From contig CALVCL010000006.1 in NCBI GenBank assembly GCA_944326085.1, forward strand, positions 1 to 64,000: DNA of 64,000 nt, in the 5' to 3' direction. Shown here in pieces: positions 1 to 64,000 of the stretch. Every line of letters begins with the position of its first letter. Positions within the stretch are counted from its first letter, which is position 1. Origin of the DNA: an uncultured Tidjanibacter sp. Its GTDB lineage: Bacteria; Bacteroidota; Bacteroidia; Bacteroidales; Rikenellaceae. The notes beneath the pieces are model-generated. The model worked only from the letters and a program-made list of their open reading frames with translations, searched no databases and was not told where the DNA came from. The translations under genes and the position numbers were made by a program.

Positions 1-267
1 CTTTTTCCCGACCTTAAGGCAACGGAGGAATGGAGGCAACGGCTGCCGATGCTGGAATCCTTTTGCAGGCGTGCCACCTGCTCCGACATACTGGAGAAGA
101 TTGCGACCGGTGCGCAGCGTGAAGCCGGACTGGACATCGCCGAATTCCTGCTGATGGAGGACACACCGCAGATGATCCTTCAACAGATGACAGCGCGCAA
201 TCCCGCATTGCAGTCCCTCATCGACGCTTTCGGGCTCGAACTGATTGATGCGAAAAAAACGGAATGA
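1..267 (+). CDS. C-terminal end of a primase/toprim-like protein of a mobilizable element (partial)
   Basis: The frame is open from base 1 to a TGA at 265-267, so this is the last 88 codons of a gene that begins left of the window. The peptide opens with LFPDLKATEEW, continues LDIAEFLLME, and ends near LIDAFGLELID. I associate this ending with the toprim-like primase proteins (DUF6371 type) that sit just before the relaxase in Bacteroidales mobilizable elements. That assignment comes from memory of the family, as no catalytic motif lies in the visible part. Composition resembles the relaxase that follows and differs from the AT-rich cargo further right. It could also be another replication-type gene of the element. 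Confidence 0.55.
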   Translation, partial: LFPDLKATEEWRQRLPMLESFCRRATCSDILEKIATGAQREAGLDIAEFLLMEDTPQMILQQMTARNPALQSLIDAFGLELIDAKKTE

Positions 268-307
268 CAGGAAGGCACCGGACAGCTTGCTGTCCCAAGG
301 GAAAGGG

Positions 308-442
308 GTTGTAAAATCCCGTAGCTTATTAGGGCATTTTCACCGCCTCCGCTCCGCGTCCGGCAGTCAAAAAGCCCATAGACCGAGGGAATACCTCAGA
401 CTCCAGACATATGCCTCCGGCTGTATGACGGGATTTTACAAC
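308..442. repeat. Candidate oriT: 15-bp perfect inverted repeat upstream of the relaxase
   Basis: GTTGTAAAATCCCGT at 308-322 is the exact reverse complement of ACGGGATTTTACAAC at 428-442, with 105 bp between them. The pair lies in the only non-coding gap between the primase-like gene and the relaxase, and ends 29 bp before the relaxase start. Relaxase genes of the MobV family usually have their origin of transfer immediately upstream, so an oriT is the simplest reading. A regulatory site for mob expression or a recombination site would look similar. Confidence 0.5.
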
Positions 443-471
443 AGAAATGACAACCATTAAAACGAACAGAT

Positions 472-1863
472 ATGAGCAATACACAATACGCGGTCTGCCA
501 CCTGCAGCGTGGCAGCGGTAATGACAGCGGAATGTCATGTCATATAGAAAGAAAGGATGCCAAGGGAAAGATTTATGTGCCGGGCAATGCCAATGCGGAC
601 CGGACACATCTCAACTGCGAGCTGGTCAGGTTCCCTGAAGGAGTGTCCAACCGCACCGAGGCGATACAGCACCGCATCGACACGGCCGGGCTGCGCCGCA
701 AGGTCGGCAAAAACCAGACAAAAGCCATCCGTATCATCCTGTCCGGGACTCATGAGCAGATGATGAAAATTGCCAATGACGGCAAACTGGACAGTTGGAT
801 CGACACCAATCTCAAATGGCTAAAGGAGACCTTCGGCGAAGAGAACCTTGTGTCGTGCGTACTGCACATGGACGAGAAAACTCCCCACTTGCACGCCACC
901 ATCGTTCCCATTGTGACCGGAGAACGTCTCCGCAGGAAACGGGAGGGCGAAAAGAAATATGAAACGAAATCCGGCCCACGACTGTCGGCGGACGATGTGA
1001 TGCGGCGTACCCGGCTGCACGAATACCAGAACAGCTACGCTGCGGCCATGAAGCCGTTAGGGTTACAGCGTGGAATTGTCGGCTCCACCGCCAAGCATCA
1101 GGCGAACTCGGAATATTACAGGCAGCAGGTAATCCAATATGAAGAGGATATAACCAAGCTGCAGGCCGATGTGGAGAAAGCGCAGGAGGGCAGGAACACC
1201 ATTCTTGCATGGTTCGGTAAGGGAGACCTTGCCAAGGCAAAGAAGGAACTGGCTGACAAGGACAGGCTGATTGCCGAACTCAATAAACAGATTAAGGCTC
1301 TTCAGGCAGAAAAGGCACGGTTGCAGGAGCGGCACAAATCAGGAATCGAAAAGCTGCGGAACGGCTACCAGAAAGAGATAGACGCAGCCATCCGCAGGGC
1401 GGAAACCGCCGAGCAGCAGTCAGAAGAGAAAGATGCTGTCATAGACAGGCAGAGGAAACAGATAGACCGGCTTGACCGGATGGCAAACCCTCAGCGTTAC
1501 AGCCTCTCATCCGGTGCCGAGCTTGTCCGAATTAACGTGTCCAACTACCGGAATCCGTCGCTCCACATCTGGACACGGGTCGGAGAGGAACTTTTTAAGG
1601 ACACCAAGTTCCAGATAGACTATGATATGGCCCAAAGACATTTTAACGGCCAGATCACGGACGAGGAGTTTGTCAATGCCGTCTTCGAGCCGCAGGAACA
1701 GGTAAGCGGGAAGCAGGCGGAGTTGCTGGGCGCCGTTTTCACCCTTGCCGCCGGTGGTCCGGCAGAGGTTCATGTCGGTACTGGTTCTGGCGGTGGCTCA
1801 TCCTCTGACCTTCCGTGGAATGATAACGTAGCAAAGAAACATACTTCGGTAAAACGAAGATAG
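472..1863 (+). CDS. mob: MobV-family relaxase (plasmid recombination/mobilization protein)
   Basis: Predicted relaxase that nicks the element at oriT and pilots the strand during mobilization by a helper conjugation system. It has 463 residues. The N-terminal third carries the family layout: an early H-I-E-R segment near residue 24, a conserved N near residue 45, and the metal-binding motif HMDEKTPHLH near residues 128-137, matching the HxDExxPHxH signature of Pre/MobV proteins. Residues of about 215-335 are rich in E, K and Q with heptad-like spacing, so probably a coiled coil. The tail is Gly/Ser-rich and ends in basic residues. The start is the ATG at 472; the only in-window neighbour upstream is the primase-like gene, and no type IV secretion genes are visible, so the element looks mobilizable rather than self-transmissible. 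Confidence 0.9.
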   Translation: MSNTQYAVCHLQRGSGNDSGMSCHIERKDAKGKIYVPGNANADRTHLNCELVRFPEGVSNRTEAIQHRIDTAGLRRKVGKNQTKAIRIILSGTHEQMMKIANDGKLDSWIDTNLKWLKETFGEENLVSCVLHMDEKTPHLHATIVPIVTGERLRRKREGEKKYETKSGPRLSADDVMRRTRLHEYQNSYAAAMKPLGLQRGIVGSTAKHQANSEYYRQQVIQYEEDITKLQADVEKAQEGRNTILAWFGKGDLAKAKKELADKDRLIAELNKQIKALQAEKARLQERHKSGIEKLRNGYQKEIDAAIRRAETAEQQSEEKDAVIDRQRKQIDRLDRMANPQRYSLSSGAELVRINVSNYRNPSLHIWTRVGEELFKDTKFQIDYDMAQRHFNGQITDEEFVNAVFEPQEQVSGKQAELLGAVFTLAAGGPAEVHVGTGSGGGSSSDLPWNDNVAKKHTSVKRR

Positions 1864-1878
1864 TTGATTGATGGTATT

Positions 1879-1916
1879 ATTGCAGATTCTTATCCATACA
1901 TGCAAGCGTCTGCAAT
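1879..1916 (+). terminator. Possible terminator after the relaxase gene
   Basis: ATTGCAGA at 1879-1886 pairs perfectly with TCTGCAAT at 1909-1916 across a 22-nt loop, and is followed by a T-rich run. It lies 15 bp after the relaxase stop. The stem is short and the loop long, so this is only a modest candidate. Confidence 0.3.
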
Positions 1917-1924
1917 ATTTTATG

Positions 1925-1969
1925 TACTTTTGTAGTCAAATATCGACAATTCCTTTTGTGGAAAGTCGA
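1925..1969 (+). promoter_or_regulatory. Probable -7 box and adjacent imperfect palindrome before the repeat protein gene
   Basis: TACTTTTG at 1925-1932 matches the Bacteroidota -7 consensus TAnnTTTG; I see no matching -33 TTTG. Just downstream, TCGAC..TTCC (1943-1953) mirrors GGAA.GTCGA (1960-1969), an imperfect palindrome around a TTTTGT centre. It lies where a repressor would bind near the transcription start of the 958-aa gene. Confidence 0.4.
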
Positions 1970-2017
1970 ATATTCCTTAATTGGGACCCTATTATCAATT
2001 TATAACGTATCTCAACT

Positions 2018-4894
2018 ATGATATACACAGAAAAAAATACATATTTCTCATCGTTGCTCTCTCAAACAAGTAATTGGGATATTAATGGCATTATTAAACT
2101 TGCCAAGCGATTACTTGAACCGTTTGACGGCTTAAAAGGTTTGGAACCATCAGGAGATGTTTCCATGCTGGAGCATATAGGAACAGAACTTCCATATAAA
2201 ATTGGATGCTACAAATCAATAATAAGCAGTTTGTATGAAAATAATGGAATGGCTTGTGATGAACTGTCCATTAATGCATTCAATGACTATTGTGGGGTTG
2301 ATGTTATCTCATTTATTCATGGATTAATTTCCAAAGGGTACGACCTGAAAAATATTAAATCCGTCAGACTATTTTACAATAATAATGAATCGCTTCAAAG
2401 AGCACTATTATTATGTAAATCATTATTCCCATCCCTTAAAGTCGAAGCTTTCAATTCTGATACTAATAATATTGCAAATAATACCAAATGCGACTCTTTG
2501 TTAACTATCAATCTTTTTCCGCATACATTAAAAATAAGAAAAGATATGCATAAGGTGATAGCCAAATTAATTATCAAGTCGCACCTAATTTATTCACATT
2601 CAATATTTCTTGAAAATATTGATTATACCGATAATGTTACATCTGCTGACTGTAGATACTATTGGCAAGATTTAAATATCACCAGATTCATAAAGAATGA
2701 CTCGAAAAATTATATATATAGTCCTACCTCAACAAAAACTTCAAGGAAGTCAGCATACAGCATATTCTCTAATACTTCTATAAACACCCTTGACATTAAG
2801 CATGAGTATAAAATAGTATTGCCCAACTTATGTCCAGGTATCTCACGTAATACTTTGTTTAACGAGAAACAAATGATGCTTTTCTTTGATAGACCATTTG
2901 AAGGGTTAGATAACACATTATCCTGCTATGACTATTCTGAAATCATACATACTGGCTTAAATTATGATATAAACCATTTTGGCGAACCTATTAATTATAC
3001 CTTACGACGTATGATTGCGGAGTTCCCCCAGTATATTATACAAGAGGGACTCGAAAAAAATAAAGAATGGGCTAAAATAGTATATGAGCATTATAATAAC
3101 GAAGCTGAACATGGTAATTATGCATGTTATAATTGCCTTGCAGTAATAGAATTATTGAGCCACGCCATGTCTGATGATTACATGGATGTAAATTCGGATT
3201 CTAATAAAAAAATCATTCAATTACTTGAAAATGCCATAATAGGTAATGATGTTAATGCTATGATTAACTTGGCATCTTTTTATATGGCAAGAGGTGTACA
3301 TAGAGAAGGTATTAAATATTACGAATTAGCCCGCAAACATAAATCTGATGTTGGAGCCTTTTCAATGGGGGTTGTTTATGATTTGGGACTATATGATTAT
3401 GCTCAAGATAGTTCGAAAGCCATTTCTATATACAAAGAAGCACTAACTTATCATTCTGCAGAAAATGATACTGATTGTTGTAATTCGTTTCCAGAAAGTT
3501 GTTGTTGTTTAAATCTTATATTGCTAATGTACAAAGAGCATTACTCTTTGTGTGATATATATAAAGAATATATAAGGATAAAGAAGCCATCGACGGATTT
3601 AGTTTATGCTTTTACGGTTATCTGCAATAATCTCTCAAACAGAGCAAAGGACTTCTTTAAAATTCTAAAATTGAAAGATAAACTAGATGAAGGAACCTCT
3701 TATATTAGGTATAATAGATTAATTGCATTGTATTGTGGCGTAAAGAATGGGAAAGATGAGCTGAAATCAAATAAAGAATTGGCATTAAAGTCATTAGAAG
3801 ACTTGGCGGATTCAAAATGTCCAGACTGGCCAAAATGGGAGCAATATGTATGGCGCACACTTGCTAATTGGTATGATGATACGGAAACTTCATCTGCAAA
3901 ATCATGTGCATATTGGATAAAAGCAGGAGTTGCAAATCCTGATAATATTTGTGCTTTTCAAACAAATATAGCAACAAGCAAGCAATTAAGTGCAGATGAA
4001 AATAAAGATATTTGGTATAAATATGCTTATGGAAACGGCTGCAAACAGTGTCACGAATGTACTAATTATGACACGGTACATCGGTGTTGTCCTAAAGCGC
4101 AATTTACTTGGGCAATAAACTATGAAAAAGACAAGCGGATATCTCAATATTTAATCAAATCAGCGGCCAATCAAGGATACTTAAGGGCGTTGGAGCAATT
4201 ATCAATATATGATGTTATAGAAAAAGAGGCCCCCGAATTTAAAATTACAGTTTACGATAATTTGGCCTTACGATTTGGAGTTTTGTCGCGAAATCTCAAG
4301 AATATTATATATCTATATAATGAAGAGTTAAAATGTAAATATTTAGAAGATTCCGTGAATCTAGGAAGTAAAAAAGCAGCTGCTATTTTAGCGGAAATAA
4401 TAGACATCAAAAATGAGCCTTACGAATTATACTTTTTAAAGGGTGTGTTATCTAATGTTGTAGAGCAATTTGAAATTTTGAAAGAGATTTCAGGAAAAAC
4501 TCTTGATGGAGACTATTTTCAGCCCTCATCCATAGTTGAACATGATTTGTTATACATAGCCAATTTAATAGCTGAACAATACATTGGAGGTGATAGTGCT
4601 TTTAATTATATAAAATCCCTTGCGGAGTTTTATGTAAAAGGTGGAAACTATAGTAAGGCAATATCATTATATGAAATTGCAAAAGAAAAAGGCAAAGATG
4701 TAACAGATAGAATCCATTCCTTGGAAAATATGTTGGAACAAAAAACAAAAAATTCCCATAGAGATTATTATGACTACGATGATGGTTATGATAATCATGA
4801 TTATATGAGAGACACATGGGATGCAATGACAGATGGTATGTACGGAGATATGCCAGATGATTTTGATGGTGATTTTAGTTTTTTAGGATATTGA
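2018..4894 (+). CDS. Large Sel1/TPR-like repeat protein of unknown function, island cargo
   Basis: 958 residues, very AT-rich and unlike the relaxase to its left. I do not recognise a named family for the whole protein. Residues of about 88-175 alternate beta-like and helical segments and hold an INLFPHTL motif at 164-171, recalling a degenerate Rossmann or methyltransferase-like fold without a clear SAM-binding glycine loop. From about residue 400 on there are helical pairs of Sel1/TPR character, for example LASFYMARG and later KAISLYEIAKEKG. Cysteines 675, 678, 681, 690 and 691 form a CxxCxxC...CC cluster that could bind zinc. The last 45 residues (914-958) are extremely rich in Asp and Tyr. 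No signal peptide or membrane segment is evident, so cytoplasmic. It is followed after 120 bp by PLD and Schlafen-type genes, which suggests a defence or signalling role; that part is inference. Confidence 0.75.
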   Translation: MIYTEKNTYFSSLLSQTSNWDINGIIKLAKRLLEPFDGLKGLEPSGDVSMLEHIGTELPYKIGCYKSIISSLYENNGMACDELSINAFNDYCGVDVISFIHGLISKGYDLKNIKSVRLFYNNNESLQRALLLCKSLFPSLKVEAFNSDTNNIANNTKCDSLLTINLFPHTLKIRKDMHKVIAKLIIKSHLIYSHSIFLENIDYTDNVTSADCRYYWQDLNITRFIKNDSKNYIYSPTSTKTSRKSAYSIFSNTSINTLDIKHEYKIVLPNLCPGISRNTLFNEKQMMLFFDRPFEGLDNTLSCYDYSEIIHTGLNYDINHFGEPINYTLRRMIAEFPQYIIQEGLEKNKEWAKIVYEHYNNEAEHGNYACYNCLAVIELLSHAMSDDYMDVNSDSNKKIIQLLENAIIGNDVNAMINLASFYMARGVHREGIKYYELARKHKSDVGAFSMGVVYDLGLYDYAQDSSKAISIYKEALTYHSAENDTDCCNSFPESCCCLNLILLMYKEHYSLCDIYKEYIRIKKPSTDLVYAFTVICNNLSNRAKDFFKILKLKDKLDEGTSYIRYNRLIALYCGVKNGKDELKSNKELALKSLEDLADSKCPDWPKWEQYVWRTLANWYDDTETSSAKSCAYWIKAGVANPDNICAFQTNIATSKQLSADENKDIWYKYAYGNGCKQCHECTNYDTVHRCCPKAQFTWAINYEKDKRISQYLIKSAANQGYLRALEQLSIYDVIEKEAPEFKITVYDNLALRFGVLSRNLKNIIYLYNEELKCKYLEDSVNLGSKKAAAILAEIIDIKNEPYELYFLKGVLSNVVEQFEILKEISGKTLDGDYFQPSSIVEHDLLYIANLIAEQYIGGDSAFNYIKSLAEFYVKGGNYSKAISLYEIAKEKGKDVTDRIHSLENMLEQKTKNSHRDYYDYDDGYDNHDYMRDTWDAMTDGMYGDMPDDFDGDFSFLGY

Positions 4895-5014
4895 GTATAA
4901 ATTATCTTTTGACAAGGCGATTTTATATATGTAATGTTACGAACAAATTCATTCCCAATCACTTTTGTCGGATATAATCAGTTGAATGCATTTAATTAAT
5001 CAAAATAATTATTT

Positions 5015-5794
5015 ATGAAGCTTACGTCGTTTGCAATAAAAGAAATCGCAGATACTGTAAAAGATGTGTATAGTGGAAAAAATTGGGTGTCTCTTTTTAA
5101 TAGTTTTGGATTTCGAGATATCTACGACTCTTGGGGTCTACCAGATATAGGAAAACCAAATGGTCAACGTCCATCTAAAACCGAATATATAATTAAAAGA
5201 CTAACAGAATCAAATGGAACATTCAATATGGGAAATATAATTGTTAAAATAGCTAGCTTGGATGATTTATTTCCCCAAAAGATTAATTCCATAATTACAC
5301 CTGAGCATTTTAAGCTAGAAGAAAATAATGGGGGATGGGTACTGATCGGTGATGTGACAGATGAGTCAAAACAAAATATTGAAACTGAGGCTCATTTTCA
5401 AGATATACAAAATAATATTCTGAAAGAATTGGATGCCGCAAGGGTGTCTATAACGGTAGTAATGGCTTGGTTTACGAACAATATATTGAGAGATAAATTA
5501 GTAGAAAAATACAAAGAAGGACTAGAAGTTAAAGTTGCAATTTATGATGATGGAGTAAATAGAATTCATGGTGTTGATTTGGGTGAAGTACCTATTGTAA
5601 AAATTAAGGCTCCGAAAGGAGGGATAATGCATAACAAGTTTTGTGTGATTGATAACCAAGTAGTAATTACAGGTTCTTATAATTGGACTTCAAATGCAGA
5701 GTTTCGAAATGAAGAGAATATATCAATCATAAAAGACAATAAAACAGCCTCTGACTACTCTGTAAAATATAGAAACCTAATCCATAACAAGTAA
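5015..5794 (+). CDS. Phospholipase-D-family protein with a single HKD motif
   Basis: 259 residues. The C-terminal half is a PLD-like domain: H206-x-K208-x4-D213 (HNKFCVID) followed by GSYNW at 220-224 and E234, the layout of single-HKD nucleases that act as dimers. The N-terminal ~110 residues form a separate domain with the stretch NGQRPSKTEYI at 49-59, which resembles small helical domains found in front of effector nucleases in abortive-infection proteins, though I cannot name it with certainty. Likely a DNA or RNA nuclease rather than a lipase, given the single motif and cytoplasmic character. The next gene begins 11 bp after its stop, so the two are probably co-transcribed. AT-rich like the rest of the cargo. 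Confidence 0.8.
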   Translation: MKLTSFAIKEIADTVKDVYSGKNWVSLFNSFGFRDIYDSWGLPDIGKPNGQRPSKTEYIIKRLTESNGTFNMGNIIVKIASLDDLFPQKINSIITPEHFKLEENNGGWVLIGDVTDESKQNIETEAHFQDIQNNILKELDAARVSITVVMAWFTNNILRDKLVEKYKEGLEVKVAIYDDGVNRIHGVDLGEVPIVKIKAPKGGIMHNKFCVIDNQVVITGSYNWTSNAEFRNEENISIIKDNKTASDYSVKYRNLIHNK

Positions 5795-5805
5795 GTTTAG
5801 ACAAT

Positions 5806-7473
5806 ATGCTTGAACAAGAACTACAACAATACTTACAACGAGAATATCCACAAGAAAATGCACGCTGCGAGTGGAAGGAATTTAAGACCTTAAAGAACTC
5901 ATTCTGCGGAGATGAGAAAGATGATGTCATTTCGTATGTGTCTGCCATTGCCAATATGGAAGGTGGACACTTGGTGATTGGTGTGCACGACAAAACATTG
6001 GATATTGTCGGAACGGACACATACAATTATGATAGACAAAAGGCGATACTGCGCCTAACCGAAAGATGCGTAAATCTTTCAACAGAAGGCTTGGATATAG
6101 ATGAATTTATCACAGAGGATACTAATCGTAAAGTATGGGTTATCCATATTCCCAAACATCTACCTAAGCGACCTGTGTTTGCCCATAATAAAGCGTGGCA
6201 GCGAATTGAGGATTCTCTCATAGAAATGACTGCTGAACGTATGAGTGCAATTCTTGATGAACCTATTTTTAGTGAAACGGATTGGTCTGCACAAATCGTA
6301 TCAGATGCTACAATTGACGACCTTGATGAAGTTGCCATAGCTAAAGCTCGTATGATGTTCAAAAAAGTACATAGCCGAATACCTGAAGCCGAAGTAAATG
6401 CATGGACAGTAGAAACATTCTTGAGCAAATGTGGCATAATGAAGAACGGAGGAATCACTCGTGCTGCCATTATTCTGCTGGGGAAATATGAATCAGTTTT
6501 CAAGTTACGTCCCGCTGTTGCCCAGGTGACCTGGACGAGACGGGATGAAAAGCAGGATGTTGTGGATTACGAACACTTCACCGTGCCATTTATATTAACC
6601 GTAGATGAGATTTTATCAAAGATTGAAAATCTTACAATGCGTGAAATGCCGGGAGGCACACTCTTCCCTGACACGATGAAGCAATATGATGACTATACCA
6701 TCCGCGAGGCACTTCATAATTGTATCGCACATCAAGATTACACGATGCAACAGCGAATCAATTTCGTGGAAAATCCGACTTACCTTTATTACTCCAATGC
6801 AGGGACTTTCATTCCTGGCACATTGGAAAATGCTTTAACAAATGAAGAACCTCAAGCATATTTCCGCAATGAGTGTCTTTGCAGGGCAATGGTTGATTTC
6901 AACATGATAGACACAGTAAGTAGAGGTATCAAGAAAATGTTCAATGAACAATGGCGTCGCCATTTTCCAATGCCGGATTATGAGATTGATGCCAAAAACA
7001 GAAAAGTGTCAGTACGCATTTATGGCAATGAAATAAACAAACAATATACTAATTTGCTCAAAACCAACGATTCACTAACCTTATGGGACTGCATATCATT
7101 AGATGCAGTCCAAAAGGGCAGAACCATTCATGAGGATGTTGCGCAGGATTTACTGAACAGAGGACTCATTGAGGGCGAAGCCCCCAATTATACAATCTCT
7201 TTAGGGATTGCAAAAGCTACTCGTCAACTGCAAGGTTATACCAGACAAAAAGGACTTGATAAGGAGAAAATCAAACAAATGATTTTGCAGTATCTTAAGA
7301 ATGCCGGCACAGATGGAGCGAAACGTGATAGCATTTATGAATATGTCAAAGATGTAATGCCACAAGTTAAGACGCATGAACAGCAATTAAGACTTTTAGG
7401 AGATATACTTAGCGCACTAAGTGTGGATAAGCTTATCTATGCGAAAGGACGGATATGGTTCTTAAAAGAATAG
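5806..7473 (+). CDS. Schlafen-type AlbA_2 domain protein with HATPase-like domain
   Basis: 555 residues. Residues ~20-150 match the AlbA_2 (Schlafen core) domain: CEWKEFK at 21-27 with the conserved acidic and basic positions, then a glycine-rich strand GGHLVIGV at 53-60. The middle (about 285-395) matches the HATPase_c_4-type domain of ATP-dependent helicase-like AlbA_2 proteins, seen in REALHNCIAHQDY at 300-312. The C-terminal ~125 residues look like a winged-helix region. Proteins of this build are often annotated as putative DNA-binding or transcriptional regulators, and Schlafen-type domains also occur as tRNA/DNA nucleases in phage defence. It follows the PLD gene by 11 bp and precedes the XRE regulator, with the putative operators in between. 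Confidence 0.85.
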   Translation: MLEQELQQYLQREYPQENARCEWKEFKTLKNSFCGDEKDDVISYVSAIANMEGGHLVIGVHDKTLDIVGTDTYNYDRQKAILRLTERCVNLSTEGLDIDEFITEDTNRKVWVIHIPKHLPKRPVFAHNKAWQRIEDSLIEMTAERMSAILDEPIFSETDWSAQIVSDATIDDLDEVAIAKARMMFKKVHSRIPEAEVNAWTVETFLSKCGIMKNGGITRAAIILLGKYESVFKLRPAVAQVTWTRRDEKQDVVDYEHFTVPFILTVDEILSKIENLTMREMPGGTLFPDTMKQYDDYTIREALHNCIAHQDYTMQQRINFVENPTYLYYSNAGTFIPGTLENALTNEEPQAYFRNECLCRAMVDFNMIDTVSRGIKKMFNEQWRRHFPMPDYEIDAKNRKVSVRIYGNEINKQYTNLLKTNDSLTLWDCISLDAVQKGRTIHEDVAQDLLNRGLIEGEAPNYTISLGIAKATRQLQGYTRQKGLDKEKIKQMILQYLKNAGTDGAKRDSIYEYVKDVMPQVKTHEQQLRLLGDILSALSVDKLIYAKGRIWFLKE

Positions 7474-7548
7474 TCATAACGGAAGATTTTGACGGTTTAT
7501 TCCAGTTATAGCGGAAATTATAACGGATTCCGTCATATTATAGCGGAC
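7474..7548 (+). promoter_or_regulatory. Putative operator array: four TYATARCGGA boxes
   Basis: TCATAACGGA at 7474-7483, TTATAGCGGA at 7507-7516, TTATAACGGA at 7519-7528 and TTATAGCGGA at 7539-7548 lie in the same orientation in the 120 bp before the XRE start at 7594. Start-to-start distances are 33, 12 and 20 bp, close to whole helical turns, so a dimer or tetramer could bind on one DNA face. The obvious ligand is the adjacent XRE protein, which would autoregulate itself and mcrBC. Confidence 0.6.
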
Positions 7549-7593
7549 AATAATAATCCGGTTAATTCATGTCAAACTCGTAAATTGAAAAGT

Positions 7594-7878
7594 ATGTTAT
7601 TAGGAGAAAGAATAAAAGAATTAAGAGCAGAGCACGGAGTACTACAAAGGCAGTTGGCAGCCTTGCTTGAAATAGATACTCCGATGTTCAGCAAAATAGA
7701 GCGCGGAGACAGACGAGCTAAACGGACACAAGTAATACAATTGGCAGAATATTTCAAGATAGACAAGAATGAACTTCTCACCCTGTGGCTAGCAGACAAA
7801 ATATTGGATGTAGTAGAAAATGAAAATGAGTTAAAACTCGCGGCTATGGAAATGGCACAATCTGAAATGATGATTTGA
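7594..7878 (+). CDS. XRE-family helix-turn-helix regulator of the McrBC locus
   Basis: 94 residues from the ATG at 7594, chosen because the 35 codons further upstream in this frame run through the repeated operator boxes and have no protein-like character. Residues 4-60 form a five-helix Cro/C1-type HTH, with LQRQLAALLEI as the turn and FSKIERGDRR as the recognition end. This resembles controller proteins that sit before restriction genes and delay nuclease expression. mcrB starts 38 bp downstream. It may instead regulate the AlbA_2/PLD genes as well, since the boxes begin right after the AlbA_2 stop. Confidence 0.85.
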   Translation: MLLGERIKELRAEHGVLQRQLAALLEIDTPMFSKIERGDRRAKRTQVIQLAEYFKIDKNELLTLWLADKILDVVENENELKLAAMEMAQSEMMI

Positions 7879-7916
7879 TTAATTCATCTAAACTTAATAG
7901 ATTACACTTGATATTT

Positions 7917-10031
7917 ATGGACAGATATGATTTCATTGAAACGCAAGAAGATATAGTTTCCAACATAAGGACTCTTTATTCATATTTACAAGGAGAACAA
8001 GGCGATGAATATAAATCTTGGGCTATTGAAAAAATGATTAGAGGTAAAAATTATGTTGTTGAAATTATCGACTCGATGATATGTTTCGCCCCAAGTCGAT
8101 TCGTTGGGTATCTTAATAATTCAAAAGAAAAACATGAAGAGAACCATGGAGATGGGACGCAGACTGATGAGAAAATCAAAGCTTACTATCAAAAGGTGCA
8201 AGATGAAAGACTTGATTTGCTATTCCAAAATGAACTATCAAAATATGGAGTATCATCTAATCAAAAAAGATACTGGATATCTAATGATATAACGGTTGAT
8301 GACATTATTCGGATATCAAGAAATAAGACTAAGTATGCTCCACAAAATTTGGAATTTGATAAATATTGGCATATACAAATGCATCTTCCTGAGGGAAAAG
8401 GTGGTACTCAAATTAACTCAACATTAATGCTTCTAGAACCGGAGCCGGTTATTGGTACTGGCGAGTGGGATGATGGTCAATGTAGAAATTTCAAAAACAT
8501 AGATAATGGTAATATCGTTCTTGTTAGAAAAGGTAATCAGGCAATAGCCTTATGTCAGATTATAGGACAAAACTTTACTGATGCTAATCTAACAGCAAAA
8601 TATATAAATGTAAATTTTAGGAAGGTAAAAATTTTATCATGGGCAGATGACTACAAACAGCCTCAGTCAAGGCTTTTCTCACAAGGGACATTTTCATCAT
8701 GCAGTAAAAATACTGAACAATATAAATATATAAAAGACTGGTTAGCATACATGAATAATAAGGCATTTACAGATAAATGTACTAATTTGCTTAGATCAAA
8801 GCACAATATAATATTACAAGGTGCACCTGGTACAGGAAAAACTTATAATACTGCAGCAATAGCTCTTGATGTGCTTGGGGTAAGTGATGTAGATCTGACG
8901 GATCATGTTGCAGTTATGAATAGGTATAATGAGTTACTTGATAATCGAATATTCTTTACTACATTTCATCAATCACTTGATTATGAAGATTTTGTTGAGG
9001 GATTAAAACCCCATGTTCAGGCAAATGCGAATGGGGATAGTATAGGTATTGCATACGAACCTGAAGATGGTATATTTAAACGTGCATGCAACGCAGTAGT
9101 TACAGACGAAAGCAAGGATATTATTGAATGTATAGATGATTACCTCCAACAAATCAATGGATTCGAAAACAGAAAGGAAATACCAACCATTTCTGGAAGA
9201 TCTTCTCTTTATGTCTGGTGGAATGATGGAAATACAACGATAAACTGTAGAAGTACAAAATCAACTAGCAAGCGAGAGAAAGAGTATACTCCTTCTCCCT
9301 TAAATATCGAAAAAATAAAACTTCAGGCTTTAGGTAAAGGAAGTGAAAATAATTGGCAGCAATATGCCCAAGCATTCATTGAGGCTGTTAAAAAGGAATA
9401 TCATGTAAAGGCAAATAAGTCGGTTGTTCTCATTATTGATGAAATAAATAGAGGTAATATTTCAAAAATATTTGGAGAATTGATAACACTACTAGAATCT
9501 GACAAACGCGATAAAGGACAGCATCCGTTAAAAGTATTGTTACCTTATTCAAAAACATTGTTTGGTGTTCCAAGTAATCTTTACATTATCGGTACAATGA
9601 ATACGACTGATAGAAGTACTGGAACTTTAGACTATGCTCTTCGCAGGCGTTTTGCATTTGTCACTCTGCAATCTAATCTGGATGTCATTGAAAAACATTA
9701 TAATAAATTAAATAATCAAGAGCTAAAGATAAAGGCTATAGGATTGTTCAATGATATTAAGTCCTTTATCATGAATCCTAAACATCAATGTGGGGATTTT
9801 GGTATAGATGACTTAATGGTGGGTCATAGCTATTTTATGGCTTCTTCCGAAGATGAATTGGTAAATAAAGTAGAGTTTGAAATACTTCCACTCATTGCAG
9901 AATACATTAGCGATGGTATTATAAACGTCTCGAATGAAGAGAAGACTAAAGCTTTTCAAGCATGGTCTAATTTACAACCAATGCAAGTTGTGGAAAAAGC
10001 AGTGGATACAGAATACGATAGTTTGATATGA
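7917..10031 (+). CDS. mcrB: McrB-type AAA+ GTPase of a modification-dependent restriction system
   Basis: 704 residues from the ATG at 7917; the frame extends upstream only to a TTG. Residues ~176-251 look like a PUA/EVE-type DNA reader (GTGEWDDGQCRNF, then GNIVLVRKGNQAIALCQII), the class that flips out modified bases. The motor domain has Walker A GAPGTGKT at 302-309, Walker B VVLIIDE ending at 509, the McrB signature MNTTDRS at 561-567, and an arginine-rich RRRF at 576-579. The family forms hexameric rings that hydrolyse GTP and translocate DNA to drive the McrC nuclease. Its stop overlaps the mcrC start in an ATGA. It is longer than E. coli McrB because of the N-terminal reader region. Confidence 0.92.
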   Translation: MDRYDFIETQEDIVSNIRTLYSYLQGEQGDEYKSWAIEKMIRGKNYVVEIIDSMICFAPSRFVGYLNNSKEKHEENHGDGTQTDEKIKAYYQKVQDERLDLLFQNELSKYGVSSNQKRYWISNDITVDDIIRISRNKTKYAPQNLEFDKYWHIQMHLPEGKGGTQINSTLMLLEPEPVIGTGEWDDGQCRNFKNIDNGNIVLVRKGNQAIALCQIIGQNFTDANLTAKYINVNFRKVKILSWADDYKQPQSRLFSQGTFSSCSKNTEQYKYIKDWLAYMNNKAFTDKCTNLLRSKHNIILQGAPGTGKTYNTAAIALDVLGVSDVDLTDHVAVMNRYNELLDNRIFFTTFHQSLDYEDFVEGLKPHVQANANGDSIGIAYEPEDGIFKRACNAVVTDESKDIIECIDDYLQQINGFENRKEIPTISGRSSLYVWWNDGNTTINCRSTKSTSKREKEYTPSPLNIEKIKLQALGKGSENNWQQYAQAFIEAVKKEYHVKANKSVVLIIDEINRGNISKIFGELITLLESDKRDKGQHPLKVLLPYSKTLFGVPSNLYIIGTMNTTDRSTGTLDYALRRRFAFVTLQSNLDVIEKHYNKLNNQELKIKAIGLFNDIKSFIMNPKHQCGDFGIDDLMVGHSYFMASSEDELVNKVEFEILPLIAEYISDGIINVSNEEKTKAFQAWSNLQPMQVVEKAVDTEYDSLI

Positions 10032-11287
10032 TACAACTACTAGAACACGAGCAATTGATATTGGATGGTTTCCCCGTTGAATATGATGAGAGATACAACA
10101 ATCTTGATCTTATTAAATGGGATAAACCCATAGATAGTAAGTCTTGTGGATATTATGCTTCTTTTAAAATTGGAGCCGAATGGATTGATAATAAGGAATC
10201 TTTGATTGTGACACCCAAACGAGGAATAGAGAATATAGATTTCCTCAGTATGTTCATGGCTTGTTTCACTTCCGATCTTGCGTTGGATTCGTTTAACGAA
10301 ATATACAAGATTGATTTAGACAAGCCGCAAATAGAATCACCGTCACTGAATAGCGTGATCAGTCCTCTTATTGTGATTCATTTTATTAGCGTGGTGAATC
10401 GTATTAAATCTTTAAAAAGGGGGTATGTTCATCGTCATGAGAATCTCAAAAAAGTAAAAGGACATATTAAATTACTCAAAAACGAGAGACTGAATATAGC
10501 GACAAAGAGATATGACAGGATATACTGTGAATACGATGAATATTCTACTGATATTCCTGAAAACCGTCTTTTGAAAAAAGCACTTCTTTTTTCAAAGACT
10601 TTAATCGGTAACATGGCCAACTATCATCTGTCGTATCTTAAAATATTAACAGCAAAGTCTTTGAAAAAGTTTGAAGACGTGGGTGATTACGTAGACATTA
10701 AAGCAGTAAGGCAAATACGTTCAAGTAAGCTATTCAACGAATATTCGGAGGCTGTACGTTTGGCGAAAACAATACTCAAATGTTTTGATTACAGCATTAA
10801 CAAAGCAAGTGTTACCAACAACAAGATAACACCTTTTGTGCTGGACATGTCTTTGCTATACGAACATTATGTCTATGGTTTATTACATGAGGCATATCAT
10901 GACAAAATAACATACCAATTCAAGGGTAAGACCGGCTATCCAGATTTCTTGTATAAGTCAAAAGACTTTAAAGCAATACTTGACACCAAATACATCCCTA
11001 AATACGAAAAAGGATTTCTCGACACTTATGTAATCAGGCAGTTGAGTGGTTACAGTAGGGATTTGCCAATATTAAAATACTTGGGATATGATAATCTTGA
11101 AGAAGATTCTCCTATTCCTTCTGTTCCATGTGTGATAATCTATCCGGAAGAGGGCAATGACGTGTATAATCCATTTATAAATAGGAGTCTGAATAAACTA
11201 TGCACCAAACCTTTACGGAATTTGTCAATGTTCTATCTGATTAATATACCAGTACCCGTATTATTGAAAAATAAAGAATCATCATAG
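10028..11287 (+). CDS. mcrC: McrC-type PD-(D/E)XK nuclease subunit
   Basis: 419 residues. The N-terminal part is the McrB-interacting beta-barrel and finger region. The C-terminal nuclease core shows P305-D306 followed by D319-T-K321 (ILDTKY), the PD...D-x-K active site, and a preceding YEHYV segment at 279-283 typical of the family. It cuts DNA where McrB rings meet or stall. It overlaps mcrB by 4 bp, so the two are translationally coupled. No methyltransferase lies nearby, as expected for a type IV (modification-dependent) system that needs no protective enzyme. Confidence 0.93.
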   Translation: MIQLLEHEQLILDGFPVEYDERYNNLDLIKWDKPIDSKSCGYYASFKIGAEWIDNKESLIVTPKRGIENIDFLSMFMACFTSDLALDSFNEIYKIDLDKPQIESPSLNSVISPLIVIHFISVVNRIKSLKRGYVHRHENLKKVKGHIKLLKNERLNIATKRYDRIYCEYDEYSTDIPENRLLKKALLFSKTLIGNMANYHLSYLKILTAKSLKKFEDVGDYVDIKAVRQIRSSKLFNEYSEAVRLAKTILKCFDYSINKASVTNNKITPFVLDMSLLYEHYVYGLLHEAYHDKITYQFKGKTGYPDFLYKSKDFKAILDTKYIPKYEKGFLDTYVIRQLSGYSRDLPILKYLGYDNLEEDSPIPSVPCVIIYPEEGNDVYNPFINRSLNKLCTKPLRNLSMFYLINIPVPVLLKNKESS

Positions 11288-11497
11288 GCATGATACCAGA
11301 CATATTAAAAGGGATATTTTGATATCCGAAAAATATATCTTATGGGAACTTTGTGGTATCAATTAGCAATTAACATATCGTGTCAAGATTGATTATCAGA
11401 CTGATATAGATTTATTGTCGGCTCAAGAATGGATATACGAAATTATTTATGAAACTCAATATGCAGGACATCCTGTGTTAATATATTATATAGTATT

Positions 11498-12031
11498 ATG
11501 AATATCAGAATACGACAAGAACGAAATGGCGAACGGATGACTGTATGCAAGCTTGTCGAAACAGCTTTTGCAGATATGAAGGAAAGTGACCATCAAGAAC
11601 ATCACTTGGTTTACAGATTACATCAGTCTGATACATTCATACCGGAGTTGTCTTTAGTCGCTGAAACCGATGAAGGGAAAATAGTCGGATACATCCTGTT
11701 GACAAAAGTAGAAATCACATCTGAAAACGGAGTTACAACCTCTTTGGCTGTAGCGCCTCTTGCTGTCCATCCTGAATATCAAAGCAATGGTATAGGAGGT
11801 ATGTTGCTAAGAGAAGCACATAGAATAGCTGCCGCACTCGGATTTGGTACGGCTGTTTTGCTCGGACATAAAAATTATTATCCTCGATTCGGCTATCGTG
11901 AAGCGGCAGTACATGGCATAAAATTTCCGTTTGATGTGCCTTCAGAATATTGTCAAGTCATCGAATTAAGACCTGGTGCTCTGAAAGGTATAAACGGAAT
12001 GGTACATTATCCTGCTATTTTCTTTGAATAA
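11498..12031 (+). CDS. GNAT-family N-acetyltransferase
   Basis: 177 residues with the GNAT fold: a beta-strand ending LAVAPLAVHPEYQSNGIGGMLL holds the acetyl-CoA pyrophosphate loop Q-x-x-G-I-G near residues 99-105, followed by a helix and the YPRFGYREA motif near 128-136 typical of this subfamily. The substrate is unknown. It is 211 bp after mcrC and AT-rich like the cargo. It is preceded by a 210-bp gap that contains no convincing gene. Confidence 0.85.
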   Translation: MNIRIRQERNGERMTVCKLVETAFADMKESDHQEHHLVYRLHQSDTFIPELSLVAETDEGKIVGYILLTKVEITSENGVTTSLAVAPLAVHPEYQSNGIGGMLLREAHRIAAALGFGTAVLLGHKNYYPRFGYREAAVHGIKFPFDVPSEYCQVIELRPGALKGINGMVHYPAIFFE

Positions 12032-12095
12032 TAGATTAGCTGATGACATAAATTATAGACTCCGATGTACCCGACAAAACTATTAGATAGATAGT

Positions 12096-12494
12096 ATGAA
12101 CATCCTGAAATCACTTATAGTCTGGCTGTGCTTTATTCCTGTAGCCATCCTAAACGGAGGGTTGCGAGAGCATGTATTGGTTAAGGTAATTGGAGAAAAA
12201 TTGTCATTACCTGTAAGCGGAATTGTATTGAGCATGTGCATTTTTCTGATGGCATGGTTGCTGCTACCCCAGATAACGAAAGTCCGTACTTCCAAAGATT
12301 GTTGGCTGTCCGGGATCTGCTGGACTTTTTTGACCATTGTTTTTGAATTTGTAACAGGACTGGCGAGTGGAAATTCTACAAAGGAACTTCTTGTTGCCTA
12401 TAACCCATTGACCGGTAATCTTTGGCTGTTGGTTTTGATGACAACGTTATTATCTCCGATTATAGTAAAACACATGTACAACACGAACAAATAA
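12096..12494 (+). CDS. Small four-helix membrane protein, function unknown
   Basis: 132 residues with about four hydrophobic segments (near residues 5-20, 40-57, 72-88 and 108-126), so an inner-membrane protein. I do not recognise the family. It ends 1 bp before the ATG of the next, disrupted gene, so the two were probably one transcript. Composition matches the island. Confidence 0.6.
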   Translation: MNILKSLIVWLCFIPVAILNGGLREHVLVKVIGEKLSLPVSGIVLSMCIFLMAWLLLPQITKVRTSKDCWLSGICWTFLTIVFEFVTGLASGNSTKELLVAYNPLTGNLWLLVLMTTLLSPIIVKHMYNTNK

Positions 12495-12495
12495 T

Positions 12496-12932
12496 ATGGA
12501 ATTATCAAATTGGTTCAAAGGTTTTGAAAAAGGAATTACCAAGCTTACAGCGAGACAAAGAGAGCAATTCTTTTCAGAATGTGGTAAGAATTGTGTAAAT
12601 GGCGGTACGCTTTCCATTTACAGAAAACTCAAAGAAGACGCAAATGGGGATATGGATGTCTTTTTTCAGATGGCAAATGAATTGCCCGGAGTAAAAGGCG
12701 AAGTCATAGAAAAATAGAAAAAGGGCGTGTCTATTATCTCACTTTCTTAGAATGTACCTGCGGTTTGTGCAAGGACGGTTATGTCGCCACTCCTTTACTC
12801 TGTGAATGCTCCCGTCAAAGTGTCATTTATTCCTTGCACAGCCTTTGGGAAGAACAGAATTTTAATGTGACGCTTTGCCATTCTATTTTGCAAGGTAGAA
12901 GAGATTGTAAGATAAGGATAGAAGTGATATAG
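12496..12932 (+). pseudogene. Cys-rich protein gene broken by a frameshift
   Basis: The 5' frame (12496-12717, 73 aa) ends with ELPGVKGEVIEK and a TAG. A second frame starting about 12723 then continues without interruption for 69 codons to a TAG at 12930-12932, giving GRVYYLTFLECTCGLCKDG and later CECSRQS, SILQGRRDC. The junction lies in an A-rich run, and adding one base restores a single ~144-aa protein, so I read this as one gene with a 1-nt loss. The cysteine spacing C-x-C-x-x-C...C-x-C...C recalls small V4R or L-ATC-hydrolase-like domains, but I cannot name it. A sequencing error in the A run is an alternative. Confidence 0.6.
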
Positions 12933-12969
12933 GACACATCATTTTGCTAAATGAATAAAACAATGCAAG

Positions 12970-13000
12970 CAGGCAAAAAGAACATTTTTCTTTTTGCCTG
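12970..13000. terminator. Hairpin at the right end of the island
   Basis: CAGGCAAAAAG (12970-12980) pairs perfectly with CTTTTTGCCTG (12990-13000) across a 9-nt loop. It follows the broken Cys-rich gene and precedes the first core gene, and sits where base composition shifts. It most likely terminates island transcription. Its symmetry could also mark an integration end. Confidence 0.5.
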
Positions 13001-13010
13001 TTATATTGCG

Positions 13011-13018
13011 TATATTTG
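13011..13018 (+). promoter_or_regulatory. -7 box of the SulP gene
   Basis: TATATTTG matches TAnnTTTG and lies 42 bp before the GTG start at 13061. This is why the upstream TTG at 13016, which falls inside the box, is rejected as the start codon. No good -33 TTTG is visible. Confidence 0.5.
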
Positions 13019-13060
13019 CGCCGACAAAATCAAAATCCTAAACCTAAAACCTGCAATACA

Positions 13061-14752
13061 GTGAAGTACACATTAGACTTTCACCCGAAACTCTTTTCGG
13101 AACTGCGGAATTATGACCGCAACAAATTCGCGGCAGACTTCATGGCCGGCATCATTGTCGGCATCGTGGCTCTTCCGCTCGCCATTGCCTTCGGTATCGC
13201 CAGCGGCGTAACCCCAGAAAAAGGTCTTATTACGGCCATCATAGGCGGCTTTATAGTCTCCCTGCTCGGCGGCAGCAACGTACAGATAGGAGGCCCGACT
13301 GGCGCATTCATAGTCATCGTTGCAGGTATAATAGGCCAATTTGGCATCGAAGGCCTCGCCGTAGCCACGGTAATGGCAGGCATCATTTTGCTGCTGCTCG
13401 GCATCTTCAAACTCGGCGTGGTAATCAAGTTCATTCCATACCCCATAATCATAGGCTTTACGGCAGGCATAGCCCTTACAATCTTCTCGACACAGATAAA
13501 GGACCTGTTCGGACTTACCATAACCGCCCCGATGCCCGACGACTTCATAGGCAAATGGGGTGTCTACTTCAGGCACTTCGGCACCACCAACCTCTGGTCG
13601 CTCGGCACAGGCATAATCAGCATACTAATCATACTGCTCACTCCGAAAGTGTCACGCAAGATACCCGGGTCGCTCGCGGCAATCATCATCGTAACGGTTG
13701 TCTCCTTCCTGCTCAAACGCTTTGCAGGCGTTGATGCCATTGAAACCATTGGCGACCGATACAGTATCAACCCGACAATCCCTGCTCCTACCGGCTTCTC
13801 GTTCAGCCTCGACACAATCCGCGAGCTGCTGCCTCCGGCATTCACCATCGCAATGCTCGGAGCCATAGAGTCGCTGCTGTCGGCCACCGTGGCTGACGGT
13901 GTCACCGGCGACAGGCACAATTCCAACACGGAACTCATTGCACAGGGCGCAGCAAACATCATAGTACCGTTCTTCGGCGGCATTCCCGTCACAGGCGCCA
14001 TTGCACGCACCATGACCAACATCAACAACGGCGGACGCACCCCCGCAGCCGGTATCATACATGCCATAGTACTGTTGCTCATACTCCTGTTCCTCTCGCC
14101 ACTCACCAAACATATTCCCATGGCCTGTCTTGCCGGAGTGCTCGTCATCGTATCATACAACATGAGCGGCTGGAGAACCATACGAGGCATGATGAAGAAC
14201 CCCAAGGCTGATATCGCGGTGCTATTCACCACAATGCTGCTGACTGTGATATTCGACCTTACAATCGCCATCGCCGCCGGTCTGCTTATTGCTGTGGTAA
14301 TGTTCATGAAGCGCATCATGGAAAGCACCAACATCTCCGTCATCCGCAACCAGATAGACATGACATCCGACGCAGAAAGCAACCACCGCGACAACAAGGT
14401 CGATGTTGCCAAGGGCGTAGAGGTTTATGAAATAGACGGTCCGTTCTTCTTCGGTATAGCCAACAAGTTCGATGATGTGATGCATACCATAGGCGAAAAG
14501 TCCAAGGTGCGCATCATCCGCATGCGCAAGGTGCCGTTTGTAGACTCCACCGGCCTGCATAACCTCGAAAACCTGATACGCTCATCGCAGAAGGAAAAGA
14601 TTACCGTCATACTGTCAGGCGTCAACCCGACAGTAAAAGAGACGCTTCTAAAGGCCGGCATAGACGAACTCATCGGTAAAGAGAACATCTGCGACAACAT
14701 ACACATAGCAGCAGCCCGTGCCAATCAACTGGCCGCAAAAATTAACGCATAA
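13061..14752 (+). CDS. SulP/SLC26-family anion transporter with STAS domain
   Basis: 563 residues from the GTG at 13061. About twelve hydrophobic segments span residues ~25-430; the first contains the family segment FAADFMAGIIVGIVALPLAIAFG, and the sulfate-transporter signature region is visible near IGGPTGAFIVI. The C-terminal ~130 residues are a STAS domain with FVDSTGL, the serine position that is phosphorylated in anti-sigma antagonists. The family exchanges sulfate, bicarbonate or dicarboxylates; the substrate cannot be told from sequence. The DMT gene follows after 33 bp and may be in the same transcript. This is the first gene with core-chromosome composition. Confidence 0.93.
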   Translation: MKYTLDFHPKLFSELRNYDRNKFAADFMAGIIVGIVALPLAIAFGIASGVTPEKGLITAIIGGFIVSLLGGSNVQIGGPTGAFIVIVAGIIGQFGIEGLAVATVMAGIILLLLGIFKLGVVIKFIPYPIIIGFTAGIALTIFSTQIKDLFGLTITAPMPDDFIGKWGVYFRHFGTTNLWSLGTGIISILIILLTPKVSRKIPGSLAAIIIVTVVSFLLKRFAGVDAIETIGDRYSINPTIPAPTGFSFSLDTIRELLPPAFTIAMLGAIESLLSATVADGVTGDRHNSNTELIAQGAANIIVPFFGGIPVTGAIARTMTNINNGGRTPAAGIIHAIVLLLILLFLSPLTKHIPMACLAGVLVIVSYNMSGWRTIRGMMKNPKADIAVLFTTMLLTVIFDLTIAIAAGLLIAVVMFMKRIMESTNISVIRNQIDMTSDAESNHRDNKVDVAKGVEVYEIDGPFFFGIANKFDDVMHTIGEKSKVRIIRMRKVPFVDSTGLHNLENLIRSSQKEKITVILSGVNPTVKETLLKAGIDELIGKENICDNIHIAAARANQLAAKINA

Positions 14753-14785
14753 ACACGTCTTTGCGACGGATGCAGCCAAAAATCC

Positions 14786-15691
14786 ATGTTATATCTACTG
14801 ACAGCCATTGCGGCAATGACACTCATAATGCTTACACTGAAATTCTTCAGTGTAAAAGGCATTTATACCCCGCAGGCCATTATGGCAAACTATGGCTGCG
14901 CACTGGTCATTGCCCTGGCATCGAGTCACGGAGCTATCGCAACAGCAACAGCATCCAAAATCCTGCACACACACTGGTGGTATCTGGCCCTGATAACAGG
15001 TCTGCTCTATTTCGGGTCGATGAATATCATGGCAGTATCGACCCGCCGCACAGGCGTGTCACTCACCACCATGGCATCGCGCACATCTGTCATATTACCA
15101 ATCATATGGGCTGCCGCTTTTCTCGGCAGCAGCATCACAGGTTGGGAAATCGTCGGCATACTGCTGGTGCTGCTTGCATTCACGCTCATCATCTACCGTC
15201 CCGAGGCTGAAACTCGGCAGACCGCTCGCAAGGGCATCAAGGATATACTGCTGCCCATATCCGTATTCCTTTCGGTAGGCTTTATAGGGGTATGCATGAA
15301 AACCTCGCAGCACATCATCAAGTCTGACGGTACATATGCCACAGACTATCCCGTTTTCGAAACCATGCTCTTTGCGGCGGCATTCGTCGGTTCGATAATC
15401 TACTATGCGGCAAGCGAAGGCAAAAGGGCCTTCCGCATCGAATGGAAAAGCATTGCCGGCGGTCTGTGTCTCGGCATGTTCAACCATTTCGTAACATTTG
15501 GCACCATGCACGGACTGAAATACCTGTCGCCCAGCACATTCTACGGTATCTACAACATAGGCACCGTACTGCTCACGACAATAATCGGAATAACCGTATT
15601 CGGCGAACATCTCGACCAACGTAAAATCACAGGCATATGCTGTGCCGTAGCAGCAATATGCGTATTGGGTTTTCTGGGCGAAAGCCTTTAA
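14786..15691 (+). CDS. DMT-superfamily (EamA-like) transporter
   Basis: 301 residues with ten predicted membrane segments arranged as two similar halves, typical of drug/metabolite transporters. The loop near RRTGVSLTTMASRTSVILPIIW and the C-terminal LSPSTFYGIYNIGTVLLTT are characteristic EamA-like positions. The substrate is unknown. It ends in front of a strong bidirectional terminator. Confidence 0.85.
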   Translation: MLYLLTAIAAMTLIMLTLKFFSVKGIYTPQAIMANYGCALVIALASSHGAIATATASKILHTHWWYLALITGLLYFGSMNIMAVSTRRTGVSLTTMASRTSVILPIIWAAAFLGSSITGWEIVGILLVLLAFTLIIYRPEAETRQTARKGIKDILLPISVFLSVGFIGVCMKTSQHIIKSDGTYATDYPVFETMLFAAAFVGSIIYYAASEGKRAFRIEWKSIAGGLCLGMFNHFVTFGTMHGLKYLSPSTFYGIYNIGTVLLTTIIGITVFGEHLDQRKITGICCAVAAICVLGFLGESL

Positions 15692-15710
15692 CAATAGCAT
15701 CCGAGGATAA

Positions 15711-15747
15711 GAAACGACCGGCATCCAATACGGATGCCGGTCGTTTC
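15711..15747. terminator. Bidirectional terminator between DMT transporter and channel genes
   Basis: A perfect 16-bp stem GAAACGACCGGCATCC / GGATGCCGGTCGTTTC with a 5-nt loop AATAC lies between two convergent genes. Confidence 0.85.
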
Positions 15748-15788
15748 ATTACAGTCCTGCAACAGGACTTTAACCTGCATATGCGACA

Positions 15789-16514
15789 TCATTCGTCAGT
15801 CGACGGCTTACCTGTAAACTTCTGCACGACATAAGCAGTAAACACAGGGAAAAGCAGCATACCGAAGATAGGCAGCATTACTGTCAGTATTTTTCCCGTA
15901 GACGTCACAGCCTGTATCTGCGACCCAAGCGTGGTCATATTCGTACATGCCCACATTACCGCATCGCCAAACGTATGCACCTCTGTGTTTATATTCCGCT
16001 CGAAATCAAAAAACATCAAAGCAGAAATATATGTAAAAGCCACTACTGTGAATATATACACCCATAGCAACCGTTCCATCCTGTTTTTGCGCCACCAGCT
16101 TATAACTATATATGCCGCAAGGAACGCCCTCAAAAAAGGCATTGAAACGATATACAGACTGATGTCGCGCGCCGCCTGAACATCGAACCATTCCATTATG
16201 TTCAGATATGGAATGGACAGCAGCAGGAACCACAGGTTATGCACAAAGAAACGTCCCCGCTTGCCGTTGCAAAGCATGCGCAGCACAAAATCCGCAATAA
16301 AGACCATGCAGACTGCAAATTGTATCCACATATACGCAGAACTGAAATGCGTATGTTCCCCTTCAAGTATTTCCCACGATATGGCAACCAACAGCAATAT
16401 GCCACCAATAAACGACAGCATATTGAAAAGGCGCAGCAACACATGCATCACCTTGCCATCCACAATTTTCTCCCTTTGTTCAGACAATTGCCGCATACGA
16501 TAATTTTTTTTCAT
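15789..16514 (-). CDS. Voltage-gated-like ion channel family protein
   Basis: 241 residues with five or six membrane segments, a re-entrant pore segment near residues 182-200 and a final helix (MLPIFGMLLFPVFTAYVV), the build of the ion_trans/potassium channel family. The pore reads TNMTTLGSQI where classical K+ channels have TVGYGD, so selectivity is uncertain. The S4-like region holds few regular arginines, so voltage gating is doubtful. It faces the DMT gene across a terminator. The 285 bp between this start and the tRNA hold the tRNA promoter and nothing else I can identify. Confidence 0.75.
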   Translation of the reverse strand: MKKNYRMRQLSEQREKIVDGKVMHVLLRLFNMLSFIGGILLLVAISWEILEGEHTHFSSAYMWIQFAVCMVFIADFVLRMLCNGKRGRFFVHNLWFLLLSIPYLNIMEWFDVQAARDISLYIVSMPFLRAFLAAYIVISWWRKNRMERLLWVYIFTVVAFTYISALMFFDFERNINTEVHTFGDAVMWACTNMTTLGSQIQAVTSTGKILTVMLPIFGMLLFPVFTAYVVQKFTGKPSTDE

Positions 16515-16751
16515 TCATGTTTCTCCCGTAATATTTCCTCACATGTATTATATAGCATATGCAAATTTGGTGCAAAAAACCCAATAACCAGAAAACAATC
16601 TGCCGTACATCGCGTTTTTCCGTTAACCGCACAATACATTGACAGTTCCACAGCCACAAAGGACATAATACGCCATATCAACATGTTACATACAGCACGG
16701 AAATCGGCTGCAAAGAAAATGCAATTTTTCTGAAAAAAAGTCTGCAAAACA

Positions 16752-16782
16752 TTTGCAGAAACAGAAACTTGTAGTACCTTTG
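16752..16782 (+). promoter_or_regulatory. Canonical Bacteroidota promoter of tRNA-Asp
   Basis: TTTG at 16752-16755, a 19-bp spacer, then TACCTTTG at 16775-16782 fit the -33/-7 consensus. The tRNA begins 17 bp downstream. Confidence 0.8.
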
Positions 16783-16799
16783 CTCCCGCAAACGAGAAC

Positions 16800-16873
16800 G
16801 GTGTGGTAGTTCAGCTGGTTAGAATACCTGCCTGTCACGCAGGGGGTCGCGGGTTCGAGTCCCGTCCATACCG
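16800..16873 (+). tRNA. tRNA-Asp (anticodon GTC)
   Basis: The acceptor GGTGTGG pairs with CCATACC (one G-U). The D arm includes AGTTCAGCTGGTTAG. The anticodon stem CCTGC/GCAGG encloses CTGTCAC with anticodon GTC. The T arm is CGGGTTCGAGTCCCG. The discriminator base is G, as usual for Asp. CCA is not encoded. There is no sign of an element integrated into its 3' end. Confidence 0.96.
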
Positions 16874-16890
16874 CAAGAGTTCCAATGCAG

Positions 16891-16920
16891 AAAGCGCCTT
16901 GTAAATCTACAAGGCGCTTT
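16891..16920 (+). terminator. Terminator after tRNA-Asp
   Basis: A 13-bp perfect stem AAAGCGCCTTGTA / TACAAGGCGCTTT with a 4-nt loop, followed by TCATTTTT. Confidence 0.85.
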
Positions 16921-17000
16921 TCATTTTTACAGTCTACCAATAAATATTGGCCGCACATCACATGATGTGCGGCCAACAATACTGAGGCACCCAAAAGAAT

Positions 17001-17540
17001 TCAGAATTTCTTTGCCAGCGCAACAGCCTGCGCTATCCCGTCGGTCTTTTCAATATCACCCACATTCAAAACACCGGGAACAAGTACCTCCCCAACGACA
17101 TCCCATTTTAACAAAGCCGCAGAACGCTCAACAGGAACTCTCACCCCATCCAATACCGTAGGGTCATTCTCCTCACAGCAGGCAATCAATGCACACTTAC
17201 GCCCTGCAATATCCCTACCGCCAACAACCAATGCAAACAAACGGTCTATCACACCCTTTATCTGCGCCGGTATTGAATACCAATAAACAGGCATCGCAAA
17301 CACCACCGCGTCTGCGTCAATAATGGCAGAAGCAATCAAATTAAAATCATCATCGAAGCTACAAGCCTTACCTGTCTTGTAACAAGCCATACAGGCATGG
17401 CAACCGCCTATATTCATAAAAGCCGCATCGAAACGACTTACAACATGTCCACACCTTTCTGCCGCCTTGACAAAAGCATCGGTCATGGCGAAACTGTTCC
17501 CTTTTTTGCGAGGACTACCGGTAATAACAACTATTTTCAT
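17001..17540 (-). CDS. Flavodoxin-family NAD(P)H-dependent FMN oxidoreductase
   Basis: 179 residues from the ATG at 17540; the frame continues 25 codons upstream into the gap but MKIVVITGSPRKKGNSF is the natural start. GSPRKKGNS is the FMN phosphate loop, CHACMACYKTGKC-like cysteines near residues 47-58 follow, and VFAMPVYWYSIPAQIKGVIDR near 80-100 is the isoalloxazine-binding stretch of multimeric flavodoxin WrbA/iron-sulfur flavoprotein-like enzymes. It lies 10 bp downstream of the SnoaL-like gene and is probably in an operon controlled by the divergent HxlR regulator. Confidence 0.88.
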   Translation of the reverse strand: MKIVVITGSPRKKGNSFAMTDAFVKAAERCGHVVSRFDAAFMNIGGCHACMACYKTGKACSFDDDFNLIASAIIDADAVVFAMPVYWYSIPAQIKGVIDRLFALVVGGRDIAGRKCALIACCEENDPTVLDGVRVPVERSAALLKWDVVGEVLVPGVLNVGDIEKTDGIAQAVALAKKF

Positions 17541-17550
17541 ACGCAACGCA

Positions 17551-17934
17551 TTATTTACGAATTGTATCCGAGTTTTGGTTATAGGCCTTGGCCACACACT
17601 TCCATTCACCATCAATCTTCATCAACAACAGATAGTCGGTAAAATCTATACGACCACCCCATTTCTCTTCCAACACACGTACAACTGCCAATGTTTCCTC
17701 CACATCAACAACATCAATACGAGCCCTGAAATCGTTACCACCTCCTACAGTGTCAACATTACAATAAAACTGCTCTATGCTGCCATGTTCGAATCTACCA
17801 TCCAGATAGCCAAACAATACAGCCTCATCAATAAACAACTCTCTCGCATAACTGCTGTCTCCTGCTGCAACACTCTTTACGAATTTCATGGCTGCCGCCT
17901 CAACGGTACGATACTCATCAATACTTGCTCTCAT
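17551..17934 (-). CDS. SnoaL/NTF2-like small protein (lumazine-binding-type)
   Basis: 127 residues from the ATG at 17934. The pattern YRTVEAAAMKFVKSVAAGD...FIDEAVLFGYLDG...FTDYLLLMKIDGEWKCVAKAY is that of the NTF2-like fold annotated as putative lumazine-binding in Bacteroidales. The function is unproven; such proteins often accompany oxidoreductases. First gene of the leftward operon with the flavodoxin. Confidence 0.75.
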   Translation of the reverse strand: MRASIDEYRTVEAAAMKFVKSVAAGDSSYARELFIDEAVLFGYLDGRFEHGSIEQFYCNVDTVGGGNDFRARIDVVDVEETLAVVRVLEEKWGGRIDFTDYLLLMKIDGEWKCVAKAYNQNSDTIRK

Positions 17935-17997
17935 AACTGTTGGTCTTTTATGGTTTTGACACAAACAAAATTATATAGCCACAACCGGCAAGACAAG

Positions 17998-18068
17998 TAC
18001 TGAAAAATTATTCTGATACTGAAAAATTATTCTACATACTGTCACGAAATAAGGTTATGCTATCTTTG
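17998..18068 (+). promoter_or_regulatory. Tandem 17-bp direct repeat and -7 box in the HxlR/SnoaL divergent promoter region
   Basis: TACTGAAAAATTATTCT occurs at 17998-18014 and again at 18017-18033 (19-bp period). TATCTTTG at 18061-18068 matches the -7 consensus and lies 28 bp before the HxlR start. The repeat sits between the two divergent genes, so it is a likely binding site for the HxlR protein. Confidence 0.6.
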
Positions 18069-18095
18069 CATACAAACCTTTACAACACCGCAAAC

Positions 18096-18449
18096 ATGTA
18101 CGAAAGGAAACTCCCCATAGATTTGGATTGTCCGCTACGCCTCACCATGAGCCTCATAGACTCCAAATGGAAATCATGCATACTTGACGAGTTGCGCCAT
18201 GACACTCTGCGCCCATACGAATTGCACCGTAGACTTCCGGAAGCCACTCCACGCGTACTCGACCTACAGCTGAAGGAACTAGTCGAGGACGGGCTTGTAA
18301 AAAAGACCATATATCCGGAACTTCCGCCACGTTCGGAATATACCATCACAGACCTTGGACAATCTCTACTGCCAATCATCGATGCCATGATTGACTGGGG
18401 CAACCGCAACACGGAACTGTTTCAAAGGAAATACGGAAAACAAAACTAA
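18096..18449 (+). CDS. HxlR-family transcriptional regulator
   Basis: 117 residues from the ATG at 18096; the 13 codons upstream would overlap the promoter. It shows the HxlR winged helix: CPLRLTMSLIDSKWKSCILDEL, then RPYELHRRLPEATPRVLDLQLKELVEDGLV and the wing YPELPPRSEYTITDLG. Members sense electrophiles or redox stress and control adjacent oxidoreductases. It diverges from the flavodoxin operon, which is therefore the probable target. Confidence 0.9.
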   Translation: MYERKLPIDLDCPLRLTMSLIDSKWKSCILDELRHDTLRPYELHRRLPEATPRVLDLQLKELVEDGLVKKTIYPELPPRSEYTITDLGQSLLPIIDAMIDWGNRNTELFQRKYGKQN

Positions 18450-18467
18450 GACTTTCATCAGACACCA

Positions 18468-19079
18468 TCACTTCTCCACAAGACCCAATTTTTGAAGACG
18501 TGACCTTATCGCCCCCTGTTTTCGTCCGAAATGTTCAGCCAGCAGCTCTACGCTCACCCCATCACCGTACATGCCAGCCAATTTCTCATCATCCGCTTCA
18601 GTCCACGGGTTATAGGCATTGGGATACTCCTGACGACACGCATAAACGGAATATAACGGCTCTCCGCACAAACGCTTGTAAGCCTTCAAATACCGCTTAA
18701 GGCGCTTGACATCCTTATCCGACAGATACGGCAGACGACGGATATCCATGTTGTCCGTAAGGTCGTTGAGCTTTACCGATACGGCCAGTTCATTGGTCTT
18801 TACACGACTGATATAGCGGTCATACGGCTCGTCATCTCCCTTCGTCAGACACCGCAACGCATCAATAATCTTCGGCGAAAAACCTTCGGCCACAAGTTGC
18901 TCAAATGTCCATTCACTGTCCTCAACGACATCGTGCAGAACACCAACTATCTTCTCTTCAGTTGTGCGCCCCGCCGCCATAACCCGTAAAGGATGCTCAA
19001 CATAAGGCTTGCCTACCCTGTCCTTCTGTCCGGCATGCGCCGCAACAGCTATCTCAACTGCCCGTTCCAAAGTTGCCAT
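18468..19079 (-). CDS. HD-domain (Mesh1/SpoT-hydrolase-like) protein with C-terminal Myb/SANT-like segment
   Basis: 203 residues from the ATG at 19079 (an alternative in-frame start lies 9 codons upstream). Residues 1-140 carry the HD phosphohydrolase signature: H29 in EHPLR, H49-D50 in LHDVVED, E53-D54, and KLNDLTDN. This is the arrangement of single-domain (p)ppGpp hydrolases. The C-terminal ~50 residues (NPWTEADDEKLAGMYGDG...LLAEHFGRKQGAIRSRLQKLGL) look like a Myb/SANT-type helix-turn-helix also seen at the ends of Bacteroidota nucleic-acid enzymes. Alarmone hydrolysis is inferred from family. Confidence 0.85.
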   Translation of the reverse strand: MATLERAVEIAVAAHAGQKDRVGKPYVEHPLRVMAAGRTTEEKIVGVLHDVVEDSEWTFEQLVAEGFSPKIIDALRCLTKGDDEPYDRYISRVKTNELAVSVKLNDLTDNMDIRRLPYLSDKDVKRLKRYLKAYKRLCGEPLYSVYACRQEYPNAYNPWTEADDEKLAGMYGDGVSVELLAEHFGRKQGAIRSRLQKLGLVEK

Positions 19080-19227
19080 AACCGTACGTTTTGATTTCAA
19101 CATCAATTAAAGTTACATAAAATCCACCGTAATCCCCACACCTCATCCGGTCCAAAATACTCCCCAACACAACAAAAGGCCACGCACCTCGCAATTCCTA
19201 AATTTATTTAAAAAATTATTAAAATTA

Positions 19228-19258
19228 TTTGCAAAATCAAAAAAACGCCTTACCTTTG
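19228..19258 (+). promoter_or_regulatory. Canonical promoter driving a putative small RNA
   Basis: TTTG at 19228-19231, a 19-bp spacer, and TACCTTTG at 19251-19258. No coding frame follows it before the convergent M20 gene. Confidence 0.75.
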
Positions 19259-19264
19259 CAGTGA

Positions 19265-19361
19265 AGTTTTAAGGTTCATTTTAGGTTAGTAGTTTTAGGT
19301 TAGTGAAGGAAAAACGGTAAGGTGGTCGAGAACCCCTGCCGGATTTCCTTTTTTTGTTTTT
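19265..19361 (+). ncRNA. Candidate free-standing small RNA
   Basis: It begins a few bases after a consensus promoter and ends in a GC-rich hairpin followed by a T-rich run (TTTTTTTGTTTTT up to 19361). The 3' stem pairs GGAAA (19308-19312) with TTTCC (19344-19348), CGGTA with TGCCG, and GGTT-like with AACC around CGAG. The 5' half carries a direct repeat TTTTAGGTTAGT at 19279-19290 and 19293-19304, an unstructured region that could base-pair with targets. No ORF with a start codon of useful length is present. I do not recognise a known RNA family. Confidence 0.6.
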
Positions 19362-19442
19362 ACACCTCTCCTATTCAATCACATAACAACAAAAAGGTGC
19401 GCAGCAATGCTGCGCACCCCCTAAATATCCATACGGACAGTC

Positions 19443-20810
19443 CTACTTGGATGCTTCCGCAAAATACTTGTAGAACAAAGTAATGGTTTCTATACCGCGA
19501 TAGAAGTTATCCAATCCGTAGCTTTCGTTCGGCGAGTGGATTGCGTCACGGTCGAGACCGAAGCCCATAAGTATCGACTTGATACCGAGGATGGACTCGA
19601 AACCGCTGATAATCGGTATGCTGCCACCCGAATAGAACGGAAGCGGCTTCTTGCCGAATGTTGCCTCCATAGCCTTTTCTGCAGCATGGTAAGCAGGCAT
19701 ATCGGACGGAGATACGTAAGGCTGACCGCCGTGCAGGAACTTGACATCCACAGTCACGCTGTCCGGAGCAATGCTCCTGAAATAGTTCTCGAACAATACG
19801 GCAATCTTCTTGAAGTCCTGATTGGGGACAAGACGCATCGATATCTTGGCATAAGCCTTCGAAGGTATTATGGTCTTCGTACCCTCGCCTATATAACCGC
19901 TCCACATACCATTGACGTCGAGCGTGGGACGGACGCCGGTACGTTCCATGGTTGTATATCCCTTTTCGCCCTGCACGTTCGGAATATTGATGAGACTCTT
20001 GTAATGTTCAAGGTCGAATGGAGCCTTGTTGAAAGCCTCGCGTTCAGCATCCGACAGCACACGGACATCATCGTAGAAGCCTGGGATGGTAATATGACCT
20101 TCCTCGTCGATGAGTTTCGATATCATGTCGGCCAGCACGTTGGCAGGATTGGCAACAGCACCGCCAAACAGACCCGAGTGAAGGTCCTTGTCGGGACCGG
20201 TAACCTCAACCTGCATATAGCACAGACCGCGCAGACCGCAGGTAATGGAGGGAGTTTCCCAACCGAGCAGGCTTGTATCGGAAACGAGTATCACATCGGC
20301 CTTTACAAGCTCCTTGTGCTCCTCGCACCATTTATAAAGGCTCTTGGAACCTATCTCCTCCTCGCCCTCAAGCATGAACTTGACATTGCACGGAAGCTGC
20401 TTGGTAGCCACCAGCGCCTCGAATGCCTTGCAATGCATGTAAAGCTGGCCCTTGTCGTCATTGGCTCCGCGGCACCATATACGGCCGTCCTTGATGACAG
20501 GTTCGAAAGGTTTGGTATTCCACTCATCTATCGGGTCCTCGGGCATTACATCGTAGTGGCCGTAAACGAGCACGGTGGGGAGCGACTTGTCAATCATCTT
20601 CTCACCATACACCACAGGATTGCCATCGGTAGGCATAACCTCCGCCTTGTCGGCACCGGCCTTGAGCAGCGCTGCCTTCAGCCATTCTGCCGCACGTACC
20701 ATGTCACCCTTGTGTTCGCTCTGCGCACTTATCGACGGTATCCTCAAAAGCTCGAACAACTCTTCAAGGAACCTGTCCCTGTTCTTTTCAATATACTCCT
20801 TAACAATCAT
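19443..20810 (-). CDS. M20-family dipeptidase/metallopeptidase
   Basis: 455 residues. The zinc-site motifs are clear: VYGHYDVMP (first His/Asp), GANDDKGQ (bridging Asp), EGEEEIGS (catalytic and metal Glu), VSDTS and near the C-terminus DAIHSPNE (last His). The dimerisation or lid domain contains DLHSGLFGG. The length and GANDDKGQ place it with the M20 dipeptidases (peptidase V/CNDP-like) of Bacteroidota. No signal peptide is seen, so cytoplasmic breakdown of dipeptides. It is followed upstream on the same strand by glmM (37-bp gap). Confidence 0.92.
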   Translation of the reverse strand: MIVKEYIEKNRDRFLEELFELLRIPSISAQSEHKGDMVRAAEWLKAALLKAGADKAEVMPTDGNPVVYGEKMIDKSLPTVLVYGHYDVMPEDPIDEWNTKPFEPVIKDGRIWCRGANDDKGQLYMHCKAFEALVATKQLPCNVKFMLEGEEEIGSKSLYKWCEEHKELVKADVILVSDTSLLGWETPSITCGLRGLCYMQVEVTGPDKDLHSGLFGGAVANPANVLADMISKLIDEEGHITIPGFYDDVRVLSDAEREAFNKAPFDLEHYKSLINIPNVQGEKGYTTMERTGVRPTLDVNGMWSGYIGEGTKTIIPSKAYAKISMRLVPNQDFKKIAVLFENYFRSIAPDSVTVDVKFLHGGQPYVSPSDMPAYHAAEKAMEATFGKKPLPFYSGGSIPIISGFESILGIKSILMGFGLDRDAIHSPNESYGLDNFYRGIETITLFYKYFAEASK

Positions 20811-20847
20811 AAAACTTTATATGGTTTTAATAAACAATATCAATATG

Positions 20848-22239
20848 TCAGCATCCCGAGGCCACATGCTCTATCTCACCGATAAACCTCTGCGTCATCC
20901 TATCGGCCGACTCCTGGTCATGTGCCTCACTGTAAACGCGTATTATGGGTTCCGTATTGGAACTGCGCATATGTACCCAGCTGTCGGCAAAGTCTATCTT
21001 AACGCCATCGATATCGGTAATCTTTTCGTCCTTGTAAGCCTCCTTCATTGCGGCCAGTATCTTCTTGACATCCATACCCTGTTTAAGGGTTATCTTACCC
21101 TTCGACATGAAATACGCCGGATACATGGCACGCAGTTCGGTCATGGTCTTGCCGCTGTGGGCAAGATGCGACAGGAACAGAGCCACACCGACCAGTGCAT
21201 CACGGCCGTAGTGCAGTGCCGGATAAATCACACCGCCGTTGCCTTCGCCGCCTATTACAGCACCAACCTCCTTCATCTTGGCCACCACATTTACCTCGCC
21301 TACGGCAGCTGCAGAATATACACCGCCGCGCTTCTCGGTCACGTCGCGCAATGCTCGGGTCGAGCTGAGGTTCGACACCGTATTGCCTGGTGTTACGGAC
21401 AGCACATAATCTGCTACCGACACGAGTGTATATTCCTCTCCGAACAATTCTCCGTTTTCGCATACGAATGCCAAACGGTCGACATCCGGGTCAACCACAA
21501 TACCCATATCGGCATTCCCGTTACGCACGGCCTCCATGATTTGGGTCAGGTTTTCGGCAATCGGCTCCGGATTATGGGCAAAGTCGCCTGTCGGCTCGCA
21601 GTTCAATGGCACGACCTCCACGCCAAGACGCTCCAGCAATCGCGGGATTACTATGCCGCCTACCGAATTGACAGCATCGACAATAACCCTGAAACCGCGT
21701 TTACGCACAGCCTCCGCATCGACAAGCGGCAATGCCAGCACACAGTCGATATGCTCGTCATCGAACGATGCGCTCTCAACGACACATCCGAGGTCATCAA
21801 CTTCAGGGAAACGGTATCCGCTCTCTTCAGCCAGTGCTATTACCGCCTTGCCTTCGGCATCGCTGAGGAATTCGCCGCGTTCATTGAGTAGCTTGAGCGC
21901 ATTCCACTGACGCGGATTGTGGCTTGCCGTAATGATTATACCGCCGTCGGCCTTCTTGCGAATAACGGCCATCTCCACGCCTGGAGTTGTACATAGACCG
22001 ACATCTATCACATCTATGCCACAACCCATCAATGTGCCGTGCACAAGATTGCACACCATCTCACCCGACAGACGGGCATCGCGTCCCACAACGACACGCA
22101 GACGTCTTCCCTGCGTGCGCTGCGACAGCCACTGCGCATAACCGGTGGTAAATCTGACAATATCCTGTGGAGTAAGATTATCACCAACCGCGCCGCCTAT
22201 GGTACCGCGAATGCCAGAAATAGATTTTATAAGAGTCAT
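20848..22239 (-). CDS. glmM: Phosphoglucosamine mutase (phosphohexomutase family)
   Basis: 463 residues. ITASHNPRQWNALK contains the phospho-serine S106; DPDVDRLAF is the Mg-binding loop; GGEGNGGVI the sugar-binding loop; and RSSNTEPIIRVY near the C-terminus the phosphate-binding loop. Early ISGIRGTIGG fits the Bacteroidales phosphoglucosamine mutase/phosphomannomutase group. It makes glucosamine-1-phosphate for peptidoglycan and LPS. Phosphomannomutase is the alternative. A TATTTTTG -7 box on the minus strand (22273-22280) precedes it and shares the short gap with the divergent phosphorylase gene. Confidence 0.88.
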   Translation of the reverse strand: MTLIKSISGIRGTIGGAVGDNLTPQDIVRFTTGYAQWLSQRTQGRRLRVVVGRDARLSGEMVCNLVHGTLMGCGIDVIDVGLCTTPGVEMAVIRKKADGGIIITASHNPRQWNALKLLNERGEFLSDAEGKAVIALAEESGYRFPEVDDLGCVVESASFDDEHIDCVLALPLVDAEAVRKRGFRVIVDAVNSVGGIVIPRLLERLGVEVVPLNCEPTGDFAHNPEPIAENLTQIMEAVRNGNADMGIVVDPDVDRLAFVCENGELFGEEYTLVSVADYVLSVTPGNTVSNLSSTRALRDVTEKRGGVYSAAAVGEVNVVAKMKEVGAVIGGEGNGGVIYPALHYGRDALVGVALFLSHLAHSGKTMTELRAMYPAYFMSKGKITLKQGMDVKKILAAMKEAYKDEKITDIDGVKIDFADSWVHMRSSNTEPIIRVYSEAHDQESADRMTQRFIGEIEHVASGC

Positions 22240-22313
22240 GAATTAATTCCGTGTTTAGTTTTCAATGTCTTACAAAAATAGCTATTTTTATCTCAATTAA
22301 AAAGTTTGGACAC

Positions 22314-23189
22314 ATGAGGACCATACCATCTTCGGAGCTAATAATCAACAGCGACGGCTCCGTTTTCCACCTTCACCTGAAACCAGGCGAACTGGCCGAC
22401 ACGGTCATACTGGTCGGCGACCCGGGACGTGTGGCACTCGTTGCGCGTCACTTCGACAGCTGCGAGACGGAACGTCAAAGCCGCGAATTCCACACCATAA
22501 CCGGCACATACAAAGGGAAGCCCATTTCCGTGGTATCGACCGGCATAGGAAGCGACAATATAGACATAGTCATGACGGAACTCGATGCATTGGTCAATGT
22601 CGACTTTGCCACCCGTCAGAGCAAGGCCGTCCCGACCCGCCTGACCATACTCCGACTCGGCACGTCAGGCGCACTTCAGAACGACATCCCGCTTGGCTCG
22701 CTCATCTTCTCACGCACCTCAATAGGCATGGACGGCGTGCTGAACTACTACAAGGGACGCGACAGCGTATGTGACCTCGAACTGGAGCGCAGTTTCGTGC
22801 GCGACATAAAATGGGACCCGCATCATGCCGCCCCGTATGCAATAAACGCGTCCGAAGAACTGTACTCATTGTTCAGCGATGTCGCAATTGACGGTATCAC
22901 ACTGTCTGCCGTAGGTTTTTATGCGCCGCAGGGACGCTGGATACGCCTTGAGCCGAACGACACGGAACTGTTTACACGCATCCGCGAGTTCCGCTACAAC
23001 GGCCGCCGCATCACCAACTGCGAAATGGAGGGCGCCGCCATAGCAGGCATGTCTGCACTTATGGGACATCGTGCCGGCACGATGTGCGTGGCAATAGCCC
23101 AAAGAGCAGTCCACACATCCAATGCCGACTACACACCTTACGTAGAACGCATGATACAGCTTGCTCTCGACCGGCTGGCCGGCATGTAA
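22314..23189 (+). CDS. Nucleoside phosphorylase (uridine/purine phosphorylase family)
   Basis: 291 residues from the ATG at 22314; the 21 codons before it lie in the promoter gap. VGDPGRVALVA is the phosphate-binding loop, STGIGSDNIDIVMTEL and RLGTSGALQ are the family signature, and NCEMEGAAIAGMSALMGHRAG is the nucleoside-binding segment with the conserved M-E-G. It cleaves nucleosides to base and pentose-1-phosphate in salvage. Uridine specificity seems likely from the overall layout but is not certain. Confidence 0.88.
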   Translation: MRTIPSSELIINSDGSVFHLHLKPGELADTVILVGDPGRVALVARHFDSCETERQSREFHTITGTYKGKPISVVSTGIGSDNIDIVMTELDALVNVDFATRQSKAVPTRLTILRLGTSGALQNDIPLGSLIFSRTSIGMDGVLNYYKGRDSVCDLELERSFVRDIKWDPHHAAPYAINASEELYSLFSDVAIDGITLSAVGFYAPQGRWIRLEPNDTELFTRIREFRYNGRRITNCEMEGAAIAGMSALMGHRAGTMCVAIAQRAVHTSNADYTPYVERMIQLALDRLAGM

Positions 23190-23200
23190 CAGCAACGGTT

Positions 23201-23254
23201 AAAAAACAAGATAAGGTCTTGTGTGCATGCACACAAGACCTTATCTTGTTTTTT
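23201..23254. terminator. Bidirectional terminator, 54-bp perfect palindrome
   Basis: The sequence from AAAAAACAAGATAAGG to its exact complement ending CTTGTTTTTT is a perfect palindrome centred on GTGCATGCAC. It separates the convergent phosphorylase and infC genes. Confidence 0.9.
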
Positions 23255-23287
23255 GACCGTCATGCCGCTTACGGCAACATACGGTTA

Positions 23288-23899
23288 TTATTTCTTAGGC
23301 TTAGGCGCAAGCATCATGGTCATGCGCTTACCCTCAAGTTTAGGCATCATCTCAACCTTTGCAAGTTCTTCGAGATCGGTAGCGAACCGCAAAAGAAGGA
23401 TTTCTCCCTGCTCCTTGAACACTATCGAACGACCCTTGAAAAATACATACGCCTTGACTTTCGAACCCTCGCCAAGAAAATTCTGCGCATGACGGAGTTT
23501 GAAGTTGTAGTCATGGTCGTCGGTCTGGGGACCGAAACGTATCTCCTTTATAGTAACCTTAACGGATTTTGCCTTCAGTTCCTTTGCCTTCCGCTTCTGC
23601 TGGTAAAGGAATTTCTGATAATCCGCTATGCGTACAACTGGCGGATCCGCCTTGGGAGATATCTCAATAAGGTCAAGCTCCTGTTCGCGTGCGAGCTTCA
23701 ATGCCTGGCTCGTCGGCATCACCGCCGAACCTCCTTCGATACCGTCGCCGACTACTCGCACTTGAGGCGCGGTAATCTGCTCGTTAATTCTGTTTGGCAT
23801 CTCCTTCTCAGCGCGTCCGCCCTGCTGCGGTTTGCGCTGAGGTCCGGCATTGCCCGCGGGCGCCGGCTTAGGATGATAGGGTTTCTTTACTGTGTTTAT
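23288..23899 (-). CDS. infC: Translation initiation factor IF-3, probable AUA start
   Basis: IF-3 core from RINEQI to KPKK: N-domain [17 protein letters not shown], linker [17 protein letters not shown]-domain [25 protein letters not shown] and RMTMML. The first ATG (23800) would begin only three residues before the conserved RINEQI. The frame stays open for 33 more codons with a coherent basic, Pro-rich peptide ([16 protein letters not shown]). In that frame a strong GAGGAGGA Shine-Dalgarno (plus-strand 23907-23914) stands 8 nt before an AUA codon at 23899. No ATG, GTG or TTG exists there. IF-3 genes are known to use rare starts for autoregulation, so I place the start at 23899 (203 aa). It is downstream of thrS by 59 bp. 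Confidence 0.85.
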
Positions 23900-23958
23900 A
23901 GTTTTGTCCTCCTCGATTAATGAAACTTTATCCTAATCACTTACAATAATCATTCCGA

Positions 23959-25905
23959 TTATTCTCCGATTTCGCTCTTTACAAGACCGTTGACATATTC
24001 GGCAAATTCGGCAGGCTTCATCGTGCCCTTGTCTCCTTCTCCCTGCATGCGCACGGAAACGGTACCGTCAGCCTCTTCCTTCTCCCCAACGATGAGCATG
24101 AATGGTATCCTCTTCAACTCATTGTCACGTATCTTCCTACCTATCTTTTCATTGCGGCAATCTACCTCGGCGCGAATATCGGAATTATTCAGCAATTTTG
24201 AAACTTTCTCGGCATATTCGTTGAATTTTTCACTGATAGGCAGAACTACTACCTGCTGCGGGGTCAGCCACAACGGGAACTTGCCGCCGGTGTGTTCAAG
24301 CAACACTGCCACGAAACGTTCCATGGAACCGAACGGCGCACGGTGAATCATGATAGGACGGTGCGGAAGGTCATCGGCACCGGTATAGGTAAGGTCGAAA
24401 CGTTCAGGCAGGTTGTAGTCCACCTGTATTGTACCCAGCTGCCATTTGCGGCCAAGGGCATCGCGTACCATAAAGTCGAGTTTCGGGCCGTAGAATGCAG
24501 CTTCACCAAGCTCCACAACGGTTTTGAGCCCTTTGTGTTCAGCGGCCTGCATAATTGCCGACTCAGCCTTCTCCCAGTTCTCATCAGTACCGATATATTT
24601 CTCCTTGTTGTCCGGATCGCGAAGCGATACCTGAGCGATGAAGTCGTCGAACTTGAGCGTCTTGAAGATGTAGAGCACAATGTCTATAACCTTCTCGAAC
24701 TCTTCAAGCAACTGGTCCGGACGAACGAAAAGATGCGCATCATCCTGCGTAAATCCCCTCACACGTGTCAGACCGTGGAGCTCACCGCTCTGCTCGTAAC
24801 GATACACGGTACCGAACTCTGCAAAACGCAGGGGCAGGTCACGGTAGGAACGCGGTTTGTAACGGTATATTTCGCAGTGGTGCGGGCAGTTCATCGGTTT
24901 GAGAAGGAATTCTTCCTGGTCATCAGGAGTTTTAATCGGCTGGAACGAGTCCTTGCCATACTTCGCATAGTGGCCCGAAGTGACGTAAAGGTCCTTCATA
25001 CCGATATGCGGAGTGATTACCTGCTCGTAACCGTATTTCTTCTGCACTCCCTGCAGGAAGTTCTGAAGCCTTTCGCGCAATGCGGCGCCCTTGGGAAGCC
25101 ACATCGGAAGGCCCTGTCCTACCCTCGAGGAGAACATGAAAAGTTCAAGCTCCTTACCGAGTTTGCGATGGTCGCGCTTCTTGGCCTCCTCGAGCATGGC
25201 GAGATACTCGTCTAGCATCGACTTCTTCGGGAAAGTGATACCGTATATACGGGTAAGCATCTTGTTTTTCTCGTTGCCGCGCCAGTATGCACCTGCAACG
25301 GAAGTAAGTTTTATAGCCTTGATAAGACCCGTATTGGGAAGATGCGGGCCGCGGCAAAGGTCCGTAAAACATCCGTTCGTATAGAATGTTATCGTACCGT
25401 CGGCCAGGTCGCTGATAAGTTCCGTCTTATACTGGTCCCCCTTCTCTGTAAATGTCTTCATGGCCTCGGCCTTGCTCACTTCGCGACGTACAAGCGTCTC
25501 CTTGTTGCGGGCAAGTTCCTCCATTTTCTTCTCAATCTTGGGAAGGTCAGCCTCTGTAATGGGTTCCGGTGCATCGACGTCGTAGTAGAAACCATTTTCT
25601 ATGCTCGGGCCTATACCGAACTTAATGCCTGGATAAAGGCTTTCGAGTGCCTCTGCCAGCAAGTGGGACGATGTGTGCCAGAATGTGGCCTTACCCTCCG
25701 GGTCATCCCATTTGTTGAGCTTCAGTGTTGCATCGTGCTCAATGGGACGCGTAAGGTCCACCACCTTGCCGTCAACGGTTGCCGAAAGAACCTCCTGTGC
25801 AAGACGTTGGCTTATCGACTCGGCTACCTGCAAGGCTGTCACACCGCTTGGATATTCTCTGACGCTTCCGTCAGGGAACGTAATCTTGATGTTGCTCTGA
25901 CTCAT
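23959..25905 (-). CDS. thrS: Threonyl-tRNA synthetase
   Basis: 648 residues, the full family length. An N-terminal TGS domain ([14 protein letters not shown]) is followed by the editing domain with [11 protein letters not shown] and the distal cysteine CxDLCRGPH, then the class II core with motif 2 [26 protein letters not shown] zinc ligand region, motif 3 [13 protein letters not shown], and the anticodon-binding domain ([10 protein letters not shown] to the end). It charges tRNA-Thr. It is in an operon with infC, as in most bacteria. Confidence 0.97.
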
Positions 25906-25967
25906 TTTGTTTTTCTGTAATGCTGCCGGCTACAAACCCGGCCGCCATTAATATTGTACGTAGTCTG

Positions 25968-27071
25968 TTAATTGTCCTGTTCTTCTTCGGGCAGCTTGAG
26001 GTCCCTGACGGATATGTCCGCTCCGCGTTCGCGCTCGTACCTTCTCAACGGATTGGCGCTTATCTGCGCATACCACTGCCGGTTACGGTATATGTCTATC
26101 GCCGCATATATGGCATCGCGCATCGAAGCAGGGTCAGCCACTCCTTTGCCGGCAATATCGTAAGCCACACCGTGGTCCGGACTTGTACGCACAATCTGCA
26201 GCGAAGCCGTGAAGTTAATACCGCCCTGACTCAATGACTTGAACGGAATGAGACCCTGGTCGTGGTACATGGCCAGCACGGCATCGTACTTGGCATGCCC
26301 GCCGGCTGCAAAAAATCCGTCGGCCGAGAAAGGTCCGAATGCGAGAATGCCGTTCTGCACGGCCTCCTCAACAGCAGGCTTGATTATCTCCACCTCTTCG
26401 GAGCCTATAAGTCCGCCGTCACCTGCATGCGGATTGAGACCCAGAACAGCTATGCGCGGTTCAACGATACGGAAATCCGACACGAGCATATTACGAAGCT
26501 GCTCAAGGCGCCGCAATATCAGGTCGTGCGACATGTAACTGCTGACGCTGGCAATCGGCACATGTATCGTCACAAGTCCCACCTTCATGCGCTCGCTACA
26601 CATCACCATGAGAGGCACCCCGCCGAAACGGTCGGCGAAAAACTCCGTGTGCCCCGTAAAGCCGAAACCGGCCGCCTGAACATTTTCCTTGTTGATAGGA
26701 CCTGTTACCACGACATCAATGTCGCCGCGGGCGAGGTCATCGGCCGCCATATGCAAAGCCTTTACAGCTTCGGCACCGCCTTCCGCCGTAGCCACCCCGG
26801 GGTCAATACGAACATCGCCAGTACCAGTCTCAACTAAATTTATACGCTTAGGCCTCGCCTCCTTGGCACTGCCTATTATCTGAAACGAAAAAGACTCGCC
26901 CTCCGGCAATCCCTTTCTGTAAAACATGAACGCCTTCGAAGAGCCGTAAACCACAGGAACGCACAATTCACACATGCGCTGGTCAGAGAGAACCTTGATA
27001 ATTACCTCCGACCCGATACCATTTATATCACCCTGTGTTATACCGACCCTTATCAATCTGTTTTCACTCAT
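25968..27071 (-). CDS. pdxA: 4-hydroxythreonine-4-phosphate dehydrogenase
   Basis: 367 residues. VGITQGDINGIGSEV is the N-terminal signature, TGPINKENV the substrate loop, GHTEFFADRF the zinc-ligand histidine region, GLNPHAGDGGL and YHDQGLIPFK the remaining metal-binding histidines, and TSPDHGVAYDIAGKG the C-terminal motif. It performs the NAD-dependent oxidation step in DXP-dependent pyridoxal phosphate synthesis. It lies 62 bp upstream of thrS on the same strand and may be co-transcribed with it. Confidence 0.95.
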   Translation of the reverse strand: MSENRLIRVGITQGDINGIGSEVIIKVLSDQRMCELCVPVVYGSSKAFMFYRKGLPEGESFSFQIIGSAKEARPKRINLVETGTGDVRIDPGVATAEGGAEAVKALHMAADDLARGDIDVVVTGPINKENVQAAGFGFTGHTEFFADRFGGVPLMVMCSERMKVGLVTIHVPIASVSSYMSHDLILRRLEQLRNMLVSDFRIVEPRIAVLGLNPHAGDGGLIGSEEVEIIKPAVEEAVQNGILAFGPFSADGFFAAGGHAKYDAVLAMYHDQGLIPFKSLSQGGINFTASLQIVRTSPDHGVAYDIAGKGVADPASMRDAIYAAIDIYRNRQWYAQISANPLRRYERERGADISVRDLKLPEEEQDN

Positions 27072-27259
27072 AAGATGCGTTTTTCACAAACGGAGGCCTT
27101 CACCGATGGCATGCCCCGTATTACTATACAAAGATAGCGATAAAAAACGACAACGCAATACGATAGGTATCCGCAAGCCTTCATTTAATTGAAATAAGGA
27201 CTACACGGGCACATACTTACTACCTGCGGGGAGGGGTAACTGCACACGCAAAAAACAAA

Positions 27260-27285
27260 TGTCGGGACGCAAGAGCACCCCGACA
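27260..27285 (-). terminator. Terminator after the TrmH-family methylase gene
   Basis: TGTCGGG (27260-27266) pairs with CCCGACA (27279-27285); on the minus strand the stem is followed by TTTGTTTTTT. It ends the leftward unit of methylase, M20 amidohydrolase and possibly cyclase. The rest of the 27072-27310 gap holds nothing I can name. Confidence 0.7.
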
Positions 27286-27310
27286 CCAATATCTCAAAAT
27301 ACACGTTGTC

Positions 27311-28075
27311 TCAACGAGCCCTGCGCCGAAATTCGGCACATACCACAGCCGTGGCAGCCGCAACATTCAGTGACTCGGAGCCATGCCTGCCGACAGGGAA
27401 AGGCGGGACAAACAATTTACGGTTGACCATGCGTGCCACCTGCGGCGATATGCCGCGTCCTTCGCTTCCCATTACAATGACACCATCCTGCGACAACTCC
27501 GTGCCATACATATCATCCCCCTCGAGGAATGTGCCGTATATATTACCTCCCTGCACCGCAAAATCCGCCAACACCTTCTCCAGCTCTACATACCATACAG
27601 TCACGCGAAATATCGCACCCATGGTAGCCTGCACGACCTTGGGATTGTAACAATCGGCCGAGTCTGGCGAACACAACACCCTCCCTATTCCGAACCAATC
27701 AGCAATACGGATTATCGTACCGAGATTGCCGGGGTCCTGCACTCCGTCAAGACACAATGTCAGCCCCATGCGATGCAACGCATTGGTCGCATGACCGCGA
27801 GGCATTGCCACAACAGCAAGTACGTCCGACGGTGTACGCAGATGGCTTATACGCTCCATCTCCTTGGCCGTCACACGTTCCGGTGCGACACGGCTCTGTA
27901 CAGGCAAAATATCTTCCGGCACATCCGCAGAGAGATAGACACTCTCCACATTTGCACCCGACGCCAGCGCCTCACCTACCATCTTGCGCCCCTCAACTAC
28001 AAACAATCCACTCTCGAGACGCGCCGCTTTGTCAGACAGCGACTTTATCAACTGTATTCTGGCTCTGGTAAGCAT
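27311..28075 (-). CDS. TrmH/SpoU-family RNA 2'-O-methyltransferase
   Basis: 254 residues from the ATG at 28075, which stands 1 bp after the stop of the upstream M20 gene; a TTG at 28084 is the alternative. The N-terminal substrate-binding domain has FVVEGRKMVGEAL. The SPOUT knot is complete: DGVQDPGNLGTIIRIADWFG (motif 1), VIVMGSEGRGIS (motif 2) and LFVPPFPVGRHGSESLNVAAATAV (motif 3). It methylates ribose in rRNA or tRNA; the target nucleotide is not predictable here. Confidence 0.93.
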   Translation of the reverse strand: MLTRARIQLIKSLSDKAARLESGLFVVEGRKMVGEALASGANVESVYLSADVPEDILPVQSRVAPERVTAKEMERISHLRTPSDVLAVVAMPRGHATNALHRMGLTLCLDGVQDPGNLGTIIRIADWFGIGRVLCSPDSADCYNPKVVQATMGAIFRVTVWYVELEKVLADFAVQGGNIYGTFLEGDDMYGTELSQDGVIVMGSEGRGISPQVARMVNRKLFVPPFPVGRHGSESLNVAAATAVVCAEFRRRAR

Positions 28076-28076
28076 A

Positions 28077-29288
28077 TTATCCAAGAAGCACGAATACGAT
28101 ATTTATAAACTGCGCAACGCCGTAACCAAGCGCCTTTTCATCCGGTCTGAATGTAGGAGTATGTATACGGCCGGCCTTTTGAGACTCAAAATATTCACCA
28201 TCGCCGCCAACTCCAAGACGGTAATAAACGGCAGGATACTCAAGCGTATAATAACCGAAATCTTCCGATGTGGGACGCAGTCCAAGCGGCACAATGGCAT
28301 CCTCACCGAACAGGCTAGCCGTAGCCTCGACCACCCTCTGCGTCAAATCCTCATTGTTGTATACCGACGGATAACCCTCACTGATATTTACCTCTGTCTG
28401 TGTTCCGAACCTGGCATCCACCTGCGCAGCCGCTTCATAGACCATCTCCTTTATGCGCTTGCGCCATGTTTCGTCGAAGGTTCGCATGGTACCTTCCATA
28501 TAAGCCTCGTCCGGGACCACATTCGTAGCTCCCGATGCCACGACCTTTCCTATCGACACTATCGTAGGCAACGTATCAGAAGGATTTGCCGCCGGTATGT
28601 CGTACAGCTTCGATATGAGTTCCGCAGAAGCCCTGACAGGATCCTTGATACGTTCCCGCATGGCGGCATGTCCTCCTACACCATGAACATTGAAACGGAG
28701 TTCATCGCTCGAAGCCATATATTTGCCTTTTCTGAAGCCGAATGTTCCCGTCCTCATCATTGGCTCCACATGCTGCCCCACTACGGCCAGTACATCCCTG
28801 CCGTCAAACGGACGCTCTTTGAGCACAAGTGATGCACCTCCGGGATTCAGCTCTTCACCCGGCTGAAACAATCCAAATACCGTACCGTGAAACTGGCCGC
28901 GATGTTTATTCAGCACTTTGAGTGCGCCGAAAAGTATTGCGGCATGCATGTCGTGTCCGCAGGCATGCATTACCCCCTTGTTGGCAGAAGCGAACTCAAG
29001 TCCCGTAGCCTCCGTAACAGGCAGTGCGTCGATGTCTGCACGCAATACAACAGCATCGCGACTATTGCCTCCGTCCAAAGTTCCGGTTATTTCGGCCAGA
29101 ATTCCAGTACCGGCAACGACACGATATTTTATACCTTCATGCTCCAACGCCTCGGCAATGACACGCGACGTACGGTGTTCGGCAAATGACAACTCCGGAT
29201 GATGATGCAGATTCCTGCGCAGCATCATGACATTGAGAAATTCCCCCAATGCCTCGTTTATAATGGTTTGCTTTCCCTTGTTTTCCAT
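28077..29288 (-). CDS. M20D amidohydrolase (N-acyl-amino-acid hydrolase family)
   Basis: 403 residues. Family motifs: LHHHPELSFAE near residues 26-36, RADIDALPVTE, HACGHDMHAAILFGA (Cys, His and Asp metal ligands), QPGEELNPGGA and near the C-terminus TSEDFGYY. These are the marks of hippurate hydrolase/IAA-amino-acid hydrolase-like enzymes that cleave N-acyl amino acids or aminobenzoyl-glutamate. No signal peptide. It is 12 bp downstream of the glutaminyl cyclase gene. Confidence 0.92.
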   Translation of the reverse strand: MENKGKQTIINEALGEFLNVMMLRRNLHHHPELSFAEHRTSRVIAEALEHEGIKYRVVAGTGILAEITGTLDGGNSRDAVVLRADIDALPVTEATGLEFASANKGVMHACGHDMHAAILFGALKVLNKHRGQFHGTVFGLFQPGEELNPGGASLVLKERPFDGRDVLAVVGQHVEPMMRTGTFGFRKGKYMASSDELRFNVHGVGGHAAMRERIKDPVRASAELISKLYDIPAANPSDTLPTIVSIGKVVASGATNVVPDEAYMEGTMRTFDETWRKRIKEMVYEAAAQVDARFGTQTEVNISEGYPSVYNNEDLTQRVVEATASLFGEDAIVPLGLRPTSEDFGYYTLEYPAVYYRLGVGGDGEYFESQKAGRIHTPTFRPDEKALGYGVAQFINIVFVLLG

Positions 29289-29300
29289 AATTTATTTCCC

Positions 29301-30152
29301 TTACGCAACTTCTGTTATCTCCACACGATATATCTTGTTCCATCTTTTACCCGTAAGATATATGCTGCCCGTGGCCTCGTCATACGCAATACCGTTCAGC
29401 ACATCGGTCTCGGGAAACCTATCCTCCGGAGCCTGCAACCCGTTCAGGTCAATTATACCGGTCACATATCCTGTCGCAGGATCTATAATCACAATTTCAT
29501 TATACAGATAACGGTTGGCCCATATGCGTCCGTCTACCCATTCCAGTTCATTGAGCATCTCTACCGGACGCCCTTCGGCGACAACATCAAATGTACGCTC
29601 CACGGCAAAAGTCTTCGGATTGCGCACGTATATCTTCGAAGAGCCGTCGCTCATGTAAAGATATTCACCATCCGAGGTCAGCCCCCAACCTTCACCGTCA
29701 TATACGAACGAACGCACACGGCGGAAATCGTCCGCATCGTACACGAACGCCCTGCCGGCTATCCATGTAAGCTGATATATGTGTCCGTCGTGATACGCTA
29801 TTCCCTCTCCGAAATAACGCCTTTCCAAGCCGCTGCGCTGCAACACCCTGCCGTCAGCAAGATTCACCCTGCGCAACTCCGACTTGCCGTTCTCGCCCGT
29901 ACCCTCATACAGGAAGCCATCCTTCCAGAACAGTCCCTGCGTATAGGCTTCGGTATCGTGCGGATAAACGGCCGTCACCTTATAAGTATATTTCACGGGG
30001 TCCGGAGCCTTGTCGGCCGGAGCGACAGTCGCGGCTGCCGTCTGCGTACTTTCCACAGTACCTTTCGCGGCCGTCTTGTTGCCGCAGGCAACGCAACATG
30101 CAGACAGAATAACAGACAACACGCACACTGACAATACATTTCTCATAGCCAT
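29301..30152 (-). CDS. Glutaminyl-peptide cyclotransferase (glutamine cyclase) lipoprotein
   Basis: 283 residues from the ATG at 30152 (an ATG two codons later is as good). It begins with a hydrophobic signal and a lipobox-like CVLSVILSAC followed by cysteines, so it is probably a lipoprotein exported to the cell envelope. The mature part is a five-bladed beta-propeller of the plant-type glutamine cyclotransferase family: PHDTEAYTQGLFW, FLYEGTGENGKSELRRV, LNELEWVDGRIWANRY and FPETDVLNGIAYD. It converts N-terminal Gln to pyroglutamate. A TAACTTTG -7 box on the minus strand lies at 30170-30177. Confidence 0.92.
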   Translation of the reverse strand: MAMRNVLSVCVLSVILSACCVACGNKTAAKGTVESTQTAAATVAPADKAPDPVKYTYKVTAVYPHDTEAYTQGLFWKDGFLYEGTGENGKSELRRVNLADGRVLQRSGLERRYFGEGIAYHDGHIYQLTWIAGRAFVYDADDFRRVRSFVYDGEGWGLTSDGEYLYMSDGSSKIYVRNPKTFAVERTFDVVAEGRPVEMLNELEWVDGRIWANRYLYNEIVIIDPATGYVTGIIDLNGLQAPEDRFPETDVLNGIAYDEATGSIYLTGKRWNKIYRVEITEVA

Positions 30153-30283
30153 AAAACTTTCTTCTCGTACAAAGTTATGCAAAATATAATGAATACGAAC
30201 CAGATACCAACAAATGGTAGCAAGCACGATACTTTCTTGCGGTAAAATGCCTATATTTGTCCCCATAAAACCAACGGGTAATA

Positions 30284-31555
30284 ATGCTCACGCTAAAACA
30301 ACTAAGGGAAGATAAGGAAAACACCATAGCACGCCTCGCCGTGAAAGGTGTAGATGCAGCCCCCATAATAGCACAAATCGAAGCGGAGGATGACCGCCGC
30401 AAAGCAATACAGCAAAAACTCGATGCCAGTCTGGCCGAACAGAATGCACTTGCAAAGGAAATAGGCAAGCTCTTCGGTTCGGGCCGCAAGGAGGAAGCGG
30501 AAGCCGCCAAGGCAAAAGTTTCCAGCCTCAAGGAAGCATCCAAAACACTGGAGGAACAGCTGCGCGAAGCTACCGAGCACATGAACGCTCTGATAGTTAC
30601 TCTGCCGAACGTTCCTGCAGCAATTGTTCCCGAAGGCAAGAGCGCCGAAGACAATCTGGTTGTTAAAATCACCGACTTGCCCGACCCTCTGCCGGCCGAT
30701 GCCCTTCCACACTGGGAACTCGCAAAGAAATACGGCATCATAGACTTCGAACTCGGTGTCAAGCTCACCGGTGCAGGATTTCCTGTCTACAAGGGTCAGG
30801 GCGCAGCACTCCAGCGCGGCCTCATCTCGATGTTCCTCGACCGCAACACACGCGCAGGATACACTGAGGTAATGCCTCCCCTTATGGTCAATGAAGCTTC
30901 CGGCTTCGGCACGGGACAGCTCCCCGACAAGGAAGGCCAGATGTACCACGTAACAAATGACAACTTCTACCTCATCCCGACGGCAGAAGTCCCCGTCACC
31001 AATATTTACCGCGACGTAATACTCGATGAAGACACTCTACCCGTATGTTTGACGGCCTATACCCCCTGTTTCCGCAGGGAAGCCGGCTCCTACGGCAAGG
31101 ATGTCCGTGGTCTCAACCGCCTGCACCAGTTCGACAAGGTGGAGATTGTCCGCATCGAAAAGCCGGAAAACTCCTACCGCGCACTCGACGAAATGGTCGC
31201 TCACGTGGAAAGCATCGTAAAGGAACTGGAACTCCCCTACCGTATCCTCAGGCTCTGCGGAGGCGACATCAGTTTCACTTCGGCTCTCACATACGACTTC
31301 GAGGTATGGTCCGCAGCACAGAAAAGATGGCTTGAGGTTTCGTCCGTATCGAACTTCGAGACATTCCAGGCAAACAGGCTCAAGCTGCGATACCGCGACA
31401 CTTCGCGCAAACCGCAGTTGGCACATACGCTCAACGGAAGCTCTCTCGCACTGCCGCGTATTGTCGCAGCTCTGCTCGAGAACAACCAGACTCCCGAAGG
31501 CATACGAATACCGGCCGCACTTGCCAAGTTCACCGGTTTCGACATGATAAAATAA
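30284..31555 (+). CDS. serS: Seryl-tRNA synthetase
   Basis: 423 residues. An N-terminal coiled-coil arm (residues ~30-105, rich in A, E, K) is followed by the class II core: motif 1 near GAALQRGLISMFLDRN, the TAEVPVTN serine-binding stretch, motif 2 FRREAGSYGKDVRGLNRLHQF, and motif 3 TLNGSSLALPRIVAALLEN. It charges tRNA-Ser. A TATATTTG -7 box at 30252-30259 gives a leader of about 20 nt. Confidence 0.97.
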   Translation: MLTLKQLREDKENTIARLAVKGVDAAPIIAQIEAEDDRRKAIQQKLDASLAEQNALAKEIGKLFGSGRKEEAEAAKAKVSSLKEASKTLEEQLREATEHMNALIVTLPNVPAAIVPEGKSAEDNLVVKITDLPDPLPADALPHWELAKKYGIIDFELGVKLTGAGFPVYKGQGAALQRGLISMFLDRNTRAGYTEVMPPLMVNEASGFGTGQLPDKEGQMYHVTNDNFYLIPTAEVPVTNIYRDVILDEDTLPVCLTAYTPCFRREAGSYGKDVRGLNRLHQFDKVEIVRIEKPENSYRALDEMVAHVESIVKELELPYRILRLCGGDISFTSALTYDFEVWSAAQKRWLEVSSVSNFETFQANRLKLRYRDTSRKPQLAHTLNGSSLALPRIVAALLENNQTPEGIRIPAALAKFTGFDMIK

Positions 31556-31645
31556 AAACTTACGGGCTGTGGCAGGCCGCAAGCCCGCCACAGCCAGACG
31601 ATACACTCCCGCAAGGGAGCTAAAACCCTTTAAAATTTTAAAGAA

Positions 31646-31819
31646 ATGGCTTACAAAATTGACGAAAACGTATGTATCTCCTGCGGTACCTGCGCAGGCG
31701 AGTGCCCTGTTGAGGCTATCTCGGCAGGCGACAACGCTTATGTAATTGACGCTGACAAGTGCATCTCCTGCGGTACCTGCGCAGGCGCTTGCCCTACCGA
31801 AGCTATCTCGGAAGAGTAA
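31646..31819 (+). CDS. Clostridial-type 2[4Fe-4S] ferredoxin
   Basis: 57 residues: MAYKIDENV then CISCGTCAGECPVEAIS and, 29 codons later, CISCGTCAGACPTEAIS. Each half has CxxCxxCxxxCP, so two [4Fe-4S] clusters. The two halves share an identical 25-bp DNA stretch (31676-31700 and 31763-31787). Low-potential electron carrier in the cytoplasm; possible partner of the radical SAM enzyme MqnC downstream, but this is only proximity. It is 90 bp after serS. Confidence 0.95.
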   Translation: MAYKIDENVCISCGTCAGECPVEAISAGDNAYVIDADKCISCGTCAGACPTEAISEE

Positions 31820-31952
31820 TCTACCGGTTCCGGAACCGATGGATATTCGGGACAGCCATTGCGGCTGTCCCGAATGTTTTTATATACGGTTATCCACTTA
31901 CGACATTTATCGCGACGTTTTCGTAACTTTACACTCCAATACATCACCAGCG

Positions 31953-33053
31953 ATGAATTCAGAAAAAATTTTCAACAAGGCGCTGTCGCGTCTTCCGCTG
32001 ACATTCAAGGAAGCCATGTGGCTGTACAGTGAGGTCCCCGTATCCACGCTGTTCCGACTGGCCGACACGATACGCCGCAACACCATGGACGACCCGAACG
32101 TGGTCACATGGCAGATAGACCGCAACGTCAACATTACGAACGTCTGCATATCGGGATGCAAGTTCTGCAACTTTCACTGCCGCATAGGATCGCCCGACGC
32201 CTACATCACTACGTTGGAGGAATACATACCCAAAATCGAGGAAACGACACGTCTCGGAGGCGACCAACTGCTGCTTCAGGGGGGCCTGCACCCTAAGTTG
32301 GGAATTGAATTCTACGAGGAACTGTTCCGCAGTCTGAAAAGCCGCTTTCCGCAGATTAAGCTGCATGCACTCGGAGCTCCGGAAGTTTACCACATAGCAC
32401 GCATAAGCCACATCTCCGTAACGGAGGCATTACAGCGCCTTCGCGATGCAGGTTTAGCCTCGCTGCCTGGTGCAGGGGCTGAAATACTGTGCGACGATGT
32501 ACGCCGACGCATTTCGCCAGGCAAACCGACAGTGGCACAATGGTGCGAAGTAATGCACGAAGCGCACCAGATGAATATGCCGACATCGGCTACAATGATG
32601 TACGGTCACGTCGAAACGCCCGCACAGCGTATCGAGCACCTTATGCTGATACGCGACCTGCAGGCCAAATGTCCCACAGGCAACTATGGATTCACAGCCT
32701 TCATCCCTTGGATATTCTGCAGCACAGGCACGGCGCTCGAAAAGGAAGGTGTACGTTCACACTTCTCTCCACTCGAATATCTCCGCATCATAGCCATAAG
32801 CCGTATCGTACTCAACAATATCCGCAACATACAGGCATCGTGGCTAACCGTCGGAAAGGATACGGCACAAATAGCGCTACACTGCGGTGCCAACGATTTC
32901 GGGTCGATAATGATTGAAGAAAATGTTGTATCGTCTGCAGGTGCCCACAACTCATTCGACGCAAATGGTATCCAGAAAGCCATACGCGAGGCCGGTTTCA
33001 CCCCGCAGCTACGCGACCAGCTATACCGTAAACGAGAACTGCCCGGAATATAA
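31953..33053 (+). CDS. mqnC: Cyclic dehypoxanthinyl futalosine synthase (radical SAM)
   Basis: 366 residues from the ATG at 31953; the long upstream extension of the frame overlaps the ferredoxin gene and is not coding. The radical SAM cysteines are C65, C69 and C72 in CISGCKFCNFHC. The TRLGGDQLLLQGGLHP and SLPGAGAEIL segments and the late GANDFGSIMIEENVVSSAGA fit MqnC rather than MqnE. It closes dehypoxanthine futalosine into the bicyclic precursor of menaquinone. mqnB and mqnD lie 2-3 kb to the right; mqnA and mqnE are not in the window. Confidence 0.92.
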   Translation: MNSEKIFNKALSRLPLTFKEAMWLYSEVPVSTLFRLADTIRRNTMDDPNVVTWQIDRNVNITNVCISGCKFCNFHCRIGSPDAYITTLEEYIPKIEETTRLGGDQLLLQGGLHPKLGIEFYEELFRSLKSRFPQIKLHALGAPEVYHIARISHISVTEALQRLRDAGLASLPGAGAEILCDDVRRRISPGKPTVAQWCEVMHEAHQMNMPTSATMMYGHVETPAQRIEHLMLIRDLQAKCPTGNYGFTAFIPWIFCSTGTALEKEGVRSHFSPLEYLRIIAISRIVLNNIRNIQASWLTVGKDTAQIALHCGANDFGSIMIEENVVSSAGAHNSFDANGIQKAIREAGFTPQLRDQLYRKRELPGI

Positions 33054-33070
33054 ACAGCCGGGCTGTCACA

Positions 33071-33116
33071 AAAACAGAACCCCAAACCTCTCTAGAGAGG
33101 TTTGGGGTTCTGTTTT
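33071..33116. terminator. Bidirectional terminator, 46-bp perfect palindrome
   Basis: AAAACAGAACCCCAAACCTC and its exact complement meet at TCTAGA. It lies between convergent mqnC and the carboxynorspermidine synthase gene. Confidence 0.9.
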
Positions 33117-33133
33117 ACGTGCCTCGGGCGATA

Positions 33134-34324
33134 TTAGAGTTCGAGGTCTATATCGAACTTCTCCACCCACGGCAGGCCCCTCTTGCCGAGTTCTGCCAAG
33201 AACGGATCCGGATCGAACTCCTCGACGTTGAATACGCCGGGCTTCTTCCACAAGCCGCGTGCGAACATCTCGGCTCCGAGGGCAGCAGGAACACCTGTCG
33301 TAAAGCTTACAGCCTGTGTACCGGTCTCCTTGAATGCCATTTCGTGATCGCAGTTGTTATAGATATAGTAGGTACGTTCCTTACCGTCCTTGACACCCCT
33401 GATACGGCAGCCGATGGATGTCATGCCTGTATAGTGCTCACCGAGCGACTTCGGATCGGGCAACACGGCCTTGAGGAACTGTATCGGCACAATCTCCACA
33501 CCATTGTACATTATCGGGTCGATACGTGCCATACCGATGTTCTGTATAACGCGCAGGTGGGTGAGGTACTCCTGTCCGAAAGTCATCCAGAAACGTGCAC
33601 GACGTATCGTAGGATAGTTCTTGACAAGCGACTCAAGTTCCTCGTGATAAATCAGATAGGACTCCCTTTCGCCGATTTCCGGATAAGTAAGGGGCTTGTG
33701 GATTTCATGCGGTTCGGTTTCAATCCACTTGCCGTTTTCCCAATACTTGCCGCGCTGCGTCACTTCACGGATATTGATTTCAGGATTGAAGTTGGTGGCA
33801 AATGCCATACCGTGGTTGCCGGCATTACAGTCTACTATATCAAGGTAATGTATTTCGTCGAAGTGGTGCTTTGCAGCGTATGCAGTGAATATCGAGGATA
33901 CCCCGGGATCAAAACCGCAACCGAGAATTGCCGTAAGTCCTGCCTCACGGAACTTGTCACGATAAGCCCACTGCCACGAATATTCGAAATGCGCCTCATC
34001 CTTGGGCTCGTAGTTGGCCGTGTCGAGATAGTTGACACCACATTCGAGGCAGGCATCCATTATCGTAAGGTCCTGATAAGGTAATGCCACGTTGATTACT
34101 ATATCGGGACGGAAAGCACGCATGAGCGCCGTCAGTTCATCAACGCTGTCGGCATCAACCCTTGCGGTCTTTATCCTGTCGCCGCCAACTGCAGCCGCAA
34201 TATCGTCGGCCTTGCTCTTGGTACGGCTGGCCAGCATTATTTCGGTAAATACCGGGCTTGCAGCCACCTTGTGCGCCACAACGGTTCCTACACCGCCCGC
34301 ACCGATTATAAGTACTTTGCTCAT
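33134..34324 (-). CDS. Carboxynorspermidine synthase (saccharopine-dehydrogenase-like)
   Basis: 396 residues. N-terminal Rossmann fold VLIIGAGGVGTVVAHK, then RTKSKADDIAA, NVALPYQDLTIMDACLECGVNYLDTA and ILGCGFDPGVSSIFTAY. This layout is that of the saccharopine dehydrogenase family members that act in bacterial norspermidine/spermidine synthesis by condensing aspartate semialdehyde with a diamine. Bacteroidota use this route for spermidine. The partner decarboxylase (nspC) is not in this window. True saccharopine dehydrogenase is the less likely alternative. Confidence 0.82.
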   Translation of the reverse strand: MSKVLIIGAGGVGTVVAHKVAASPVFTEIMLASRTKSKADDIAAAVGGDRIKTARVDADSVDELTALMRAFRPDIVINVALPYQDLTIMDACLECGVNYLDTANYEPKDEAHFEYSWQWAYRDKFREAGLTAILGCGFDPGVSSIFTAYAAKHHFDEIHYLDIVDCNAGNHGMAFATNFNPEINIREVTQRGKYWENGKWIETEPHEIHKPLTYPEIGERESYLIYHEELESLVKNYPTIRRARFWMTFGQEYLTHLRVIQNIGMARIDPIMYNGVEIVPIQFLKAVLPDPKSLGEHYTGMTSIGCRIRGVKDGKERTYYIYNNCDHEMAFKETGTQAVSFTTGVPAALGAEMFARGLWKKPGVFNVEEFDPDPFLAELGKRGLPWVEKFDIDLEL

Positions 34325-34511
34325 TTTATGATAGTTTGAATGATTTCACAATTTACCGGCAGTTCCCGCCCACCGATAGGCAAATATACGTATTTTTCAT
34401 GTAATACACAGCCTCAACTACAACACTTACATACCGCCAGCCTTATCACGCCATATCGATCGGCAGGAAATCAATTTACCCAACGGCAACGTAACGAACT
34501 GATATTTGCAG

Positions 34512-34519
34512 TACCTTTG
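34512..34519 (+). promoter_or_regulatory. -7 box upstream of thiN-mqnB-mqnD
   Basis: TACCTTTG lies 93 bp before the thiN ATG. The remaining 34325-34611 gap shows no gene, and I see no TPP-riboswitch core in the leader. Confidence 0.45.
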
Positions 34520-34612
34520 CACATATGACAAGCATTCCTTTGAATACCGAAGCGGCAGACATCATTCCGTCATAGCCGCAGCCGGATATTTCAGGCAGAT
34601 AAAACATGAACG

Positions 34613-35275
34613 ATGAACAGCCAATATTTCCCGATGCCCGATGATACGACCCGTCCCGAAACGGTCATTCTTGCCAACGGCGAATACCCTGCCGACGGCA
34701 GTACGGCCGCAGCGCTCCTTCAAAACACCACACGAGTGATATGCTGCGACGGAGCGGCCGACTCGTTTGTGCGCCATGGCGGCAGGCCTACAGTCATCAT
34801 AGGTGACGGCGATTCGTTGAGCCGCGACACATTGCAGCAGTTCGCCGACATCACGGTACATGTCGCGGAACAGGATACCAACGACCTCTCCAAAGCCTTC
34901 CGTCACTGCATGTCCAAAGGCTGGCACACGATAACCATACTCGGCGCCACCGGCAAACGTGAGGACCACACCATCGGCAACATAAGTCTTCTGGCTGACT
35001 ATGCGCTTCAGGCCGATGTCCAGATGGTGACCCAGACAGGAGTTTTCAATGCAGTACATGGCCGAGCCTCATTCGAATGCCGTCGCGGACAGCAGGTTTC
35101 AATATTCTCCATGACGCCATGCAGTCCAATACATTTCAATGGGCTTCGCTACCTGCCCCCGCAGGAGGGACTGCGTTCGTGGTGGAGCGGAACACTCAAC
35201 GAGGCCGAAGGCGAAACGTTCACCATAGAGTCGGAAAGCCCCGCACTCGTTTTCCGTGCATTCGAACGCAAATAA
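34613..35275 (+). CDS. thiN: Thiamine pyrophosphokinase
   Basis: 220 residues. ICCDGAADSF, VIIGDGDSLS and EQDTNDLSKAF are the ATP/thiamine-binding motifs with the acidic residues of the family, and LGATGKREDHTIGNISLL follows. The C-terminal beta domain ends near ESPALVFRAF. It makes thiamine diphosphate from thiamine. mqnB starts 10 bp after its stop, so it heads an operon with mqnB and mqnD. Confidence 0.93.
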   Translation: MNSQYFPMPDDTTRPETVILANGEYPADGSTAAALLQNTTRVICCDGAADSFVRHGGRPTVIIGDGDSLSRDTLQQFADITVHVAEQDTNDLSKAFRHCMSKGWHTITILGATGKREDHTIGNISLLADYALQADVQMVTQTGVFNAVHGRASFECRRGQQVSIFSMTPCSPIHFNGLRYLPPQEGLRSWWSGTLNEAEGETFTIESESPALVFRAFERK

Positions 35276-35285
35276 CCACAAAAAC

Positions 35286-35876
35286 ATGCCAAACACAACC
35301 GTACTGTTTCCGACACATGGCGAGGCGCAAACGTTCATGAAGCGTCACCCCGACATCCGAAGCCGCATATGCGGTGTCGGTGCGGCAGAATGCGCCGGTA
35401 CGACCGCCCTGTCAATCTGTGAAGACAAGCCCGACATGCTGATACTCGCAGGCATCGCAGGTGCCTATGTCGCAAGCGGGCTGAAAAAAGGCGACTGTAT
35501 AATCGTGACACGCGAAAACATTGCCGACCTCGGGACAATGCGTGCAGGCACATTCGTGTCATTACCCAAGACATTCGGGGCACCTGCAGCAGACAATTAC
35601 TACACGGCCGACCCGCCGCGTGGCAGACTGCTCCCTGCCATCTCCAACACCGTAACGATTGCCGGAAGCTGGATGCTCAACCCGACAATGCGGGCCGACA
35701 TAGAAAATATGGAGGGTGCAGGCTTCTTTTCGGTATGCACAAAACTCGGAATACAGTTCGCAGAAATACGTTGCATATCGAACATGGTTGGCGAAACTCC
35801 CGACCAATGGATTATCCCGCAAGCTGTCGAGATACTTTCCGAAACACTGTACGACTACATATCCGGCCTGCAGTAA
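35286..35876 (+). CDS. mqnB: Futalosine hydrolase
   Basis: 196 residues from the ATG at 35286 (the frame extends 10 codons upstream into thiN's end). It is a nucleosidase of the MTAN/PNP fold: ICGVGAAECAGTTALSI near residues 28-44, LAGIAGAYVASGLKKGDCIIV, and IENMEGAGFFSVCTKLGI with the conserved M-E-G. The pairing with mqnD 18 bp downstream fixes the role as hypoxanthine release from futalosine in menaquinone synthesis. Confidence 0.9.
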   Translation: MPNTTVLFPTHGEAQTFMKRHPDIRSRICGVGAAECAGTTALSICEDKPDMLILAGIAGAYVASGLKKGDCIIVTRENIADLGTMRAGTFVSLPKTFGAPAADNYYTADPPRGRLLPAISNTVTIAGSWMLNPTMRADIENMEGAGFFSVCTKLGIQFAEIRCISNMVGETPDQWIIPQAVEILSETLYDYISGLQ

Positions 35877-35894
35877 GGCCACAAAACAGCAGAG

Positions 35895-36704
35895 ATGAAA
35901 ATATCGCTTTCCATATCGCCGTGTCCCAACGACACATTCATGTTCGATGCCATGCTCAACTGGCGCATTGACACCGAAGGGTTAGAATTCAACGCTGCAT
36001 TCCACGACATCGAGGTACTCAACTCGCGCTTGATGTCCGACAGCGACCGCCCGCAAATCAGCAAGGCGAGCTACGCCATAATACCGCAGATAGCGTCACG
36101 CTATTGCGCGCTGCGCAGCGGAAGCGCACTGGGACGGGGTAACGGTCCGCTGCTTGTTGCAAAAAATCACGACACACGGACGGACGATTCTTCGTTACGC
36201 ATTGCAATACCCGGCATACACACCACAGCCAACATGTTGCTGTCGCGTCTTTTCCCGAAGCTCACCGACAAACATCCATACCTGTTTTCCGATATTCCCG
36301 ATACGGTAGCCGCCGGAGAATGCGATGCCGGAGTGCTGATACACGAAGGTCGCTTCGTGTTCCGCCGCTACGGACTGTCGCTGATTGCCGACCTCGGCGA
36401 AGAATGGGAAAAGGCCACCGGCCTTCCCCTGCCGCTTGGCGTGATAGTCGCCGACCGTACACTGCCTGAAGGTGTGGCTGAAAAGGTGGAACGCATTCTG
36501 CGACGCAGCATAGAATATGCCTTTGCCAATCCGGAAGTATCGTTGCCATTCATACGCGAGCATGCACAGGAAATGGATGAAGAAGTCATCCGCAAACACA
36601 TAGCCCTGTTCGTAAACGACTATTCGCTCGACATTGGCACCGCAGGCACCGATGCCGTAACGGCTCTGCTCGACATGCCCGCCGAAGCAGTATTCAGACA
36701 GTAA
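35895..36704 (+). CDS. mqnD: 1,4-dihydroxy-6-naphthoate synthase
   Basis: 269 residues of the MqnA/MqnD periplasmic-binding-like fold without a signal peptide. SISPCPNDTFMFDAML is the N-terminal signature of MqnD; LRSGSALGRGNGPLLV, DAGVLIHEGRFVF with the catalytic histidine, and GLPLPLGVIVADR follow. It splits cyclic dehypoxanthinyl futalosine, the product of MqnC, into 1,4-dihydroxy-6-naphthoate. Last gene of the thiN-mqnB-mqnD unit. Confidence 0.93.
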   Translation: MKISLSISPCPNDTFMFDAMLNWRIDTEGLEFNAAFHDIEVLNSRLMSDSDRPQISKASYAIIPQIASRYCALRSGSALGRGNGPLLVAKNHDTRTDDSSLRIAIPGIHTTANMLLSRLFPKLTDKHPYLFSDIPDTVAAGECDAGVLIHEGRFVFRRYGLSLIADLGEEWEKATGLPLPLGVIVADRTLPEGVAEKVERILRRSIEYAFANPEVSLPFIREHAQEMDEEVIRKHIALFVNDYSLDIGTAGTDAVTALLDMPAEAVFRQ

Positions 36705-36728
36705 CGCTTCCGTTCCAACGAAAAGAAT

Positions 36729-36761
36729 AAAACCCCGACAGTGCAATACTGTCGGGGTTTT
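36729..36761. terminator. Bidirectional terminator between mqnD and the C1 peptidase gene
   Basis: AAAACCCCGACAGT pairs perfectly with ACTGTCGGGGTTTT across GCAAT. Confidence 0.9.
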
Positions 36762-36784
36762 GCGTTACACTGATTATCCGAAAA

Positions 36785-37987
36785 TTACTTTATACCTAGT
36801 TCCTTGCGGATATCCTTGGGTATCGCATTCTTGTGAACAACGATATTCATGGTCTTATAAGCAACGAACGGAGCGGAAGCAAAGAAATATCCGTCATAAA
36901 TGTTGCTGACATCCCATGAGTTCTTAACCTTGTAGAAGGTATTGCCATTCTGGTCGGTAAAGATACCTGTTATAAGCATACCGTGGTCATCGGTAGTCTC
37001 ATAGTTGTCATAACCTTCCTGACGGAGTTCCTGAGTGATTTCCATCTCCTCGATAGGTTCTGTAGCCTTTGCAATCATAGCCCTGCGGCTGTTGGAAGAC
37101 ATGGTCTCCCACTTTGCCCATTCGAGATCGGAAGCCTCGCTGCTGGTACCTGCAGGTATTACCGCAAAACCTTTGGAATACTGGAAGCCGGGTTCGCTTA
37201 CGTCAGCGGCCCATTCAACGGAATAACCGTTGAGAAGCGCGTTGTCTATAATCTCCATCATCTCTTCAAGCGGCACATTGTATGAGAGGCCCCACGCCCA
37301 GTTGTCAGGCACCTCTATTGCAAACTGGGTATAGAACGGATGGTGAGTAAAGGACGTAATGGACACATAATCATCCATGTTGAGACCGAGTTCCTCAGCA
37401 AAGCTCTGCGGGGTGTATTCCTTACCATTGTAGATGAAGGTTTCGGGAACCTCACCGAGATAAGCATCGAGAATACCATCCACACCGTCCAGCCATGCAG
37501 TCGAAAGTCTGCCGTTGGGGTTGGTTACGACAGCATCCATGTAGCCTTTGAGAACGGCCTCCACCTCGCTGTGCTCATGCTTTGCTGTACCGTACTGAAG
37601 ACCGCTGTACACCTCTTCAGGGACAATACCGTATTCGCGTACTGCATTGAACACATCGTGGGTTGCACCACCCTGCGAAAAGTTACCCTTGCCGTGGAGA
37701 CGTACATACTTGTCTGCCTTGTCGTGATAAGCGTGACGCGCTATCCACATCTCGGAAAGGTCATATTCCCCTTTACCCATACGGAGCAGTTCGCTTTCAA
37801 GGAAACCGATACCGGCAAAACTCCAGCACGTTCCGCTGCTGTACTGGTCTTTCACGGAAGTGGCGGAGAGGTCGTTTACGGCAGTAAACTGATACGGAGT
37901 CTTTACCTCTTCAGTCTTGTTGTCCGCCTGGGCGCTGAGGCCGAATGCGACCATCAAGGCCGCAACAGTCATTACTAACTTCTTCAT
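36785..37987 (-). CDS. Exported C1-family (bleomycin hydrolase/PepC-like) aminopeptidase
   Basis: 400 residues. A signal peptide (MKKLVMTVAALMVAFGLSAQA, cleaved after about residue 21) precedes the papain-like domain. The catalytic triad is visible: Cys in SSGTCWSFAG near residue 54, His in TTDDHGMLITG and Asn in VKNSWDVS near 370. It belongs to the bleomycin hydrolase/aminopeptidase C group, whose classical members are cytosolic and about 450 residues, so export is a variation common in Bacteroidota. It is 33 bp downstream of pepT in one leftward unit with the OPT transporter, consistent with peptide feeding. Confidence 0.9.
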   Translation of the reverse strand: MKKLVMTVAALMVAFGLSAQADNKTEEVKTPYQFTAVNDLSATSVKDQYSSGTCWSFAGIGFLESELLRMGKGEYDLSEMWIARHAYHDKADKYVRLHGKGNFSQGGATHDVFNAVREYGIVPEEVYSGLQYGTAKHEHSEVEAVLKGYMDAVVTNPNGRLSTAWLDGVDGILDAYLGEVPETFIYNGKEYTPQSFAEELGLNMDDYVSITSFTHHPFYTQFAIEVPDNWAWGLSYNVPLEEMMEIIDNALLNGYSVEWAADVSEPGFQYSKGFAVIPAGTSSEASDLEWAKWETMSSNSRRAMIAKATEPIEEMEITQELRQEGYDNYETTDDHGMLITGIFTDQNGNTFYKVKNSWDVSNIYDGYFFASAPFVAYKTMNIVVHKNAIPKDIRKELGIK

Positions 37988-38020
37988 GTTTGATATTTAA
38001 AAATTAATAAGGTTATTATT

Positions 38021-39238
38021 CTATTTTGCCCACAACCCTGCAAGGTTGATGATTGTCTGCATTGCCTTCCTCATGGTATCGAGCGAAGCATACTCGAACT
38101 TGCCATGAAAGTTCATACCGCCAGTGAAAAGGTTAGGACACGGCAACCCCATGTACGAAAGACGCGAACCGTCCGTACCACCCCTGATAGGCTTAATCAA
38201 CGGCTCGACACCGGCCATGCGCATGGCCTCTACGGCACGGTCTATAACCTCCGGATGGGGTTCTACCATTTCACGCATGTTGTAGTACTGGTCCTTCAAT
38301 ACAAGTTTCACAGTTCCATCACCGTATTTGCGGTTAAGAAAATCCGCCACATCCTGTGCGAAAGCCTTTTTCTGTTCGAACCTCGCCCTGTCGTGGTCAC
38401 GTATAATATAGCTGGACTCCGCTTTTTCCACCCCTCCGCTGATGCCTATGAGGTGATAGAAACCTTCGTAGCCTTCAGTATGTTCCGGACGCTGAACGGG
38501 AGGAAGCATCGAATTTATCTCGCATACTATCTGGAGGGCATTCTTCATCTTGTCCTTTGCCGAGCCGGGGTGAATGTTCTTGCCCTGCACCTCGAAACGG
38601 GCGCCTGCGGCATTGAAGTTCTCATATTCAAGTTCACCTTCGAAACCGCCGTCCATTGTGTATGCATACTGTGCGCCAAAACGCTTTACGTCGAAATAAT
38701 CCACGCCACGGCCAATCTCCTCGTCAGGTGTAAAGCCTATACGGATCTTGCCGTGCCTGACCTCCGGATGCGACATCAGGTATTCTGCAGCAGACATTAT
38801 CTCTGCAACACCTGCCTTGTCATCGGCTCCCAGCAAAGTGGTACCATCTGTAGTGATGAGCGTGTGACCCTTGAAAAACGAAAGTTCCGGAAACTCGGCA
38901 ACGGTCATCATGACGCTGTCATTAAGCTTTATGTCTGAACCATCGTAATTCTTTATTATCTGCGGCTTAACACCCTTGCCGCTCATGTCGGGGCTTGTAT
39001 CAACATGCGATATGAAGCCAATCACCGGCTTCGACTCGCAACCGTTGGTTGCGGGTATCGTTCCCATGACATAACCGTAGGCATCCATCTCAACCTCAGT
39101 CATACCGAGTGCCTTCATCTCCTCGGCAAGGTGCGACAGAAGCACCTTCTGCTTGTCGGTCGAGGGGAAGGTTTCGCTGTTCTCGTCGCTCTGGGTATCG
39201 AAAGCCACATATTTCAGAAACCTTTCTAACAATTCCAT
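38021..39238 (-). CDS. pepT: Peptidase T (tripeptide aminopeptidase)
   Basis: 405 residues from the ATG at 39238, rejecting a 28-codon upstream extension. M20B motifs: GFISHVDTSPDMSG (first zinc ligand region), GTTLLGADDKAGVAEIM (bridging Asp), FTPDEEIGRGVDYFDV (catalytic Glu), YTMDGG, and PIRGGTDGSRLSYMGLPCPNLFTGG. It removes N-terminal residues from tripeptides in the cytoplasm. It sits between the OPT transporter (98 bp upstream) and the exported C1 peptidase. Confidence 0.95.
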   Translation of the reverse strand: MELLERFLKYVAFDTQSDENSETFPSTDKQKVLLSHLAEEMKALGMTEVEMDAYGYVMGTIPATNGCESKPVIGFISHVDTSPDMSGKGVKPQIIKNYDGSDIKLNDSVMMTVAEFPELSFFKGHTLITTDGTTLLGADDKAGVAEIMSAAEYLMSHPEVRHGKIRIGFTPDEEIGRGVDYFDVKRFGAQYAYTMDGGFEGELEYENFNAAGARFEVQGKNIHPGSAKDKMKNALQIVCEINSMLPPVQRPEHTEGYEGFYHLIGISGGVEKAESSYIIRDHDRARFEQKKAFAQDVADFLNRKYGDGTVKLVLKDQYYNMREMVEPHPEVIDRAVEAMRMAGVEPLIKPIRGGTDGSRLSYMGLPCPNLFTGGMNFHGKFEYASLDTMRKAMQTIINLAGLWAK

Positions 39239-39336
39239 ATTGTTGTCATTTAGTCTTTGTTCATGCAGCGTATTCGCGCCGACTGCAAAGCCGCACGGAT
39301 ACGCTGCACACAATATCTTCAAGCAAAGGTAATAAA

Positions 39337-41313
39337 TTATTCCGTCATATCAACCCTTGCACGTTTGGCATCCCATATAACGTATGCAATAAGAGCTACG
39401 TATACAAGTACAGCCAAAATTTCGGCACCGGCCGAACCATGCCATGACATAAGCATAAGGTCTACTCCAAGATATTTGAGTATTGCACTGACTACCCCCA
39501 TGAGGGCACCGCCTGCAATAAGACCGGAAGCGATAAGAGTACCGCGGTCCTTACGTGCCCTGTTGAGCTCGGCATCCTTGCTGCGAGTAACGACCCAGCT
39601 TACTATACCGCCGATAAGCAGCGGCACGTTGAGTTCGAGCGGAATGAACATGCCGAGCGCAAAAGCGAGCGCCGGTACGCCAATCATGGTAAGTATGAGC
39701 GCAAACACCGCACCGGCAAAGTAGAGCATCCACGGAGTGGAACCGCCTTCCATAAGTGGTTTTATTACGGCAGCCATGGCATTTGCCTGCGGAGCTACGA
39801 GCTGACTGTCGGGACCGAAGCCGTATGTTTCATTAAGCAGCATCATGACACCAGCCACGGTAGCTGCCGAAACGGCAGCCCCAAGGAATTTCCACTTCTC
39901 CTGCTTTGCAGGGGTCACACCAACCCAGTAGCCGATTTTAAGGTCGGTGATGAAGCCGCCGGCCATTGAAAGTGCCGTACAAACCACACCTCCGATAATC
40001 ATTGCCGCAGTCATGCCGCTCGTTCCGCTGAGACCGGCGCTGACAAGCACGAGCGATGTTAGAATAAGTGTCATGAGCGTCATGCCAGATACGGGGTTGG
40101 AACCGACAATCGCAATTGCATTGGCTGCCACGGTAGTGAACAGAAACGATATCACAAACACGAGCACAAGTGATATGATTGTGAACAGCCAGTTGTGAAG
40201 CACGCCGAACTGGAAGAAGAAAAGCACTGCCACAAGCACGGCAATAAGTACGGAAAGTATCACCTTCATGGAAATATCCCTGTCAGTCCTCTCACGCACC
40301 TCTACATCCTTCTTACCCTTAAGTTCCTTAACGGCCAGGCCGAGTGCCTGACGGATGATGCCGGCCGATTTTACAATACCTATAATACCGGCCATTGCGA
40401 TACCGCCTATGCCAAGCGGACGTCCGTAGTGGAAGAAAATATCCTCGGCAGACATCTGGCCAATCGTTTCGGATATACCTTCACCTACGGGAATTGTCAT
40501 ACCCGGTGCGAAGTAGTTGATAAGAGGAATAAGCACAAACCATACCGTAAACGAACCGGCACATATAAACGCCGCATACTTGAGACCGATAATATAGCCG
40601 AGACCCAATACTGCCGCGCCGTTGTTGACCTTGAATAGAAGTTTGAACTTGTCGGCAATCATTTCGCCCCAACCGACCATGCGTGTCGATATGGTATCCG
40701 ACCAAAGGCCAACGCTGCTGGCGATAAAGTCGTACAGACCGCCCACGAGACCGCTGACAGCCAGCACCTTCGCCTGATTGCCCTTCTTCTCGCCCGATAC
40801 GAGCACCTCTGTGGTTGCCGTTGCCTCAGGGAATGGCAGTTTGCCGTGCATGTCTTTCACGAAATAACGCCTGAACGGAATGATGAGCAGGATACCGAGC
40901 AACCCGCCAAACAGCGATGAAAGAAACACCTGATAGAACTGGGCCTCGAGTCCGAGTATATAAAGTGCCGGCAGAGTAAATATGGCACCGGCAACGATTA
41001 CACCCGAACTTGCTCCTATAGACTGTATAATGGTATTCTGCCCGAGTGTATTCTTTTTACCGAATATATTACCTACACCTACGGCTATTATTGCAATTGG
41101 AATGGCGGCCTCAAACACCTGTCCGACCTTCAACCCGAGATATGCCGCAGCAGCCGAAAACAGAATTGCCATAATAAGCCCCATGGTCACGGAATATGCC
41201 GTAACCTCCTTTGGCTTTGACGAAGCCGGCATGATTGGCTTGTAAGTTTCGCCCTGTTTCAACTCACGGTATGCGTTGTCGGGCAATGAAAAGTTTTGTC
41301 GATTTTCTTCCAT
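39337..41313 (-). CDS. OPT-family oligopeptide transporter
   Basis: 658 residues from the ATG at 41313. About fourteen to sixteen membrane segments. Family features include VTMGLIMAILFSAAAAYLGLKVGQVF, GQNTIIQSIGASSGVIVAGAIFTLPALYI, KLPFPEATATTEVLVSGEK and IGIPALAFALGMFIPLEL-like near the end. It imports oligopeptides with protons. A TATATTTG -7 box on the minus strand at 41376-41383 is back to back with a TATTTTTG box for the divergent glycerate kinase. Its neighbours are two peptidases, which supports the peptide role over metal-chelate transport. Confidence 0.93.
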   Translation of the reverse strand: MEENRQNFSLPDNAYRELKQGETYKPIMPASSKPKEVTAYSVTMGLIMAILFSAAAAYLGLKVGQVFEAAIPIAIIAVGVGNIFGKKNTLGQNTIIQSIGASSGVIVAGAIFTLPALYILGLEAQFYQVFLSSLFGGLLGILLIIPFRRYFVKDMHGKLPFPEATATTEVLVSGEKKGNQAKVLAVSGLVGGLYDFIASSVGLWSDTISTRMVGWGEMIADKFKLLFKVNNGAAVLGLGYIIGLKYAAFICAGSFTVWFVLIPLINYFAPGMTIPVGEGISETIGQMSAEDIFFHYGRPLGIGGIAMAGIIGIVKSAGIIRQALGLAVKELKGKKDVEVRERTDRDISMKVILSVLIAVLVAVLFFFQFGVLHNWLFTIISLVLVFVISFLFTTVAANAIAIVGSNPVSGMTLMTLILTSLVLVSAGLSGTSGMTAAMIIGGVVCTALSMAGGFITDLKIGYWVGVTPAKQEKWKFLGAAVSAATVAGVMMLLNETYGFGPDSQLVAPQANAMAAVIKPLMEGGSTPWMLYFAGAVFALILTMIGVPALAFALGMFIPLELNVPLLIGGIVSWVVTRSKDAELNRARKDRGTLIASGLIAGGALMGVVSAILKYLGVDLMLMSWHGSAGAEILAVLVYVALIAYVIWDAKRARVDMTE

Positions 41314-41448
41314 ATCAACTGGTTTTAAAACTTCTTGACACATTTTCCCTACAACAACGGCAGGGCACTGTTAAGCAAATATACGTTTTTTTCACTATTT
41401 TTGAATTATGCACAGACACGTTTGCCAACAAACGTACACGAAACGGCA

Positions 41449-42597
41449 ATGAAAATTATTGTAGCTCCAGACAAATTCAAAGGAACTTTTTCAGCTTCAG
41501 AGGCTGCCATCACAATAACCGAAGGCATACGCCTCGCATGCAATGCAGCATCGTACAGCGACATGGACATCGTCATGAAACCCATGGCTGACGGCGGCGA
41601 AGGCAGTTTGGAAATCCTCGCCGGCAAGGACGGACAAATCATCAATGCTGCAACATTCGATGCACTCATGCGCCCGACTGCATCACCATATGCCGTAATG
41701 CCCGACAAACATACCGCCGTCATAGAAGCGGCATCATCGATAGGCCTTTACAAAACAGCACGCCATGAGCGCAACCCGCTGCTCACAACCTCATTCGGTC
41801 TAGGCACAGTGATACGCACAGCCATAGAAGCCGGATGCAACGACATAACGGTAACGATAGGCGGTTCTGCCACAAGCGACTGCGGTGCAGGCATGCTTGC
41901 AGCCATGGGTTGTATGTTCTACGACATGCATGGCGCACCAATTCCCCGCCCCTGCGGAGCTGACATGTCGCGTATCCTGCACATAGACCCCACGCCGCTC
42001 TACGCGCTCACACAGGGAGTACGGTTCCAAATACTCAGCGACGTCGACAATCCGCTTCTCGGACCAGAAGGCGCCGCCGCAGTTTTCGCCCCGCAGAAAG
42101 GCGCTGATGCCGCCACCATCACGACACTTGAGAAAGGCGCCGCATCATTCTCCACAGAAGCCACCGCCGTTACAGGACGCGACTTTCGCTCCGCCGCCGG
42201 AAGCGGTGCCGCCGGCGGCATAGGCTGGGCACTTCGCACATTCTGCGATGCACGTCTTACTCCTGGCGCACCTTATATAGCCGAATACATAGGACTTGAA
42301 GAAGCAATGAAAGGCGCCGCACTCGTCATCACCGGCGAAGGACGCTTCGACACCCAAAGTCTGCACGGCAAAACAACCGGATATGTAGCATCTCTCGCAC
42401 GCCGCCACGGCATTCCAGTCATGGTAATGTGCGGAGCACGTGAGCATGGCATCCAATCCAATCTTCTCATCGAGGCTGGAATAACTGCCGTATGCGCCAC
42501 CACGGACAACACCCCGTACCCTTCGACATTCACCCGTTCAAAAGAGGCACTGCGTCAAATGACATGCGATGCATTCCATTATCTGTTAACACAATAA
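41449..42597 (+). CDS. glxK: Glycerate 2-kinase (GarK/GlxK type)
   Basis: 382 residues from the ATG at 41449; the 38-codon upstream extension runs through the promoter. MKIIVAPDKFKGTFSASEAA, PMADGGEGSLEIL, TIGGSATSDCGAGMLAAMG, SDVDNPLLGPEGAA, GSGAAGGIGWAL and ITGEGRFDTQSLHGKT are the family blocks. It phosphorylates D-glycerate to 2-phosphoglycerate. It stands alone between the peptide cluster and the hut operon. A TATTTTTG -7 box is at 41396-41403. Confidence 0.93.
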   Translation: MKIIVAPDKFKGTFSASEAAITITEGIRLACNAASYSDMDIVMKPMADGGEGSLEILAGKDGQIINAATFDALMRPTASPYAVMPDKHTAVIEAASSIGLYKTARHERNPLLTTSFGLGTVIRTAIEAGCNDITVTIGGSATSDCGAGMLAAMGCMFYDMHGAPIPRPCGADMSRILHIDPTPLYALTQGVRFQILSDVDNPLLGPEGAAAVFAPQKGADAATITTLEKGAASFSTEATAVTGRDFRSAAGSGAAGGIGWALRTFCDARLTPGAPYIAEYIGLEEAMKGAALVITGEGRFDTQSLHGKTTGYVASLARRHGIPVMVMCGAREHGIQSNLLIEAGITAVCATTDNTPYPSTFTRSKEALRQMTCDAFHYLLTQ

Positions 42598-42731
42598 CAG
42601 ATGTTTGCACCTGCCGATACCCTTCGCCTCCTCCTCTCCGAACCGTCCCAAACGAAGCTAAAACACTGATTACGAAAATATGCAGGACGTAAATTTATGG
42701 TCTAACGGACCTCTATTTCATAAAAAAACGT

Positions 42732-42739
42732 TAAATTTG
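42732..42739 (+). promoter_or_regulatory. -7 box of the histidine degradation operon
   Basis: TAAATTTG matches the consensus and lies 47 bp before the ftcD start. No clear -33 match and no obvious operator in the 189-bp gap. Confidence 0.45.
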
Positions 42740-42786
42740 AAAGCTAGATAACAATAAATTCTCAAACAAAATATAATCTTACTATC

Positions 42787-44487
42787 ATGAACAAACGGCT
42801 TGTGGAATGCGTCCCCAATTTCAGCGAAGGACGCGACATGGGTGTCATCAAGGAAATAACCGACGCCATAACCTCGGTAGAAGGTATCAAACTTCTCGAT
42901 GTTGACCCCGGACAGGCAACCAACCGTACGGTTGTAACCTTCGTAGGCGAACCCGAAAAAGTGGCTGAGGCTGCATTCCTCGGTGTCAAGAAGGCATCCG
43001 AACTCATTGACATGCGCCATCACAAAGGCGCTCATCCGCGTATAGGTGCCACTGACGTACTGCCCATAATCCCAGTTGCAGGCATTTCTCTCGAAGAGTG
43101 CGCAGAAATCGCCCGCACACTTGCCAAACGAATATACGACGAGCTCGGCATCCCCACATACAACTACGAGGCTGCCGCACAGCGTCCCGAACGCCGCAAC
43201 CTTGCCGTATGCCGCAAGGGAGAATACGAAGGTCTCGAAAAGAGGATTTCCGACCCGAACGAGGCTCCCGACTTCGGCCCCGGCAAATACACCGAACAGG
43301 CCGCCCGCAGCGGTGCTACGGTTGTCGGTGCACGTGACTTCCTCATCGCCGTAAACTTCAACCTCAATACCACATCGACCCGTCGCGCAAACGCCATAGC
43401 ATACGACGTACGCGAAAAGGGCCGTCCGATGCGTGAAGGCGGTTCGCCCGTGGGCAAACCCATGAAAGATGCCGAAGGCAACACTATAATGATACCCGGT
43501 ACACTGAAAGGCACCAAGGCAATCGGCTGGTACATTCCCGAATACGGTATAGCACAGGTGTCGATGAACATCACCGACATCAAGCAGACACCGCTCCACG
43601 TTGCATTCGATGAAGTAAGCCGTGCAGCAGCAGCCCGTGGCCTGAGAGTAACCGGTACCGAAATCGTAGGCCTTGTACCCCGCAACTCCCTCATTGAGGC
43701 CGGCAAATACTTCCTGCGCAAACAGCAGCGTTCTACCGGTATTCCGGAAAGCGAAATCCTTAAAATCGCCATCCACAGCATGGGCTTGAGCGACCTCGCT
43801 CCCTTCAAGCCTGAAGAAAAGGTCATCGAATACCTGCTCGAAGCCGACAACAAGAAAAACCGCCTCATCGACATGACCTGCAAGGGCTTTGCCGAGGAGA
43901 CTGCCAGCGAATCACCCGCACCAGGCGGAGGTTCCATATCGGCATATGCAGGTGCCCTTGGTGCAGCCCTCGGAACAATGGTGGCAAACCTCTCCTCACA
44001 CAAGGCAGGTTGGGATGCACGTTGGGAAGAGTTTTCCAACTGGGCAGACAAGGGTCAGGCTCTCATGAGCGAACTTCTCATGCTCGTTGACGAAGACACC
44101 GAAGCCTTCAACCGCATCATGGACGTATTTGCAATGCCGAAAGGCACCGATGCAGAAAAGGCTGCCCGCGCAAAGGCACTTCAGGAAGCTACCCTGTACG
44201 CTACACAGGTGCCACTGAGGACTATGAAGGCTGCCGTAAAGGTATTCGAAATAGTTAAGGCAATGGCTGCGGAAGGCAACCCCAACTCGGTATCCGACGC
44301 AGGTGTAGGCGCCCTCATGGCTCGTTCGGCCGTACTCGGAGCAATGCTCAACGTCAAAATAAACGCCGCAGGCCTCAAGGACCGCAGCGTAGCCGAAGAA
44401 CTCATCGGTGAGGCTGAAAGCATAGCACGCGAAGCCGAAAGGCTCGAAAAAGAGGTACTCGAAATAGTACACGAAAAAATAGACTAA
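42787..44487 (+). CDS. ftcD: Glutamate formimidoyltransferase/formimidoyltetrahydrofolate cyclodeaminase fusion
   Basis: 566 residues. The formiminotransferase part (1 to ~300) begins ECVPNFSEGRDMGVIKEI and has MRHHKGAHPRIGATDVLPIIP with the catalytic His, and the FNLNTTSTRRANAIA region. The cyclodeaminase part (~345-560) has ESPAPGGGSISAYAGALGAALGTMVANL. The bifunctional enzyme moves the formimino group of formiminoglutamate to tetrahydrofolate and then releases ammonia, giving 5,10-methenyl-THF. First gene of the operon with hutU, hutH and hutI; full length for the fused form. Confidence 0.96.
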   Translation: MNKRLVECVPNFSEGRDMGVIKEITDAITSVEGIKLLDVDPGQATNRTVVTFVGEPEKVAEAAFLGVKKASELIDMRHHKGAHPRIGATDVLPIIPVAGISLEECAEIARTLAKRIYDELGIPTYNYEAAAQRPERRNLAVCRKGEYEGLEKRISDPNEAPDFGPGKYTEQAARSGATVVGARDFLIAVNFNLNTTSTRRANAIAYDVREKGRPMREGGSPVGKPMKDAEGNTIMIPGTLKGTKAIGWYIPEYGIAQVSMNITDIKQTPLHVAFDEVSRAAAARGLRVTGTEIVGLVPRNSLIEAGKYFLRKQQRSTGIPESEILKIAIHSMGLSDLAPFKPEEKVIEYLLEADNKKNRLIDMTCKGFAEETASESPAPGGGSISAYAGALGAALGTMVANLSSHKAGWDARWEEFSNWADKGQALMSELLMLVDEDTEAFNRIMDVFAMPKGTDAEKAARAKALQEATLYATQVPLRTMKAAVKVFEIVKAMAAEGNPNSVSDAGVGALMARSAVLGAMLNVKINAAGLKDRSVAEELIGEAESIAREAERLEKEVLEIVHEKID

Positions 44488-44497
44488 CACCACTTTT

Positions 44498-44525
44498 CCC
44501 ATGCGGGCCTTGCGGTCCGCATGGG
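44498..44525 (+). other. Intercistronic hairpin between ftcD and hutU
   Basis: CCCATGCGG pairs with CCGCATGGG across a 10-nt loop. There is no T-run after it, so it is more likely an mRNA stability or processing element than a terminator. Confidence 0.6.
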
Positions 44526-44544
44526 AGCAACAAATACACACACC

Positions 44545-46572
44545 ATGACATTAAAGGAATTTCAGGACGATATAAGGGCCGGTATCCCCGACCCGCTGCC
44601 CGCGCCGAAACCGTACGACCCGGCAATCAACCATGCCCCGAAGCGCAAGGACATACTTACTCCCGCAGAAAAGGCCCTTGCCATCAAGAATGCTCTCCGC
44701 TATTTCCCCGCGAAACACCACAAGGAACTGGCTGCTGAATTTGCCGAGGAGCTGAAACATTACGGCCGCATCTACATGTACCGTCTGAGGCCAGACTACG
44801 AAATGTATGCCCGTCCCATTGACGAGTACCCGGCACGCTGCCGTCAGGCTGCGGCAATCATGCTGATGATAAACAACAACCTCGACAAGGCCGTTGCACA
44901 GCACCCCCACGAACTGATTACCTACGGCGGAAACGGTGCCGTGTTCCAGAACTGGGCACAGTACCGCCTCGCCATGAAATATCTCTCGGAGATGACCGAC
45001 GAACAGACTCTTGTCATGTACTCCGGACACCCGCTGGGTCTCTTCCCATCCCACAAGGATGCTCCGAGGGTAATAGTAACCAACGGTATGATGATACCCA
45101 ACTACTCCAAGCAGGACGATTGGGAACGCTTCAATGCAATGGGTGTAACCCAGTACGGTCAGATGACTGCCGGTTCGTACATGTACATCGGGCCGCAGGG
45201 CATCGTGCACGGCACAACAATTACCGTACTCAACGCCGCCCGCAAGCAGCTCCATGCCCTCGGCAAGAAAGAAATTGCCGGCATGCTCTTCGTATCCTCG
45301 GGCCTTGGCGGTATGTCGGGCGCACAGCCCAAGGCCGGCGTAATATCCGGCGTGGTGAGCGTTATCGCAGAAATCAACCCCAAAGCCGTACATACACGTT
45401 ATTCGCAGGGTTGGGTCGACGAGGTCTATACATCGCTCGACGAACTCATGCCACGTATACGCAAGGCCCGCGAAGCCAAGGAAGCCGTATCACTCGCATA
45501 TCAGGGCAATATCGTAGACCTTTGGGAAAGGCTCGCAGCTGACGGCGTGGAAGTGGAACTCGGTTCCGACCAGACATCGCTCCACAACCCGTGGGCAGGC
45601 GGCTACTATCCCGTAGGACTCACTTACGAGGAGTCGAACCGCATGATGGCCGAACAGCCCGAAGAATTCCACAAACGCGTACAGGAATCGCTCCGCAGGC
45701 AGGTGGCTGCCATCAACAAGCTCACTGCAAAGGGCATGTACTTCTTCGACTACGGCAATGCATTCCTGCTCGAAGCATCGCGTGCCGGTGCCGACTGTAT
45801 GGCTGCCGACGGCAAGCGCTTCCGCTACCCGTCATACGTACAGGACATCATGGGACCGATGTTTTTCGACTACGGGTTCGGCCCGTTCCGCTGGGTATGT
45901 ACCTCCGGAAAACCCGAAGACCTCGCCAAGACCGACCAGATTGCCCTCGACGTACTGCGTGAAATACGCAAAAACGCCCCGAAGGAAATACAGGGTCAGC
46001 TCGACGACAACATACACTGGATAAGCAAGGCCGGCGAAAACCACCTCGTGGTAGGCTCGCAGGCACGTATCCTCTATGCCGACTCCGAAGGCCGTACCAA
46101 GATAGCCCTCGCAATGAACGAGGCCATAGCACGCGGCGAAATCAGCGCACCTGTAGTTCTCGGTCGTGACCACCACGACGTATCCGGCACCGATTCTCCA
46201 TACCGCGAAACCTCCAACATCTACGACGGCTCGGCATACACCGCCGACATGGCCGTTCACAACGTTATCGGCGACTCGTTCCGCGGCGCGACGTGGGTAT
46301 CGCTCCACAACGGCGGCGGCGTAGGCTGGGGCGAAGTTATCAACGGCGGTTTCGGTATGGTTATCGATGGCTCGGAAGACTCGCGACGCCACATCGAGGA
46401 GATGCTACTCTGGGATGTAAACAACGGTATAGCCCGTCGCAGCTGGGCCCGCAACGAAGGCGCAATGTTCGCAATCAAACGCGAAATGGAGCGCACCCCC
46501 AACCTTAAGGTAACACTCCCCAACATTGCTGACGACAGCATAATAGACGAGGCACTCAAGGCCGTTTTATAA
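44545..46572 (+). CDS. hutU: Urocanate hydratase
   Basis: 675 residues from the ATG at 44545 (MTLKEFQDD); an upstream in-frame ATG falls in the intercistronic hairpin. The long urocanase form is common in Bacteroidota, compared with about 555 residues in Proteobacteria. Family blocks: YGGNGAVFQNWAQYRLAM, YSGHPLGLFPS, VTNGMMIPNYS, GPQGIVHGTTITV, SSGLGGMSGAQPKA, GSDQTSLHNPWAGGYYP, RDHHDVSGTDSPYRETSNI and LHNGGGVGWGEVINGGFGMV. It adds water to urocanate, the product of HutH, using bound NAD+. Confidence 0.96.
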   Translation: MTLKEFQDDIRAGIPDPLPAPKPYDPAINHAPKRKDILTPAEKALAIKNALRYFPAKHHKELAAEFAEELKHYGRIYMYRLRPDYEMYARPIDEYPARCRQAAAIMLMINNNLDKAVAQHPHELITYGGNGAVFQNWAQYRLAMKYLSEMTDEQTLVMYSGHPLGLFPSHKDAPRVIVTNGMMIPNYSKQDDWERFNAMGVTQYGQMTAGSYMYIGPQGIVHGTTITVLNAARKQLHALGKKEIAGMLFVSSGLGGMSGAQPKAGVISGVVSVIAEINPKAVHTRYSQGWVDEVYTSLDELMPRIRKAREAKEAVSLAYQGNIVDLWERLAADGVEVELGSDQTSLHNPWAGGYYPVGLTYEESNRMMAEQPEEFHKRVQESLRRQVAAINKLTAKGMYFFDYGNAFLLEASRAGADCMAADGKRFRYPSYVQDIMGPMFFDYGFGPFRWVCTSGKPEDLAKTDQIALDVLREIRKNAPKEIQGQLDDNIHWISKAGENHLVVGSQARILYADSEGRTKIALAMNEAIARGEISAPVVLGRDHHDVSGTDSPYRETSNIYDGSAYTADMAVHNVIGDSFRGATWVSLHNGGGVGWGEVINGGFGMVIDGSEDSRRHIEEMLLWDVNNGIARRSWARNEGAMFAIKREMERTPNLKVTLPNIADDSIIDEALKAVL

Positions 46573-46585
46573 TTTGCATGCGGGA

Positions 46586-46609
46586 CGCGGCGTCTTGCGT
46601 GACGCCGCG
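46586..46609 (+). other. Intercistronic hairpin between hutU and hutH
   Basis: CGCGGCGTC pairs with GACGCCGCG across TTGCGT, in the 85-bp gap and not followed by a T-run. Confidence 0.6.
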
Positions 46610-46657
46610 CTCTCCCCGCTGCAACCGAATGATTAACGACACAAAAATCACAACCAA

Positions 46658-48142
46658 ATGAAAATACACAAGATATCGTCTGCACACATCACGCCCCGTG
46701 AGGCTTACGACATCGCCATAGGCGGCTACAAACTCGAACTCTCCGACGATGCCCGCGCACGCATCCAGCGCTGCCGCGACTATCTCGACAGCAAAACCGA
46801 AGAGAAGGACGCTGCCCCCATATACGGGGTAACGACCGGTTTCGGTTCGCTCTGCAATATCCACGTCGACAAGAAACGTCTCGGAGAACTGCAGAAGAAC
46901 CTCGTAATGTCGCACGCCTGCGGCACCGGCGAAAGGGTGCCCGACGAAATAGTAAGGCTCATCCTCCTGCTCAAGATACAGTCGCTATCCTACGGTCACT
47001 CAGGTGTACAGGTAGCTACCGTGGAAAGGCTCATCGACTTCTTCAACAACGGCGTATGGCCCGTAATCTACCAGCAGGGTTCACTCGGTGCATCGGGTGA
47101 CCTCGCTCCCCTAGCCCACATGTCGCTGCCGCTGCTCGGCCTCGGCGAAGTGGAATACGAAAGCAAGATTATGCCCGCTGCCGACGTCCTCAAAAAGTTC
47201 GGCTGGGAGCCTATCGCACTCGAGTCCAAAGAAGGTCTCGCCCTTCTCAACGGTACTCAGTTCATGAGCGCATTCGGAGTATGGTGCGTTGTCAATGCAC
47301 GCCACCTGTCGGAATGTGCCGACAAAATCGGAGCCATGTCGCTCGACGCATTCGACGGCCGCATAGAACCGTTCTATGAACCAGTACACAAGGTACGAGC
47401 ACACCACGGTCAGCTCGAAACCTCGCGCGTGTTCCGCGAACTGCTCGCAGGCAGCGAACTCATCGCACGCCACAAGGAACACGTACAGGACCCATACTCG
47501 TTCCGCTGCATTCCGCAGGTACACGGTGCATCGAAAGATACCATCGACTATGTTGAAAGCGTAATTACTACCGAAATCAACAGTGTCACCGACAACCCCA
47601 CTGTATTTCCTGAAGAAGATATCGTAATCTCGGCCGGCAACTTCCACGGTCAGCCCATAGCGCTTGCCATGGACTTTCTTGCCATAGCCGTATCGGAACT
47701 CGGCAACATATCCGAACGCAGGACCTACAAGCTCATCTCCGGCTCACGCGGACTGCCTTCGTTCCTCGTTGCCAACCCGGGTCTCAACAGCGGTTTTATG
47801 ATACCGCAGTACACCGCCGCTTCGATTGTGAGCCAGAACAAGGGTCTCTGCATGCCCGCATCGGCCGACTCCATACCATCGTCGCAGGGTCAGGAAGACC
47901 ACGTCAGCATGGGTTCGAACGCCGCTACGAAACTCTACCGCATAGTAAACAACACCGAAAGGGTGCTCGCCATAGAGCTTTTCAACGCAGCACAGGCTCT
48001 CGAATTCCGCCGTCCGCTGAAGTCGTCGCCGGCTATCGAGGCAATCTTCGCAGAATACCGCAAGAATGTGCCGTTCATCTCCAACGACGAAATTATGTAC
48101 AGGCACATCGACAGCTCTGTACACTTCGTACACAACATGTAA
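46658..48142 (+). CDS. hutH: Histidine ammonia-lyase
   Basis: 494 residues. The MIO prosthetic group forms from A145-S146-G147 in GSLGASGDLAPLAH. YGVTTGFGSL near residues 56-65 carries the catalytic Tyr, and QEDHVSMGSNAATKLY the C-terminal signature. It removes ammonia from histidine to give urocanate. It is 85 bp after hutU. Confidence 0.96.
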   Translation: MKIHKISSAHITPREAYDIAIGGYKLELSDDARARIQRCRDYLDSKTEEKDAAPIYGVTTGFGSLCNIHVDKKRLGELQKNLVMSHACGTGERVPDEIVRLILLLKIQSLSYGHSGVQVATVERLIDFFNNGVWPVIYQQGSLGASGDLAPLAHMSLPLLGLGEVEYESKIMPAADVLKKFGWEPIALESKEGLALLNGTQFMSAFGVWCVVNARHLSECADKIGAMSLDAFDGRIEPFYEPVHKVRAHHGQLETSRVFRELLAGSELIARHKEHVQDPYSFRCIPQVHGASKDTIDYVESVITTEINSVTDNPTVFPEEDIVISAGNFHGQPIALAMDFLAIAVSELGNISERRTYKLISGSRGLPSFLVANPGLNSGFMIPQYTAASIVSQNKGLCMPASADSIPSSQGQEDHVSMGSNAATKLYRIVNNTERVLAIELFNAAQALEFRRPLKSSPAIEAIFAEYRKNVPFISNDEIMYRHIDSSVHFVHNM

Positions 48143-48174
48143 CGGTAGCTGCAAACCACTGAAAATTCTCTACA

Positions 48175-48210
48175 CGGCCGCTGTTCGGGGTAACACCGGA
48201 GCAGCGGCCG
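48175..48210 (+). other. Intercistronic hairpin between hutH and hutI
   Basis: CGGCCGCTG pairs with CAGCGGCCG across an 18-nt loop that can itself fold. No T-run follows. Confidence 0.6.
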
Positions 48211-48242
48211 TATGACGACAGTCACAAAAAACAGACACAGCC

Positions 48243-49481
48243 ATGAAACTCATCATAAAGAACATCGGACAGCTTGCCGGTATCGACGAGAGCGGACGCG
48301 AACGCATCATGGGCGCCGACATGAAAGAACTCCGCACACTCGACAACGCATACATCACTGCCGAGGACGGAATGATAACCGCCTACGGCAGTATGTCAGA
48401 ACTGCCCGAAGGCCGGGCCGACGAAGAGATTGACGCCCGCGGAGGCATAGTGTTGCCAGCATTCTGCGACTCGCACACGCATATCGTCTATGCAGGCAGC
48501 CGAGAAATCGAATTCGTTGACAAAATCAACGGTCTCTCTTACGAAGAGATAGCAAAACGCGGAGGCGGCATTCTCAACTCCGCTGACCGTCTGCACACTG
48601 CCGGCGAACAGGAACTCTTCGACGAAGCCATGCCGCGTCTCCAGCAAATGATGGCATCGGGTACCGGCGCAGCCGAAATCAAGAGCGGCTACGGACTCTC
48701 CACCGAAGACGAGCTCAAGATGCTGCGCGTCATACGCCGCATGGCCGAAGCTTCGCCCATGACAATACGCGCCACATTCCTCGGCGCCCACGCCGTAGCA
48801 CGCAACTACATCGGCCGTCAGTCCGAGTATGTCGACCTCATTTGCCGAGAAATGATACCCGCCGTGGCAGCCGAAGGTCTCGCCGACTTTGTGGACGTAT
48901 TCTGCGACCGTGGCTTCTTCACGCCCGAAGAAACTGCTCGAATGCTTGAATGCGGCGCTAAATACGGTATGCGCCCAAAGATACATGCTAACGAACTCGC
49001 CGCGTCAGGAGGCATACAGGTGGGCGTAAAATACGAAGCCCTCTCGGTCGACCACCTCGAATTCACTGGCGACGAAGAAATTGCCGCCCTGCTCGGCTCC
49101 AAAACCATGCCGACAATACTGCCCGGTGCAGCATTCTTCCTCGGCATGAACTATCCGCCCGCCCGCAAAATGATAGATGCAGGTCTTGGCGTGGCCATAG
49201 CCTCGGACTTCAATCCGGGTTCGTCGCCGTCGGGCAACATGAAATTCATCGTGTCGCTCGCATGCATCAAATTGCGCATGAACCCGCAGGAAGCATTAAA
49301 TGCCGCAACACTCAACGGTGCATACGCAATGGGGCTCCAGAAAACCCACGGCAGCATCACCCGCGGCAAAAAGGCCAACCTGTGGATTACACAGCCCGTA
49401 TCATCGCTCGAATTCCTGCCGTATGCCTATGGCACATCGCTTACGGCCGGTCTCGTGCTCAACGGCCAAAAAGTATTGTAA
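48243..49481 (+). CDS. hutI: Imidazolonepropionase
   Basis: 412 residues of the amidohydrolase superfamily. Metal-binding H78-T-H80 in FCDSHTHIVYAG, EIKSGYGLS, TFLGAHAVA, FCDRGFFTPEET, HANELAASGG, VDHLEFTGDEEI, LPGAAFFLGMNYPPAR and ASDFNPGSSPSGNM are all present. It opens imidazolone propionate to N-formimino-glutamate, which FtcD at the head of the operon uses. It ends before a bidirectional terminator, closing a complete histidine-to-glutamate pathway. Confidence 0.96.
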   Translation: MKLIIKNIGQLAGIDESGRERIMGADMKELRTLDNAYITAEDGMITAYGSMSELPEGRADEEIDARGGIVLPAFCDSHTHIVYAGSREIEFVDKINGLSYEEIAKRGGGILNSADRLHTAGEQELFDEAMPRLQQMMASGTGAAEIKSGYGLSTEDELKMLRVIRRMAEASPMTIRATFLGAHAVARNYIGRQSEYVDLICREMIPAVAAEGLADFVDVFCDRGFFTPEETARMLECGAKYGMRPKIHANELAASGGIQVGVKYEALSVDHLEFTGDEEIAALLGSKTMPTILPGAAFFLGMNYPPARKMIDAGLGVAIASDFNPGSSPSGNMKFIVSLACIKLRMNPQEALNAATLNGAYAMGLQKTHGSITRGKKANLWITQPVSSLEFLPYAYGTSLTAGLVLNGQKVL

Positions 49482-49501
49482 ACATACTGACCATACAAAG
49501 C

Positions 49502-49529
49502 AAAAGGGACGGATAACTCCGTCCCTTTT
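49502..49529. terminator. Bidirectional terminator after hutI
   Basis: AAAAGGGACGGA pairs with TCCGTCCCTTTT across TAAC. The following ~180 bp up to the MATE stop show no gene. Confidence 0.9.
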
Positions 49530-49707
49530 CATATTTCATGCACCTGACCTGCCCTACTGCGTCACGGCAATGTAAAGAATGCAATGAGGTTTGCCGGATA
49601 CTATGTCTCGCCACAACTCCTGCATGCAGGCAATTCCGGCAGGAGAATTATCGATATGTATCGTATATCGTAACGGCAGACAGCGAATAGGCCATGATGA
49701 CAACGAT

Positions 49708-51078
49708 TTAAATTACAGTAACACGTTCCGGATTACGACGCATCCTGTATATCTGGAAGAATATCAATATACCTGACAACAATGCCGACAAACCATCGGC
49801 TATAGGCATGCTCATCCACACACCCTTGGCTCCGTATATATCAGGCAAAATGGCCAATAAAGGAAGAAGGAACAGCAACTGACGGGTCAACGACAGCAAT
49901 ATGGCCTTCTGCGGTTTGCCTATATACTGGAAAAAGCCTGATGAAACTATCTGGAAACCTACCACGGGGAATGCCAACAATGCCACCTTCAGTCCAAGTT
50001 CGGAAACATACAACAGCTGCGGGTCATCGGTAAACAGACCGGCGACAAGATGCGGGAAGAAATGACCGGCAAGAAAGCCAAGCGTAGTTACTGTCACGGC
50101 ATATATAACAGTCAACCTGAACGTGGCAATAACACGGCCGAACTGACGGGCTCCGAAGTTATAGCCGACAATAGGCTGCATACCTTGATTGAGACCGTTG
50201 ACAATCATCACGAACAACATAAGCACACGGTTCACAATACCGTATGCGCCTATAGATATGTCCCCGCCTGTCTTCTTAAGTGCATTGTTGATGAAAATAA
50301 CCACCACGCTTGCACACACATTAAGCAGAAACGGAGCCAGTCCGATGGAAAGCACCTTACGGACTATAGTGCCTATAAATCGAAATGTTCCAGGCTTAAT
50401 GTAGAGAAAATGTTTGCGATTGAGATAATGTGTAAATTCAAGTATTAGTGCCACGCCCTGTCCTATCATAGTGGCATAGGCCGAACCTTTCACTCCCCAG
50501 CCTAAACCGAATATGAACAGCGGATTGAGACAGACAATAATCAGTACAGCCGTCAACATTATACTCATTGCTTTTTTAGGATATCCCGATGCACGCAAAA
50601 TTTCGTTCATTCCTAGGAACAGATGCGTTATGATGTTACCCGAAAGTATAATACGCATAAAGTCGCGTGCATATGGTATCGTCTGGTCGCTCGCCCCGAA
50701 GAAATAAAGTATGTCATCAAGGAATACCAGTCCCAGTACGGTAAACAAGGCACCTATCACAACGTTCAGCATAATGGCATTGCTGAGGATAAGAAAGGCT
50801 CTCTGCTTGTTGCCCTGTCCGAGACGTATCGATATAAGCGATGATGCACCTACGCCTACAAGCGTACCAAACGCAGCGGCCAACGACATCAACGGCATGG
50901 CAATGGCAAGGCCGGAGATAGCCATGGCTCCAACGCCATGTCCTATAAAGATACTGTCAATGATATTGTACAGCGACGTTGACGACATCGCTATGATAGC
51001 CGGCAAAGCATAACGTTTAAGTAACCTGCCGACCGGTTCCGTTCCCAAAAGTTCGGTATTGTTTCTTGCTACTGTCAT
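49708..51078 (-). CDS. MATE-family efflux transporter
   Basis: 456 residues from the ATG at 51078; 18 codons upstream in frame are not protein-like. Twelve membrane segments in two halves. LGTEPVGRLLKRYALPAIIAMSSTSLYNIIDSIFIG is the usual MATE start and GLNQGMQPIVGYNFGARQFGRV the second-half signature. Sodium or proton-coupled export of cationic compounds; the substrate is unknown. A TACATTTG -7 box on the minus strand at 51178-51185 may drive it. Confidence 0.92.
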   Translation of the reverse strand: MTVARNNTELLGTEPVGRLLKRYALPAIIAMSSTSLYNIIDSIFIGHGVGAMAISGLAIAMPLMSLAAAFGTLVGVGASSLISIRLGQGNKQRAFLILSNAIMLNVVIGALFTVLGLVFLDDILYFFGASDQTIPYARDFMRIILSGNIITHLFLGMNEILRASGYPKKAMSIMLTAVLIIVCLNPLFIFGLGWGVKGSAYATMIGQGVALILEFTHYLNRKHFLYIKPGTFRFIGTIVRKVLSIGLAPFLLNVCASVVVIFINNALKKTGGDISIGAYGIVNRVLMLFVMIVNGLNQGMQPIVGYNFGARQFGRVIATFRLTVIYAVTVTTLGFLAGHFFPHLVAGLFTDDPQLLYVSELGLKVALLAFPVVGFQIVSSGFFQYIGKPQKAILLSLTRQLLFLLPLLAILPDIYGAKGVWMSMPIADGLSALLSGILIFFQIYRMRRNPERVTVI

Positions 51079-51269
51079 AAACTGTTGTTTACTGCATCGA
51101 AAAGGAGGACGAACGACACACGAAGATTGCACACCACATATGGCAGAAGGTTATACATTTCGTCCCAAAAGGCACGGCAAATGTAATAAAACATCCTCAA
51201 TATTGACGCGCATTATATCCCAATACGCTGTTCAGACAGTATTCAGGAAGAATTTTGGTACGGTTTGGA

Positions 51270-52154
51270 CTACTCTGACTCATAACCAAAACGGCGCAAC
51301 TGTGCATCCGAGTTACGCCAGTCATCGTTAACCTTGACATGCAGCTGCAGGAAAACTTTCTTGTCGATGAATTGCTCCAACTCTATACGGGCCGCCGTAC
51401 CCACTTTTTTGAGCATCTCGCCGCGATGACCTATGATGATACCCTTCTGCGACTCGCGAGCAACATATATGGTGGCCGTTATACGGTCCATGTCGGGTTC
51501 TTCCCTATATTCGTCGATAGCTATCTCAACACTGTATGGAATTTCCTTACGGTAATTGAGGAATATCTTTTCGCGTATTATTTCTGATGCAAAAAAACGC
51601 ATGGTCTTGTCCGTCAGCGCATCTTTAGGATAATATGGCTCGCCCTCGGGCAATTTCTTAAGGATAAGGTCGAAAAGTCCTGCTACATTGAATTCTTTCA
51701 ATGCCGATACGGGGACAATTTCCGCCTGCGGCAAACGCTCGTGCCACTTGTCCACCAAGGCCTCGAGTTCCGGCTGCGTGGTGAGGTCAACCTTGTTTAT
51801 CACGACAATGGTCGGTATACCGCTGGTCAATATGCGGTCAACTATGGCTTCCGATGCGGCATCGCCCTTCTCCACTGTATCGGTAACATAAAGCACAATG
51901 TCAGCATCGGTAAGTGCCCCTGTGACGAACTTCATCATCGACTCCTGCAACCGATAGCTCGGCTTCAAAATACCCGGCGTATCGGAATATACTATCTGGA
52001 AGTCATCGCCATTCACTATACCCATAATCCTGTGGCGGGTAGTCTGTGCCTTGGAGGTGATTATGGAGAGCTTCTCGCCGACGAGAGCATTCATGAGTGT
52101 CGATTTTCCGACATTTGGGTTGCCTATTATATTTACAAAACCTGACTTATGCAT
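51270..52154 (-). CDS. era: GTPase Era
   Basis: 294 residues. G1 GNPNVGKST at 11-19, G2 around TTRHRI, G3 DTPG, G4 NKVD and a C-terminal KH domain with GIIIGHRGEMLKKVG, the RNA-binding loop. It binds 16S rRNA and acts in 30S maturation. It is divergent from obg, with a minus-strand TATTTTTG box at 52175-52182. Confidence 0.96.
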   Translation of the reverse strand: MHKSGFVNIIGNPNVGKSTLMNALVGEKLSIITSKAQTTRHRIMGIVNGDDFQIVYSDTPGILKPSYRLQESMMKFVTGALTDADIVLYVTDTVEKGDAASEAIVDRILTSGIPTIVVINKVDLTTQPELEALVDKWHERLPQAEIVPVSALKEFNVAGLFDLILKKLPEGEPYYPKDALTDKTMRFFASEIIREKIFLNYRKEIPYSVEIAIDEYREEPDMDRITATIYVARESQKGIIIGHRGEMLKKVGTAARIELEQFIDKKVFLQLHVKVNDDWRNSDAQLRRFGYESE

Positions 52155-52225
52155 ACCGACATTACAATTTTGTGCAAAAATACGAATAATCGGCGAGATG
52201 AAGAACCCGCCATGCTCCGCATGAT

Positions 52226-52257
52226 TTGTTCGGCTAACAGATAATTGCTACCTTTGC
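52226..52257 (+). promoter_or_regulatory. Canonical promoter of obg
   Basis: TTTG at 52226-52229, a 20-bp spacer and TACCTTTG at 52250-52257, 28 bp before the obg start. Confidence 0.75.
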
Positions 52258-52285
52258 GTGGAACAAACCTTCAGAATACACTATC

Positions 52286-53290
52286 ATGGCATCATCCAAT
52301 TTCGTGGACTATGTGAAGATATTTGCCCGTTCGGGTGCAGGCGGTGCCGGTTCGTCCCACTTCCGCCGCGAAAAGTTCGTCGCATTCGGCGGACCCGACG
52401 GTGGTGACGGAGGCAGGGGCGGCAGCGTCATTCTGCGCGGCGACAGCCAGTATTGGACACTCATACACCTAAAATACCAGCGCCACGTTTTTGCCAAGGA
52501 TGGTGAAGCCGGTTCGGGAGCACGCAGTTCGGGCAAGAGCGGCGCCGATGCAATAATCTCCGTACCGCTGGGCACGGTGGCACGCAATGCCGAAACAGGC
52601 GAACTCGTCGGCGAGGTCACAGATGACGGTCAGGAACTCGTACTGCTCGCCGGAGGCCGCGGAGGTCTCGGCAACTGGCATTTCAAAACTTCGACCAATC
52701 AGGCCCCGCGCTACTCTCAACCCGGCGAACCGCGACAGGAAGGAGCATTCATCCTCGAATTGAAGGTGCTGGCCGATGTAGGCCTGGTAGGTTTCCCAAA
52801 TGCAGGCAAATCGACTTTGCTTTCGGTCATATCGGCAGCAAAGCCCAAGATTGCCGACTATGCATTCACAACCCTCGAACCAAACCTCGGCATAGTAGAG
52901 GTACGTGACCGACACTCGTTCGTCATGGCCGACATTCCGGGTATCATAGAAGGTGCACACGAAGGCCGCGGGCTGGGTCTCCGCTTCCTAAGACACATAG
53001 AGCGCAATTCGATACTTCTATTTATGATACCTGCCACGAGCGAAGACGTTCGTCAGGAGTACGGCATACTGCTCAACGAGCTGACACAGTACAATCCCGA
53101 ACTGCTTGACAAGCAACGTCTGCTGGCCATAACGAAATGCGACACTGTGGACGAAAAGACAATAGACAAAATTCGTGGCGAACTGCCCGAAGGCATCAAT
53201 ACAACATTCATCTCTTCAGTAAGCGGATACAACATACAGCAGTTGAAAGACACCCTCTGGAACACCCTTCAGCAAGAGAACAAACAGTAA
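52286..53290 (+). CDS. obgE: GTPase Obg/CgtA
   Basis: 334 residues. The N-terminal glycine-rich Obg domain has [34 protein letters not shown]. The G domain follows: [36 protein letters not shown] and TKCDT. It ends shortly after the G domain, so the C-terminal OCT extension of some Firmicutes Obg is absent, as is usual in Bacteroidota. 50S ribosome maturation and stress signalling. Confidence 0.96.
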
Positions 53291-53297
53291 TCCCTGC

Positions 53298-53340
53298 AAT
53301 AAAATACGCGCCGCAAATAATTTGCGGCGCGTATTTTATT
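53298..53340. terminator. Bidirectional terminator overlapping the stop of a DUF5689 gene
   Basis: A 20-bp perfect stem AATAAAATACGCGCCGCAAA with its complement and loop TAA. Its right arm covers the TAA stop (53336-53338) of the leftward lipoprotein gene, while its left arm lies just after obg. Confidence 0.88.
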
Positions 53341-54151
53341 CTGCCACGAACCTCTCGCCCGTCATGGTGCCGTACACCACTCCGGGGCGTATTACCACAA
53401 GTTGATACGTACCGTTAAAGACGGTCAGTATACCCTCCGCACGACCGCTTCCATACGGCAGCGTCCATGATGCGAACTCTGCCCGGCGCGATGTACGTAC
53501 TGTCAGAGTGTTCCCGTTCATGTCCTCCAGCATACGGTTGGTATCCGCAAATCCCGACGCATCATCCATGTCGGCATCACACCACATCATACCGTCGCCG
53601 ACCGTCACGAACTGCACGTCGTCTACCGCAATGAAGCGGCCTACATCCGCATCCGAAAGTTCATCTATCGCCCTCGTCACAGGCTCCACCGCCTGCGGCG
53701 CCATCCCGACAACATGCACCACCGCGTCAATATCCTCCTCCGCCACGTAACCGGTCTCATAACCTCCCGCAGGCGGTGAGCCGAGACGCAGCATGCCTCC
53801 GTATGACCCTATCGCCAACCCGTTGCAGGCTATCTCAACCTGCGTTCCCATGGGATAATCCACAAACAGTTCCTCACGGTCCAGACGCAGCTCTACCGCG
53901 CCCGTACTGTCGGTCACGAACAACGACTTGTAACAGTTGCCGTAACGGTCGCTGCTCACCACCATGCCGTGCAGCCGCCAATCTTCCGTAAAGGAATAGG
54001 GATAACCGCGGTACACAGACTTGACATGCGCTATCGACACGAATGACGAACTGCCGTCCGTATCCGTACTGTTCCAATCCGCACGCTCAGGATACGAACA
54101 CGACACCGGCAGCATCGCCAGCAACACTACAATCCTATATCGCCACATCAT
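53336..54151 (-). CDS. DUF5689-type lipoprotein, second paralog
   Basis: 271 residues from the ATG at 54151; a GTG at 54160 is possible. The signal ends in the lipobox LPVSC near residue 18, so it is a lipoprotein. The repeated beta segments GMVVSSDRYGNCYKSLFVTD and ACNGLAIGSYGGMLRLG parallel those in the neighbouring gene, as does a second OB-like half from DADVGRFIAVDDV. This resembles DUF5689 surface lipoproteins that accompany TonB-type receptors. It overlaps the upstream paralog by 17 bp, so the two are translationally coupled. Likely on the cell surface or in the periplasm; ligand unknown. Confidence 0.72.
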   Translation of the reverse strand: MMWRYRIVVLLAMLPVSCSYPERADWNSTDTDGSSSFVSIAHVKSVYRGYPYSFTEDWRLHGMVVSSDRYGNCYKSLFVTDSTGAVELRLDREELFVDYPMGTQVEIACNGLAIGSYGGMLRLGSPPAGGYETGYVAEEDIDAVVHVVGMAPQAVEPVTRAIDELSDADVGRFIAVDDVQFVTVGDGMMWCDADMDDASGFADTNRMLEDMNGNTLTVRTSRRAEFASWTLPYGSGRAEGILTVFNGTYQLVVIRPGVVYGTMTGERFVAE

Positions 54152-54947
54152 CCAAATCACGGAACTTCAAGGCGAAACAATCACTGCCGCCGTCGAATTT
54201 GCCATACATAAGTATGCCTGTCAGGGTGACCTTGCCCGTCGGGATGCGCTCACCCGCAAAAGCGGCGTACCCGCTCGTCACCACCGCAATGCGACCGCCG
54301 TCAATATCGCGGAACATGGCCGTACCCGTTTCGGGCTGCATGTCGCCATCGGCAGGCTGCGCCCATGTATCCAGTCCATCCTGCGGCATATGCACCAATC
54401 CTGATATGCGCACCAGTCTCCCGCACAGCGAAACATCCAATGTCTCTATGTCCACTTCGAGCGGAAGTGTTTCGGCAAAACGCACATCCCGCTCCAACAC
54501 TCTGTCGAGCAGGATATGCGACCCGAACTCCTCGACACGGTATGTCGAATAGTCATTCACTGCAGCACCTATCTGCGCTATGCCATTGTACATCCCGACA
54601 GCAAGTCCTTCGGCATGCAGCACCACCCTACGACCGCGCTGACAATAGGCATGAAGGTCATAAAAACCGGCCCGTACCTCAACAGCCGCCGTGCCGTCAT
54701 CGATTATAAAAGTAGTGAAAAAGTTGCCGTCGCTGTCATCCGATGTGACATACCCCTCGAACACAAGTCCAGCATGCACGGTGAACGGCTCGCCGTACCA
54801 ATTATCGTACAGCAGTGCAAGGTCTGCATTCGGCAGCGTCTCCACCTTCGGAATATCGGCGCGTTCCATATCGCCGAAACGGTCGTAACCGCACGCGGTA
54901 AGCAGCAATGCTGCCGCAATAGACAAATATAGTTTGCACTCCTTCAT
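54135..54947 (-). CDS. DUF5689-type lipoprotein, first paralog
   Basis: 270 residues. Signal with lipobox LLTAC at about residues 15-19. GYVTSDDSDGNFFTTFIIDDG followed by AVEVRAGFYDL and AEGLAVGMYNGIAQIGA is the DUF5689 pattern (a nucleic-acid-binding OB-like first half). It starts 11 bp after the stop of the outer-membrane barrel gene and overlaps the second paralog. The three genes form one leftward unit that probably acts at the outer membrane. Confidence 0.75.
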   Translation of the reverse strand: MKECKLYLSIAAALLLTACGYDRFGDMERADIPKVETLPNADLALLYDNWYGEPFTVHAGLVFEGYVTSDDSDGNFFTTFIIDDGTAAVEVRAGFYDLHAYCQRGRRVVLHAEGLAVGMYNGIAQIGAAVNDYSTYRVEEFGSHILLDRVLERDVRFAETLPLEVDIETLDVSLCGRLVRISGLVHMPQDGLDTWAQPADGDMQPETGTAMFRDIDGGRIAVVTSGYAAFAGERIPTGKVTLTGILMYGKFDGGSDCFALKFRDLDDVAI

Positions 54948-54958
54948 CTTCCATCATT

Positions 54959-57400
54959 CTAAAAACTTACGGTCAGCGACAAGAGCAGCGTACGCGGATA
55001 GGCGTAGCTGTAACGCGACGGGAACGGACCGTACGTGCGTTTGCCGTCCACTGTATATTTGTCAAGACGCATCTGCTCGTAGCCGCCGTAAAGTATATCG
55101 CGACGGTCGAGCAGGTTATCCACCGTCAGACTCGCAAACACATATGTTCCGAACAGCGAAAAACCTTTCGTCACCCCTATGTTCACAACCCACGCATCCG
55201 GCAGGCGCTCCTGCCCGACACATGCGGCACGCTCCTCGGGCGACGCGAAAAGCGACACGATGCGTTCCGTACGTCGCAGCGGATTTACGGTAACGTAACG
55301 GCGTCCGGCATACATCCATTCGGCCGTAAAGCTCCACCGCGAACGTGTCGTATAATTCAGCGCAGCCGTAACGGCCGTCTGCGGCGATGTGGTATGCACA
55401 TAACCGTCAAGACGCGCACGGCTGTCCGACATCAGCAACCGTCCCGAAGCATCCTCGAAAATATCCACACTCGAATCCCCACAGTATGTATTGCCTCCCA
55501 CCGAAACTGCCGCCAAGAGTTCAAGGCGTTCCGTGAGGTGTATTCTCGCACCCGCCTCAACGCCCCAGTCGACAGTCCCGATAGCGGACAGCACAAGGTC
55601 ACAGTACTTGCCATAGATATCGTCATAATAATGGCTTATGCGCGTACCGTCCAACGTGCGCATTGCATATCCGGACAACTGGAATTCCGCAAAATGCAGC
55701 AGCGGCAGTCGATAATCCAGCCCCGCACCCCACACCGTAACGGTACGGCTGCCGGCAAACACCGCATTGCTGTAATCCGGCGACAGAAAGACATCCTCAT
55801 AATCGGGCGCATACTCACCGGCGTAGAGTTCAAGCGATATACGGTGACGCGCCGTAAAGCCATAGCGGCAAGCAAGAAAAACATTGTACGGCGTAAACGC
55901 ACATGTTTCCGAAGGACCGTACGAAGCCTTGCCAGGCAGGGTCTCCTTTTCATAATGGCCCTCGCGGAGCAGCCACAGTCCCGCCACCTCCGCACCGAAC
56001 GACACCCCCAACCGGCCGTGACGGTAATGTCCCGCACAGTAGGCCGACACGGAATGTTGACGTATATGGTAGTCGTAATCGTAACGCTCACCCTCGCCGA
56101 CCAGACGCCCCGCATCACGCACGTTGCTGTCCGCACCGGTAAACGGGTCACGGTTGACGGCATACTCCGCACCGAGCAGGTCGTAAACCTCCCGGTAGAA
56201 GTTACTGTTGTCCGAACGCAGCCTCACACCGTAGTCGAACCCGAAACCGTCGCGGTCGGCACCGGCTACATTGAATGCCAGCTGAAAATTATCGGGAGCC
56301 TCCATGTGACGGTCGGCAACATAAAGCGCGGCACCGTCGTCCGACAACAGATTGGCCGTATACATCTCCTCCCAGTCGTACTGCGAGACTGCCGTCCCCC
56401 CATTGAGCCACGCATCGGTCAACCCTTCAACCATATTCGGCTCCGCATTGTGACCCGGCATATTAGCATAATAGTCCGGCGTCGGGTTCGGGGCATCGAA
56501 CCACGCCAGACCGCTGCGTCCGCGACTGCCACCGCGATAACCCGCCGTCACGGAGTAGTAGTTGCCCGCCGCATCGTACATTCCGAAACATGCCGCCGCA
56601 AGCAGTCCTGTATCGTAACGCACACGAGTATTGCGGACACGTCCCTCGAAAGGTCCCCAATAGGGATTATACCAGTTGTTTCCCGTCAGGTCACAGGCCT
56701 CCCGTTCGACCCACCCCTTTTGTCCGCGCTGCTGCGGAGCCGCCATGGCGAAAAAGGAGAGCGATGCTCCGCTGTTGAAAACCTTCTCAACGGCAGCAGA
56801 AGCCATAAATGCATCCGTAAACACTCCGTCGACAAAACTGTCCTCACCCCACCGTCCGCGTGCCGCCAACGAATATGCCCAGCCGCGTCCGGCATCTCCC
56901 GCCGCACGGAAACGCATGCCGTTACGGTAACGACGCTGCGAGAAGGTATATGTAGCCGATACGCCCTGCGGCGCATACGAGGCACGCATATCATAGACAT
57001 CGGTAAAAAGCGGAGAATAAGCACCTGAAAGATAGGCCCCGTAGGAGCGCGACTCCTGCGGTGAAAGCGCAGCAAGCGCCGTGTACATGTTATAATCGGG
57101 ATAACGGCCTATACCGCCGGAAAGTTCCAGCCCTGCCAAATAGGCCCGCTGGAAACGTTCATCTAAACCGCGCGGAGAATACGACACGAACCCGAAACCA
57201 TAGCGTGCCATACTGCCGAAAATACTGACACCGTCGCCGAGCGGAGAGTAAAAAAGAGTAGTATCAACAATTATCTCACGGAAATCGTCTTCAAATGGGT
57301 CGTAAAACGGCACTTCATCGACAAGCTCCTGTGCCGATGCACCGAACCATGCCACTGCGGTAAATACCACACATACAATCCTTACGTATACCCGCCTCAA
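54959..57400 (-). CDS. Outer-membrane beta-barrel protein, TonB-receptor-like but without a visible plug
   Basis: 813 residues with a non-ATG (TTG) start at 57400; an upstream stop allows only an ATT codon as alternative. A signal peptide (IVCVVFTAVAWFGASAQ) precedes a short region of about 40 residues, and amphipathic strands then continue to the terminal Phe (LLLSLTVSF). The last 150 residues (VVNIGVTKGFSLFGTYVFASLTVDNLLDRRDILYGGYEQ) match the C-terminal barrel of TonB-dependent receptors. I do not see a TonB box or a plug domain. It is followed at once by the two DUF5689 lipoproteins. A TATATTTG -7 box on the minus strand at 57420-57427 leaves a leader of only about 15 nt. Confidence 0.8.
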   Translation of the reverse strand: MRRVYVRIVCVVFTAVAWFGASAQELVDEVPFYDPFEDDFREIIVDTTLFYSPLGDGVSIFGSMARYGFGFVSYSPRGLDERFQRAYLAGLELSGGIGRYPDYNMYTALAALSPQESRSYGAYLSGAYSPLFTDVYDMRASYAPQGVSATYTFSQRRYRNGMRFRAAGDAGRGWAYSLAARGRWGEDSFVDGVFTDAFMASAAVEKVFNSGASLSFFAMAAPQQRGQKGWVEREACDLTGNNWYNPYWGPFEGRVRNTRVRYDTGLLAAACFGMYDAAGNYYSVTAGYRGGSRGRSGLAWFDAPNPTPDYYANMPGHNAEPNMVEGLTDAWLNGGTAVSQYDWEEMYTANLLSDDGAALYVADRHMEAPDNFQLAFNVAGADRDGFGFDYGVRLRSDNSNFYREVYDLLGAEYAVNRDPFTGADSNVRDAGRLVGEGERYDYDYHIRQHSVSAYCAGHYRHGRLGVSFGAEVAGLWLLREGHYEKETLPGKASYGPSETCAFTPYNVFLACRYGFTARHRISLELYAGEYAPDYEDVFLSPDYSNAVFAGSRTVTVWGAGLDYRLPLLHFAEFQLSGYAMRTLDGTRISHYYDDIYGKYCDLVLSAIGTVDWGVEAGARIHLTERLELLAAVSVGGNTYCGDSSVDIFEDASGRLLMSDSRARLDGYVHTTSPQTAVTAALNYTTRSRWSFTAEWMYAGRRYVTVNPLRRTERIVSLFASPEERAACVGQERLPDAWVVNIGVTKGFSLFGTYVFASLTVDNLLDRRDILYGGYEQMRLDKYTVDGKRTYGPFPSRYSYAYPRTLLLSLTVSF

Positions 57401-57419
57401 AATTTACCATTTTCGTATT

Positions 57420-57427
57420 CAAATATA
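57420..57427 (-). promoter_or_regulatory. -7 box for the barrel/DUF5689 unit
   Basis: CAAATATA on the plus strand is TATATTTG on the minus strand, placing transcription start about 15 nt before the TTG start of the barrel gene. Confidence 0.45.
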
Positions 57428-57492
57428 CTATTTTAAATTCTCCCTGCAAATTCCAGCACCGCAGTCTCGTCCACTCTTTCTTCCAGAAGCAG

Positions 57493-57526
57493 TGAGGCGC
57501 AGCGGACATTTTGCCGCTGCGCCTCA
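57493..57526 (-). terminator. Terminator after argS
   Basis: TGAGGCGCAGCGG pairs with CCGCTGCGCCTCA across an 8-nt loop, 23 bp after the argS stop. Confidence 0.75.
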
Positions 57527-57548
57527 ACAGGAACCATATGCGGGTTAA

Positions 57549-59333
57549 TTACATCCTTTCGGGAACATCTATTCCCAGCAGACGCATACCGCGCTTGATG
57601 ACACGCGCCACCTCGCTGCTCAGCCTCAGACGGAAGGCACGAACCGCAGCATTCTCCTCACGGAGTATCGAATGGTCGTGATAGTAGCCGTTATAGGACT
57701 TGGCCAGGTCGTAAATGTAGTTGGCTATTACCGACGGCGAGAAGGTATCGCCGGCCTGCTTTACAGTGGCGGGGAACTCGTCGAGAGTTTTTATGAGTTC
57801 TATCTCCTCTGCTACCAACGGCACATCGCTGTGGTCTTCGCCGTAAGTGATGCCGGCCTCTTCCGCTTTACGGAGGACCGAACGGATACGGGCGTGGGTG
57901 TACTGTATGAACGGACCTGTGTTACCGTTGAAATCTATCGACTCGCGCGGGTCGAACAACATGGTCTTTTTCGGGTCAACCTTGAGGATGAAATACTTGA
58001 GCGCACCCAGACCTACCATACGGCTGATGGCTGCCGCCTCCTCCGGAGTGGTGCCGTCGAGTTTGCCCAACTCGCGAGACATATCCATAGCTGTCGATAC
58101 CATATCCTCGATGAGGTCGTCGGCATCCACAACCGTACCTTCCCTCGACTTCATCTTGCCCTCGGGAAGTTCCACCATACCATACGACAGGTGGAAAATG
58201 TGGTTGCTCCAATCCTTGTAGCCGAGTTTGCCGAGAACGAGTTTCAGAACCTGGAAGTGATAGTTCTGTTCGTTGCCCACGACATAAATGAGTTCGTCGA
58301 GCTTGTTGTCCTCAAAACGTCGATATGCCGTGCCGAGGTCCTGCGTCATGTAAACCGACGTACCGTCGCCACGCAACAGCAGTTTCTCGTCCAATCCGTC
58401 GCCTGTAAGGTCAACCCACACCGAATTGTCAGGCCTGCGGTAGAACACTCCCTTGTTAAGTCCCTCATCCACAAGTTCCTTACCCAAAAGGTAGGTCTGC
58501 GACTCGTAATATACCTTGTCGAAATCTATGCCGAGGGCAGCATATGTCTCGTCGAAACCCTTATAGACCCAGCCGTTCATCGTCTCCCACAACGAATACA
58601 CCTCAGGGTCGCGAGCCTCCCAGCGACGCAGCATCTCCTGCGCCTCCTTCATGATTGGAGCATTCTTCTTGGCTTCCTCCTCGCTCTGTCCTGCTGCAAC
58701 AAGCTCCTTTACCTCTGCCTTGTAGTGCTTGTCAAACTCAACATAGTACTTGCCTACGAGGTGGTCACCCTTCATGCCGCTGCTCTCCGGTGTTTCGCCG
58801 TTGCCGTACCTCTGCCATGCAAGCATACTCTTGCAGATATGTATGCCGCGGTCATTCACAAGGTTGGCCTTTATTACGCTGTTGCCGTTGGCCTTGAGTA
58901 TCTCCGATACGGAATATCCGAGCAGGTTGTTGCGGATATGCCCCAGGTGGAGCGGCTTGTTGGTATTCGGTGACGAATACTCTACCATTACGGTGCGGCC
59001 GTTAGGCTCACCGTAACCGAACTTCTCATCCGATGCTATCTGTATCATCCTGTCATTCCAGAAACTGCGGCGCAAAGTCATGTTAAGAAAACCCTTTACC
59101 ACATTGAAAGCCTCTATGTCCCCACCCGCAGCGACAAGCGCTTCGCCTATCTCCATCGCAGTAGCCTCGGGCGACTTGCGGCTCGCCTTGAGCAAAGGGA
59201 ACACTACCAAAGTATAATCGCCCTCAAACTCACGACGCGTCCTCTGTATCTGAAGCGACAAGTCGGCTGCCTGCGGATACAGGTCCTTGACAACTTCACC
59301 AACTATTCCTGAAATGTAATTCTCTATATTCAT
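57549..59333 (-). CDS. argS: Arginyl-tRNA synthetase
   Basis: 594 residues from the ATG at 59333 (a TTG two codons upstream is the alternative). The N-terminal add-1 domain is followed by the class I HIGH-like motif in SPNTNKPLHLGHIRNNLLG, LVNDRGIHICKSML, and the KMSK-equivalent GKMKSREGTVV, then the DALR anticodon-binding domain (ANYIYDLAKSYNGYYHDH). It ends ALRLLGIDVPERM-like as usual. Charges tRNA-Arg. Confidence 0.97.
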   Translation of the reverse strand: MNIENYISGIVGEVVKDLYPQAADLSLQIQRTRREFEGDYTLVVFPLLKASRKSPEATAMEIGEALVAAGGDIEAFNVVKGFLNMTLRRSFWNDRMIQIASDEKFGYGEPNGRTVMVEYSSPNTNKPLHLGHIRNNLLGYSVSEILKANGNSVIKANLVNDRGIHICKSMLAWQRYGNGETPESSGMKGDHLVGKYYVEFDKHYKAEVKELVAAGQSEEEAKKNAPIMKEAQEMLRRWEARDPEVYSLWETMNGWVYKGFDETYAALGIDFDKVYYESQTYLLGKELVDEGLNKGVFYRRPDNSVWVDLTGDGLDEKLLLRGDGTSVYMTQDLGTAYRRFEDNKLDELIYVVGNEQNYHFQVLKLVLGKLGYKDWSNHIFHLSYGMVELPEGKMKSREGTVVDADDLIEDMVSTAMDMSRELGKLDGTTPEEAAAISRMVGLGALKYFILKVDPKKTMLFDPRESIDFNGNTGPFIQYTHARIRSVLRKAEEAGITYGEDHSDVPLVAEEIELIKTLDEFPATVKQAGDTFSPSVIANYIYDLAKSYNGYYHDHSILREENAAVRAFRLRLSSEVARVIKRGMRLLGIDVPERM

Positions 59334-59423
59334 GTTCAATAAAACATTATTCCACTAAACAAACGAATTTTACAAAAATACGCATAAATGCCAGAATTGC
59401 GAAATAAGAGGCTACGAAATCGG

Positions 59424-59723
59424 TCACACTCCAAGCAAATGGCGCAATACCGCAATCGGATGGACAAATATTATCCGTGAACCGGCATAACGCATGACGT
59501 TCCGTATCTCCTCGCGGTAACGCGGCATGTAGCAATGAACCGGACACTTGCGGCATGTCGGTTTACCATCGCCGAAACGGCAACTGTCAAGCCTGCGCCG
59601 TGAATACTCCAGAAGCGCAGAACATTCCGAACACAGTCCATCGGAAACGTGCCCATTTCCCCTGCAATATACCGTCATCATTAACGTGACAGTACGTTTT
59701 TCACATTCAATACTGCGTTTCAT
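59424..59723 (-). CDS. YgbA-family (nitrous-oxide-stimulated promoter) small Cys-rich protein
   Basis: 99 residues from the ATG at 59723, which is 1 bp after the stop of the SLOG gene (TGATATG). Features: ECEKRTVTLMMTVYCRGNGH, CSECSALLEYSRRRLDSCRFGDGKPTCRKCPVHCY and MRYAGSRIIFVHPIAVLRHL. The seven or so ordered cysteines and this C-terminal motif match the nitrous oxide-stimulated promoter family, linked in other bacteria to growth under nitrosative stress. The exact biochemical role is not known. Could bind zinc or an Fe-S cluster. Confidence 0.85.
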   Translation of the reverse strand: MKRSIECEKRTVTLMMTVYCRGNGHVSDGLCSECSALLEYSRRRLDSCRFGDGKPTCRKCPVHCYMPRYREEIRNVMRYAGSRIIFVHPIAVLRHLLGV

Positions 59724-59724
59724 A

Positions 59725-60279
59725 TCAGAACAAGTCAAGCTGAGATGCACAAAGATTAATGATGCGCAATCCGTTACGATGCGCCAAACGTACTGTATGC
59801 CGTGTCCCTCCGCTTTGACCGTCATAGTAACACACCACACACGAGGCATTATTGACCATAAATGCATTGCGGTGGTGGAAACACTCCGGATAATATTGCT
59901 CCGCCAGCACCTCCACCCTGCAGGCCTCCCGCATCACATGATCATACAGCAACTTCGCATCAACGCCATAGCCACGCGCCTGTCCGCGATAAGGCACAAC
60001 AGCCACCACTTCAGCATAAGGACAATCTCCACTGTCACGCAATGCCAAAACCTCAGACGCAGCCCACAGGTCGAATCCGTCAGCCATTCCAGACAGGAAG
60101 TAACGCATCCCTCCTTCATATAGTTCCCTGATTACAGGACGCAACATATCTGCCACTGACGCACGTGCTTCCCCCTGAGGAAATGAAGTTATGAATTTGT
60201 AAGGGCGATAACCGGTAAATGCTGCACACACACTCCGTTCGAAACCAAGAAAATTTATTTCCGGTCTATCCGACAACAT
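59725..60279 (-). CDS. SLOG-fold (DUF1273/YpsA-like) nucleotide-binding protein
   Basis: 184 residues. AAFTGYRPYKF is the first conserved loop; FLSGMADGFDLWAASEVLALRD the glycine-containing second; HHRNAFMVNNASCVVCYYDGQSGGTRHTVRLA the third. This is the SLOG superfamily (DprA/LOG/YpsA), which binds nucleotides or their derivatives. The member's ligand is unknown. It is coupled to the YgbA-family gene downstream and lies 14 bp downstream of the antiporter stop, on the same strand. Confidence 0.85.
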   Translation of the reverse strand: MLSDRPEINFLGFERSVCAAFTGYRPYKFITSFPQGEARASVADMLRPVIRELYEGGMRYFLSGMADGFDLWAASEVLALRDSGDCPYAEVVAVVPYRGQARGYGVDAKLLYDHVMREACRVEVLAEQYYPECFHHRNAFMVNNASCVVCYYDGQSGGTRHTVRLAHRNGLRIINLCASQLDLF

Positions 60280-60293
60280 GATGACAATCTTAC

Positions 60294-61994
60294 TTATTTG
60301 GTCCCCTTATCTTGAGAGTTGGGAGTATCGTCCATAATGTCTTCATCGAAACGCGGATCACCAGGATTGTCCGACACGCCAGGGCTATCTGCCGCTATGT
60401 AGGCATCGCTTTCATCGTCATCACCGCTGCGGCGAACCGCACTCTTCGCTTTTTTGCGCAGACGAGCCACAAAAGCCTCGGCCCTGCCGCGCCATCCCAA
60501 CGGATGCGACACAGCATAATCATCAGGCAAAGTAGCCTGCTCCTCCGTAATACACAGCATTTTATCGCCAGGGTACAATTCAGTGTCGCCTTTCGGAACA
60601 ATATAATCATCACCACGACGTATCATCATGACCAGCGTATTCTCGGCAAGTTTTATATCCCTCATGTGATTACCATGAACAAGCCAGTCTTCACTAATCT
60701 CGACCTCGTTCAACTGCGCCTTAATCTCATCCGGAATATCAATACCGAAACTGTCTCCCTCCAGTTCCATCGAGAGTCCGAGACGGTTGGCCATGAAACT
60801 GACAGTCGTTCCCTGCACAAGCAGCGAGACGATAGTAACAAGAAACACTGTATTGAATATCATGTCGGCATTCTCAACGCCGGCAACCCACGGATACGTT
60901 GCAAAGATTATCGGTACCGCACCGCGCAATCCAACCCACGACACATATATTTTAGCTTTGGCTGTCAGTTTTCTAAAAGGAGCAAGACACAGTAACACGG
61001 ATGCCGGACGGGCCACAAGCAGCATGAACACACTGACCAGCAGACCAATTTCCAACACATCAAGTATTTCGTGAGGATTAACCAACAGACCGAGCGTAAT
61101 AAACATCACTATTTGGAACAGCCACGTGTAGCCGTCGAAAAAAGTGGTAAGGCTCTTCTGATAAACTACCTTGTAATTGCCAACTACAAGACCTGCTATA
61201 TACACCGCCAAATAGCCGTTTCCGTTCAGCAGGTCAGTGAACGAAAATATGAAATACACAACAGCCAATAGCAGCACCGAATACAGCGATTTGTTGTTAA
61301 GATTAATATGGTTCAGCAGATACACTGCACCACGCCCCAACAGATAACCCGCTACAGCTCCCACGGACATCTGCACGACAAATGTCGACATGGCTCCCCA
61401 TACATTCATTGCGCCACTGTTTACGACAGCCTCCACAAGGATTATGGTAAGTATATAAGCCATAGGGTCGTTACTGCCGCTTTCCAGTTCCAGCAAAGGT
61501 CTGAGGTTCTGTTTGAGTCCCTGCCGTTTGGAGCGCAGTATCGAAAACACCGACGCCGAGTCGGTCGAAGACATGACCGCAGCAAGCAGAAATGACCAAG
61601 CCAGCGATATCTCCGCCCCGAAAAGTTTGCCTATGAAATATATGAACCCGCCTGTCAATGCTGCCGTCAACAATACGCCAACCGTAGCAAGCACTATGCC
61701 TTCGGCCATAATCGGCTTAATCTCGGAATATTTCGTATCCATACCACCCGAGAAAAGTATGACGCTCAAGGAAAGCATTCCGATGAATTGGGCCGCATTT
61801 GGGTTGTAGAACTCCACTCCGAGTCCATCGCTACCGAACAGCATGCCAACCAAGAGAAACAGCAACAGGGTTGGCGTGCCGAACCTGGAACTCGACCTGG
61901 CCGCCACAATAGCCACAATGAGTATTATTGAAAACACAAGTACCACATTACCGCTGCTCATCAATGCCTCTACAAACCCAACCTTTGCATCCAT
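60294..61994 (-). CDS. Potassium/proton antiporter, NhaP2/CvrA type
   Basis: 566 residues from the ATG at 61994. The first ~390 residues hold twelve or so membrane segments of the CPA1 family, with LLAAVMSSTDSASVFSILR and ELESGSNDPMAYILTI showing the ion-site aspartates. The C-terminal part is a TrkA_C-like domain (MRDIKLAENTLVMMIRRGDDYIVPKGDTELYPGDKMLCI) that binds regulatory ligands, followed by a charged, disordered tail. It expels K+ or Na+ for protons. No upstream operon partner; 14 bp before the SLOG gene. Confidence 0.93.
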   Translation of the reverse strand: MDAKVGFVEALMSSGNVVLVFSIILIVAIVAARSSSRFGTPTLLLFLLVGMLFGSDGLGVEFYNPNAAQFIGMLSLSVILFSGGMDTKYSEIKPIMAEGIVLATVGVLLTAALTGGFIYFIGKLFGAEISLAWSFLLAAVMSSTDSASVFSILRSKRQGLKQNLRPLLELESGSNDPMAYILTIILVEAVVNSGAMNVWGAMSTFVVQMSVGAVAGYLLGRGAVYLLNHINLNNKSLYSVLLLAVVYFIFSFTDLLNGNGYLAVYIAGLVVGNYKVVYQKSLTTFFDGYTWLFQIVMFITLGLLVNPHEILDVLEIGLLVSVFMLLVARPASVLLCLAPFRKLTAKAKIYVSWVGLRGAVPIIFATYPWVAGVENADMIFNTVFLVTIVSLLVQGTTVSFMANRLGLSMELEGDSFGIDIPDEIKAQLNEVEISEDWLVHGNHMRDIKLAENTLVMMIRRGDDYIVPKGDTELYPGDKMLCITEEQATLPDDYAVSHPLGWRGRAEAFVARLRKKAKSAVRRSGDDDESDAYIAADSPGVSDNPGDPRFDEDIMDDTPNSQDKGTK

Positions 61995-62140
61995 CACATA
62001 TCCTCCAGATTAAACGTGGCCTATACACACAGCCACATTTGCAAATATAAGACAAATCGGCAACCATATGAAACAATACGGCTGCCGACATAATATTTTA
62101 ATAAATTTTCAAAAGCACATCACCGCACACCGGCATCGTT

Positions 62141-62965
62141 CTACTGTGCCACGAAAATATATGTCACCGTGCCGTGCTGACGCACAGGTGCCGATGGATC
62201 GACATTGAAATGCGACCTTTTGACCGTAGCCAATGCAGACGACACCATGCAATAATCATCCACAGACATCGCTTTGTTGACATCGGCAGCAATGACATCG
62301 CCGTTGCGACTGACTTCTATGTCAACCACCACCCGTCCGCCACCAGAACATTTGTATGCCGGCACCGGCATACGCACAGCATGTCGTAAAGGACGTGCAA
62401 GTGAAAACGACACCGTGACTCCGCCCGAAATCTTGCTGTCGCGCGGGACGTTGCCGTCCTCCTGCGGCACAGGTACAGATATTGCCGCCAGCATCTGCTG
62501 ATATTCGGCACCGTTGCGCCCCATCGCCTCCAAAACCTCGTCAGACTGTTCTACAAGTTCGCGTGTTTCCTCGCTCAACTCTCCGGCATTCTCATTGGAC
62601 ACGGCATTATGCACCTCGCCGAAATCCTGCTCCAGACCGTTGTTCAGCAGATCATTCATCATCTGTGCCCGTTCCAGCTCCTGGCGGAGTCGTGCAATCT
62701 CTTCGGCCTGCTCTCGAAAATCCATGACCACAATGTCGTTTTCAACACGCGGCTGCATAATTATTTTGGAAAACAAGAATATAATCGCAGCAACAAGATA
62801 TATTACCGCCGTTATGCAAATAGGCTCGCGATGGTCGTAAATCCATTCGCCGGCATCACGTTTGCGCTTCTTCTCGAAAGGCAGCCGAATCTCAGGAGGC
62901 GGCCCCGCCGGAACCCCCCACTCCAATTTTCCACCATTGTCTTCCCCTGTATGGTTATTTGCCAT
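62141..62965 (-). CDS. TonB-like inner-membrane protein with coiled-coil periplasmic region
   Basis: 274 residues. A Pro- and charge-rich cytoplasmic N-terminus, one membrane helix (ICITAVIYLVAAIIFLFSKIIM, residues ~50-71), then a Glu/Gln-rich helical stretch (about 85-150) and a C-terminal domain with GGRVVVDIEVSRNGDVIAADV and VTYIFVAQ. The last domain resembles the C-terminal domain of TonB/TolA-like energy transducers, where a Pro-rich linker is replaced here by a predicted coiled coil. ExbB/ExbD genes are not nearby. It could be an accessory TonB or an unrelated anchor protein. Confidence 0.6.
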   Translation of the reverse strand: MANNHTGEDNGGKLEWGVPAGPPPEIRLPFEKKRKRDAGEWIYDHREPICITAVIYLVAAIIFLFSKIIMQPRVENDIVVMDFREQAEEIARLRQELERAQMMNDLLNNGLEQDFGEVHNAVSNENAGELSEETRELVEQSDEVLEAMGRNGAEYQQMLAAISVPVPQEDGNVPRDSKISGGVTVSFSLARPLRHAVRMPVPAYKCSGGGRVVVDIEVSRNGDVIAADVNKAMSVDDYCMVSSALATVKRSHFNVDPSAPVRQHGTVTYIFVAQ

Positions 62966-63106
62966 ATGCGCTACTACTGCTTAATCCGACGGGCCGCGCA
63001 AATCGCTAGCCAGTCATTCCCCATGTATCCGAAGCAATCATTTTCTTATAATGCATTATTTTGCTACGGATTAGAGGCAAAAGTACGTATTCTTCCGAAA
63101 AATTAA

Positions 63107-63114
63107 TACCTTTG
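63107..63114 (+). promoter_or_regulatory. -7 box of lpxC
   Basis: TACCTTTG matches the consensus and lies 28 bp before the lpxC ATG. No clear -33 element. Confidence 0.5.
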
Positions 63115-63142
63115 CAGTCAAAAATTAACCGATACTTAAACT

Positions 63143-64000
63143 ATGGCTGACAACCAGCATACCCTCAACTCGCCGATATCTTTCACAGGCAGGGGACTTC
63201 ATACAGGAATGCCGTCACACATGACAGTGCTTCCTGCGCCAGAGAATACAGGCATAATATTCCGCCGTACAGACATCGAAGGACAACCAGAAATACCAGC
63301 ATCTGCCGATTATGTAACCGACACATCCCGCGGCACTACAATCGAAAAAGGCAATGCAAAGGTATGCACTATCGAACACATAATGTCGGCCCTGTGGTCG
63401 CTCGGTGTCGATAACGCCATCATCGAGATAGACGCACCCGAAACCCCCATCATGGACGGCTCGGCAAAAGATTTCGCCGAAACAATCAAGGTCACAGGCC
63501 TCGCCAAACAGAATGCTGCACGCCAATACTATGAGGTTCGCGAACCCATAGAATTCAACTATCCCGACAAAGGTTCGTCCATAGTAATTTATCCAGACAG
63601 CAAGTTCAGTGTATCGGTACATGTCGACTACAATTCGCGCGTTGTCAACAACCAGTACGCCACCTTCTCCGAGGAAGACGATTTCGCAAATGAAATAGCG
63701 CCTTGCCGCACATTTGTATTCATGCACGAACTCGAACCGCTGCTTGCCGCAAACCTCATCAAGGGCGGCGACCTCGACAACGCAATAGTAGTTGCCGAGA
63801 ATGAAGTAAGCGAAGAGGAAGTCGCACGCCTTGCAAAGGTATTCAACAAGGCAGATATCAAGATAACCAACGGATATGTCAACAACCTACAGCTACGCTT
63901 CATCAACGAAATCGCACGGCACAAGCTGCTCGACATACTCGGCGACCTCGCCCTGCTCGGCATGAGGATAAAAGGCCGTGTAATGGCAACCCGTCCAGGT
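63143..64000 (+). CDS. lpxC: UDP-3-O-acyl-N-acetylglucosamine deacetylase (partial, cut by window end)
   Basis: 286 codons from the ATG at 63143 to the last base, with no stop in the window. ISFTGRGLHTGMP is the N-terminal LpxC motif with the first conserved residues. CTIEHIMSALWSLGVDNAIIEI holds the zinc-ligand His, and PIMDGSAKDFAE follows. Near the end KGGDLDNAIVVAENEVSEEEVARL and EIARHKLLDILGDLALLG carry the remaining His and Asp ligands. It makes the first committed step of lipid A synthesis. In Bacteroidota lpxC is often fused to fabZ; the fusion cannot be tested here because the 3' end is missing. Confidence 0.95.
   Translation, partial: MADNQHTLNSPISFTGRGLHTGMPSHMTVLPAPENTGIIFRRTDIEGQPEIPASADYVTDTSRGTTIEKGNAKVCTIEHIMSALWSLGVDNAIIEIDAPETPIMDGSAKDFAETIKVTGLAKQNAARQYYEVREPIEFNYPDKGSSIVIYPDSKFSVSVHVDYNSRVVNNQYATFSEEDDFANEIAPCRTFVFMHELEPLLAANLIKGGDLDNAIVVAENEVSEEEVARLAKVFNKADIKITNGYVNNLQLRFINEIARHKLLDILGDLALLGMRIKGRVMATRPG

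Follow-up and report, generated by a model that had tools for sequence, protein, structure and literature searches.

What does the short interval at positions 19228-19361 of this Tidjanibacter contig encode, and which messages might it act on? A sequence-only reading of the window, by which we mean the whole 64,000-nucleotide (64-kb) stretch analyzed here, had described it as a complete, free-standing small RNA (sRNA) gene with a promoter, a duplicated motif and a terminator, and had suggested that the motif pairs with AC-rich mRNA sites. The analysis below bears this description out, and adds to it a kinship with FopS, a third copy of the motif, variation in the number of copies and the identity of the mRNAs that appear to be targeted. 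The features are as follows.

19228-19231, + strand: -33 promoter element TTTG, a consensus match that is still TTTG in homologues
19251-19258, + strand: -7 promoter element TACCTTTG (TAnnTTTG), a consensus match at 19-nt spacing
19261-19355, + strand: predicted small RNA transcript, from sequence, fold and covariance model match
19266-19278, + strand: degenerate first seed copy GTTTTAAGGTTCA, from sequence
19279-19290, + strand: seed copy TTTTAGGTTAGT, near-invariant in the family
19293-19304, + strand: seed copy TTTTAGGTTAGT; including the next GA, its complementarity to the EF-G2 leader (UCAUUAACCUAAAA) amounts to 14 contiguous pairs
19306-19355, + strand: predicted intrinsic terminator, an AAGGAAA...TTTCCTT stem with a variable inner stem and T7

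The promoter pair corresponds to the Bacteroidales -33/-7 consensus with a gap of 19 nt between the two elements, as had been proposed. The pattern TTTG-N18-21-TAnnTTTG occurs four times in the window versus 0.86 expected, a number that was reached by no shuffle, and nearly all homologues retain TA[TC]CTTTG at -7. The predicted transcript of this strand would start at about 19261-19263, as judged from the promoter, and end at the T-run. A second exact -33/-7 match is located at 16752-16782, directly upstream of a tRNA-Asp at 16800. Both neighboring genes (18468-19106 and 19443-20810) lie on the opposite strand, so that the sRNA gene is indeed free-standing, and it is present in one copy in this genome. 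The duplicated unit consists of two perfect TTTTAGGTTAGT copies and is unique to the locus, as no further copy was found elsewhere in the 64-kb window, even at one mismatch. The earlier count of seeds was correct as far as the duplication is concerned, but it did not include the degenerate third copy, GTTTTAAGGTTCA, which is situated just 5' of the pair.

The terminator hairpin (about 19306-19350) runs into the T7 stretch (19349-19355) and is supported both by the fold energy of -24.9 kcal/mol (z = -2.5 versus shuffles) and by paired changes within its inner stem across homologues. A generic terminator scan did not flag this hairpin, and the interruption of its stem is probably behind the miss. 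For the seed region, an unpairedness of only about 0.5 is predicted, and in some homologues a weak 5' stem (GUGAA/UUCAU) is found at the degenerate seed copy. CCTTACC in the promoter (19248-19254) and GGTAAGG in the terminator stem (19316-19322) are inverse complements of each other, possibly by chance. Single-T insertions and deletions and the varying number of 14-nt units break every reading frame in the homologues, which makes an ORF implausible, and a small leader peptide was rejected on these grounds. A search of the 64-kb window against Rfam returned only a tRNA above the gathering cutoff and chance-level matches at the sRNA locus; a known Rfam RNA, 6S and SRP included, was thus ruled out. 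Similarly, the sRNA had no match among the viral contigs and phage records searched, and the idea of a mobile or phage-borne RNA was rejected.

The completeness of the gene was confirmed by its conservation across the family. BLAST gave a match at E<=0.01 in 38 of 60 relatives, the weakest of which cover promoter-like stretches only. At the whole-genome level, most genomes of the same genus and the same family were positive, and the identity in the 5' half was mostly 85-100%. A covariance search, which the sequence-only reading had put forward as a check, was positive for 28 of 41 family genomes, with one to four copies of the RNA in each; the match in the window extends from 19259 to 19356 with 100.6 bits, the window sequence itself being among those from which the model was built. 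In the named genome collection, 57 stretches contain the exact 21-nt core AGGTTAGTAGTTTTAGGTTAG; every one of them is labelled Tidjanibacter, Alistipes or Rikenellaceae, and the window was therefore assigned to Rikenellaceae. In the alignment of the homologues, the seed region is invariant and the terminator changes via paired substitutions. This invariance is in part a selection effect, as the core served as the search pattern, but BLAST, which does not impose this condition, agrees: the 5' half is nearly invariant, whereas the terminator and the flanks drift. Judged by this pattern of sequence conservation, the sRNA gene is real.

The surroundings and the 3' half of the homologues vary in several ways. 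A tRNA-Leu(GAG) lies close downstream in 20 of the 57 loci (L037, L039, L048, L055, L063, L065, L074, L077 and L079 among them), often directly past the terminator, but not at the window's copy. In a Tidjanibacter subset (L040, L052, L057, L068, L076, L078, L083 and L090) another stem, AAACAGGG...CCCTGTTT, stands in place of the usual terminator, and a second hairpin and a T-run come after it, so that the 3' half is exchanged and the seeds are unchanged. Tandem duplicate sRNA genes, about 200-400 bp apart, are found in some relatives (L012, L041, L084 and L085, as well as G030 C1:1087513-1087862 and G073 C38:186049-186546).

The seed unit is 14 nt long (AGTTTTAGGTTAGT). Most copies of the sRNA carry two units, and the family range is from one to about five, with three in L047 and L049 and four to five in G063 and G080. 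G035 has the single-seed form, in a divergent homologue (L361, minus strand, 220-283 and upstream) whose seed is located behind a perfect 5' hairpin, CTATCC-GAGA-GGATAG. This homologue scores only 15 bits with the covariance model, evidence that divergent members escape the model. With several seeds, pairing may become more likely, or one molecule may be able to take several targets.

A genome search for complementary sites near start codons, also put forward earlier, pointed to one gene. At up to one mismatch, ACTAACCTAAAA occurs three times in the 1.69 Mb genome, and two of these occurrences are within the sRNA itself. The sole non-self site, ATTAACCTAAAA, lies 6 nt before the ATG of the gene for elongation factor EF-G2 (fusA2; EFG2_Bacteroid). 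A first ranking of candidate targets by simple duplex folding energy was dominated by GC-driven noise and missed EF-G2 because start calling was poor. It was replaced by a ranking by contiguous pairing, in which EF-G2, with 14 contiguous pairs, was at the top of 3684 candidate starts, drawn from about half of the genome and from those AACCTAAA sites that were returned as loci. The predicted duplex of the sRNA with the EF-G2 leader has an energy of about -15 kcal/mol.

The EF-G2 site is preserved across genera. We gathered EF-G2 leaders from 34 genomes regardless of the motif, and ACCTT?AA was present in the leaders of 10 of 18 genera versus 3 of 282 control leaders. Pairing with the genome's own sRNA was better than that of at least 95% of the 282 control leaders in 10 of 13 sRNA-bearing genera. 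The combined P is 1.2e-8, or 4.5e-8 without the discovery genus, under the assumption, not entirely true, that genera are independent; no significant pairing was found in the other three of the 13 (g10, g41 and g44). Moreover, the pairing follows the variants of the seed. In g42 and g46, it is the AAGG form, as in the degenerate first copy, to which the EF-G2 leader is complementary; in g1, g9 and g13, it is the AGG copies. The seed of g7 is shortened to UUAGUUAGU, and its counterpart in the leader is ACUAACUAA. By eye, the flanks of the site do not align between genera, and the motif in the EF-G2 leader therefore looks constrained. On the strength of these comparisons, EF-G2 appears to be the best-supported and most widely kept predicted target.

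Other sites point to sugar and glycan genes. Across the family, 83 exact A[CT]TAACCTAAA sites lie outside the sRNA. Of these, 51 (61%) are followed by an ORF start, at a distance that is mostly 10-26 nt and in some cases 25-35 nt, versus 4 of 30 (13%) for the reversed-pattern control (P = 5e-6). Glycan and sugar genes make up 23 of 46 site-bearing proteins versus about 2 of 40 random ORFs (P = 2e-6), in a classification made post hoc, after the hits had been seen, and with random ORFs drawn from sRNA neighborhoods; under a strict definition, limited to hydrolases, SusC-like receptors and Sugar_tr permeases, the number is 14 of 46 (P = 0.002). The site-bearing glycoside hydrolases belong to families 20 (two), 28, 42, 78, 88 and 106, in addition to an arabinosidase, and they are accompanied by three SusC-like receptors, sugar permeases, GFO/IDH/MocA enzymes and similar proteins. 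The site location and target classes, together with the EF-G2 site, thus support the antisense pairing that had been suggested.

Some observations on the sites count against this reading. A/C-rich words are enriched upstream of starts in general (about 15% for composition-matched 8-mers), AACCTAAA alone did only modestly better in the own-genome sample (5 of 12), and a plain 8-mer enrichment test on 332 genes turned out to be uninformative. No SusC target was demonstrated in the small genome to which the window belongs. Weaker candidates in it include pyruvate:ferredoxin oxidoreductase, phosphoglycerate kinase, fructose-bisphosphatase, branched-chain aminotransferase and metG, to none of which would we attach significance on their sites.

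The closest known RNA is FopS of Bacteroides thetaiotaomicron, a repressor of susC that also binds the mRNAs of glycoside hydrolases close to their start codons (PMC11697453). The FopS model (BTncRNA_FopS, Rfam RF04319) aligns along the whole of our RNA with 16.4 bits and E = 4.2 on 351 bases, short of the gathering cutoff of 56 bits. A whole-genome search with this model found no FopS in the window's genome or in 47 Rikenellaceae relatives, and it did find FopS in 12 of the 32 genomes of other Bacteroidales families searched, 7 of them above the cutoff. Intermediate sequences (L268, which carries UUUUAGGUUAAC, L269, L266 and L033) weakly connect the models of FopS and the new RNA. Both are short sRNAs with a canonical -33/-7 promoter and the same layout, a 5' seed stretch followed directly by the terminator, although the seed of the window's RNA is about half unpaired in the prediction. 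The FopS core UUUAAGGUUAAU is similar, but not identical, to UUUUAGGUUAGU, and the two RNAs share target types, namely the start-codon regions of SusC-like transporters and glycoside hydrolases, which in our case are predicted. In contrast, FopS has one seed and 12-15 paralogues per Bacteroides genome, whereas the window's RNA has two seeds with a degenerate third and one copy, or one to four in relatives. Furthermore, FopS is bound and antagonized by the RRM protein RbpB; a search of the window's genome for RRM_1 proteins found none, and an RRM protein is present in only 8 of 41 family genomes. The relationship could be one of distant homology or of close convergence. Given the low FopS score, the repeated seeds and the lack of an RRM protein, we would call the window's RNA a new distant variant working like FopS, rather than a member of FopS.

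EF-G2, the top predicted target here, is absent from the main text of the FopS study (PMC11697453). Outside the family, 12 genomes with FopS were compared, and in 4 of them the pairing of the EF-G2 leader with a FopS sequence has a nominal P of 0.02-0.045, which is suggestive only. The fusA2 mRNA was co-purified with the sRNA MasB in B. thetaiotaomicron (PMC10994844), and an sRNA link to EF-G2 has thus been seen before; a convincing MasB site in fusA2 did not emerge. GibS of B. thetaiotaomicron carries the R1 seed in common with FopS and represses metabolic genes by pairing at the start site (PMC11697453). By its description it is set apart from our RNA by a second seed of its own, R2, of other sequence, and by its PM2 promoter motif. 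Of the genes under the carbohydrate master regulator of Bacteroides, the one for EF-G2 shows the strongest induction when carbon is limiting; it is silenced by sugar and is required for gut colonization (PMC10294740).

In our judgment, the RNA is probably a FopS-like trans-acting antisense sRNA that represses the translation of glycan-use genes and EF-G2. A housekeeping-type promoter would drive its transcription, and the molecule would expose two identical UUUUAGGUUAGU seeds and the degenerate third. In the cell, each seed would bind to ACUAACCUAAAA-type sites located 10-26 nt before start codons, mask the initiation region and block the loading of ribosomes. Across the family, the regulon would comprise SusC-like transporters, glycoside hydrolases and sugar permeases. 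It would also include EF-G2, the elongation factor of starvation times, which would be kept low when unneeded, in line with its induction on carbon limitation.

Repeated units are the hallmark of sponges such as CsrB and RsmZ, which titrate CsrA. The window's RNA shares with them a repeated single-stranded motif, and a unit that is repeated one to about five times and stays near-invariant inside a drifting molecule is what one would expect if UUUUAGGUUAGU repeats titrated an RNA-binding protein and the mRNA sites were incidental. However, the window's RNA differs from the CsrB/RsmZ-type RNAs in that its motif has complementary mRNA sites, which a sponge does not predict. These sites precede the start codons of a coherent gene set, EF-G2 pairing tracks the seed variants, and the lack of an RRM protein in this genome and the scarcity of such proteins in the family also argue against a sponge, which we regard as unlikely. 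Alternatively, the ACTAACCTAAA leader motif could be a translation or DNA element in its own right, with the RNA a decoy (target mimic) or unrelated rather than a repressor. In 8 of 18 genomes that lack a model match, the motif does precede glycan genes, but at least one of these, G035, has the divergent single-seed RNA with the same seed. The EF-G2 site, in turn, is found in 0 of 5 genera without a model-found RNA versus 11 of 14 with it (P = 0.005), a comparison weakened by homologues that the model missed, as g14 has a single-seed RNA and the status of g8 is doubtful. We regard an independent leader element as quite improbable.

The sign of the regulation is taken to be repression because of the position of the sites and the FopS precedent. 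The same pairing with the opposite outcome, in which the RNA activates translation or stabilizes its target mRNAs, would be compatible with the sites 25-35 nt upstream of starts, and pairing geometry by itself leaves the sign unsettled. Most sites, however, sit in the initiation region, and FopS, which was tested experimentally, represses at the same position (PMC11697453); we therefore give activation a low probability. The least probable reading by far is that of a chance promoter-terminator remnant with neither transcript nor function. The sequence is kept nearly letter for letter in many genera while the terminator and the flanks drift, and by this measure of conservation the chance reading appears largely refuted.

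To our knowledge, post-transcriptional control in Bacteroidota is known almost solely from B. thetaiotaomicron. These findings suggest that Rikenellaceae (Alistipes and relatives) also have a FopS-type system, one in which the seeds are repeated and RbpB is missing in most genomes, and they name EF-G2 as a widely kept predicted target. Tentatively, FopS and the window's RNA might belong to one ancient Bacteroidales sRNA superfamily with EF-G2 as its core ancestral target, which would link sugar availability to the choice of elongation factor and which in Rikenellaceae would be free of RbpB, its strength being tuned through the gain and loss of tandem seeds (one to about five). If true, an sRNA brake on EF-G2 would join two separate layers of control.
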